Below are positions 1 through 36,420 of a DNA stretch of 36,420 bases, one piece after another (position 1 is the stretch's first letter; the number at the start of each line of letters is the position of its first letter). The notes beneath the pieces are model-generated. The model was not told the DNA's origin. It was given only the letters and a program-made list of their open reading frames with translations, and searched no databases. A program made the translations under genes and the position numbers. Source of the stretch: Betaproteobacteria bacterium (GTDB lineage Bacteria > Pseudomonadota > Gammaproteobacteria > Burkholderiales > SG8-39); the NCBI GenBank assembly GCA_016177575.1, contig JACOVA010000062.1:1-36420 (forward strand), in the 5' to 3' direction.

Positions 1-566
1 ATCTTGTCGATCTCGTCGATGTAGACGATGCCGCGCTTGGCCTTGTCGACGTCGTAGTCGCAGTTCTGCAGCAGCTTCTGGATGATGTTCTCGACGTCCT
101 CTCCCACGTAGCCGGCCTCGGTCAGGGTCGTCGCATCCGCGATAACAAAGGGAACATTCAATAATCTGGCTAAAGTTTGAGCCAGCAAGGTTTTCCCGGA
201 TCCCGTCGGCCCGATCAGCAGGATGTTCGACTTCGCCAGCTCCACCTCGTCGTTCTTCGACAGGTGTTTCAAACGCTTGTAATGGTTGTAGACCGCGACC
301 GAGAGGATCTTCTTGGCTTGGTCCTGGCCGATCACGTAGGAATCGAGAATGTTGCGGATCTCGTGCGGGGTCGGCAGGTCCGACTTCGCCCCCTTGCCGC
401 CCTTGTCCGAGGCGGTCTCCTCGCGGATGATGTCGTTGCACAGTTCGATGCACTCGTCGCAGATGAACACCGACGGGCCGGCGATCAGCTTGCGCACCTC
501 GTGCTGGCTCTTGCCGCAGAACGAGCAGTAGAGCAGCTTCTCGCCCGAGGACGTCTTCTCCGACAT
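1..566 (-). CDS. clpX: ATP-dependent Clp protease ATP-binding subunit ClpX (partial, C-terminus beyond window)
   Basis: ClpX is the AAA+ unfoldase that delivers substrates to ClpP in the cytoplasm. The window holds the first 188 codons; the gene continues past the left edge. The N-terminal zinc-binding domain is visible with Cys14, Cys17, Cys36 and Cys39. The Walker A motif GPTGSGKT is at residues 119-126. The Walker B region with the DEID core falls at the window edge. The start ATG (566-564) shares one base with the clpP stop (TGATG), so translation is probably coupled. Order tig-clpP-clpX is the usual one in proteobacteria. The identity is secure; only the missing C-terminal part cannot be assessed. 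Confidence 0.97.
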
Positions 567-1213
567 CAGCCGGGCTCTCTCGCGGTCAGGACCTTGTCCA
601 CAAGGCCGTACTTTACCGCGTCTTCGGACGACAGGAAGTTGTCGCGGTCGGTGTCCTTGGCGATGGTCTCCACCGCCTGGCCGCTATGCTTGGCGAGGAT
701 CTCGTTCAGCCGCTGGCGCAGGTAGAGGATCTCGCGCGCCTGGATCTCCACGTCCGAGGCCTGTCCCTGGAAGCCGCCCATCGGCTGGTGGATCATGATG
801 CGCGAATTGGGTAGCGCGAAGCGCTTGGTCTTGTCGCCCGCCGCGAGCAGCAGCGCGCCCATGCTCGCCGCCTGGCCGATGCACAGGGTGCTCACGTCCG
901 GCTTGACGAACTGCATCGTGTCGTAGATCGCCAGGCCGGCCGACACCGAGCCGCCCGGGGAGTTGATGTAGAAGAAGATGTCCTTGTCCGGGTTCTCGGA
1001 CTCGAGAAACAGCAGCTGCGCCACGATCAGGTTGGCGGTGACCTCGGTCACCGGGCCGACCAGGAACACGACGCGCTCCTTGAGCAGCCGCGAGTAGATG
1101 TCGTAGGCGCGCTCGCCGCGTCCCGACTGCTCGATGACCATCGGGATCAGCCCCAACCCGCGAGCGGGCTCCATGGAACCGGTCACTTCCCTGCCGGATT
1201 TCTGCCAGATCAT
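566..1213 (-). CDS. clpP: ATP-dependent Clp protease proteolytic subunit ClpP
   Basis: ClpP is the serine peptidase barrel that degrades proteins fed to it by ClpX or ClpA. The 215-residue reading frame matches the family closely. The catalytic triad is Ser117 (in GQAASMG), His142 (in MIHQPMGG) and Asp191 (in DTDRDNF), with the same spacing as E. coli. The ATG at 1213 overlaps the tig stop as ATGA. A second ATG at 1174 begins the [12 protein letters not shown] segment, has GGGAAG about 11 bases upstream, and would give 202 residues, nearer the usual length. I cannot decide between the two starts. The N-terminal stretch is normally a cleaved propeptide. Confidence 0.96.
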
Positions 1214-2517
1214 GCGCCGCTGCCCATCAACTCATCGAAAGCGACCGCCTTGTCCGCCACTTTCGCTTTGGACAGGGCCCATTTCACGACGTTGCCTTCG
1301 AGCGCCAGGCTCTCCATCTCCGACAAGCGCTGCGGCTGCATGTAAAACCATTTTACCACCTCGGCCGGATGCTCGTAGCTCTGCGATTCGGCCTCGATCA
1401 GCGCGCGCACGTCCGCAGGCTTCGGCCTCAGGTCTTCTCTTTCTGTTAAGGCACTAACAATCAAACCTAGCGCAACTCGCCGCCTGGCGCTCGCCTCGAA
1501 CGCCTGGGGATCGAAAGGCAGCTTCTCGATCCTGAGCCCCTTGGCCTGCAGATCGGCCGCCGCCGCCTCGATCAGCTGCCGCGTCTCCATCTGCACCAGC
1601 GCCTTCGGCAGCTCCATCGGCGCGGCGTCGAGCAGCGCCTGCAGCGCCTGCTCCTTGAGCCGCGCCTCGACGCGCTTCTTCACCTCCCGCTCCACGTTAG
1701 TGCGCACCTCGGCGCGCATCTGCTCGAGGTTGCCGTCGTGCACGCCCAGCTGCCTGGCGAACTCGGCGTCGAGCTCGGGCAGCCTGGGCGCCTCGACGCG
1801 CTTGAGCTCGAGCGCGAAGCTCGCGGTCTTCCCGGCCACATCCTTGCCGTGGTAGTCGTCCGGAAACTTGAGCTCGAAGCTCTTCGATTCGCCCGCCGTC
1901 AGGCCGCGTGCGCCGGCCTCGAACTCGGGCAGGGTGCGCTTCGCGCCAAGGATGAACGTGAACCCGCTCGCCTTGCCGCCAGGGAAGGTCTCGCCGCCGA
2001 TCCTGCCTTCGAAATCCACCGTCAGCCGGTCGCCGTCCTGCGCCGCGCGCTCGACGCGCTCATAGTTGACCCGCTGCTTGCGCAGGATCTCGATGGTGCG
2101 CTCGACCGCGGCGTCGTCCACCGTCACCTGCGGCCGCTCGACGCGCACGCCGGAGATGTCGCCGATCCTGACCTCGGGGTAGACCTCGAAGGTGGCGCTG
2201 AATTCGAACGCCTCGGCGTCGGCAGCGGCATCCTTCTTCTCGATGCGGGGATAGCCGGCGACCTTCAGGTTCGCCTCCTTGACCGCGTCGCTGAAGGCCT
2301 TCTGCACCGCGTCGCCGATCACTTCCGAGCGCACCTGCGGGCCGTACTGCTGCACCACGAGCTTGAGCGGCACCTTGCCGGGGCGGAAGCCCGCCATCCT
2401 GACATTGCGCGCGAGCTTCTTCAGCCGGTCGTCCACCTGGCGGTCGACGTCCGCCACCGGCACCGACATCGACAGGCGCCGCTCGAGCGTGCCCAGCGTT
2501 TCAACGTTCACCGCCAT
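1210..2517 (-). CDS. tig: Trigger factor, ribosome-associated chaperone and peptidyl-prolyl isomerase
   Basis: Trigger factor binds the ribosomal exit tunnel and holds nascent chains. The 435-residue protein has the full three-part family layout. The N-terminal ribosome-binding domain carries the docking loop GFRPGK at residues 43-48. An FKBP-type isomerase domain follows at about 150-245 ([14 protein letters not shown] and neighbours). A long helical C-terminal chaperone domain completes it. Length is normal (E. coli 432). It is the first protein gene after tRNA-Leu, and its stop overlaps the clpP start by four bases. An AT-rich patch with rare codons lies at about 1431-1476 in the C-terminal domain, without disturbing the frame. 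Confidence 0.97.
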
Positions 2518-2555
2518 CCCTTTCGCATTCCCCGTTCAAATGCCGACGCGCGGAT

Positions 2556-2639
2556 TGGTGCGAAGGGTGGGACTCGAACCCACACGCGCTGAGCGCCAGG
2601 ACCTAAACCTGGTGCGTCTACCAATTCCGCCACCTTCGC
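2556..2639 (-). tRNA. tRNA-Leu, anticodon UAG
   Basis: Read on the minus strand, the seven-base acceptor stem GCGAAGG pairs with CCTTCGC. The anticodon arm CCAGG-TTTAGGT-CCTGG gives anticodon TAG (UAG). A long variable arm, as expected for tRNA-Leu, follows. The T arm contains GGTTCGAGTCC. The discriminator base is A and the 3' CCA is encoded (2558-2556). The gene lies just upstream of tig in the same direction and is probably co-transcribed with it, being processed out of the tig-clpP-clpX transcript. Confidence 0.96.
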
Positions 2640-2667
2640 GTCCGAAAACAACGACAAAAAACAACGT

Positions 2668-2673
2668 ATTATA
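2668..2673 (-). promoter_or_regulatory. Consensus -10 box for tRNA-Leu/tig, within the divergent region to hpnC
   Basis: The minus strand reads a perfect TATAAT at 2673-2668, about 28 bases before the 5' end of the tRNA-Leu gene. No good -35 is seen at 16-18 bases spacing (the best is ATGGCC-like). On the plus strand the nearly coincident TATTAT (2667-2672) ends nine bases before the hpnC GTG. Divergent promoters may therefore overlap here. The minus -10 is inferred from sequence only. Confidence 0.5.
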
Positions 2674-2681
2674 GCCTCCAA

Positions 2682-3488
2682 GTGTCGGTCGGCCATTACG
2701 AAAACTTCCCGGTCGCGTCGCTGCTGCTGCCGCCAGCGCTGCGCGAACCGGTCGGCGTCATCTACCGCTTCGCGCGCAGCGCCGACGACATCGCGGACGA
2801 GGGCGACCACCCGCCGCAGGCGCGCCTGGCCAGATTGCAGGAATTTCGCCTTGAACTGGAAGGAATTAATTCAGGCCGGACGCCGCATACTCTCCTGTTC
2901 GCCGACCTGGCGCGCGTCGTGCGCGAGCGGCGGCTGCCGCTCCCGCCGTTCCACGACCTGCTCGACGCCTTCGCGCAGGACGTCGTGAAAAAGCGTTATG
3001 CCGACTTCGCCGAGCTGCTCGACTACTGCCGGCGCTCGGCCAACCCGGTCGGCAGGTTGCTCTTGATTCTGTTCGGCAAGAATACCGAGGCACACTGCGG
3101 GAAATCGGACTCGATCTGCAGCGCGCTGCAGCTCATCAATTTCTGGCAGGACATCGCGATCGATTACGTGAAGGGCCGCATCTACCTGCCGCAGGACGAG
3201 ATGCGCAGCTTCGGGGTAAGCGAGGCCAATATTTTGGCGCAGCAATGCAACGGGGCGTGGCTCGAGCTGATGAAGTTTCAAACGGAGCGTGCGCGGGATC
3301 TCATGCTCTCGGGAAGCTCTCTCGGGCGCGAGCTGCCGGGCCGGATCGGCCTGCAAATCCGCGCCACGGTACAGGGCGGACTGCGCATCCTCGAGAAGCT
3401 CGAGCGCGCCGGCTACGACATGTTCCGCCACCGCCCGGTGCTGAAATGGCACGACTGGCCGCTCCTGCTCTGGCGCACGCTGCTATGA
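2682..3488 (+). CDS. hpnC: HpnC, hydroxysqualene synthase (squalene/phytoene synthase family)
   Basis: In bacteria that make hopanoids without eukaryote-type squalene synthase, HpnD, HpnC and HpnE turn farnesyl diphosphate into squalene. HpnC converts presqualene diphosphate to hydroxysqualene. The 268-residue protein has the two Asp-rich Mg-diphosphate motifs of the family: DDIADE at 35-40 and QDIAID at 156-161, the latter followed by YVKGRIYLP. The opening HYENFPVASLLLP is typical of HpnC. The start is GTG at 2682; no Shine-Dalgarno is visible, and a TATTAT lies only nine bases upstream. Its stop overlaps the hpnD start (ATGA). Assignment against HpnD rests on gene order and the N-terminal signature. 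Confidence 0.93.
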   Translation: MSVGHYENFPVASLLLPPALREPVGVIYRFARSADDIADEGDHPPQARLARLQEFRLELEGINSGRTPHTLLFADLARVVRERRLPLPPFHDLLDAFAQDVVKKRYADFAELLDYCRRSANPVGRLLLILFGKNTEAHCGKSDSICSALQLINFWQDIAIDYVKGRIYLPQDEMRSFGVSEANILAQQCNGAWLELMKFQTERARDLMLSGSSLGRELPGRIGLQIRATVQGGLRILEKLERAGYDMFRHRPVLKWHDWPLLLWRTLL

Positions 3489-4324
3489 CCCCGGACGAGT
3501 ACTGCCAGCAGAAGGCGGCGGCAAGCGGCTCGAGCTTCTATTATTCGTTCCTGTTCCTGCCGCCCGAGCGCCGGCGCGCCATCACGGCGCTGTACGCGTT
3601 CTGCCGCGAGGTCGACGACGTGGTGGACGAGTGCGCCGACCCGCAGCTCGCGCATACCAAGCTCGCCTGGTGGCGCGCCGAGATTGCCAGCCTGTACGAG
3701 GGCAATCCGCACCATCCGGTGTCGCGCGCGCTGCAGCCCCACCTGAATGCTTTTCAAATAAAAAAAGGACAGCTGGACGAGATCGTCACCGGCATGGAGA
3801 TGGACCTGCAGCAGACGCGCTACCTCGACTTCGCTGCACTGGAGCGCTACTGCTACCACGTCGCCGGCGCCGTTGGCGTGCTCGCCGCCGGTATCTTCGG
3901 CTACCGCGATCCGCGCACGCTCGAGTACGCGAAGGGCCTCGGCACGGCGTTCCAGCTCACCAACATCATCCGCGACGTCGGCGAGGACGCGCGCAAGAAC
4001 CGCATCTACCTGCCGATGGACGAGATGCAGCGATTTGGCGTGACGGCGGCAGAGATTCTCTCCGGAACCCACACGGAGAAATTCAGGAATCTCATGGAGT
4101 TTGAAGCGCGTCGTGCGGAGTCGTTCTACGAGAAAGCGATGCAAGACCTTCCTGCGCAGGACCGCCGCGCGCAGCGCGCCGGGTTGATCATGGCAGCGAT
4201 CTACCGCGCGACGCTCGCGGAGATCGAGCGCGACGGGTTCCGGGTCCTCGACCGGCGCACCTCGCTCACCCCGCTGCGCAAGCTCTGGATCGCATGGAAA
4301 ACCTGGATCAACGCGTTGCCGTGA
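3485..4324 (+). CDS. hpnD: HpnD, presqualene diphosphate synthase
   Basis: This squalene/phytoene synthase family enzyme condenses two farnesyl diphosphates to presqualene diphosphate, the first step of the HpnDCE route. The 279-residue protein begins MTPDEYCQQK; the ATG at 3485 overlaps the hpnC stop as ATGA. It has DDVVDE at 44-49 and the second motif RDVGED at 163-168, followed by ARKNRIYLP. The YYSFLFLP segment near residue 20 is typical of HpnD. An AT-rich tract encoding FQIKKG lies at about 3750-3770. Its 3' end overlaps the hpnE start by 31 bases. Confidence 0.94.
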   Translation: MTPDEYCQQKAAASGSSFYYSFLFLPPERRRAITALYAFCREVDDVVDECADPQLAHTKLAWWRAEIASLYEGNPHHPVSRALQPHLNAFQIKKGQLDEIVTGMEMDLQQTRYLDFAALERYCYHVAGAVGVLAAGIFGYRDPRTLEYAKGLGTAFQLTNIIRDVGEDARKNRIYLPMDEMQRFGVTAAEILSGTHTEKFRNLMEFEARRAESFYEKAMQDLPAQDRRAQRAGLIMAAIYRATLAEIERDGFRVLDRRTSLTPLRKLWIAWKTWINALP

Positions 4325-5544
4325 TCGGCGCGGGCTATGCCGGCATGGCCGCCGCCGTCACGCTGGCGCAGGAGGGCGTGCGCGTCACGGTGCTCGAAGC
4401 GGGGCCGGTGCCGGGCGGGCGCGCGCGGCGCATCAGCAGCGAAGGCCGCGAGCTCGACAACGGCCAGCACATCCTGATCGGCGCCTACGGCGAGCTGCTG
4501 AGGCTGATGCGCCTGGTCGCCGTGCCAGCGCAGGCGCTGCTGCGCCTGCCGCTCGAGCTGCGCTACGCCGATGGCTTCGCGTTCCGCTCCCTGTGGCTGC
4601 CCGCGCCGCTCGGGCTCCTGGGAGGATTGTTGTTCGCCTCCAAATTGACGCTCGCCGAGCGCTGGGATGCAGTTCGCTTCATGGGCTTTCTGCAGAAAAA
4701 CGACTTTCATGTGGAACAAACGCTCACGGTCCTCGATCTGCTTCAGCGACATCGGCAGAACGGCACGATCGGGCACTACCTGTGGCGGCCGCTCTGCGTC
4801 TCGGCGCTCAACACCCCGCCCGAGCTCGCCTCGGCGCAGGTCTTCGCCAACGTGCTGCGCGACTCGCTCGCGGGCGAGCGCGAGGCGAGCGACCTGCTGC
4901 TGCCGCGCGTCGATCTTTCGCGCCTGTTTCCGGAGCCCGCCTGCGAGTTCGTTGCACGCAGGGGCGGCGAGATCCGCACTGGCGCGCTGGTGCGCGATCT
5001 CGCCGCGATGCGGAGGAAATTCCGCGCCGTGATCGTCGCCGTCGGCCCGCACCAGCTGAAGGCGCTGCTGCCGGAGCTCGCCGGCAACTACCAATACCAA
5101 CCGATCTATACCTGCTACCTCCAGTACCCGGCGAGCGTGCGGCTGCCTTTCCCGATGCTCGGCCTCGCCGAGGGCCTCGTACAATGGGCCTTCGACCGCG
5201 GCGCGCTGACCGGAGAGCGCGGGCGCATCGCCTGCGTCATCAGCGCGCAGGGCGACCACCAGCAGCTGCAGCGCGACGAGCTCGCCGCCGCCTGCCACCG
5301 CGAGCTCGCGCGGGCGCTGGGCGGCCTGCCCGATCCGGAGTGGTCCTGCGTGATCGCCGAAAAACGCGCGACCGTCGCCTGCACCAGAGAGATGAAAAGC
5401 CTGAACCTGAGGATGAAAATCGAGGGCGTGTATCTTGCCGGCGACTACACCGACCCCGATTACCCGCCGACGCTCGAAGCCGCGGTTCGCAGCGGAGTGC
5501 GCGCGGCGCAACTCGCCCTCGCCCCCCCATGCACAGCGTCCTGA
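4294..5544 (+). CDS. hpnE: HpnE, FAD-dependent hydroxysqualene reductase
   Basis: HpnE is an FAD amine-oxidase-like enzyme that reduces hydroxysqualene to squalene, completing the HpnCDE pathway. The 416-residue protein has the dinucleotide-binding motif VIGAGYAGMAAA at about 10-21, an acidic end of strand two (VTVLEAG) followed by GGRAR, and the C-terminal FAD segment YLAGDYTDPDYPPTLEAAV near 380-398. The chosen ATG at 4294 lies inside hpnD. A GTG at 4321 that overlaps the hpnD stop (GTGA) would remove the first beta strand, so I reject it. The last 16 bases overlap hemG. Bases about 4650-4770 are AT-richer than the rest. Confidence 0.93.
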   Translation: MENLDQRVAVIGAGYAGMAAAVTLAQEGVRVTVLEAGPVPGGRARRISSEGRELDNGQHILIGAYGELLRLMRLVAVPAQALLRLPLELRYADGFAFRSLWLPAPLGLLGGLLFASKLTLAERWDAVRFMGFLQKNDFHVEQTLTVLDLLQRHRQNGTIGHYLWRPLCVSALNTPPELASAQVFANVLRDSLAGEREASDLLLPRVDLSRLFPEPACEFVARRGGEIRTGALVRDLAAMRRKFRAVIVAVGPHQLKALLPELAGNYQYQPIYTCYLQYPASVRLPFPMLGLAEGLVQWAFDRGALTGERGRIACVISAQGDHQQLQRDELAAACHRELARALGGLPDPEWSCVIAEKRATVACTREMKSLNLRMKIEGVYLAGDYTDPDYPPTLEAAVRSGVRAAQLALAPPCTAS

Positions 5545-6056
5545 TCCTCTATTCGACGGTCGACGGCCTGACTCTGAAGATCTGCCGCCGGCTGGAGCAG
5601 ATCGCTGCCGGCGCGGGCCACCGGGTCATCCTGGCCGACATCCAGGACCACGCGACCTTCGATGCCTCGCTCTTCGATACCGTGGTCGTCGGTGCGAGCA
5701 TCCGCTACGGACACCACCGCCCGATCGTCGCCAAATACATGCGCTTCAACCGCGCGATCCTGCAGGCAAGGCGCTGCGCCTTCTTCACCGTCAACATCGT
5801 CGCGCGCAAACCCGCCAAGAATTCGCCCGCCACGAATCCCTACATGCGCAGGTTCCTGAAAGGCATCGGCTGGCGGCCGTCGCAGCTGGCGGTGTTCGCC
5901 GGCAAGCTCGACTATCCGCGCTACGATTTCTGGGACCGCAACATCATCCGCTTCATCATGCTGCTCACCCGCGGGCCCACCGACCCGAAGGCGGTGGTCG
6001 AGTTCACGGACTGGGAACAGGTAGACGCTTTCGGGCGGGCGATCAGCGCGGACTGA
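5529..6056 (+). CDS. hemG: HemG-type menaquinone/ubiquinone-dependent protoporphyrinogen IX oxidase (flavodoxin-like)
   Basis: HemG oxidises protoporphyrinogen IX to protoporphyrin IX, the step before iron insertion in haem synthesis, passing electrons through FMN to quinone. The 175-residue protein resembles E. coli HemG (181 residues) along its length. It has the FMN phosphate loop YSTVDGLT near the start, VVGASIRYGHH, then VNIVARKP and NPYMRRFLK in the long insert that separates HemG from ordinary flavodoxins, then RYDFWDRNIIRFIM, and finally TDWEQV near the C-terminus. The ATG at 5529 lies within the hpnE tail, giving a 16-base overlap, so it is probably expressed with hpnCDE. The stop lies four bases from the end of convergent radA. 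Confidence 0.93.
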   Translation: MHSVLILYSTVDGLTLKICRRLEQIAAGAGHRVILADIQDHATFDASLFDTVVVGASIRYGHHRPIVAKYMRFNRAILQARRCAFFTVNIVARKPAKNSPATNPYMRRFLKGIGWRPSQLAVFAGKLDYPRYDFWDRNIIRFIMLLTRGPTDPKAVVEFTDWEQVDAFGRAISAD

Positions 6057-6060
6057 TCCG

Positions 6061-7413
6061 CTAGAGGTTGCGCAACGCCGCGACCGCCTGGTCGACGCGT
6101 TCGACCGCGATCACCTGCAGCCCGGCGATGCTGCCCTTCGGCTGGTTCGCCTTCGGCACGATCGCCTTCTCGAAGCCGAGCTTGGCGGCTTCCTTCAGCC
6201 GGTCCTGCCCGCGCGGCGCGGGGCGCACCTCGCCCGCCAGGCCGATTTCACCGAAGGCGACCGTCTTGGTTCCTATTGCCCGGTCTGTCAGAGAAGAAAT
6301 GACCGCCAGCGAAACGGCGAGATCGGCGGCCGGCTCGGCGATGCGCACGCCGCCCACCGCGTTGACGAACACGTCCTGCTCCCAGGTGGCGATGCCGGCG
6401 TGGCGATGCAGGACCGCGAGCAGCATCGCGAGGCGATTCTGCTCGAGGCCCACCGAGAGGCGGCGCGGGTTGGGTGAGTGCGCGCTGTCCACCAGCGCCT
6501 GGATCTCGACGAGCAGCGGGCGCGTGCCCTCGAGCGTCACCAGCACGCAGGAGCCGGGCACCGGCTTGTCGTGCGTGCTGAGGAAAAGGCGCGACGGATT
6601 GGCAACGCCCTTCAGGCCCTTCTCGGTCATCGCGAAGACGCCGAGCTCGTTGACCGCGCCGAAGCGGTTCTTGGTCGCGCGCAGCAGCCGGAAGCTGGTC
6701 TGTGGGTCGCCCTCGAAGTAGAGCACCGTGTCGACGATGTGTTCGAGCACGCGCGGCCCGGCGATCGCGCCTTCCTTGGTGACGTGGCCGATGATGAAGA
6801 GCGCCGTGCCGCTCTTCTTCGCGTGGCGCGCGAGCTGCGCGGCGCATTCGCGCACCTGCGCGACCGACCCGGGCGCCGACTGCAGCGCCTCCGACCACAG
6901 CGTCTGAATCGAGTCGACCACCGCTACGCGCGGCTGGCGCGCATCGAGCGCCGCGGCGATGCGCTCGAGCTGGATCTCGGCGGCCAGGTGCACGGCGCGC
7001 GCGTCGACGCCGAGGCGCCGCGCGCGCAGGGCAATCTGCTCGGCCGATTCTTCACCCGAGATGTAGAGGGTCTTGCACGCACTTCCCAGAGAAGAAAGAA
7101 CCTGGAGCAAAAGCGTGGATTTGCCGATCCCGGGATCGCCGCCGATGAGGACCACCTGCCCCGCCACCAGCCCGCCGCCGAGCACCCGGTCGAGCTCGCC
7201 GATCCCGGTCGAAAGCCGCTCCAGCTCGCGCGCCTCGATCCTTTCGAGCGCCACCGCCTCCGGCGCCGCGCCCGCGGCGCGCTGCAGGCTCCTTGCCTCC
7301 GCGATCGTCTCCACCAGCGTCCCCGCCGCCCCGCACGACGGGCACGCGCCGAACCACTGCAGCGCGCTCGCGCCGCAGTCGGAGCAAACGTAAGCGGACT
7401 TGGGTTTTGCCAC
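6061..7413 (-). CDS. radA: DNA repair protein RadA (Sms), branch-migration ATPase
   Basis: RadA promotes branch migration of recombination intermediates. The 450-residue protein has the complete family layout: a zinc finger with Cys10, Cys13, Cys24 and Cys27; Walker A GGDPGIGKST at 91-100; the RadA signature KNRFG at 248-252; and a C-terminal Lon-protease-like domain ending in a region rich in Ala and Val. The start is GTG at 7413, giving VAKPKSAYVC, two bases after the alr stop. The longer upstream frame is read inside alr and is not supported. Co-direction with alr is common in betaproteobacteria. Its 3' end is four bases from convergent hemG. Confidence 0.96.
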   Translation of the reverse strand: MAKPKSAYVCSDCGASALQWFGACPSCGAAGTLVETIAEARSLQRAAGAAPEAVALERIEARELERLSTGIGELDRVLGGGLVAGQVVLIGGDPGIGKSTLLLQVLSSLGSACKTLYISGEESAEQIALRARRLGVDARAVHLAAEIQLERIAAALDARQPRVAVVDSIQTLWSEALQSAPGSVAQVRECAAQLARHAKKSGTALFIIGHVTKEGAIAGPRVLEHIVDTVLYFEGDPQTSFRLLRATKNRFGAVNELGVFAMTEKGLKGVANPSRLFLSTHDKPVPGSCVLVTLEGTRPLLVEIQALVDSAHSPNPRRLSVGLEQNRLAMLLAVLHRHAGIATWEQDVFVNAVGGVRIAEPAADLAVSLAVISSLTDRAIGTKTVAFGEIGLAGEVRPAPRGQDRLKEAAKLGFEKAIVPKANQPKGSIAGLQVIAVERVDQAVAALRNL

Positions 7414-7415
7414 GC

Positions 7416-8486
7416 CTAGGTTTCGATGACCGGTACCCGGGGAGCGAGAGCGCAAAGCAGCTGATAGCTCACGGTGCCCGCGGCCTGCGCCACCTCGTCG
7501 CAGGGCAGGCCCTCGCCCCACAGCGTCACCGGCGTGCCGACGTAAGCCTCGGGAACATCGCTGATGTCCACGCACAGCAGGTCCATGGAGACGCGGCCGA
7601 CGGTCCCCGCGCGCTGCCCGGCGACCAGCACCGGCGTCCCGGAGGGGGCGTGGCGCGGATAGCCGTCGGCGTAGCCGCAGGCGACGATGCCGACCGTCAT
7701 CTCCTGGGCGGCCTGATAGGTCATGCCGTAGCCGACGCGCTCGCCCGGCTGCAGGTGCTGCACGGCGATGATCTCCGAGGTAAGCGTCATCGCGGGCTTG
7801 AGGCCGATGTCCTCGGCGCTCTTGAAGCCGAACGGCGAGCAGCCGTAGAGCATGATGCCGGGCCGCACCCAGTCGGCGCGCGTTTCATCAGAGTAGCGCA
7901 GCAGCGCCGCCGAGTTGGCGAGCGACCGCGGCGCCTGGAACGGTTGCGTCAGCTCGTTGAACCACTGCAGCTGCGCCGCCACCCCGCCCTCGCCATCGGC
8001 GTCGGCGAAGTGCGTCATGACGGTGACCGAGCCGATGCCGGGATGGCCGTCGAGGGCGTTCCAGGCGAGGCGCACGTTGTCGAGCGCAAAGCCGAGGCGG
8101 TTCATGCCGCTGTTCACCTTGAGGTAGGCGTCCAGCTTGCCGACGAAGGTCGCTTTCTCCAGCATCTCGATCTGCTCGATGTTGTGGATCACCGGCGTCA
8201 GGTTGTGCCGCGTGAAGACCGGCAGGTCCTCGGGCTGAAAGAAGCCCTCGAGCATCAGGATCGGCTTGGTGATGCCGGCGTTGCGCAGCCGCAGCGCGTC
8301 CACCACGTCGAGCAGCGCGAAGCCGTCGGCTTCCTGCAGGGCCTGCGTCGCGCGCAGCAGGCCGTGGCCGTAGGCGTTCGCCTTCAGCACCGCCCAGATC
8401 TTCGCCGCGCCGGCGTGCCGGCGCGCGATTGCAAGATTGTGTGCGAGCGCGGCGGCGCTGATGGTCGCGCGGATCGGCCTTGGCAT
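7416..8486 (-). CDS. alr: Alanine racemase
   Basis: This PLP enzyme interconverts L- and D-alanine for peptidoglycan. The 356-residue length fits the family. The PLP-binding lysine is Lys35 in AVLKANAYGHG. The second catalytic base is Tyr253 in the VGYGMTY segment. The substrate-binding region around MNRLGF (128-133) and the GYADGYPR motif (271-278) are also present. It is transcribed away from lplT across a 61-base gap and followed two bases later by radA. It could in principle be the catabolic paralogue (dadX), but no D-amino acid dehydrogenase lies nearby. Confidence 0.95.
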   Translation of the reverse strand: MPRPIRATISAAALAHNLAIARRHAGAAKIWAVLKANAYGHGLLRATQALQEADGFALLDVVDALRLRNAGITKPILMLEGFFQPEDLPVFTRHNLTPVIHNIEQIEMLEKATFVGKLDAYLKVNSGMNRLGFALDNVRLAWNALDGHPGIGSVTVMTHFADADGEGGVAAQLQWFNELTQPFQAPRSLANSAALLRYSDETRADWVRPGIMLYGCSPFGFKSAEDIGLKPAMTLTSEIIAVQHLQPGERVGYGMTYQAAQEMTVGIVACGYADGYPRHAPSGTPVLVAGQRAGTVGRVSMDLLCVDISDVPEAYVGTPVTLWGEGLPCDEVAQAAGTVSYQLLCALAPRVPVIET

Positions 8487-8507
8487 GGCCGGCAGGATAC
8501 CTCAGGC

Positions 8508-8538
8508 TTGCGCAAGACGCGGCGCACCATGCTATAAG
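8508..8538 (+). promoter_or_regulatory. Possible lplT promoter in the alr/lplT divergent gap
   Basis: TTGCGC at 8508-8513 and TATAAG at 8533-8538 are 19 bases apart. TATAAG ends nine bases before the lplT ATG, which would place the transcript start only two or three bases before the codon. No Shine-Dalgarno precedes this ATG. The spacing is longer than ideal, so this is a weak call. I saw no clear promoter for alr in the same gap. Confidence 0.35.
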
Positions 8539-8547
8539 CCGCCCCAC

Positions 8548-9828
8548 ATGGGCACCGGCTTCTACATCATCATGGCGGCGCAGTTCTTCTCGTCGCTCGC
8601 CGACAATGCCCTGCTGGTCGCCGCCATCGCGCTGCTGGTGCAGGCCGACTCGCCGTCCTGGCTCACGCCCTACCTCAAGTTCTTCTTCGTCGTCTCCTAC
8701 GTCTTTCTCGCGCCTTTCGTCGGCGCCTTCGCCGACCGCCTGCCCAAGGGCGCGGTGATGTTCATCGCCAACACGATCAAGATCGCCGGCTGCGCGCTGA
8801 TGCTGTTCGAGCTCAACCCGCTCGCCGCCTATGCGCTGGTCGGCCTGGGTGCCGCGGCCTACTCGCCGGCCAAGTACGGCATCCTCACCGAGTACCTGCC
8901 GCACTCGAAGCTCGTGCTCGCCAACGGCTGGATCGAGGGGCTGACCGTGGTCTCGATCATCCTCGGCGTCATGCTCGGCGGGCTGCTGATCCGCCCCGGG
9001 GTCGCCGACGTGCTGCTCGGCATCGACCTGCCCTTCAGCGTGGGGATCGACACCGCGCCGGAGGCGGCGATCGCGATCATCATCGCGGTCTACGCGCTGG
9101 CGGCGTACTTCAACCTGCACATCCCGCGCACCGGCACGCCGCTCAAGCCGCTGCCCAGGCACCCCGTCGCTACGCTGATCGATTTCGTGCGCTGCGTCGA
9201 CAGCCTGTGGCGCGACAAGCTCGGGCAGATCTCGCTCGCGGTGACGACCCTGTTCTGGGGCGCGGGCGCGACGCTGCAGTTCATCGTCATCGACTGGTCG
9301 GCGGCCGCGCTCGGCTACAACCTTTCGCAGGCGTCGATCCTGCAGGGAGTGTGCGCGCTCGGCATCGCCATGGGAGCCGTGGCGGCTTCGATGCGCGTGC
9401 GGCTCGATCAGTCGGTCGGCGTGATACCGCTCGGCATCGCCATGGGCCTGATCGTGATCCTGATGGACATGGTGCGCGTGGTCTGGCTTGCGGTGCCGCT
9501 GATCGTGCTGATCGGCGCGCTGGCCGGCTACTTCGTCGTGCCGATGAACGCTTTGCTGCAGCACCGCGGCCACCACTTGGTCGGCGCGGGACGCTCGATC
9601 GCGGTGCAGAATTTCAACGAGAACGCCTCGATCCTGGTCATGATCGCGCTCTATTCCCTGCTGCTGCAGCTAGGGCTGTCGATCTACACCGTGATCGCGT
9701 TGTTCGGGCTTTTCGTCTCCGGCACCATGTTGCTGGTGCTGTACTGGTTCAACCACAATCGCCGCGCACATGGAAGCGAAGTCGAGCGTCTGCTCGCCTT
9801 CGCGCGCGCGGAGAGCCGGCGCCTCTAG
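8548..9828 (+). CDS. lplT: Lysophospholipid transporter LplT (MFS)
   Basis: LplT flips lysophospholipids across the inner membrane for reacylation. The 426-residue protein is hydrophobic throughout, with about twelve predicted membrane segments. It has family stretches AQFFSSLADNALL near residue 10, APFVGAFADRLPKG, and GLGAAAYSPAKYGIL, all aligning with E. coli LplT. The start ATG at 8548 gives MGTGFYIIMAAQFF; longer upstream frames are shadows. In E. coli it is joined with aas, but no acyltransferase follows here. Its TAG stop interlocks with the stop of convergent udg in the palindrome CTAG (9825-9828). Confidence 0.93.
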   Translation: MGTGFYIIMAAQFFSSLADNALLVAAIALLVQADSPSWLTPYLKFFFVVSYVFLAPFVGAFADRLPKGAVMFIANTIKIAGCALMLFELNPLAAYALVGLGAAAYSPAKYGILTEYLPHSKLVLANGWIEGLTVVSIILGVMLGGLLIRPGVADVLLGIDLPFSVGIDTAPEAAIAIIIAVYALAAYFNLHIPRTGTPLKPLPRHPVATLIDFVRCVDSLWRDKLGQISLAVTTLFWGAGATLQFIVIDWSAAALGYNLSQASILQGVCALGIAMGAVAASMRVRLDQSVGVIPLGIAMGLIVILMDMVRVVWLAVPLIVLIGALAGYFVVPMNALLQHRGHHLVGAGRSIAVQNFNENASILVMIALYSLLLQLGLSIYTVIALFGLFVSGTMLLVLYWFNHNRRAHGSEVERLLAFARAESRRL

Positions 9829-10508
9829 AGCCCCTGCATCGTTCTTACGGCGAACCTGAGATCGGCCCAGGCTTTGGCCTTGTCGGGCAGGTTCCTGAGC
9901 AGGTAGGCGGGATGGTAGGTGACGACGAGCGGCACGCCCGCGTAGCGGTGCACCTTGCCGCGCAGGCTCGCGATCGTGGCACCGGTGCCGAGCAGCGTCT
10001 GCGCGGCGAAGCGCCCCATGGCGACGATCAGCTTCGGCCGGATCAGCTCGATCTGGCGCTGCAGGTGCGGCGAGCATTTCGCCACCTCCTCGGGCTCGGG
10101 ATTGCGGTTCCCGGGCGGCCGGCACTTGAGCACGTTGGCGATGTAGACGTTCTCGCGCCGGTTGAGCGCGATCGCGGCGAGCATGTTGTCGAGCAGCCGG
10201 CCGGCCTGCCCCACGAACGGCTCTCCCAGCCGGTCCTCCTCGGCGCCCGGCGCCTCGCCGACCAGCAGCCAATCGGCCTTCTCGTCGCCGACGCCGAGCA
10301 CGGTCTGCGTGCAGGTACTGCGCAGCTTGCAGTCCGTGCAGCCCTTGACCTTGGCCTTGAGCGCAGGCCAATCCATTTTCAGGATCGGGTTTTGACCGGA
10401 GTCGGTTTTTTCTTCTTCTACCGAATATACTTTTTCCTGAACTTTGCCGCGCAATCGCCACACGGGAGTAAGACCCATTTCGCGCAGGATCTGGGCGCGC
10501 CGGCTCAC
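9825..10508 (-). CDS. Family 4 uracil-DNA glycosylase (4Fe-4S)
   Basis: This enzyme removes uracil from DNA. The 227-residue protein has the family 4 motif GEAPG at 84-88, the second active-site motif HPAYLLR at 199-205, and four cysteines positioned for the 4Fe-4S cluster: Cys57, Cys60, Cys129 and Cys145. The start is GTG at 10508, overlapping the rimI stop as GTGA; it gives [13 protein letters not shown], the usual start of betaproteobacterial members. Residues 22-45, a linker before the catalytic domain, are encoded by unusually AT-rich DNA (about 10376-10450). It forms a tsaB-rimI-udg operon. Confidence 0.94.
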
Positions 10509-10966
10509 AGCGCGAGCGTGAGGACGAGGGCGTCCTCGCGCCCCGGGTGCGCGGGGTAGTAGCCCGGGCGCACCGCGACCTGGCGGAAACCGAAGCGGCG
10601 GTAGAGCGCCTTCGCACCCTGGTTGCTCGGCCGCACCTCGAGGAAAACGCTGTGCGCGCCGCGCGCGCGCGCCATCCGCATCACCTCGAGCAGCAGCGTG
10701 CTGCCGTGGCCGCGCCGCTGGTGCGGCGTGGCCACCGACAGGTTGAGCAAGTGGCCCTCGCCCGCTGCCACCATGAGCACGAAGTAGCCGATCAGCTCCT
10801 CGGCGTGGCGCCAGGTCCAGCACTGGTAGCCGGCGCGCAGCGAGTCGGCGAAATTGCCGCGCGTCCACGGATGCGAATAGACCTCGTTCTCGATCGCGAG
10901 CACCGCGGCGAGATCGGGCTCGCGCATCTGCGCCAGGCGCGGCGCATCCCTGAGAACCGCGCTCAT
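10505..10966 (-). CDS. rimI: Ribosomal protein S18 alanine N-acetyltransferase RimI
   Basis: RimI is a GNAT enzyme that acetylates the N-terminal alanine of ribosomal protein S18. The 153-residue protein has the typical ENEVYSHPWTRGNF segment near 26-39. The acetyl-CoA-binding stretch is QRRGHGSTLL, and the C-terminal part has LEVRPSNQGAKALYRRFGF. It overlaps tsaB upstream (ATGA) and udg downstream (GTGA), so all three should be translated together. The tsaB-rimI pairing is widespread and supports RimI over a generic GNAT. Confidence 0.93.
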   Translation of the reverse strand: MSAVLRDAPRLAQMREPDLAAVLAIENEVYSHPWTRGNFADSLRAGYQCWTWRHAEELIGYFVLMVAAGEGHLLNLSVATPHQRRGHGSTLLLEVMRMARARGAHSVFLEVRPSNQGAKALYRRFGFRQVAVRPGYYPAHPGREDALVLTLAL

Positions 10967-11622
10967 CCGGCGCGCCGCTCCTCGATCGTGAACGCCACCT
11001 TGTCCCTGACGTAGACCGGCAAGGCGAGCGCCGCATCCACCCCCTCGCCCGCCGCCAGCCGCGGGCCGGCGAGACGCGCGACCGCGACCGCAGAGGGATG
11101 GATCGCCGGGATCACCTTTGCCAGACCCAGGGAGCCATAGACTTCAAAACCGTTTCCACAGCCGACCCATCCTTCGCCCGGCGGGGGCGGCGCCTCGGCC
11201 GGCGGCACGCATTGTGCGGGAATCACCTCGTGCCAGCGTCCGTTGTTCTTCTCGAGCGCCGAATAATACACTTCGCGCATGCGCGCATCGAGGCAGGCAA
11301 CTACGCGCGCGGCGCCCGATTCCTCAGCCAGCGACTCCAGCGTCGGGATGCCGATTACCGGCAGGCCGCGCGCGAGCGCGAGGCCCTGCGCCACGCCGCA
11401 GGCGATGCGCAGACCCGTGAACGAGCCCGGACCGGCGCCGAAGGCGACCGCGTCGAGCTGGGAAGCAGTGACCCGTGCTTGCCTGAAAAGACTCTCCAGC
11501 ATGGCGAGCACCAGCTCGGAGTGGCGATTGCCGGCGCGCTCCTCCAGGCCCGCGATCTCGCCGTCGAGCCACAGCGCGACCGAGCACCACTCGGTGGAGG
11601 TTTCGAGGGCGGCGAATTTCAT
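10963..11622 (-). CDS. tsaB: tRNA threonylcarbamoyladenosine synthesis protein TsaB
   Basis: TsaB is the non-catalytic partner of TsaD in forming t6A at position 37 of ANN-decoding tRNAs. The 219-residue protein begins MKFAALETST, contains GNRHSELVL near 31-39 and GPGSFTGLRIACG at 64-76, and ends with a variable domain. Length is normal for the family. The ATG at 11622 was chosen because it opens the conserved LETST strand; the frame extends further upstream only as non-coding read-through. It is divergent from the dehydrogenase gene at 11674. Confidence 0.94.
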   Translation of the reverse strand: MKFAALETSTEWCSVALWLDGEIAGLEERAGNRHSELVLAMLESLFRQARVTASQLDAVAFGAGPGSFTGLRIACGVAQGLALARGLPVIGIPTLESLAEESGAARVVACLDARMREVYYSALEKNNGRWHEVIPAQCVPPAEAPPPPGEGWVGCGNGFEVYGSLGLAKVIPAIHPSAVAVARLAGPRLAAGEGVDAALALPVYVRDKVAFTIEERRAG

Positions 11623-11666
11623 TGCTTTTGATTCTAATCGGATAAAATTGAAAGCGGATCCTGGAG
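11622..11666 (+). promoter_or_regulatory. Candidate promoter and ribosome binding site for the 11674 dehydrogenase gene
   Basis: The 51-base gap between tsaB and the plus-strand gene is AT-rich. It contains TTGCTT (11622-11627), TAAAAT (11643-11648) with 15-base spacing, and GGAG (11663-11666) seven bases before the ATG at 11674. The ribosome site is good; the promoter spacing is short, so that part is tentative. Confidence 0.4.
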
Positions 11667-11673
11667 AAAATAA

Positions 11674-12753
11674 ATGACCGAGCACCGCATTGCGGTTATT
11701 CCGGGCGACGGCATCGGCCGCGAGGTGATGCCCGAGGGCGTGCGCGTGCTCGAGGCCGCCGCGGCGCGCCATGGCCTGCGTCTGCACTGGAAGGAATTCG
11801 ACTGGAGCTGCGACTGGTACCGGGCGCACGGCAGGATGTGCCCGGAGGAAGCACCGCAGATCCTGCGTGGCTTCGACGCCGTCTATTTCGGCGCGGTGGG
11901 CAATCCGGCGATCGTGCCCGATCACGTCTCGGCCTGGGGCCTGCTGATCAATTTCCGGCGCTGGTTCGACCTGTACGTCAACCTGCGCCCGGTGCGCCTG
12001 TTCGAGGGCCTACCCTGCCCGCTCGCCGGCCGCAAGCCGGGCGACCTGGACTACATGGTGGTGCGCGAGAATACCGAGGGCGAGTACGGCAACGTCGGCG
12101 GACGCATGTTCGAGGGCACCGAGCGCGAACTGGTGACGCAGCAGGCGGTGTTCAGCCGCAAGGGCGTCGACCGGATCATGCAGTACGCGTTCGAGCTCGC
12201 GCAGAAGCGCAAGCAGCACGTCACCAGCTGCACCAAGTCGAACGGCATCTCGATCACCATGCCCTACTGGGACGAGCGTTTCGCCGAGATGCGAAGGAAA
12301 TATCCCGACGTAACAGCGGATCAGTATCACGTCGACGGCCTCTCGATCCAGATGGTGCTCAATCCGGAGCGCTTCGACGTCATCGTCGCCTCGAACCTGT
12401 TCGGCGACATCCTCTCGGACCTCGGCCCCGCCACCGCGGGGACCATCGGCATCGCGCCCTCGGGCAACATCAATCCCGAGCGCAGCGCGCCTTCGATCTT
12501 CGAGCCGGTGCACGGCTCGGCGCCCGACATCGCCGGCCGCAAGATCGCCAACCCGATCGGCGCCATCTGGTCGGGCGCGCTCATGCTCGAGCACCTCGGC
12601 CACGCCGAGGCGGCGGCAGACGTGGTGCGCGCGATCGAGCGCGTGATCGTCGAGGGGCCGCACACGCCCGACATGAAAGGCAAGGCTGCCACCGCGGAAG
12701 TCGGCGCAGCGGTCGCGCAGGCGGTCCGCGCCCAGGCCAAGAAAGCGGCTTGA
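11674..12753 (+). CDS. Tartrate dehydrogenase/decarboxylase-like (TtuC/DmlA) beta-decarboxylating dehydrogenase
   Basis: This is an NAD- and metal-dependent enzyme of the isopropylmalate/isocitrate family, in the branch acting on tartrate or D-malate. The 359-residue protein has VIPGDGIG at 8-15, RENTEGEYG at 131-139 with catalytic Tyr138, Lys188 in TKSN, and metal-binding Asp221, Asp245 and Asp249 (FGDILSDL). It closes with FEPVHGSAPDIAG. The segment LINFRRWFDLYVNLRPVRLF looks like Pseudomonas tartrate dehydrogenase. The ATG has a GGAG seven bases upstream. It is not a convincing leuB: no other leucine genes are near. Substrate cannot be settled from sequence. Confidence 0.87.
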   Translation: MTEHRIAVIPGDGIGREVMPEGVRVLEAAAARHGLRLHWKEFDWSCDWYRAHGRMCPEEAPQILRGFDAVYFGAVGNPAIVPDHVSAWGLLINFRRWFDLYVNLRPVRLFEGLPCPLAGRKPGDLDYMVVRENTEGEYGNVGGRMFEGTERELVTQQAVFSRKGVDRIMQYAFELAQKRKQHVTSCTKSNGISITMPYWDERFAEMRRKYPDVTADQYHVDGLSIQMVLNPERFDVIVASNLFGDILSDLGPATAGTIGIAPSGNINPERSAPSIFEPVHGSAPDIAGRKIANPIGAIWSGALMLEHLGHAEAAADVVRAIERVIVEGPHTPDMKGKAATAEVGAAVAQAVRAQAKKAA

Positions 12754-13799
12754 AGACCTACCGCATCGCCGCCATCCCCGGCGACGGCATCGGCAAGGAG
12801 GTCATCGCCGCGGGAATCGATGTCCTGAAGCTGCTTTGCGAGAAGGAAGGCTTCAAGCTCGAGTTCACCGCGTTCGACTGGAGCTCGGAACGCTATCTCG
12901 AGACCGGCGAGTACATTCCCGAGGGCGGGCTGGCGCAGCTCAAGGCTTTCGACGCGATCTTCTTCGGCGCGGTCGGCTCGCCGCGCGTGCCCGACCACCT
13001 CTCGCTGTGGGGCCTGCGCCTGCCGATCTGCCAGGGATTCGACCAGTACGCCAACGTGCGTCCTTCACGGCTCCTGCCCGGCATCGAACCGAAATTGAAA
13101 GATGCGAACGAAATCGACTGGGTGATCGTCCGCGAGAACACCGAGGGCGAGTATTCGGGCTCCGGCGGGCGCGTGCACCGGGGTCTGCCGGAAGAAGTTG
13201 CAGTTGAAGTCTCCACGTTTACGAGAAATGGCGTGGCAAGAATTCACAGGTTTGCGTTCGAGCTGGCGAGAACACGTCCCCGCAAGCATCTGACCCTCGT
13301 CACGAAGTCCAACGCGCAGCGTCACGGCATGGTGCTCTGGGACGAGATTTTCTACGAAGTTGCCAAGCAATACCCGGACGTGCAGACCGATCGCGTGCTC
13401 GTCGACGCGATGACCACGCGCATGGTGCTCAAGCCCGCATCGCTCGACACCATCGTCGCGAGCAACCTGCACGCCGACATCCTCTCGGATCTCGCGGCCG
13501 CGCTCTCGGGCTCGCTCGGCATCGCGCCGACCGCCAACCTCAATCCCGAGCGCAGCTTCCCATCGATGTTCGAGCCCATCCACGGCTCGGCCTTCGACAT
13601 CACCGGCAAGGGCATCGCCAATCCGATCGCCGCCTTCTGGACCGCGTCGATGATGCTCGAGCATCTCGGCGAGGCGCGCGCGGCGGCGCGCCTGATGCGC
13701 GCCATCGAGCGCACCACCGCGGAGCGGGTGTTCACGCCCGACCTCGGCGGCGTGCACGACACGCGCGCCGTCACCAACGCGGTCAAGCGCGCGCTCTGA
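12750..13799 (+). CDS. Second isocitrate/isopropylmalate-family (tartrate/D-malate type) dehydrogenase
   Basis: This is a diverged tandem relative of the preceding gene. The 349-residue protein keeps all catalytic positions: IPGDGIG at 9-15, RENTEGEYS with Tyr135, Lys186 in TKSN, and Asp219, Asp243 and Asp247 (HADILSDL). The substrate-side region differs (LPICQGFDQYANVRPSRLLPG), so specificity is probably different. Translation appears to start at TTG 12750, overlapping the upstream stop as TTGA; no ATG or GTG is available before the IPGDGIG motif. A patch at about 13190-13262 uses AT-rich codons. The pair may serve hydroxy-acid catabolism, but this is inference. Confidence 0.87.
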   Translation: MKTYRIAAIPGDGIGKEVIAAGIDVLKLLCEKEGFKLEFTAFDWSSERYLETGEYIPEGGLAQLKAFDAIFFGAVGSPRVPDHLSLWGLRLPICQGFDQYANVRPSRLLPGIEPKLKDANEIDWVIVRENTEGEYSGSGGRVHRGLPEEVAVEVSTFTRNGVARIHRFAFELARTRPRKHLTLVTKSNAQRHGMVLWDEIFYEVAKQYPDVQTDRVLVDAMTTRMVLKPASLDTIVASNLHADILSDLAAALSGSLGIAPTANLNPERSFPSMFEPIHGSAFDITGKGIANPIAAFWTASMMLEHLGEARAAARLMRAIERTTAERVFTPDLGGVHDTRAVTNAVKRAL

Positions 13800-13803
13800 T
13801 CCG

Positions 13804-13906
13804 TTGCTCCAGGCAGACAGCGCCCGCAACCGGCTCCTCGGCATCGGGCTGATTTCGGTCACCTTTCCTGTGCTTCGCGCTGCTCGACGCCGGCGCCAAG
13901 TGGCTG
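13804..13906 (+). other. Displaced N-terminal coding segment of the EamA permease (apparent +1 base frameshift)
   Basis: From a TTG at 13804 one frame reads LLGIGLISVTF, the expected start of a first membrane helix, then degenerates into Arg-rich sequence. The next frame from about 13865 reads LCFALLDAGAKWLVRTLP and joins the downstream permease without a break. Removing one C from the CC at 13867-13868 joins the halves as ISVTFLCFALLDAG. The second frame has a stop at 13850-13852, so it cannot begin earlier. Either the gene has a real mutation or the sequence has an error here. Confidence 0.65.
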
Positions 13907-14683
13907 GTGCGCACGCTGCCGGTGGTCGAGGTGGTGTGGCTGCGCTTCCTGTTCCACCTCGCCATCAGCGCCACCCTGCTCGCGCCGGGGCCGGCGGCGG
14001 CGCTGTTCGCCACGCGCCGCCCGCGCCTGCAGCTGCTGCGCGCCGCGATGCTGATGGCGATGACGGCGATGAATTTCTGGGCCCTGCAGTACCTGCAGCT
14101 CGCCGAGACCGGCGCGATCCAGTTCTCGGTGCCGATCCTGATCGCCGCATTTGCCGGGCCGCTGCTCGGCGAGCGACTCGACGCCGCGCGCTGGACTGCC
14201 ATCCTGGTGGGGTTTGCCGGGATCCTGCTGATCTTCCGACCGGGCACGCAGGCCTTCCACCCTGCGCTGCTGCTGGCGTTCGGGGTCGCCGTTCTGTATG
14301 CGCTCTTCAACCTGCTGACGCGCCAGCTGGCGGCCCACGATCGGCCCGAGACCACGCAGTTCCTTTCCGCCCTCGGCGCGACTGTCGCCATGACGCCGTT
14401 CGCGCTCGCGTTGTGGCGCATGCCCGCGGACGCAGCCGAATGGGGAGTCGCCGTCCTGATCGGGCTCGCCGGCGCGCTCGGCCATTACCTGCTCGCGCTC
14501 GCCCACCGCTACGCGCCCGCTTCGGTCCTGGGACCGTTCCTGTACCAGCAGATCGTCTACATGGTGCTGCTCGGCTACCTGCTGTTCGGCGACGTGCCCG
14601 ATGCGGCGGTGCTGGCCGGCGGCGGCGTGGTGGTCGCGAGCGGCCTGTACCTGCTTTGGCGCGAAAAGCGCGCGCCGGGCTAA
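13907..14683 (+). CDS. EamA/DMT-family permease, N-terminus displaced by a frameshift
   Basis: This is a drug/metabolite transporter superfamily membrane protein of unknown substrate. As annotated from GTG 13907 it has 258 residues and about nine hydrophobic helices in two EamA repeats. The first repeat holds NFWALQYLQLAETGAIQFSVPI and the second holds RYAPASVLGPFLYQQIVYMVLLGYLLFGD. The normal family has ten helices; the missing first helix is encoded upstream in another frame (see 13804-13906). If the extra base is an error, the full gene is 13804-14683. If real, the protein may be non-functional or start at the GTG. It is followed nine bases later by the acyltransferase gene. Confidence 0.82.
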   Translation: MRTLPVVEVVWLRFLFHLAISATLLAPGPAAALFATRRPRLQLLRAAMLMAMTAMNFWALQYLQLAETGAIQFSVPILIAAFAGPLLGERLDAARWTAILVGFAGILLIFRPGTQAFHPALLLAFGVAVLYALFNLLTRQLAAHDRPETTQFLSALGATVAMTPFALALWRMPADAAEWGVAVLIGLAGALGHYLLALAHRYAPASVLGPFLYQQIVYMVLLGYLLFGDVPDAAVLAGGGVVVASGLYLLWREKRAPG

Positions 14684-14692
14684 CATCGCGCG

Positions 14693-16099
14693 ATGACCGC
14701 TGCGGTATCGGTGCCGTTCTGGCTGTTCCTGCTGCTCGCGGCGCTCGCCGTCTGGGCGGCCTACGACAAGCTGCTGCTGCCGTCGGTGCGCTGGTTCATC
14801 GCCAACCGCGCCAATCTGGTCATCGACGAGGTGTCGCGGCGCCTGCGCATCGGCATCCGGCCGTTCCAGCGCACGCGCCGCCAGGCGCTCATCGACCGCC
14901 TGCTCACCGATCCCAAGGTGCAGAAGGCCGCCGAGCAGCACGCCGAGCGCATGGGAGTTCCCGTTATCCGCTCGCTCGCGCTGGTCGAGAGTTACGCGCG
15001 CGAGATCGTGCCGGCCTTCAACGCTTACCTCTACTTCAAGATCGGCTACTGGATCGGCCGCAAGGTGGCGCAATCGCTCTACCGCGTGCGCCTCGGCTAC
15101 GTCGACTCGGAGGGCCTGGCCAAGGTGGAGGCGAACGCGACCGTGGTCTTCGTCATGAACCACCGCTCGAACATGGACTACGTGCTGGCCGGCTACCTCG
15201 CCGCCGACCAGACCGCGCTCTCCTACGCGGTCGGCGAGTGGGCGCGCATCTGGCCGCTGTCGGCGCTGATCCGCGCCATGGGCGCCTACTTCGTGCGGCG
15301 CAACTCGCGCGACGAGCTGTACCGGCGCGTGCTCGAGCGCTACATCGCCATGGCGACCGAGGCCGGCGTGCCGCAGGCGGTGTTTCCGGAGGGCGGCCTG
15401 ACGCGCGACGGGCGCATGCGCGAGCCGCGGCTCGGCGTGCTCGACTACATGCTGCGCGGCTTCCGTCTCGGCGGCGAGCGCGACCTGGTGTTCGTGCCGC
15501 TCGGGCTGAACTACGACCGGGTGCTCGAGGACCGCACGCTGCTGCTGTCGGTCGATCCCGACGCCAGGCGCCCCGGCCGCCTGGTCGCGCTGTGGCGCAC
15601 GTTCGCCTTCGTGCTGCGCAACCTGCGCCTGATGCTGCGCAGCGAGTGGTACCGCTTCGGCTACGCCTGCGTCAACTTCGGCTCGCCGGTCTCGATGCGC
15701 GCCTACTGCCGCAGCCGCGGCATCGATTTCAAGGAGCTTGCTGCGCAGGACCGCAAGCGGGAGGTGGCGGACCTCGGCCGCCATCTGATGGAGGCAGTGG
15801 GGAGAATCGTGCCCGTGGTTCCGGTTCCACTCATCGCCCATGTTTTCCTGATCACACCGGAAAAGGCGATTTCAGAGATGGAGCTGAAAGCCCAGGTCGA
15901 GCGGCTGATCGAGAAGCTCGAGGCGGCCGGCGCGCACGTCTACATCCCGCGCCAGGACCTCGATTACGCGGTCTCCGTTGGCCTGCGCATGCTGACGCTG
16001 CGCAGGCTGGTCGAGAACCGGGACGGGCTCTACAGCGCACGGCCGGAGGAGACCCCGCTGCTGCGCTACTACGCCAACTCGATCGTGCACCTGCTTTGA
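14693..16099 (+). CDS. PlsB-like glycerol-phosphate acyltransferase (short form)
   Basis: This is a membrane-bound acyltransferase of the PlsB/PlsC superfamily, probably using acyl donors to acylate glycerol phosphate or lysophosphatidate in phospholipid synthesis. The 468-residue protein starts with a membrane helix at about 7-24. The catalytic HX4D motif is His157-Asp162 (NHRSNMD). The glycerol-phosphate-binding block FPEGGLTRDG is at 231-240 and PLGLNYDR at 269-276. It is much shorter than E. coli PlsB (about 800 residues), lacking the extra N- and C-terminal parts. Whether it makes lysophosphatidic acid or another lipid is not determined by sequence. Confidence 0.85.
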   Translation: MTAAVSVPFWLFLLLAALAVWAAYDKLLLPSVRWFIANRANLVIDEVSRRLRIGIRPFQRTRRQALIDRLLTDPKVQKAAEQHAERMGVPVIRSLALVESYAREIVPAFNAYLYFKIGYWIGRKVAQSLYRVRLGYVDSEGLAKVEANATVVFVMNHRSNMDYVLAGYLAADQTALSYAVGEWARIWPLSALIRAMGAYFVRRNSRDELYRRVLERYIAMATEAGVPQAVFPEGGLTRDGRMREPRLGVLDYMLRGFRLGGERDLVFVPLGLNYDRVLEDRTLLLSVDPDARRPGRLVALWRTFAFVLRNLRLMLRSEWYRFGYACVNFGSPVSMRAYCRSRGIDFKELAAQDRKREVADLGRHLMEAVGRIVPVVPVPLIAHVFLITPEKAISEMELKAQVERLIEKLEAAGAHVYIPRQDLDYAVSVGLRMLTLRRLVENRDGLYSARPEETPLLRYYANSIVHLL

Positions 16100-16105
16100 G
16101 GGGCG

Positions 16106-16121
16106 GCGCCGGGGCCGGCGC
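16106..16121. terminator. GC-rich hairpin between convergent genes
   Basis: GCGCCG (16106-16111) and CGGCGC (16116-16121) form a perfect six-pair stem with a four-base loop. It sits in the 22-base gap between the ends of the acyltransferase gene and the convergent small secreted protein. There is no T-run on either side, so it is not a textbook intrinsic terminator. It could still act bidirectionally with Rho or be chance in GC-rich DNA. Confidence 0.3.
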
Positions 16122-16460
16122 TCAGCGCCGCTGCAGGTCGCGGTTGGCCTCCATCACGTCGCGGCGCAGCCGCTCGCGTTCCTCGCGGCTGCGGCCGGGC
16201 TCGAGCCCGCGCCGCGCCCGTTCTTCGCGCCGGTACTGTCTCGCCTGCTCGCGCGTCATCTGGCCGCTCTGCACCTGCTCGCGCAGGCGCTGGCGCTCCT
16301 CCCAGCTCATGCTCCGTTCCGGGCGCGGCATCGGGCGCTGCATCTGGCGCTCCATGTGGCGGCCGGGGCCGCCGCGCTGCCACGGCCCGGGCTGGGCGAG
16401 CGCGCTCCCCGCCGTGAGCGCGGCGGCAACCGCTGCTACGAGATACGGGCGCAGTTTCAT
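16122..16460 (-). CDS. Small secreted Arg/Gln-rich protein of unknown function
   Basis: The 112-residue product has a clear signal peptide: MKLR, a hydrophobic Ala-rich core, and probable cleavage after ALA at about residue 22. The mature part is Gln/Pro/Gly-rich to about residue 50. It is then strongly helical and charged, with WEERQRLREQVQSGQMTREQARQYRREE (in two overlapping stretches) and a later SREERERLRRDVMEANRD. Small periplasmic proteins with short helical repeats next to a two-component system recall CpxP/Spy, but I see no clear LTxxQ motif and only the size and placement fit. It is transcribed divergently from ompR, 122 bases away. Confidence 0.75.
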   Translation of the reverse strand: MKLRPYLVAAVAAALTAGSALAQPGPWQRGGPGRHMERQMQRPMPRPERSMSWEERQRLREQVQSGQMTREQARQYRREERARRGLEPGRSREERERLRRDVMEANRDLQRR

Positions 16461-16582
16461 GGCAATTCGATGTTACGTCCGGCACCCGCGCATCAGAGCG
16501 GGATTTGTAACAGAATGTGTCTGCCGCCGGGCGGGTTAACACGTTGTTTCAGCACGCCCGGCTTTCCCGGATAGGCTTTGGC
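16461..16582. promoter_or_regulatory. Divergent control region between the small secreted protein gene and ompR
   Basis: This 122-base region must hold the promoters for both divergent genes. It contains GTTAAC at about 16536-16541 and a stretch less GC-rich than the flanks. I could not identify a convincing -35/-10 pair in either direction or a clear repeated response-regulator box. The assignment rests on position. Confidence 0.4.
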
Positions 16583-17308
16583 ATGGCCGAACTGAAAAAG
16601 CGCATTCTCATCGTCGACGACGACCAGCGGCATCGCGAGCTGGTGGTGCGCTATCTCGGGGAGCAGGGGTTCGAGGCGCGCGCGGTGCCGGACGCGCCGG
16701 GCATGGACCGGCAGCTGGCGCGCGAGCGCTACGATCTGATCGTGCTCGACCTGATGCTGCCCGGGGAGGACGGCCTCGCCATCTGCCGGCGCCTGCGCTC
16801 GGACAAGTCGGCGCAGAGCGCGACCCCCGCGATCATCATGCTGACGGCGAGGGGCGACGACGTGGACCGCATCGTCGGCCTGGAGATGGGCGCCGACGAT
16901 TACCTTCCCAAGCCCTTCAATCCGCGCGAGCTGGTGGCGCGCGTCAACGCGGTGCTGCGGCGCCGGCAGCCCGCCGGGCCGCCCGGCGCGCCCGCGGCCG
17001 ACACCGAGATTCAGCGCTTCGGCGCTTTCGAGTTCAACCTCGCCACGCGCAGCCTGGCGCGCAACGGCAGGCCGGTCGCGCTCACCACCGGCGAATACTC
17101 GGTGCTCAAAGTCCTGGTGCAGCATCCGCGCCAGCCGCTTTCGCGCGACAAGCTGATGGAGCTCGCGCGCGGCCGCGAGTACGGCGTGTTCGACCGCTCG
17201 ATCGACGTGCAGATCTCGCGGCTGCGCAAGATCATCGAGGACGATCATTCGCACCCGCGCCACATCCAGACGGTGTGGGGCTTCGGCTACGTCTTCGTTC
17301 CGGAATGA
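16583..17308 (+). CDS. ompR: OmpR-type two-component response regulator
   Basis: This DNA-binding regulator is phosphorylated by the kinase encoded next to it. The 241-residue protein (E. coli OmpR 239) has a receiver domain at about 8-125 with the acidic pair in VDDD (11-14), phospho-acceptor Asp56 in LIVLDLMLPGEDG, Thr in MLTARG and Lys in LPKPF. A winged-helix domain follows, with the RSIDVQISRLRKII recognition segment and the ending TVWGFGYVFVP. The ATG at 16583 gives MAELKKRILIVDDD; the longer upstream frame is non-coding. It overlaps the kinase gene as ATGA. The pairing and full-length match to OmpR support the symbol, though the regulon is unknown. Confidence 0.9.
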   Translation: MAELKKRILIVDDDQRHRELVVRYLGEQGFEARAVPDAPGMDRQLARERYDLIVLDLMLPGEDGLAICRRLRSDKSAQSATPAIIMLTARGDDVDRIVGLEMGADDYLPKPFNPRELVARVNAVLRRRQPAGPPGAPAADTEIQRFGAFEFNLATRSLARNGRPVALTTGEYSVLKVLVQHPRQPLSRDKLMELARGREYGVFDRSIDVQISRLRKIIEDDHSHPRHIQTVWGFGYVFVPE

Positions 17309-18582
17309 GCCTTTTCGCGCGGTCTTTCCTGTTGATCGCGCTGCTGATCCTCTCCGCGGCCGCCGCCACCTACCAGCTGTACCGCATCTACGAGCGCGAG
17401 CCGCGCGCACGCGAGCTCGCGCAGCAGACCGTGAGCATCGTCAACCTCACGCGCGCCGCGCTGGTGAACGCCGACCCGGTGCTGCGCCGCGACCTGCTCA
17501 TCGAGCTGAACGCGCGCGAGGGCATCCGCCTCGCCCCGCTCACCGGCAGCGAGGCGCTGGAGCCGCTCCCGGACGATCCGCTGTTCGAGCTGGTCGCGGC
17601 AAGGATCAGGCAGGCCCTCGGAGCGCAGACGCGGTTCGCGTTCGCGCGCGACCGCGTCGAGGGCTTCTGGGTCAGCTTCACCATCGACGAGGACGACTAC
17701 TGGGTGATGCTGCCGCGCGAGCGCTTCCAGCCCGCGTTCGGCGCCGAGCTGCTGGGCTGGGCGCTGGCGCTGCTCGGGCTGGCGCTCGCCGGCGCCTGGC
17801 TGATCGCCTCGACGCTCAGCCGTCCGCTGGGCGCGATCGCCGCCGCGGCGCGCGCAGTGGGCCGCGGCCAGGCGCCGGCGCCGCTCGAGGAGCGCGGGCC
17901 GACCGAGATGCGCACCGTCTCGGTCGCCTTCAACCGCATGGCGGGCGACCTGGCGGCGATGGAGCGCGAGCGCGCCATGGTGCTGGCGGGGATCTCGCAC
18001 GACCTGCGAACGCCGCTCTCGCGCCTGCGCCTCGCGCTCGAGATGAGCGGCGCCGACCGGGCGGCGGCCGAGGGCATGAGCGCCGATGTCGAGGAGATCG
18101 ACAAGGTCATCGGACAGTTCCTCGACTTCGCGCGCGGCGACGACGAGCCGCGCGCCGAGGGCGACCTGGACGGGCTGATCGCGGAAATCGCCGAAGGCTA
18201 CCGCCGCCGCAGCCTGGAGGTTTCCTGGCGCGGGCACGCCCCGGGGCGGATCAAGTTCTCCCCCATGGCGGTGCGGCGCGCGCTCGCGAACCTGGTCGAC
18301 AACGCGCTGCACTACGCCGGCGCGCCGGTCGAGATCGCGCTGCGCAGCGACGGCAAGCGGGTGCTGCTCGAGGTGATGGATCGCGGCCCGGGCGTGCCGC
18401 CGGAGGAGGCCGAGCGCCTCAAGCGCCCGTTTGCGCGCCTCGACGAGGCGCGCAGCGGCCGCGGCGGCGCGGGCTTGGGGCTCGCCATCGTCGAGCGCGT
18501 GGCGCGCGCCCACGGCGGCGGGCTCGAGCTGCTGTCGCGCGAGGGCGGCGGCCTGGTCGCGCGCCTCAGCCTCGCCGCCTGA
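17305..18582 (+). CDS. envZ: EnvZ-like sensor histidine kinase
   Basis: This inner-membrane kinase is partner of the upstream OmpR-type regulator. The 425-residue protein has membrane helix one at about 7-26, a periplasmic domain to about 145, helix two at 147-169, and HAMP at about 170-222. The phosphorylated His232 is in GISHDLRTPLSRLR, the N box has Asn333 (NLVDNALHYA), and the G boxes are DRGPGVP and GGAGLGLAIV. The start ATG at 17305 overlaps ompR (ATGA). Its stop and the stop of the convergent LysR gene meet in the palindrome TGATCA (18580-18585), leaving no intergenic base. The stimulus cannot be read from the sequence. Confidence 0.9.
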   Translation: MSLFARSFLLIALLILSAAAATYQLYRIYEREPRARELAQQTVSIVNLTRAALVNADPVLRRDLLIELNAREGIRLAPLTGSEALEPLPDDPLFELVAARIRQALGAQTRFAFARDRVEGFWVSFTIDEDDYWVMLPRERFQPAFGAELLGWALALLGLALAGAWLIASTLSRPLGAIAAAARAVGRGQAPAPLEERGPTEMRTVSVAFNRMAGDLAAMERERAMVLAGISHDLRTPLSRLRLALEMSGADRAAAEGMSADVEEIDKVIGQFLDFARGDDEPRAEGDLDGLIAEIAEGYRRRSLEVSWRGHAPGRIKFSPMAVRRALANLVDNALHYAGAPVEIALRSDGKRVLLEVMDRGPGVPPEEAERLKRPFARLDEARSGRGGAGLGLAIVERVARAHGGGLELLSREGGGLVARLSLAA

Positions 18583-19581
18583 TCAGGCCTGCGCGGGCTC
18601 GCGCGCGGCCTCCTCGAGCAGCCAGTCGCGGAAAGCCGCCACGTCGCCGCGTGCCGCGCCTTGCGCGCCGCTTTCTTCGGCGCTGACCACGTAATAGGCG
18701 AACCTGAGCGGCAGCAGCATCGCCAGCGGCGCGACCAGCCTGCCCGCCGCCAGGTCGGCGCCGGCGAGCACCGGCATGCCGAGCGCGACTCCCATGCCAT
18801 CGGCCGCCGCCTCGAGCGCGAGCATGGCGTGGTTGAAGTGCAATCCGCGCGACGTGTCGACGCCTTCGACGCCCGCCGCCTTGAGCCACGCGTCCCAGAG
18901 CGGGCCGCCGTCGTCGGAGCTGACGTTGTCGTGGATCAGGACATGATGCCGCAGATCCTCGGCCGTGCGCAGCGCATGCTCCCCCGCCGCCAGGCGCGGG
19001 CTGCACATCGGCGTCACCGACACCGGCATCAGCTTGTCGACGCGGAAGCCGGGATAGTCGCCGGTGCCGAAGCGGACCACGATGTCGGCGTCCTCGACCG
19101 GCGAGCCGGCGACCGCGTCGCCCGAGGCGAGCTCGCCCTTGCCGGGATCGATCAGGCGCGTGCTGGCGTTGATGCGCACGTCGAGGTCCGGATGCGCGCC
19201 GACGAAGCGGTGCAGCCGCGGCGCCAGCCACCGGGTGGCGAACGACGGCGCCACGCTGACCGCGAGCGTTGCCGCGTCTTCGAGCGCGCGCAGCTCCTCG
19301 ATCGCCTCGGCCAGCCGATCGAAGCCCTCGCGCAGCTTGGGCCGCAGCGCCTGCCCCGCGCGCGTCAACTCCAGCCCGCGCGCCAGTCGCCGGAACAGCT
19401 TCAGATCCAGGTGCTCCTCCAACCCCTTCACCTGGTGGCTGACCGCGGCCGGGGTCACGTGCAACTCCCTTGCCGCCAGCGCAAAGCTCAGGTGGCGCGC
19501 CGCGCTCTCGAAGGCGCGCAGCGCATTGAGCGGCGGCAACCGATTCGAGGTCCGTGATACAGGCATATATTTTCTAATCAT
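18583..19581 (-). CDS. LysR-family transcriptional regulator, GcvA-like
   Basis: The 332-residue protein has the N-terminal winged helix-turn-helix at about 20-75, with the recognition part LHVTPAAVSHQVKGLEEHL. The opening LPPLNALRAFESAARHLSFALAA is characteristic of the GcvA group. A periplasmic-binding-protein-like effector domain follows (about 105-310). The start is ATG 19581; a second ATG at 19566 (MPVSRTSN) is equally likely, and neither has a visible ribosome site. It is divergent from a 73-residue gene across an AT-rich region, so it probably controls that gene and the GNAT/OsmC genes behind it, as well as itself. The effector is unknown. Confidence 0.88.
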   Translation of the reverse strand: MIRKYMPVSRTSNRLPPLNALRAFESAARHLSFALAARELHVTPAAVSHQVKGLEEHLDLKLFRRLARGLELTRAGQALRPKLREGFDRLAEAIEELRALEDAATLAVSVAPSFATRWLAPRLHRFVGAHPDLDVRINASTRLIDPGKGELASGDAVAGSPVEDADIVVRFGTGDYPGFRVDKLMPVSVTPMCSPRLAAGEHALRTAEDLRHHVLIHDNVSSDDGGPLWDAWLKAAGVEGVDTSRGLHFNHAMLALEAAADGMGVALGMPVLAGADLAAGRLVAPLAMLLPLRFAYYVVSAEESGAQGAARGDVAAFRDWLLEEAAREPAQA

Positions 19582-19629
19582 ACACGCAAGAAAAGATTAT
19601 TTGCTGCATTGCAACTAACCCACACATAA

Positions 19630-19643
19630 ACTGTCAATACAGT
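19630..19643. promoter_or_regulatory. Dyad ACTGT-N4-ACAGT, candidate operator
   Basis: ACTGT (19630-19634) and ACAGT (19639-19643) form a perfect inverted repeat around CAAT. It covers the minus-strand TTGACA expected to be the -35 of the LysR gene. That position would suit autoregulation. LysR proteins usually bind T-N11-A dyads with wider spacing, so the binding protein is uncertain. Confidence 0.4.
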
Positions 19644-19683
19644 ATCCACATTAACAATATGTTGCGTTATGCATGTTTCAAAT

Positions 19684-19696
19684 CACTGTAATAGTG
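19684..19696. promoter_or_regulatory. Dyad CACT-N5-AGTG, candidate operator over the plus-strand -10
   Basis: CACT (19684-19687) and AGTG (19693-19696) are inverted around GTAAT and overlap the candidate -10 TGTAAT for the 73-residue gene. A protein bound here would block or shape transcription of the plus-strand genes. No experimental basis; dyads this short can occur by chance in AT-rich DNA. Confidence 0.35.
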
Positions 19697-19744
19697 CAGC
19701 GCACATGACCGTTGTTGCAAGGCAATTCGGATAGGAGAAACTCA

Positions 19745-19966
19745 ATGAAAGATACAGTTAGGAAACCTAACCCTGAGCTCGAGTTCCTCAACGCCCGCCT
19801 CGGGCAGATGGGCCTGAGCGAGCGCGAGCGCCTGATGGCTGAGGCGAGGCTGGCGCGCGCCGAGGCCATCGCCGAGCTGCTGGTGCGCATGACCGGCGCG
19901 GTGAAGCGCCTGTTCCGCGCCGTGCTGCTGCGGCCGATCCGGCGCCTGACTTCCGCCCTCGGCTGA
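19745..19966 (+). CDS. Small 73-residue protein of unknown function
   Basis: I do not recognise this family. The product starts MKDTVRKPNPELEFLNARLG and continues as a charged helical segment (LSERERLMAEARLARAEAIAELLVRM). It ends with a basic amphipathic tail (VKRLFRAVLLRPIRRL). There is no signal peptide or metal motif. Coding status is well supported by the strong AGGAGA ribosome site five bases before the ATG, its own AT-rich promoter region, and GC-rich third positions. It precedes the GNAT gene by eight bases and is divergent from the LysR regulator. The basic tail could associate with membranes or nucleic acid; this is a guess. Confidence 0.75.
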   Translation: MKDTVRKPNPELEFLNARLGQMGLSERERLMAEARLARAEAIAELLVRMTGAVKRLFRAVLLRPIRRLTSALG

Positions 19967-19974
19967 GCCCCGCG

Positions 19975-20649
19975 ATGGGCACCCTGCCCGGCGTGGCGGT
20001 GCAGAAGCTGAACCCACGGCACCGCGACGATATCGCGCGTCACCTGCTGCGCCTGCCGGCTGAAGACCGCCGGCTGCGCTTCGGCCGGGCGATCCGCGAC
20101 CAGGCGATCGGCGAGTACGTCGCAGGCATCGACCTCGGGCGCGATCGCGCCTTCGGCGTCAGCGCGCCCGACCTCGCGCTGATCGGGGTCGCGCACCTCG
20201 CGCTCGACCGCAGCACGGGCAGCGCCGAGCTCGGGCTGAGCGTGGACCCCGCCTCGCGCGGCAGGGGCTACGGCTATGCGCTGCTGCAGCGCGCGGTGCT
20301 GCACGCCGCGAACCGCGGCTTTCGCGCGCTCTTCATGTACTGCCTTGCCGAGAACCACATCATGATCCACCTGGCGCGCAAAGCCGGGCTCACGGTCGTG
20401 GTGGAGCGCGGCGAGGTCGACGCGCGCCTCGCGCTCGACCGCAGCGCCCACGGCGGCGCCCTGCAGGAGGCGATCGCCGACCAGATCGCGCTCGTCGACT
20501 GCCTGCTCAAGCAGCAATACCTCTGGCTCGCTCGGCCGGGCTTAAAATCCGCAGCGACGGAGCCTGGAATCCAGGAGATCGCGGATGAACGCCGAGGAAT
20601 TGCGCGCATTGCAGAAGCCATTGAAGGAAAGGTATCGCGACACACCTGA
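19975..20649 (+). CDS. GNAT-family N-acetyltransferase
   Basis: The 224-residue protein has a GNAT fold core: a central strand GVAHLALD, then AELGLSVDPASRGRGYGYALLQRAVLHA with the acetyl-CoA-binding R/Q-G-x-G-x-G/A type loop, and the later helix MIHLARKAGLTVV. The substrate is unknown. It may be translated together with the small gene eight bases upstream. Its last 65 bases overlap the start of the OsmC-like gene; the C-terminal tail after about residue 190 is not needed for the GNAT core and may be poorly conserved. The start ATG at 19975 gives MGTLPGVAV. Confidence is high for the fold, low for the role. Confidence 0.82.
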   Translation: MGTLPGVAVQKLNPRHRDDIARHLLRLPAEDRRLRFGRAIRDQAIGEYVAGIDLGRDRAFGVSAPDLALIGVAHLALDRSTGSAELGLSVDPASRGRGYGYALLQRAVLHAANRGFRALFMYCLAENHIMIHLARKAGLTVVVERGEVDARLALDRSAHGGALQEAIADQIALVDCLLKQQYLWLARPGLKSAATEPGIQEIADERRGIARIAEAIEGKVSRHT

Positions 20650-21079
20650 GGCTGCGCTGATCACGCTGCGCGCGCAGGGCCGGATCGGCGAGGACCTCAC
20701 CTGCAAGCTCGAGACCGGCAAGGCGCTGGCGGCGGCCGGCCTGCACCCCGCCACCGGCGGCAACGGCGCTTCCGCTTGCTCCGGCGACATGCTGCTCGAG
20801 GCGCTGGTGGCGTGCGCCGGAGTCACTCTCAACTCGGTCGCCACTGCACTCGGCATCGCGCTGCGCGACGCGACCGTCCACGCCGAGGGCGACCTCGACT
20901 TCCGTGGCACGCTCGGCGTGGCGAAGGACGCGCCGGTGGGATTCCGCGAGATCCGCCTGCGCTTCGACCTCGATACCGACGCCCCGCCCGAGCAGATCGC
21001 CAAGCTGCGCGAGCTGACCGAGCGCTACTGCGTGGTCTACCAGACCCTGCGCAATTCGCCGCCGATCTTGATCAGCTGA
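20585..21079 (+). CDS. OsmC-family protein
   Basis: The OsmC/Ohr family includes thiol peroxidases for organic hydroperoxides, but many members have no assigned function. The 164-residue protein has the characteristic central region GGNGASACSGDMLLEALVACAGVT (residues about 58-81) with Cys65 and Cys77, then a strand-rich C-terminal half with FREIRLRFDLD. The N-terminal MNAEELRALQKPLKERY is typical of a betaproteobacterial subgroup. The ATG at 20585 is preceded by AGGAG (20573-20577), inside the GNAT gene, which settles the start. A TAAAAT at 20543-20548 might be an internal -10. Its stop overlaps the convergent thpR stop by eight bases. Confidence 0.87.
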   Translation: MNAEELRALQKPLKERYRDTPEAALITLRAQGRIGEDLTCKLETGKALAAAGLHPATGGNGASACSGDMLLEALVACAGVTLNSVATALGIALRDATVHAEGDLDFRGTLGVAKDAPVGFREIRLRFDLDTDAPPEQIAKLRELTERYCVVYQTLRNSPPILIS

Positions 21080-21578
21080 GCGGAAATCGCTGCAGCACTT
21101 CGTAGCGCGAGCCGCTCGCGGAGAGCTGCGAGCGCACCAGCACGAACTCATTGACCGGCCATTCGACCGCCGGCAACGCAGGCAGCGGGCCCGGATCGCG
21201 CGCCTTGCGGATCAGAGTAACGTGGGAAACGAATTTTCCGCTCTCCATCCTGAATTCCTTAGCCTTGAGCTCTTCGTGCAAGTTTTCCGCAAGAGATTTC
21301 AGAATCTCAGGAGTCTCGCAAGGTCCGGCCCATACGATCCGATTGTGGGCCCAGAAACGGGATTGCTCGATCGGCAATACATGAGGCTTGCCCTTCGCCG
21401 ACATGCTTTTCAGGTCTGGCAGGTGCTCCTCTTCCACCTCGCCAAGGAAAGCCAGCGTGAGATGAATCGTCTCGGCGCGCGTGACGCGGCCGCCGCAGCT
21501 GCGTTGCACGGCGAGCGCCCAGCCATGCAGTGTCGCTGCCGCCTCGGACGGCGGCCAGATGGCGAAGAAAAGGCGCAT
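21072..21578 (-). CDS. thpR: RNA 2',3'-cyclic phosphodiesterase (2'-5' RNA ligase family, ThpR)
   Basis: Members of this 2H phosphoesterase family open 2',3'-cyclic phosphates on RNA and can reversibly ligate tRNA halves in vitro. The 168-residue protein begins MRLFFAIWPP, typical of ThpR. It carries both catalytic HxTx motifs: HLTL starting at His39 and HVTL starting at His119. The stretch about 21225-21330 is AT-rich compared with its surroundings. It is the last gene of the ispD-ispF-PaiB-like-thpR run, 13 bases after the previous stop. Its own 3' end overlaps that of convergent osmC by eight bases. Confidence 0.92.
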   Translation of the reverse strand: MRLFFAIWPPSEAAATLHGWALAVQRSCGGRVTRAETIHLTLAFLGEVEEEHLPDLKSMSAKGKPHVLPIEQSRFWAHNRIVWAGPCETPEILKSLAENLHEELKAKEFRMESGKFVSHVTLIRKARDPGPLPALPAVEWPVNEFVLVRSQLSASGSRYEVLQRFPLS

Positions 21579-21591
21579 CGCGCCTTTGCGC

Positions 21592-22209
21592 TTACTTCGC
21601 CACGAAATGCTTGCGCGTCAACGCCGCCAGCGCGCGCGCGCCCGAATCCCTGGACTGCTCGAGCTGGGCGGCGATCAGCTCCTGCTCGCGCCGGCCGCGG
21701 TTCTGCGACAGCTTCCAGCGCGCCTCGAGGCGCGCGACCGGGATCGCGAAATTGACGATGCCGTCGAGCATCCGCTCGACGTATTCCCGGCGCAAGGCGT
21801 CGAACTTCGGCAGCCACTGCGGGTCGAGGCTCTCGACCAGCCGCCGCTGGGATGCGTGCTTCTGCTTGCGCTCCGAGAGGATTCTTGGCACGCCGTAGGC
21901 ATGCACCGCGGCGTAGTTCCAGGTCGGCACGCGCTCCTGCTCCTCGTACCAGCGCGGCGAGACGTAGGCGTGCGGCCCGCTGAAGACGACCATCACTTCA
22001 TGGTCGAAAAACTCCTGCCATTGCGGGTTGTTCCTCGCCATGTGCATGTCGATGACGATCTGCCCGCCCTGCTCATGCACCGTGACCGGCAGGTGCGAGG
22101 CGTGCAGAACGCCGCCGGTGCCGGTGACGAGGATGGGAAAGTCGTTCGCACGCAGGAAATCGATCAGTTCCCTTCTGTTCTCGACCTGGTTATACGGGGG
22201 CGAATACAT
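21592..22209 (-). CDS. FMN-binding split-barrel protein, PaiB-like
   Basis: The 205-residue protein matches the PaiB/FMN-binding negative transcriptional regulator family. It opens MYSPPYN and includes HASHLPVTV, a GQIVIDMHMARNNPQW segment, VVFSGPHAYVSPRWY and PTWNYAAVHAYG, all characteristic. PaiB was named from Bacillus as a repressor of protease genes, but many members are probably flavin or haem-related enzymes, so I do not assign a role. It lies three bases after ispF and 13 before thpR, in the same direction, suggesting co-transcription. The ATG at 22209 opens the conserved MYSPPYN. Confidence 0.9.
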   Translation of the reverse strand: MYSPPYNQVENRRELIDFLRANDFPILVTGTGGVLHASHLPVTVHEQGGQIVIDMHMARNNPQWQEFFDHEVMVVFSGPHAYVSPRWYEEQERVPTWNYAAVHAYGVPRILSERKQKHASQRRLVESLDPQWLPKFDALRREYVERMLDGIVNFAIPVARLEARWKLSQNRGRREQELIAAQLEQSRDSGARALAALTRKHFVAK

Positions 22210-22212
22210 GCG

Positions 22213-22680
22213 CTATTCGATCAACGCGATCGCCTGCGCCGCGATGCCTTCACCCCGACCCGTGAATCCGAGACCCTCGGTGGTGGTCGCCTTGAGGCTG
22301 ACCTGCGCCGGCTTGATATCCAGGTCGGCGGCGATGTTGCCGATCATCCTCGCCACGTGCGGCGCCATGCGCGGCGCCTCGGCGATGATCGTGGCGTCGA
22401 TGTTGACGATGCGGAATCCCTGCGCGCCGATCTTTTTCCCGATCTCCCTCAGCAGGGCGCGGCTGGCCGCGGCCGCGTATTTCGGGTCGCTGTCCGGAAA
22501 GTGCATGCCGATGTCGCCCAGCGCCGCGGCGCCGAGCAGCGCATCGCAGATCGCGTGCAGCAGCACGTCGGCGTCCGAGTGGCCCGCGAGCCCCTTCTCG
22601 TGCGCGATCTCGACGCCGCCGATGACGAGCTTTCTGCCCGGCGCGAGCGCATGCACGTCGAATCCCTGGCCGATCCTCAT
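22213..22680 (-). CDS. ispF: 2-C-methyl-D-erythritol 2,4-cyclodiphosphate synthase
   Basis: IspF forms the cyclic diphosphate in the MEP isoprenoid pathway, two steps after IspD. The 155-residue protein has metal ligands Asp8 and His10 (GFDVHAL) and His42, with [10 protein letters not shown] at 34-43, and the C-terminal signature [17 protein letters not shown]. The ATG at 22680 overlaps the ispD stop (ATGA). The pathway supplies farnesyl diphosphate, which is the substrate of the hpnCDE genes elsewhere in the window. Confidence 0.96.
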
Positions 22681-23369
22681 CGCCGCGCCAGTATCGCCTC
22701 GGCGATCGCGAAGTCCTCGCGAAACGTCACTTTGATGTTGTCGCGGCTGCCGGCCACCAGGCGCGGCCGCAGGCCCATCTGCTCGACCGCGCTCGCCTCG
22801 TCGGTGACCGGGGGCCTGGCGCTCTTCAGCGCTTCCATCAGCAGCCCGCAGCGGAACATCTGCGGCGTCTGCGCCAGCCACAGCAGCGTGCGCTCCTCGG
22901 TCGCGGCGACGCGCTGCACGCCGGCCTCGTCCTTGGCGGCGCGCTTCACCGTTTCCGCCACCGGCAGCGCGAGAATGCCGCCGATGCGGTCGGGCGCGGT
23001 CTGCTCGATGAGATTCGCCAGGTCCTGGCGCGGCAGGCACGGCCGCGCGGCGTCGTGCACCAGCACCCAGTCGTCCGCGTCCACTGCTCCCATCGCCGCC
23101 ACCATGCCGTTGTACACCGAATCGCGCCGCGTCTCGCCGCCGCAGTAAAGCGGCTCGAGCCGCCCGGCGAACGCGCTCCAGTCCAGGCGCGCGAACTGCG
23201 CGTCGCCCGGGGCCAGCACCACGAACACGTTTTCGATCGGCGCCACGCAAACCGAATTCACCGCGTGCCAGAGCATCGGCTTGCCCGCGAGCGCCAGATA
23301 CTGCTTCGGCATCTCGGCCGCGAGTCTCGTCCCGGCGCCGGCTGCGGGTATCAGCGCGTAGAGGGCCAA
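22677..23369 (-). CDS. ispD: 2-C-methyl-D-erythritol 4-phosphate cytidylyltransferase
   Basis: IspD transfers CMP to methylerythritol phosphate in the MEP isoprenoid pathway. The 230-residue protein has the nucleotide-binding signature PAAGAGTRL with PKQYL (8-25, including Lys22), HDAARPCL and the later TDEASAVE block. Length is normal (E. coli 236). It overlaps ispF by four bases and is divergent from mfd across 56 bases. The two enzymes are commonly adjacent. Confidence 0.96.
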
Positions 23370-23425
23370 TGCGAAATATTTCGTGTTTTCAACGCCGTAT
23401 AATTACACGGCGCTTTTGTCTTGTC
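23370..23425. promoter_or_regulatory. ispD/mfd divergent promoter region with two inverted repeats
   Basis: The 56-base gap contains a perfect 12-base palindrome CGAAATATTTCG (23372-23383) just upstream of ispD. A second dyad is CGCCGT (23393-23398) with ACGGCG (23407-23412) around eight bases. A plus-strand TATAAT at 23398-23403 is a plausible -10 for mfd and lies inside the second dyad. No clear -35 is seen. CTTTT follows the second dyad, so the RNA could form a small hairpin in the mfd leader; I would not call it a terminator. Confidence 0.45.
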
Positions 23426-26400
23426 ATGCATCGCGATTCCCTTCCGCGCAGGAGACGCTACGGCGGCCTGGCCGGCTCCGCCGACGCGCTCGCGCTCGCG
23501 CGTCTCGCCGCCGAAGCGCGCCCGCTCGCAGTGGTGAGCGCCACGGCGCTCGACAGCGCGCGCTTGCTCGAGGAGATCGCGTGGCTCGCGCCGCAGCTGC
23601 GCGCCTGCCTGCTGCCGGACTGGGAAACCCTGCCCTACGACAGCTTCTCGCCGCATCACGATCTGGTGTCCGAGCGCCTGGCGACGCTGTACCGGATACA
23701 GCGCGGCGATTTCGACGTGCTCCTGGTTCCCGCCACGACTGCGCTGGTGCGCCTGTGCCCGCCGGCCTACCTCGCCGCCTATACCTTTTTCCTGCGCCAG
23801 GGCGAGCGCCTCGACCTCGACGCGCTGCGCCGCCAGCTCGCGCTCGCCGGCTACAGCGCGGCGACGCAGGTGGTTGCGCCGGGGGAGTTCTGCTTGCGCG
23901 GCGGCATCGTCGATCTGTATCCGATGGGCAGCGCCGTGCCCTACCGCCTCGATCTGGACGACGAGCTGATCGACAGCGTGCGCACCTTCGACGTCGACAC
24001 CCAGCGCACCCTCTACGCGGTGAAGGAGGTGCGCCTGCTGCCGGCGCGCGAGTTCCCGCTCGACGACGCCGCGCGCGCGAAGTTCCGCGGCCGCTGGCGC
24101 GAGCTGTTCGAAGGCGATCCGTCGAAGCGGCGCCTGTACAAGGATGTCTCCAACGGCGTGCCGGCGGCGGGAGTCGAATACTACCTGCCGCTGTTCTTCG
24201 ACTCGCTGGCGACGCTGTTCGAGTACCTGCCCGGGGAGACGACGGTCGCGCTGCACCGCGACGTTGCGGGCGCGCTGCAGGCGTTCTGGCGCGACGCCCA
24301 GTCGCGCTACAGGATGCTGGGCGGCGATCCGGACCGGCCGCTGCTCGCGCCGGCGCAGATCTTCGTCACCGCAGAGGAGTTCTACACGCGCGCCAAAGGC
24401 TTCGCCCGCGTCGATTTGACCGATGTGCCGGAAGAGGACGCCGAGCAGCCGCTGGCGGCCACGGCTCTGCCGCCGCTCGCGGTCGACCGGCGCGCGCAGG
24501 ACCCGCTGGCCGCGCTCAGGAGCTTCGTCTCGACCTCCGGCCTGCGCGTGCTGCTGAGCGCCGACTCGCCGGGCCGGCGCGAAACGATGCTCTCGTATCT
24601 GTCCGAGTATGGGTTGACGCCGGAGCATTGCAAGGATTTTGCGGCCTTCGCTTCAAGCGGGAAGAAATTCTCGCTGACAACTTCTCCTCTCGCCAGCGGC
24701 TTCATCGTCGCCGTCGAAGGCTGGGCGATCGTCACCGAGGCGGAGCTGTACGCGGGCATTGCGCGGCGCAAGGGGCGCGGCGCCAGGGGCCAGAGCTCGG
24801 TCGAAGGCATGCTGCGCGACCTCTCGGAGCTCAAGGTCGGCGACCCCGTGGTGCACGCGCAGCACGGCATCGGCCGCTACGGCGGCCTGGTCAACCTCGA
24901 CCTCGGCGAAGGCATGACGGAGTTCCTGCTGCTCGAGTACGAGGCGGGAGACAAGCTCTACGTCCCGGTCTCGCAGCTGGAGGTGATCTCGCGCTTCGCG
25001 GGCGCGCAGCCCGAGCAGGCGCCGCTGCACAGGCTCGGCAGCGGCCAGTGGGACAAGGCGCGCACGCGCGCGGCGAAGCAGGTGCGCGACACCGCGGCCG
25101 AGCTGCTGGCGCTGTACGCCAGGCGCGCCGCACGCAAGGGGCACCAATTCAAGGTGCAGACGCACGACCTGGAGGCGTTCGCGGACGGCTTCGGCTTCGA
25201 GGAGACACCCGACCAGGCCGCCGCCATCGAGGCGGTGACCGGCGACATGGCCTCGGGCAAGCCGATGGACCGCCTGATCTGCGGCGACGTCGGCTTCGGC
25301 AAGACCGAGGTCGCGCTGCGCGCTGCCTTCGTCGCCATCGCCGACCGCAGGCAGGTGGCCCTGCTCTGCCCGACGACGCTGCTCGCCGAGCAGCATTTCC
25401 AGACCTTCAAGGACCGGTTCGCCGACTGGCCGGTGCGGATTGCCGAGCTTTCCCGGTTTCGCAGTTCCAGGGAATCTGCCGAAATTACAAAACAGCTTCA
25501 ATCGGGTGAAATCGACATAGTGATCGGCACGCACAAGCTGCTCTCTGCGGAAGTCAGGTTCGCGCGCCTCGGCCTGGTGATCATCGACGAGGAGCACCGT
25601 TTCGGAGTGCGGCAGAAGGAGGCGCTCAAGCGCCTGCGCGCCGAGGTCGACGTGCTCACCCTCACCGCCACGCCGATCCCGCGCACCCTCGCCCTGTCGC
25701 TCGAGGGCCTGCGCGACTTCTCGGTGATCGCCACCGCGCCGCAGCGGCGCCTCGCGATCAAGACCTTCGTCTCCGCCCATTCCGAGGGCCTGATCCGCGA
25801 AGCGGTGCTGAGGGAGCTGCGCCGCGGCGGCCAGGTCTACTACCTGCACAACGAGGTGGAGACCATCGAGCACGTGCACGACCGCCTCGCGCGCCTGTTG
25901 CCCGAGGCACGGGTTGCGGTGGCGCACGGCCAGATGCGCGAGCGCGAACTCGAGCGCGTGATGCGCGAGTTCACCCGGCAGCGCCACAACGTGCTGCTTT
26001 GCTCGACCATCATCGAGACCGGGATCGACATACCCACCGCCAATACCATCGTCATCCACCGCGCCGACCGCTTCGGCCTTGGGCAGCTGCATCAACTGCG
26101 CGGCCGCGTCGGCCGCTCGCACCATCAAGCGTATGCATACTTGCTGGTGCCTGATGTAGAACATCTCGGAAATCAGGCCAAAAAACGCCTCGAGGCCATT
26201 CAGGCGATGGAAGAGCTCGGCTCGGGCTTCTACCTGGCGATGCACGACCTCGAGATCCGCGGCGCCGGCGAGGTGCTGGGCGAGTCGCAGTCCGGCCAGA
26301 TCCAGGAGGTCGGCTTCGAGCTCTACACGCGCATGCTCGAGCGCGCCGTGCGCGCGCTCAAAGCAGGCAAGGCGATCGACCTCGACCAGCCGCTCGATGC

Positions 26401-26833
26401 CGCGGCCGAGATCAACCTGCACGCGCCGGCGCTGCTGCCGGCGACCTACTGCGACGACGTGCACGAGCGGCTCACCCTCTACAAGCGCCTCGCCAACTGC
26501 GCCAGCCGCGAGCAGCTCGACGCCATGCGCGAGGAGCTGGTCGACCGCTTCGGCGCGCTGCCCGAGCCGGCGCGCGCGCTGCTCGAGTCGCACCTGCTGC
26601 GCATCCTTGCCCGCCCGCTCGGCGTCGCGCGCATCGACGCCACGCACGAAGCGCTGCATCTGCATTTCACGAAAGACCCGCCGATCGACCGCACGCGCCT
26701 GCTGGCGGTGATGAACAAGCGCAAGAGCATGCGCCTCGCCGGCGCCGACCGGCTGCGCATGGAAGCGAAGATGCCGGAGTGGCCGCAGCGCGTACAGGCC
26801 GCGAAGGAGCTTTTCAGCGAGCTCGCGGCATGA
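23426..26833 (+). CDS. mfd: Transcription-repair coupling factor Mfd
   Basis: Mfd removes RNA polymerase stalled at DNA lesions and recruits UvrA. The 1135-residue protein (E. coli 1148) is complete. It has UvrB-like domains at the N-terminus (LPDWETLPYDSFSPHHDLVSERL near 71-93), the RNA-polymerase-binding domain with HAQHGIGRYGGL, Walker A GDVGFGKT at 620-627, the DEEH box at 721-724 and the later GRVGRSHHQAYAYLL motif. The ATG at 23426 gives MHRDSLPRRRRYGG. Three internal stretches (about 24600-24700, 25450-25560, 26120-26220) use AT-rich codons. The stop overlaps the next gene as ATGA. Confidence 0.97.
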   Translation: MHRDSLPRRRRYGGLAGSADALALARLAAEARPLAVVSATALDSARLLEEIAWLAPQLRACLLPDWETLPYDSFSPHHDLVSERLATLYRIQRGDFDVLLVPATTALVRLCPPAYLAAYTFFLRQGERLDLDALRRQLALAGYSAATQVVAPGEFCLRGGIVDLYPMGSAVPYRLDLDDELIDSVRTFDVDTQRTLYAVKEVRLLPAREFPLDDAARAKFRGRWRELFEGDPSKRRLYKDVSNGVPAAGVEYYLPLFFDSLATLFEYLPGETTVALHRDVAGALQAFWRDAQSRYRMLGGDPDRPLLAPAQIFVTAEEFYTRAKGFARVDLTDVPEEDAEQPLAATALPPLAVDRRAQDPLAALRSFVSTSGLRVLLSADSPGRRETMLSYLSEYGLTPEHCKDFAAFASSGKKFSLTTSPLASGFIVAVEGWAIVTEAELYAGIARRKGRGARGQSSVEGMLRDLSELKVGDPVVHAQHGIGRYGGLVNLDLGEGMTEFLLLEYEAGDKLYVPVSQLEVISRFAGAQPEQAPLHRLGSGQWDKARTRAAKQVRDTAAELLALYARRAARKGHQFKVQTHDLEAFADGFGFEETPDQAAAIEAVTGDMASGKPMDRLICGDVGFGKTEVALRAAFVAIADRRQVALLCPTTLLAEQHFQTFKDRFADWPVRIAELSRFRSSRESAEITKQLQSGEIDIVIGTHKLLSAEVRFARLGLVIIDEEHRFGVRQKEALKRLRAEVDVLTLTATPIPRTLALSLEGLRDFSVIATAPQRRLAIKTFVSAHSEGLIREAVLRELRRGGQVYYLHNEVETIEHVHDRLARLLPEARVAVAHGQMRERELERVMREFTRQRHNVLLCSTIIETGIDIPTANTIVIHRADRFGLGQLHQLRGRVGRSHHQAYAYLLVPDVEHLGNQAKKRLEAIQAMEELGSGFYLAMHDLEIRGAGEVLGESQSGQIQEVGFELYTRMLERAVRALKAGKAIDLDQPLDAAAEINLHAPALLPATYCDDVHERLTLYKRLANCASREQLDAMREELVDRFGALPEPARALLESHLLRILARPLGVARIDATHEALHLHFTKDPPIDRTRLLAVMNKRKSMRLAGADRLRMEAKMPEWPQRVQAAKELFSELAA

Positions 26834-27651
26834 GGCTCGTTTTGGCTTTCGTTCTGGTGTTTTTTTCCGCAGCGGCATTTTCCCAGAATGAGCGTCTGGT
26901 CCCGGCGCTCGGCGCGCTCGAGCGCGGTGACGTCAGGCAGGCGATCGATTCGCTCAAGCCGCTCGCCGCCACCGGCGACATCGATGCGCAGTACACGCTC
27001 GCCACCGTGCTCGAGAACGCGCAGCCGCCGCTGCGCGACCTCGAGGCGGCGCGCCAGTGGTACCTGCGCGCCGCCGAGGCCGGCCACGCCGGCGCGCAGA
27101 ACAACCTGGGCGCGATGCACTTCGACGGCCGCGGCGCGCTCAAGGACTTCGTCGAGGCGGCGCGCTGGTACCGGCTCGCCGCCGACCAGGACAATGCCGT
27201 GGCGCAGACCAACCTCGCCCTCATGCACGGCATGGGGCTGGGCGTGCCGCAGGACATGGCGGCGATGGCCGGCCTGATGCAGAAGGCCGCCGAGGCCGGC
27301 ATCGTGCGCGCGCAAGCGCACCTCGCGCGCATGTATCTTGACGGCGAGGGCGTGCAGCAGAATGCGAGCGAAGCGCTCAAGTGGTTCCGCGCGGCGGCCG
27401 CGCAGGATCACGACGGAGCGCAGTTCTTCGTCGCCGTGATGCTGCAGAAGGGCATCGGCGCCCCGCGCGACCTGGAGGCGGCGTACGCGTGGTTCCTGCG
27501 CGCCGCGGAGCGCGGCAACCGGCTGGCGATGCTGCAGCTGGCGAACGCGTACGAATTCGGGCTTGGCGTGCGCGCGGACCTGTCGCAGGCGGCCACCTGG
27601 CGCGAGCGCGCCAACGCCAAGCCGCCCGCGAGCGCCGAAGAGAAGAAGTGA
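26830..27651 (+). CDS. Exported Sel1/TPR-repeat protein
   Basis: The 273-residue protein has an N-terminal signal peptide (MRLVLAFVLVFFSAAAFS, likely cleavage near residue 18). It then carries at least five Sel1-like repeats of about 36 residues, marked by recurring A-x-x-WY/WF-x-x-AA-x-x-G and NLG/LA-x-MY/MH-x-G-x-G patterns. Such solenoids bind peptides or act as scaffolds, often in the periplasm; no specific partner is known here. The ATG overlaps the mfd stop (ATGA) and the stop overlaps serB (GTGA), so all three are probably co-translated. The C-terminus ends in a charged KK tail. Confidence 0.87.
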   Translation: MRLVLAFVLVFFSAAAFSQNERLVPALGALERGDVRQAIDSLKPLAATGDIDAQYTLATVLENAQPPLRDLEAARQWYLRAAEAGHAGAQNNLGAMHFDGRGALKDFVEAARWYRLAADQDNAVAQTNLALMHGMGLGVPQDMAAMAGLMQKAAEAGIVRAQAHLARMYLDGEGVQQNASEALKWFRAAAAQDHDGAQFFVAVMLQKGIGAPRDLEAAYAWFLRAAERGNRLAMLQLANAYEFGLGVRADLSQAATWRERANAKPPASAEEKK

Positions 27652-28478
27652 ACCTGATCGTCCAGGGCCCCGCGGCGACGGCCGCGCAGGCGGCCGAGCT
27701 CGCGGCGGTGAGCGGCGCCGCGGCGAGCGAATCCCTCGGCCCCCATGCCTTTCGCCTGCGCGCTGCCTCGCGGCGAGACGGAATCGCCGCATGGTGCGAA
27801 GCTCGGGATATCGACCACGCCTGGGTACCCGATGGCCGGCGCTTCGCTGATCTCAGGCTGCTGGCGATGGACATGGACTCCACGCTCATCACCATCGAGT
27901 GCATCGATGAGCTTGGTGCTTTTGCCAATGCAAAACCCCAGATTGCGGCGATCACGGAACAGGCGATGCGCGGCGAGATCGCCTACCCGGATAGCCTGCG
28001 CCGCCGCGTCGCGCTGCTCGCCGGGCTGAACGAAAACGCGCTGCAGGACGTCTACGACGAGAAGCTGCGCCTGTCGCCGGGCGCCGAAGCGCTCATCGAA
28101 CGCTGCCGGCGGCACGGCGTGAAGCTCCTGCTCGTTTCGGGCGGATTCACCTTCTTCACCGAGCGTCTGAAGGACCGGCTCGGGCTCGACGACACCATCT
28201 CGAACGTGCTCGAGATCGACGGCGGCAGGCTGACCGGCCGCATCCTCGGCACCATCGTCGATGCGAGCGCCAAGGCGGCGAAATTCAGGCAGATGGCGCA
28301 GCGCCTCGGCGCCGCGCGCGCGCAGACCGTCGCCATCGGCGACGGCGCCAACGACCTCGCTATGATGGCCGAAGCCGGCACCTCGATCGCCTGGCGCGCC
28401 AAGCCCGTCGTGCACGCCAAAGCCACCCACGTGCTCGACTTCTCCGGCCTCGATGGCGTGCTCAATCTGTTCGAGTAG
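27648..28478 (+). CDS. serB: Phosphoserine phosphatase SerB
   Basis: SerB, a HAD-superfamily phosphatase, makes L-serine from phosphoserine. The 276-residue protein has a short N-terminal regulatory-like segment and then the HAD motifs: DMDSTL with nucleophile Asp75 and Asp77, motif II Ser165 in LLVSGGFTFF, and GDGANDL at 232-238. The ECIDEL segment after motif I is typical of SerB. The start is GTG at 27648, overlapping the previous stop (GTGA). Bases about 27890-27960 are AT-richer. The family match is strong. Confidence 0.95.
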   Translation: MNLIVQGPAATAAQAAELAAVSGAAASESLGPHAFRLRAASRRDGIAAWCEARDIDHAWVPDGRRFADLRLLAMDMDSTLITIECIDELGAFANAKPQIAAITEQAMRGEIAYPDSLRRRVALLAGLNENALQDVYDEKLRLSPGAEALIERCRRHGVKLLLVSGGFTFFTERLKDRLGLDDTISNVLEIDGGRLTGRILGTIVDASAKAAKFRQMAQRLGAARAQTVAIGDGANDLAMMAEAGTSIAWRAKPVVHAKATHVLDFSGLDGVLNLFE

Positions 28479-28518
28479 CGGCCATGACACTGCGCCTTAG
28501 GGAAGAATAGGGGGAACT

Positions 28519-28989
28519 ATGAAAAGGATCGTACTGCTCGCTCTTTCCCACGCCATTGCCGCCGCGGCCGGCTTCGCCGCGGGCATCTACGCGCTGCCGA
28601 TCCTCGTCGCGCCGCCGGCGCCTTCGGCGTCGGAGCTGAAATCCCAGGCTGCTCAGGCCGCCTACACGGGCCGCTTCCGCCGCGATCTCAAGGACAGCGA
28701 CCTGCTGCACTGGGGCGAAGGCACGGTCTCGGTCGGGCGGCAGAGCGTCAGCTTCGTGGGCAAGCTGGCGCCGGGCCCGGACTACAAGCTGTACCTCTCC
28801 CCCGAGTTCGTCGAGACCGAGGCGGACTTCAAGCGCCTGAAGGAGCGCATGGTGCGCGTCGGCGATGTGAAGACCTTCGAGAGCTTCGTCGTCCCGCTGC
28901 CCGCGTCGGTGGATCCGGCCCGCTACAACACCGTCATCGTATGGTGCGAGACATTCGCTCAGTTCATCACCGCTGCCCGCTATCGATAG
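28519..28989 (+). CDS. DM13-domain membrane-anchored or exported protein
   Basis: The 156-residue protein has an N-terminal hydrophobic helix (about residues 4-31) that may be an anchor or uncleaved signal. A DM13 domain follows, recognised by a strand pattern with VSFVGKLAPGPDYKLYLSP near the middle and the end VIVWCETFAQFITAARY with a conserved cysteine. DM13 domains occur in extracytoplasmic redox or adhesion proteins in bacteria and animals; the bacterial function is not established. A run of AGGGGG lies about eight bases before the ATG at 28519. A 40-base gap separates it from serB, so separate transcription is possible. Confidence 0.82.
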   Translation: MKRIVLLALSHAIAAAAGFAAGIYALPILVAPPAPSASELKSQAAQAAYTGRFRRDLKDSDLLHWGEGTVSVGRQSVSFVGKLAPGPDYKLYLSPEFVETEADFKRLKERMVRVGDVKTFESFVVPLPASVDPARYNTVIVWCETFAQFITAARYR

Positions 28990-28999
28990 CGGAGCGCAA

Positions 29000-29236
29000 T
29001 TGACGGGCAACAAGGTTCTCCGGTCGCTACAGAATCTGTATGGCGACTATTGCGTCGACGTTTTCGTGCGCGCGGACGGCAGCTTCGGCTTCGAGGAGTA
29101 CCGCAGGGACCCGGAAGACGGCGCGGACTGGCACACGCTGGATCGCTACTCCGGGCTGACCTTCAGGTCCGAGGCGGAGGCGCTCGCCAAGGCGAAGGAA
29201 TGCGTGGCGTGGCTGAGGGAGAAGGCGCCCGGGTAG
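29000..29236 (+). CDS. Small 78-residue protein of unknown function
   Basis: I do not recognise this protein. It starts at TTG 29000 with GGAG (28991-28994) five bases upstream, ten bases after the DM13 gene stop. The product is soluble, mixed alpha/beta in appearance, with YGDYCVDVFVRADGSFGFEEYRRD followed by a helical end (SEAEALAKAKECVAWLREK). Two cysteines are present. Good GC-rich codon use and its spacing behind the DM13 gene support coding. The stop is seven bases from the end of the convergent fusion gene. Confidence 0.65.
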   Translation: MTGNKVLRSLQNLYGDYCVDVFVRADGSFGFEEYRRDPEDGADWHTLDRYSGLTFRSEAEALAKAKECVAWLREKAPG

Positions 29237-29243
29237 CGGCGCG

Positions 29244-30638
29244 TCAGCGGCGCGCGCGCCGCTGCTGCGCGACGAGCAGCGCCAGCACGCAGGAGGCGAC
29301 GCGGCTCTCGACCGAGTCGCTGCGGTTGGCGAGCACGATCGGCACCCGGCCGCCCATCACCACGCCGCCCGAGATGGCGTCCGAGAGGTGCTCGAGCTGC
29401 TTGGCGAGCATGTTGCCCGCTTCGAGATCGGGCGCGATCAGCACGTCGGCCTGGCCGGCGACCGCCGACTTGAGGTGCGCGGTGCGCGCCGCGACGATCG
29501 ACACGGCGGTGTCGAAGCCGAGCGGCCCGTCGAGCACCGCGCCCGTGATCTGGCCGCGGTCGGCCATCTTGCAGAGCGCCGCCGCATCGAGCGTGGCGCG
29601 CATCTTCGGCGTCACCGTCTCGATGCCCGCCAGCACCGCCACCTTTGGGTCCGGGATTCCCATCAGGTGTGCGAAATCGATCGCGTTCTGCGTGATGTCG
29701 ACCTTGTCCTCGAGCGTCGGCTGGATGTTCACCATCATGTCGGAGATGATGATCGGGTGCGGATGGCTCGGCACGTCGATGTAGAGCACGTGCGAGAGCC
29801 GCCGCGCGGTGCGCAGCCCTTGCGGCCCGATCACCGGCAGGAGGAATTCGCTCGTGGGGAGGCTGCCCTGGATCAGCATCTCGGCCTCGCCGTCGCGCGC
29901 CATCGCCACCGCCCGCTCGACCGCGGCGTGGCTGTGCGCCGCGTCGATCACGCGGCAGCCGCCGAGGTCGATGTCGTTCTGCTCCGCGAGCTCGCGGATG
30001 CGCGTCTCCGGCCCCACCAGCATCGGCACCAGGATGCCCGTCGTGCCCACGATCGCCGCGGTATGCAGCGATTCGGCGTGGAAGGGATGCGCGAACACCG
30101 CGCTCGCCGGCCGGATTCCCTGGGCGCGGCCGAGCAGCTTGCGGTAGCGCCCCTCGCGGTCCGAGATCGTCACCTCGGGCATCTCGACGCGCTCGCGCTT
30201 GATCTTCTCCGTCGGTGCCAGCACCTCGGCCTGGCCGCGGATCACCTTGGCGCCGTCCTGGTTGGTGCAGACGCAGTCGAACAGCAGGTGCTTGTTGTGG
30301 TCGAATTTCTTGGTGCAGGTGAGCGTGATGCTGAGGGTATCGCCCACCTTGACCGGGCGCGAGAAGCGCAGCGTCTGCTCGATGTAGATCGTGCCCGGCC
30401 CGGGGAACTCGGTGCCGAGCACGGTCGAGATCAGCGCCCCGCCCCACATGCCGTGCGCGATCACCTCGTGGAACATGCTCGAGCGCGCGTACTCGGGATC
30501 GACGTGCGCCGGGTTCACGTCGCCCGACATGATCGCGAACAGCTGGATGTCCTCGGGCCGCAGCGTGCGCGTCAGCGTCGCCGTATCGCCGATCCGAATC
30601 TCGTCAAAAGTGCGGTTCTCGATGAAATCCTGAGACAT
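29244..30638 (-). CDS. Bifunctional MaoC-type enoyl-CoA hydratase / phosphate acetyl(butyryl)transferase fusion
   Basis: This is a fusion of two domains. Residues about 1-150 form a MaoC hot-dog hydratase with the (R)-specific motif FAIMSGDVNPAH (34-45) and downstream HG at 62-63. The rest is a phosphotransacetylase/phosphotransbutyrylase-like domain with MLIQGSLPTSEFL, the SDMMVNIQPT segment, and ANRSDSVESR near the end. Such proteins are annotated in many betaproteobacteria, but the substrate is not settled. I chose ATG 30638 (MSQDFIENRTFDEI), giving 464 residues; an ATG at 30662 would overlap purL and add eight less typical residues. It lies 11 bases after purL in the same direction. Confidence 0.88.
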   Translation of the reverse strand: MSQDFIENRTFDEIRIGDTATLTRTLRPEDIQLFAIMSGDVNPAHVDPEYARSSMFHEVIAHGMWGGALISTVLGTEFPGPGTIYIEQTLRFSRPVKVGDTLSITLTCTKKFDHNKHLLFDCVCTNQDGAKVIRGQAEVLAPTEKIKRERVEMPEVTISDREGRYRKLLGRAQGIRPASAVFAHPFHAESLHTAAIVGTTGILVPMLVGPETRIRELAEQNDIDLGGCRVIDAAHSHAAVERAVAMARDGEAEMLIQGSLPTSEFLLPVIGPQGLRTARRLSHVLYIDVPSHPHPIIISDMMVNIQPTLEDKVDITQNAIDFAHLMGIPDPKVAVLAGIETVTPKMRATLDAAALCKMADRGQITGAVLDGPLGFDTAVSIVAARTAHLKSAVAGQADVLIAPDLEAGNMLAKQLEHLSDAISGGVVMGGRVPIVLANRSDSVESRVASCVLALLVAQQRRARR

Positions 30639-30649
30639 CGGCGTCGGCC

Positions 30650-33600
30650 CTACCCCACCCATCGGCGCGCATTGTAGAAGATCTGCATCCAGGGGGAATC
30701 CTCGCCCGCGCCGTCGGGCGCCCAGGACATCTGCACGGCGCGAAAGACGCGCTCCGGATGCGGCATCACGATCGTGAAGCGGCCGTCGGGCGTGGTCAGG
30801 CCCGTGATCCCCTGCGGCGAGCCGTTCGGGTTGCAGGGATGCCGTTCCGTCGCCCGGCCGCGGTTGTCCACGAACCTTAGTGCCACGATCGCCCGGTCGC
30901 GATCTTGATCCCGGTCAAACTCGGCGCGGCCTTCGCCGTGCGCCGTCGCGATCGGCATCCTGCTGCCCGCCATGCCCGCCAGCAGGATCGACGGGCTGTC
31001 GAGCACCTCGACCATCGCCAAGCGGGCCTCGAACTGCGCCGAGCGGTTGGCGCCGAACGCCGGCCAGTGCTCGGCGCCGGGAATGATTTCCTTCAGCGCC
31101 GCCATCATCTGGCAGCCGTTGCACGAGCCGAGCGCGAAAGTGTCGCGGCGCGCGAAGAAGGCCTCGAACTCCGCCCGCGCCCTGGAATTGAACAGGATCG
31201 ATTTCGCCCATCCCTGGCCGCCGCCGAGCACGTCGCCGTAGGAGAAGCCGCCGCAGGCGGCGAGGCCGGCGAAGCCCGTGAGCCTGGCGCGCCCGGCGAT
31301 GACGTCGGACATGTGCACGTCGACCGCCTCGAAGCCCGCGCGCGCGAACGCCGCCGCCATCTCGACCTGGCTGTTGACGCCCTGTTCCCTGAGTATTGCC
31401 ACGCGTGGAGGTTTTGTCTTTCCTATAGAAAATTCTTTGCTAGTAAAAGTCAATTGAAACGACAATCCCGGATCGGCAACGTCCAGTATCCGGTCGTATT
31501 CCTCCTGCGCGCAGTCCGGGTTGTCGCGCAGCTGCTGCATGCGGTAGCTGGTCTCCGACCAGGCGCGCTGCAGGTCGACGCGCTTCTCCTTCAGCAGCGG
31601 CCTGGCGGTGCGCGTGAACGATATCTCGTCGCGCGAATTCGTCGTTCCGATCACATGACAGATGGCGTCGAGGCCGCAAGAACGAAAGACGTCCATGACC
31701 CGTGTCCGGTCGGCCGCGCGGATCTGCAGCACCGCGCCCAGCTCCTCGGCGAACAGCGCCGCCAGCGCGCGCTCGCGCAGCCGTCCGGCGAGCTGCTCCT
31801 CGCTCGAGCGCCTGAAGCCGTCGACATCGTCGCTCCACTGGTCGAAGGTGAGCGCGTCCAGGCTGACCGTGACGCCGCAATGGCCGGCGAACGCCATCTC
31901 GCACACGGTGGCGAATAGCCCGCCATCGGAGCGGTCGTGGTAGGCAACAATCAGCTGCTGCGCATTCAGGGTTTGCATCGCCACGAAGAAGTTCTTGAAA
32001 ACGGGAGCGGAATCGAGATCCGGGCAGGAATTGCCGAACCTCGAATAGACCTGCGCCAGGATCGAGCCGCCGAGACGGTTCCTGCCCTGGCCGAGATCGA
32101 CGAGCAGCAGCTCGGTTTCGCCCGCGTCGGTGCGCAGCCGCGGCGTGAGCGTGGCGCGTGCGTCCTCGACTGCCGCGAAGGCGGTGACCACCAGCGACAG
32201 CGGCGCCACCACCTCCTTGTCCTCCCAGGCGGTGCGCATCGAGAGCGAATCCTTGCCCACCGGGATCGACACGCCGAGCGCCGGGCAGAGCTCGAGCGCC
32301 ACCGCGCGCACCGTGTCGTAGAGCGCCGCGTCCTCTCCCGGCGAGCCGGCGGCGGCCATCCAGTTGGCCGAGAGCTTGACGCGCTCGAGCGAGCGGACAT
32401 TGGCCGCGGCGAGGTTGGTGAGCACCTCCCCCACCGCCATGCGCCCGGAGGCCGGGCCGTCGATCAGCGCGAGCGGCGTGCGCTCGCCGATGGCGAACGC
32501 CTCCCCGGCATAGCCGGCGTAGTCGAGCAGCGTCACCGCGCAGTCGGCGACCGCCACCTGCCAGGGGCCGACCAGCGGGTCGCGCGCGCAAAGCCCGCCC
32601 ACCGTGCGGTCGCCGATCGTGACGAGGAAAGTCTTGTCCGCGACCGCGGGGTGGCGCAGCACGCGGTAGGCGGCCTCCTGCAGCTCGATGCCGTCGAGCG
32701 ACAGCAGCTCGAGCCCGGGCGCGGCGCGCCTGACGTCGCGCAGCATCCTGGGCGGCTTGCCCAGCACCACGTCGAGAGGAATGTCGATGGTGCGGTTCTC
32801 GAAGTGACTGTCTTCCACGCGCAGCAGGCGATCGGCGGTTGCGGTCCCGAGGACCGCGAAAGGACACCGTTCGCGCTCGCAGATGCGTCTGAACCGCTCC
32901 AGCCCCTCGGGCGCGATCGCTAGCACGTAGCGCTCCTGCGCTTCGTTGCACCAGATCTCGCGCGGCGACATGCCGCTGTCCTCGCATGGACCCGCGCGCA
33001 GCTCGAGCCGCGCGCCGCGGCGCGCCGCGTGCCCCATCTCCGGCAGGGCGTTCGACAGGCCGCCGGCGCCGACGTCGTGGATCGACAGCACCGGGTTGGC
33101 GGAGCCGAGCCCGGCGCAGCGGTCGATCACCTCCTGCGCGCGGCGCTGGATCTCGGCGTTACCGCGCTGCACCGAATCGAAATCGAGCTCGTCGGTATTG
33201 GCGCCGGCGCGCATCGAAGAGGCGGCGCCGCCGCCCATGCCGATCAGCAACCCGGGCCCGCCGAGCTGAACCAGGAGGGTCTGTTCCGAGAAATCCTTCT
33301 TCAGGCAATTCTCGGCGGCGACATTGCCGACGCCGCCCGCGAGCATGATCGGCTTGTGGTAGCCGCGCTGCACGCCGCCGACCGGCTGCTCGAAGGTCCT
33401 GAAGTAGCCCGCGAGGTTGGGCCGGCCGAACTCGTTGTTGAACGAAGCCGCGCCGATCGGGCCGTCGAGCATGATCTGCAGCGCCGACGCGATGCGCCCC
33501 GGGCGCCCGTAGTCGTGCGCTTCCCACGGCTGCTCCGCCCCGGGGATGCGCAGGCTCGACACCGTGTAGCCCACCAGTCCCGCCTTGGGCTTGGCGCCGC

Positions 33601-34549
33601 GCCCGGTCGCGCCCTCGTCGCGGATCTCGCCGCCGGCACCGGTCGCCGCGCCCGGGAAGGGACAGATCGCCGTGGGGTGGTTGTGCGTCTCGCACTTGGC
33701 GACGAAATGGGTGGTGCGGGGCCTTGCTCGGTAGACGTTGTCCTCGTCGGGGGAGAAGTTCTGAGAGGCAAAACCCTCGAGAACGGCGGCATTGTCCGCG
33801 TACGCGACCACGGTCCCCTGCGGGTTGGCGGCGTGGGTGGCGCGGATCATCGCGAACAGCGACTGGTCCTTGCGCTCGCCGTCGATGATCCAGTCGGCGT
33901 TGAAGATCTTGTGCCGGCAGTGCTCGGAGTTGGCCTGCGCGAACATGGTCAGCTCGGCGTCGGTCGGGTCGCGGCCGAGCGCCTGATAGGCCTGGCGCAG
34001 GTAGGCGATCTCGTCCTCGCTCAGCGCCAGCCCCAGGCGCAGATTCGCTTCCTCCAGCCGCGCGAGCGCCACCCGGCCGAGCGGCCGCGGTGCGACGTGC
34101 CGGAACAGCCCTTCGGCCTCTTCGAGCGCGCCGAGGACGCTTTCGGTCATTCGATCGTGCAGCAGCGGCGCGATGTGCGCCTGGTCCGCCTTCGTTTGCG
34201 ACCGCACGAAATACGCGATTCCGCGCTCGATGCGCCGGACCCCCTCGAGCCCGCAGTTGCGCGCGATGTCGGTCGCCTTGGACGACCAGGAGGAGAGGGT
34301 GCCGAGCCGCGGCACGACGAGGAATAGCGTGCCTGCGGGCTGCCCGTCCTCGACGGGCGCTCCGTAACGCAGCAGGCGCTCGAGCAGCCGGCGCTCGCCG
34401 GCGCCGGGCTCGGCGTCTGCCTCGACGAAATGCCAGAACTCGGCCGCCAGGCCGCGCGTGCCCGGGGCGATCTGCTTGATGCGGGAAAGAAGCCTGGCGA
34501 GCCGGAAATCCGACAGCGCGCGCGCGCCGCGCAGCTTCAGGACAGTCAC
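30650..34549 (-). CDS. purL: Phosphoribosylformylglycinamidine synthase, single-chain PurL
   Basis: This is the large bacterial FGAM synthase of purine synthesis: one 1299-residue chain (E. coli 1295) with the N-terminal PurS-like domain, two AIRS-like ATPase domains, and a C-terminal glutaminase. The N-terminus reads [13 protein letters not shown]. The ATPase part contains [12 protein letters not shown] and [18 protein letters not shown]. In the glutaminase the nucleophile is Cys1143 in [10 protein letters not shown], and the His-Glu pair lies in MPHPERVFR. The GTG start at 34549 overlaps the upstream gene (GTGA). AT-rich, rare-codon DNA is seen near 31403-31460, at the junction into the glutaminase domain. 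Confidence 0.97.
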
Positions 34550-36420
34550 TTGCGGATCACGGGGTCCTGCAGCTTGCCGGAGATGTTGAGCACCGCGCGC
34601 AAGGTCTGGTTGGGCGTTTTCACGTCCGCGGCGATCCGCCCCAGCAGCGCGCCGCTGGCGTCGATGTCGAGGCTGGCGCCCGCGCTCATGGCGCCGGCCG
34701 TGATCGCGATGTTGCGCAGCTGCACGCTGCCCCTTTCGTACACGCCCTGCCCCGTGAGCTCGGCGAACTCGGTGCGGCCGCCGGTTTGCGCGCCGCCGGT
34801 CTCCAGCGCGCGCCGCAGATTGAAATTGCCGATCACGCCGTTGTCGATCTTGAAGCTGCCGTCCAGCCGCGCCCGCTCGTAGAGCTTGGCCGGATCCGGC
34901 CCGCTCATCGTGTACTTGCCGTTGGCCTCGACCTTGCCCTCGGACACCAGAGTCGGCGCGAACACGGCGACCTTGACGCCGCGCGCGCGCAGCTCGCCTT
35001 CGGCGCTCCAGGTCGCGCCCCAGCCGATGCGCGCCTTGCCGCTGATCACGCCGTCGAAGGCGCGGCCGTCGAAGTCCGACGCGCTCACGCCCTGGCGCGT
35101 CGCGGTCCCCTTCATGCCGAACTCCGACAGCGAGAACGCGGGCGCGAACGGCAGCGCCAGGCTCGCGGCGCTGATCTCGAACTCGAGCTCGTTGCCCTTC
35201 GGCGCCAGCCGCACCGCGAGCTTGTCCGGGCCGCTCAGCGCGATCGACTGCAGCGTGCCGTCGCCCGCCACCTTGGCGTCGATGTCGAGCGCCGGCAGCG
35301 CCAGCGGGCCGTCGAACTTCGCCTGCTTCATGACGATGCGCCCGACGCGGAAATTCTCGCTGCCGACCTTGCCGAATGCCGCCTCGCCGAGCTGCGCCTG
35401 CGACGCCGACGCGCCCTCCAGCTCGATGCGGCTGAAGACCTTTTTCGCACCGAACAGCGAGCCGATCTCGGGCGAGCCGCGCACCAGCCTGACCTTGACC
35501 GCGTCGCCGATCGACACGCCCTCGAGCCTGACCTCGACGCTCGTGAGCGCCGAGAGCCGAGCCGAGGAGATCTTCACCGGCACGCCCAGCGCTTCCGAGG
35601 CGGCCTTCTCGTATTCGGCGGTGGACACCGGCATGACGTTCAGCGCCCCGACCCCGCCGATCAGGATCACGAACAGCGCGACCGCGGCGGGCTTGCCCCA
35701 GTTGACCGGGCGGCGCACCTTGGCCGCGACGACGGGCTCCATGCGCTCGGCTTCGCGCCTGCGCGCTTCCTTCGACAGCGCCTTTTCGTCGCGCTTGACG
35801 TCGTCCATGTCGAGGTCCTCGTCCGTGACCCCGACGTCGTCGTCGCCCTTGGCCGCGCTGCGCGCGGATGCGGCGCTCCTGGCGGCTTTTTCCTCGGCTT
35901 CCTTGGCGGCGAGCGCCTCCTTGGCCTCGCGCTTGCGCTCGGTTTCCGCCTGCTTGCGCTCTTCCTCCTCCTCGCGCTCGCGGCGCTCCTCCTCCTCGCG
36001 CGCGCGCCGCTCGGCCTCGGCTTCGGCCTTGGCGTTGCGCTCCTCCTCCTCCTCGCGGCGCCGCCGGTCCTCTTCCTCGCGCCTGCGCCGCTCCTCCTCC
36101 TCGCGCGCGCGCCGCGCCGCCGCCTCCTTCTCCTTGCGCTCGGCCTCCTCCTTGGCCTTGCGCTCCTCCTCGTCCCGCTGCGAGAAGGAATCCAGGTCCG
36201 CGAGCAGCGAATCGCCCAGGCCGGCAAGCGGATCGGCCGCGGCGGGCTGCGCGGGCGCAGGTATCGCGGGCTGCGCAGACGAGCGGGCCGCCGCCTCCGC
36301 GGCACTCGCCTTGGCCTCGGCTTCCTCCCCCGCTCTGCGCTCGGTCTCCTCACGCCGCCTGCGGTCGTCCTCCTCGCGGCGCTTGCGATCATCCTCGTCG
36401 CGACGCTTGCGATCCTGCTC
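34546..36420 (-). CDS. AsmA-like membrane protein with long charged helix (partial, N-terminus beyond window)
   Basis: The frame is open to the right edge of the window, giving 624 residues with the true start outside. The first part is low-complexity and strongly charged (Glu, Arg, Lys, Asp), interrupted by an Ala/Pro stretch around [19 protein letters not shown]. It continues with runs of EEERRRR and EEEEER type consistent with a coiled coil or single alpha helix. A single membrane helix follows ([16 protein letters not shown], about 35649-35699). The C-terminal part resembles AsmA/DUF748-like beta-rich proteins linked to envelope lipid traffic. It ends in GTGA overlap with purL. A shorter internal ATG at 35808 is not the natural start. 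Function unknown. Confidence 0.7.

What the first reader, a model, noticed from the sequence alone, without database searches (positions are those of the whole stretch)
34546..36420. Long Glu/Arg/Lys helix attached to a membrane helix and AsmA-like domain
At least 150 residues upstream of the membrane helix are dominated by E/R/K/D blocks with local repeats of the RKRR-EDDR type, the pattern of a stable single alpha helix or coiled coil. It would lie in the cytoplasm, with the AsmA-like part in the periplasm. This layout could bridge the membrane to a cytoplasmic partner. The N-terminal end lies outside the window.
Basis: partly seen in the sequence, partly recalled or inferred. Interest (0 to 1): 0.5.

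Follow-up and report, generated by a model that had tools for sequence, protein, structure and literature searches.

The report
Envelope protein on a cytoplasmic leash
The window ends inside a gene for an inner-membrane protein that joins a periplasmic domain of a lipid-transport-related family to a very long charged helix reaching into the cell, and relatives show that this helix carries a conserved regulatory-looking domain at its far tip, an arrangement for which we found no description.

Summary
The ORF (34546..36420, minus strand) is cut by the contig end; 244 residues precede the membrane helix, 59% E/D/K/R, with charges repeating every ~8 residues and opposite charges four apart far above shuffles (z 6.7 and 6.6). 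That is the single-alpha-helix (ER/K) signature, not a heptad coiled coil. The helix is broken once by a Pro/Ala-rich stretch and a conserved island (LLADLDSF). Related genomes show what should lie beyond the contig end: a ~75-residue winged-helix domain, usually an acidic LDFT motif, a spacer of mostly 279-1200 residues, one membrane helix (N-terminus inside) and a ~360-residue AsmA-type domain. Spacer charge pattern is conserved and under purifying selection; its length is not. In some lineages the spacer is a short linker, in one family largely a class III nucleotide-cyclase domain. The purL linkage was seen only in the window's own family. The winged-helix module also occurs fused to response-regulator receivers. 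Most likely this is a transmembrane leash linking a cytoplasmic recognition or signalling domain to an AsmA-like envelope domain. The anatomy is well supported; ligand, partner and lipid transport are not shown. New variant of a known kind (AsmA-like proteins).

The parts
34546..36420 (-). 5'-truncated ORF, 624 aa held: charged spacer, membrane helix, AsmA-like domain
   Evidence: contig ends at 36420
36283..36420 (-). ER/K run 1 (residues 1-46), 72% charged, 24-bp (8-codon) repeats
36220..36282 (-). Pro/Ala-rich break in the helix (residues 47-67)
36184..36219 (-). [12 protein letters not shown] island; LLADLDSF-like in 24 of 36 purL-linked members (window included)
35851..36183 (-). ER/K run 2 (residues 80-190), 70% charged, 1 of 111 hydrophobic
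35794..35850 (-). acidic island [19 protein letters not shown]; similar pattern in 16 of 36 purL-linked members (window included)
35689..35721 (-). basic stretch [11 protein letters not shown] before the membrane helix (inside signal)
35626..35688 (-). single transmembrane helix (residues 245-265)
34549..35625 (-). AsmA-like domain, predicted periplasmic, ~360 residues, mostly beta strands
34546..34549 (-). GTGA overlap of this ORF's stop codon with the purL start
30650..34549 (-). purL, next gene downstream

Best explanation
An inner-membrane leash protein. SHOWN by sequence (in relatives; the window holds only the part from the spacer on): a winged-helix domain, usually an acidic LDFT motif, a long ER/K-patterned spacer, one membrane helix and a short AsmA-type domain. 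INFERRED: the winged helix and spacer lie in the cytoplasm and the AsmA part in the periplasm; the spacer behaves largely as single alpha helices (about 0.15 nm per residue, so the longest Pro-free charged run of each member of the window's family, 126-576 residues, would be about 19-86 nm); the winged-helix/LDFT end binds a cytoplasmic partner, perhaps a protein or peptide rather than DNA; and the leash places or tunes the AsmA part, which would handle lipids at the membrane's periplasmic face. The spacer's exact length seems not critical, its charge pattern does.
For: Architecture: the winged helix was found in 77 of 104 ORFs compared, in the window's family in 25 of 36, the other 11 being cut by contig ends (9) or containing runs of unknown letters (2). 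LDF[T/S] lies within 42 residues of it in 52 of 77, including 25 of 25 purL-linked ones; in the 66 long non-cyclase spacers 52 against 0.16 in shuffles. Spacer: charge period 7.6-8.6 residues in 68 of 82 spacers of ER/K make-up; i+4 opposite-charge z 5.5-26.8 in the 66 long non-cyclase spacers. Selection: in 11 pairs with ER/K-type spacers dN/dS of the spacer is 0.08-0.25 where defined (10 of 11), below the AsmA core's in 9 of 10; 34 charge-flip substitutions against 198 expected if charged differences were dealt out at random. Topology: N-in by K/R count in 82 of 88, mean net flank charge +3.9 against +0.4. AsmA: Pfam PF05170 above its 29.8-bit cut-off in relatives L064 32.7, L066 37.5, L067 61.5, L184 35.2, L196 37.5. 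Model of the window's core: pLDDT 83, helix then repeated strands; among its matches ApoB-100 (Z 11.4 but rmsd 12.1), TamB (Z 6.9, rmsd 4.1, 153 aligned) and the Atg2 N-terminal domain (Z 6.4, rmsd 4.2, 110 aligned). Signalling: the same module is fused to receiver domains, and a nucleotide-cyclase domain takes most of the spacer in one family.
Against: The window's own protein lacks its first part. No structure of the spacer was predicted; Ala-rich stretches can make helices associate (PMC5347031, passages). Pairwise alignment of repeats favours matching charges, which may flatter the charge-flip count. Most of the AsmA model's Z values are in the range that the tool calls common, beta barrels rank above TamB, and Foldseek gives nothing at E<=0.001. 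The window's own core gives only DUF748 at 17.8 bits against a cut-off of 50; five of eight relatives scanned also miss the AsmA cut-off. The winged-helix profile's best match is a DNA-binding regulator, PH0140 (E 8.5e-6 whole sequence, 4e-4 best stretch), before PqqD (1.8e-4), so DNA binding is open. No gene neighbour common to the different families points to a partner.
Confidence: 0.5

Rival explanations
1. The spacer is an oligomeric coiled coil or Ala-zipper stalk, so the protein works as a membrane-anchored dimer or trimer, not a monomeric leash.
For: Ala is 8-37% in the 66 long non-cyclase spacers, 20% or more in many, and Ala seams promote helix association (PMC5347031, passages); some spacers outside the family have hydrophobic peaks near 3.5-3.6 residues, such as L169 and L174.
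Against: Hydrophobics are 4-15% in the window's family and the charge period is about 8, which leaves no straight 7-residue seam (geometry, own reasoning); 68 of 82 spacers peak at 7.6-8.6, 4 at 7.2-7.4, 10 elsewhere.
Confidence: 0.2
2. A membrane-tethered DNA-binding regulator (like ToxR or CadC in principle, recalled): the winged helix binds DNA and the AsmA-like part senses the envelope.
For: Best profile match of the winged helix in the PDB is PH0140, an HTH-type regulator (E 8.5e-6; Lrp/AsnC class recalled); HTH_47 hits 13 of 37 members and HTH_24 and MarR models fewer.
Against: No single HTH family covers most members; for the one member shown in full all matches are below cut-off, the others' scores are not shown. 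The same module is fused to receivers, and in the two scanned Pfam shows no separate DNA-binding domain. PqqD and RRE folds also match.
Confidence: 0.2
3. A passive, drifting low-complexity linker made by repeat slippage, with no function beyond joining two parts.
For: Length varies from 58 to 1200 residues; L189 (58) sits beside L186 (732) in the quick tree; 24-bp repeats, 3.7 exact copies in L080.
Against: Spacer dN/dS 0.08-0.25 in 10 pairs; charge flips 34 against 198 expected although E<->K is one transition; charge period kept across families.
Confidence: 0.1
4. A TolA homologue with a periplasmic helix.
For: NCBIfam TolA model scores 39.9-44.9 bits in three of six proteins scanned (five full-length relatives and one short paralogue).
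Against: Below the 59.45 cut-off; the helix lies before, not after, the membrane segment; flank charges say N-in.
Confidence: 0.02
5. The rod is a localisation device: a long stiff cytoplasmic helix is kept out of nucleoid-occupied space and so gathers the AsmA part at poles or gaps.
For: E. coli AsmA-superfamily transporters YhdP, TamB and YdbH are polar and the molecular basis is not known (PMC12977461, abstract and section 7).
Against: No direct evidence here; those E. coli proteins do not have such a rod (recalled).
Confidence: 0.08

Closest known systems
AsmA-like proteins (AsmA, TamB, YhdP, YdbH; Pfam AsmA PF05170, DUF748, YhdP)
   Same: One N-in membrane helix followed by a beta-rich domain; several relatives pass Pfam AsmA's cut-off
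   Different: The part after the membrane helix is only ~360 residues; hundreds of predicted cytoplasmic residues with their own domain precede the membrane helix, whereas AsmA-like proteins are described as N-terminal membrane helix plus large periplasmic domain (PMC10900882, passages)
Eukaryotic ER/K single alpha helices, e.g. INCENP 'dog leash' (PMC4571873, abstract and passages)
   Same: E/R/K-rich, few hydrophobics, opposite charges 3-4 apart, joins two functional ends; INCENP's is 213 residues (~32 nm)
   Different: Bacterial, membrane-anchored, total spacer often longer; helicity not measured
Winged helices of the PqqD / RiPP-recognition and HTH-regulator kinds
   Same: Winged-helix fold by profile and model
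   Different: PqqD equivalog cut-off not met; subfamily undecided
TolA
   Same: Similar Ala/Lys/Glu helix composition
   Different: Order of parts is reversed and, by flank charge, so is the side of the membrane; cut-off not met
GspN of type II secretion
   Same: Weak match of the C-terminal part in L071 and L067, 25.6-27.8 bits
   Different: Cut-off 50 not met; neighbours were not annotated for secretion genes

Membership tests
AsmA-like | Pfam PF05170 above gathering score (relatives) | tested here: met
   L064, L066, L067 (3 of 8) and L184, L196 (2 of 4) at 32.7-61.5 bits against 29.8; not L080, L096, L069, L070, L071, nor L192 (29.6) and L187 (24.6)
AsmA-like | Pfam match above gathering score (window protein itself) | tested here: not met
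   624 aa: none at E<=1; core alone: DUF748 17.8 bits against 50. The link is through the relatives' alignment
AsmA-like | Membrane helix then beta-rich groove | tested here: inconclusive
   Model with helix 2-17 (pLDDT under 50) and repeated strands; TamB and Atg2 among matches but Z below 8, barrels above them
AsmA-like | Phospholipid transport | not testable with these tools
   Needs biochemistry and genetics
Single alpha helix (ER/K) | E/R/K-rich, few hydrophobics, opposite charges 3-4 apart | tested here: met
   criteria from PMC5347031 passages
Single alpha helix (ER/K) | Monomeric stable helix in solution | not testable with these tools
   Needs CD, AUC, SAXS
TolA | NCBIfam TolA cut-off (relatives) | tested here: not met
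   best 44.9 bits against 59.45
TolA | Helix on the periplasmic side, after the membrane segment | tested here: not met
   Helix precedes it; N-in by K/R count in 82 of 88
PqqD | NCBIfam PqqD cut-off (relatives' N-terminal domain) | tested here: not met
   6 of 37 hit at E<=0.05, best E 0.00098; the one member shown in full scores 14.3 bits against 46
DNA-binding winged helix | Profile and fold match | tested here: inconclusive
Class III nucleotide cyclase (family f37 only) | Pfam Guanylate_cyc cut-off | tested here: met
   3 of 4 scanned above 21.9 bits, the fourth 21.4; L194 was not scanned

The most novel reading that the evidence does not exclude
A family of cytoplasm-to-envelope signalling proteins of the window's order (beta-proteobacterial bins by record titles) in which a winged-helix recognition module, through an exchangeable cytoplasmic element (ER/K leash, short linker or nucleotide-cyclase domain), controls or positions an AsmA-type lipid-handling domain on the other side of the inner membrane: a direct link from cytoplasmic state to outer-membrane lipid supply.
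Probability: 0.25. Interest if true: 0.75.

Novelty: new variant of a known kind. Interest (0 to 1): 0.55.

Why it matters
How phospholipid flow to the outer membrane is regulated and placed in the cell is open: the basis of the polar placement of YhdP, TamB and YdbH is not known (PMC12977461, section 7). A common AsmA-type protein that carries its own cytoplasmic recognition domain, and in one family a cyclase, gives that question a concrete handle. It would also be a large natural set of membrane-anchored bacterial ER/K helices, useful for studying how stiff single helices evolve in length.

Tried and rejected
TolA: rejected (cut-off, order of parts, topology). Purine metabolism: purL was found in 26 of 26 loci of the window's family in the neighbour comparison (next gene in 24 and second in 1 of the 25 whose order could be read) and in none of the 67 other loci there, whose flanks are up to about 10 kb and often shorter; so the linkage is more likely local history than a clue to function. 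Other recurrent neighbours are mostly confined to related lineages; they were grouped by similarity, not annotated. Internal start: an ATG at 35808 would give a 420-aa protein like the short paralogues; that residue is Met in 6, Leu in 7 and Phe in 3 of the 16 islands found, so it is not a conserved start, but it is not excluded for the window itself. Recent slippage only: 24-bp repeats exist but do not explain selection on charge. Fold search of the core in the PDB by Foldseek gave nothing at E<=0.001. First reading of the winged helix as PqqD-like weakened with a wider profile. Class-wide sample: 7 of 114 genomes match at E<=1e-15, one of them the window's own and one of the same order; the five others have frames of 493-893 aa and were not fetched. 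Paper searches for this architecture: searches listed nothing on it (listings only); the library holds open-licence papers. PMC5812594 returned no passages. The careful tree did not finish; the quick one is used, with 100 of 104 cores: L092, L088 and L197 dropped for unknown letters (L197 also short), L198 as probably spurious. Of the places, 40 were fetched with wide flanks; fragments such as those of G001, G002, G006, G010 and G033, and G007, G021 and G036, were not. Of, the frames under 560 aa were not fetched except six with 460-530 aa and one (G221, 513 aa). The 82 spacers include 12 cut by contig ends and 5 without a detected winged helix whose start is read from the previous stop or holds unknown letters. 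A Pfam call with wrong coordinates (76) was repeated with right ones (80); a script that stopped (77) was finished.

Full report
What is there. The window is a whole contig (G000:C6), and the finding is the 3' part of a gene on the minus strand, cut by the contig end. 624 residues are held. The stop codon overlaps the purL start (34546..34549, GTGA); purL is confirmed by Pfam.

The charged region. 244 residues lie before the membrane helix, 59% of them E, D, K or R. Charge alternates with a period of about 8: autocorrelation -0.49 at lag 4 and +0.42 at lag 8, and i+4 opposite-charge pairs at about twice the shuffled number in both directions. The runs at residues 1-46 and 80-190 hold 1 hydrophobic residue in 157. 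At DNA level this appears as diverged 24-bp repeats. Published criteria for single alpha helices are E/K/R richness, no hydrophobic seam and E-K or E-R pairs three to four apart (PMC5347031, passages). These are met by sequence. The region is not one helix: a Pro/Ala-rich stretch and an [12 protein letters not shown] island, found in similar form in 24 of 36 members of the window's family, interrupt it.

The full gene. In 61 genomes (own and relatives) 45 have a match to the membrane helix plus C-terminal domain, some of them fragments. Full-length relatives begin with a conserved ~75-residue domain. Its alignment and model (mean pLDDT 67.5 over 110 residues, 79-83 in residues 21-70) show a winged helix; structural matches are winged helices of several kinds, including GATOR1 subunits, an RNA polymerase III domain, RiPP-recognition domains and HTH regulators. 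A wider profile of 37 sequences matches the regulator PH0140 best (E 8.5e-6; best stretch 4e-4) and PqqD next (1.8e-4). Members scanned one by one hit scattered HTH families; the one shown in full reaches no cut-off. The domain is followed within 42 residues by an acidic LDF[T/S] motif in 52 of the 77 ORFs in which it was found, in all 25 such ORFs of the window's family, in none of the 6 with a short spacer and none of the 5 with a cyclase; in the 66 others shuffles give 0.16. Three further relatives (L072, L165, L168) missed by the profile show the motif and a divergent domain by eye. The own genome, 64% complete, gave no match to the domain, so for the window itself its presence is inferred.

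Spread and variants. In a sample of 200 genomes of the order, 91 have the core at E<=1e-12; 67 of these have a frame of 560 aa or more, 42 one of 400-559 aa, 18 both. Spacers were measured from the winged helix to the membrane helix in 77 ORFs, not all of them independent. They fall into three kinds. Long: 66 ORFs, 279-1200 residues, 37-71% charged except L169 with 29%, i+4 z of 5.5 to 26.8. Short: 6 ORFs, 58-131 residues, z at most 2.1; five are 16-26% Pro+Gly, L189 is not. Cyclase: in family f37 five ORFs of 278-293 residues in which most of the spacer is a class III nucleotide-cyclase domain, above Pfam's cut-off in 3 of 4 scanned. By eye the cyclase keeps the two Asp and the Asn/Arg positions known for this class (recalled motif, not tested). 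In 82 spacers of ER/K make-up (cut-offs: at least 130 residues, 35% charged, at most 20% hydrophobic; 12 cut by contig ends, 5 without a detected winged helix) the charge period lies at 7.6-8.6 in 68, 7.2-7.4 in 4 and elsewhere in 10. The longest Pro-free run with at least 40% charge in each window of 20 has a median of 238 residues (35-576) in 71 ORFs with spacers of 250 or more.

Selection. Eleven pairs of related genes with ER/K-type spacers and one pair with the cyclase were aligned and counted by codons. In the ER/K pairs the spacer's dN/dS is 0.08-0.25 in the 10 with a value and below the core's in 9 of 10; the exception is L162/L164 (0.155 against 0.112). Some pairs share a member, and synonymous sites are near saturation in several. 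Substitutions that keep charge total 374 and those that flip it 34, against 198 flips if the differing charged residues are dealt out at random within each pair; alignment of repeats can flatter this. So the spacer is coding and its charge pattern is kept, while its length drifts. In the quick tree of 100 cores the cyclase group is one side of a branch, and L189 (58-residue spacer) is placed beside L186 (732).

Topology. More K/R on the N-terminal flank of the membrane helix in 82 of 88 ORFs, mean net charge +3.9 against +0.4 on the other flank; a second strong hydrophobic segment upstream in 3 of 88 and downstream in 2. This puts winged helix and spacer in the cytoplasm and the C-terminal domain in the periplasm, by inference.

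The C-terminal domain. 27 sequences, window included, align over its length. Pfam's AsmA model passes its cut-off in 3 of 8 and 2 of 4 relatives scanned, not in the window's own sequence. The model of the window's core (pLDDT 83, pTM 0.71) is a helix followed by repeated strands. Foldseek finds nothing at E<=0.001. The second aligner puts a piece of ApoB-100 first (Z 11.4, rmsd 12.1), then many barrels; TamB (Z 6.9, rmsd 4.1) and the PE-bound Atg2 domain (Z 6.4, rmsd 4.2, model residues 23-155) are at ranks 45 and 50. These are suggestive only. At ~360 residues the domain is probably too short to span the periplasm alone; the small AsmA-like protein PA2708 of P. aeruginosa was judged so (PMC10900882, passages).

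The module elsewhere. The winged helix also occurs in other proteins of the same bacteria. Of 18 further places fetched, all 18 gave a hit: two were scanned and carry a response-regulator receiver above cut-off (L107, L114), seven more show a receiver by eye (L105, L106, L108, L109, L110, L115, L119), eight are small proteins, and one is the short-linker AsmA protein L112. Four of the nine receiver proteins (L107, L108, L114, L119) carry an LDF[S/T] motif by eye. This is why a recognition or signalling role is preferred to a plain anchor.

Genome context. purL follows in the window's family and was not found in the other loci compared. Other recurrent neighbours are mostly confined to related lineages. 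No partner emerges.

Mechanism. Shown: order of parts, conservation of both ends, charge pattern, selection. Inferred: membrane sides, helix state, leash role. Not shown: ligand, partner, lipid handling. The INCENP helix is a working analogue: 213 residues proposed to act as a flexible leash between two functional ends (PMC4571873, passages). A DNA-binding role is possible; the charged CAF-1 helix, titled a DNA-binding domain (PMC10335832, listing), is a reminder that such helices can bind too, but net charge per residue of the spacers here is mostly near zero or slightly negative.

Verdict. A real and, within the order sampled, common architecture for which the searched open library gave no description (listings only); a new variant of AsmA-like proteins. 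Interest 0.55.

Noticed in passing
L184, L187, L192, L194, L196 (family f37): Winged helix, class III nucleotide-cyclase domain, short EAKA helix, membrane helix and AsmA-like domain in one protein.
   Followed up: partly
L105-L110, L114, L115, L119: The same winged-helix module at the N-terminus of nine proteins that end in a receiver (REC) domain; two (L107, L114) were scanned by Pfam, four (L107, L108, L114, L119) show an LDF[S/T] motif by eye.
   Followed up: partly
L102-L104, L111, L113, L116-L118: Eight small proteins (open frames 175-233 aa) with the same N-terminal module and an unassigned C-terminal part; two were scanned by Pfam without an assignment.
   Followed up: partly
L067, L065 and other 400-560 aa frames: Short paralogues: membrane helix plus AsmA-like domain with little or no cytoplasmic part; 18 of 91 genomes have both a short and a long frame.
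   Followed up: partly
L080:9239-9327: 3.7 exact copies of a 24-bp unit in the spacer gene: recent in-frame growth by one 8-residue ER/K unit.
   Followed up: no
L112, L193, L195, L199, L201: Winged helix joined to the membrane helix by a linker of 89-131 residues without the ER/K pattern, 16-26% Pro+Gly.
   Followed up: partly
L097 record title: A metagenome bin is titled Bordetella parapertussis although its contig is the same as that of G032 (L050), whose gene lies within the window's family; probably a labelling matter.
   Followed up: no
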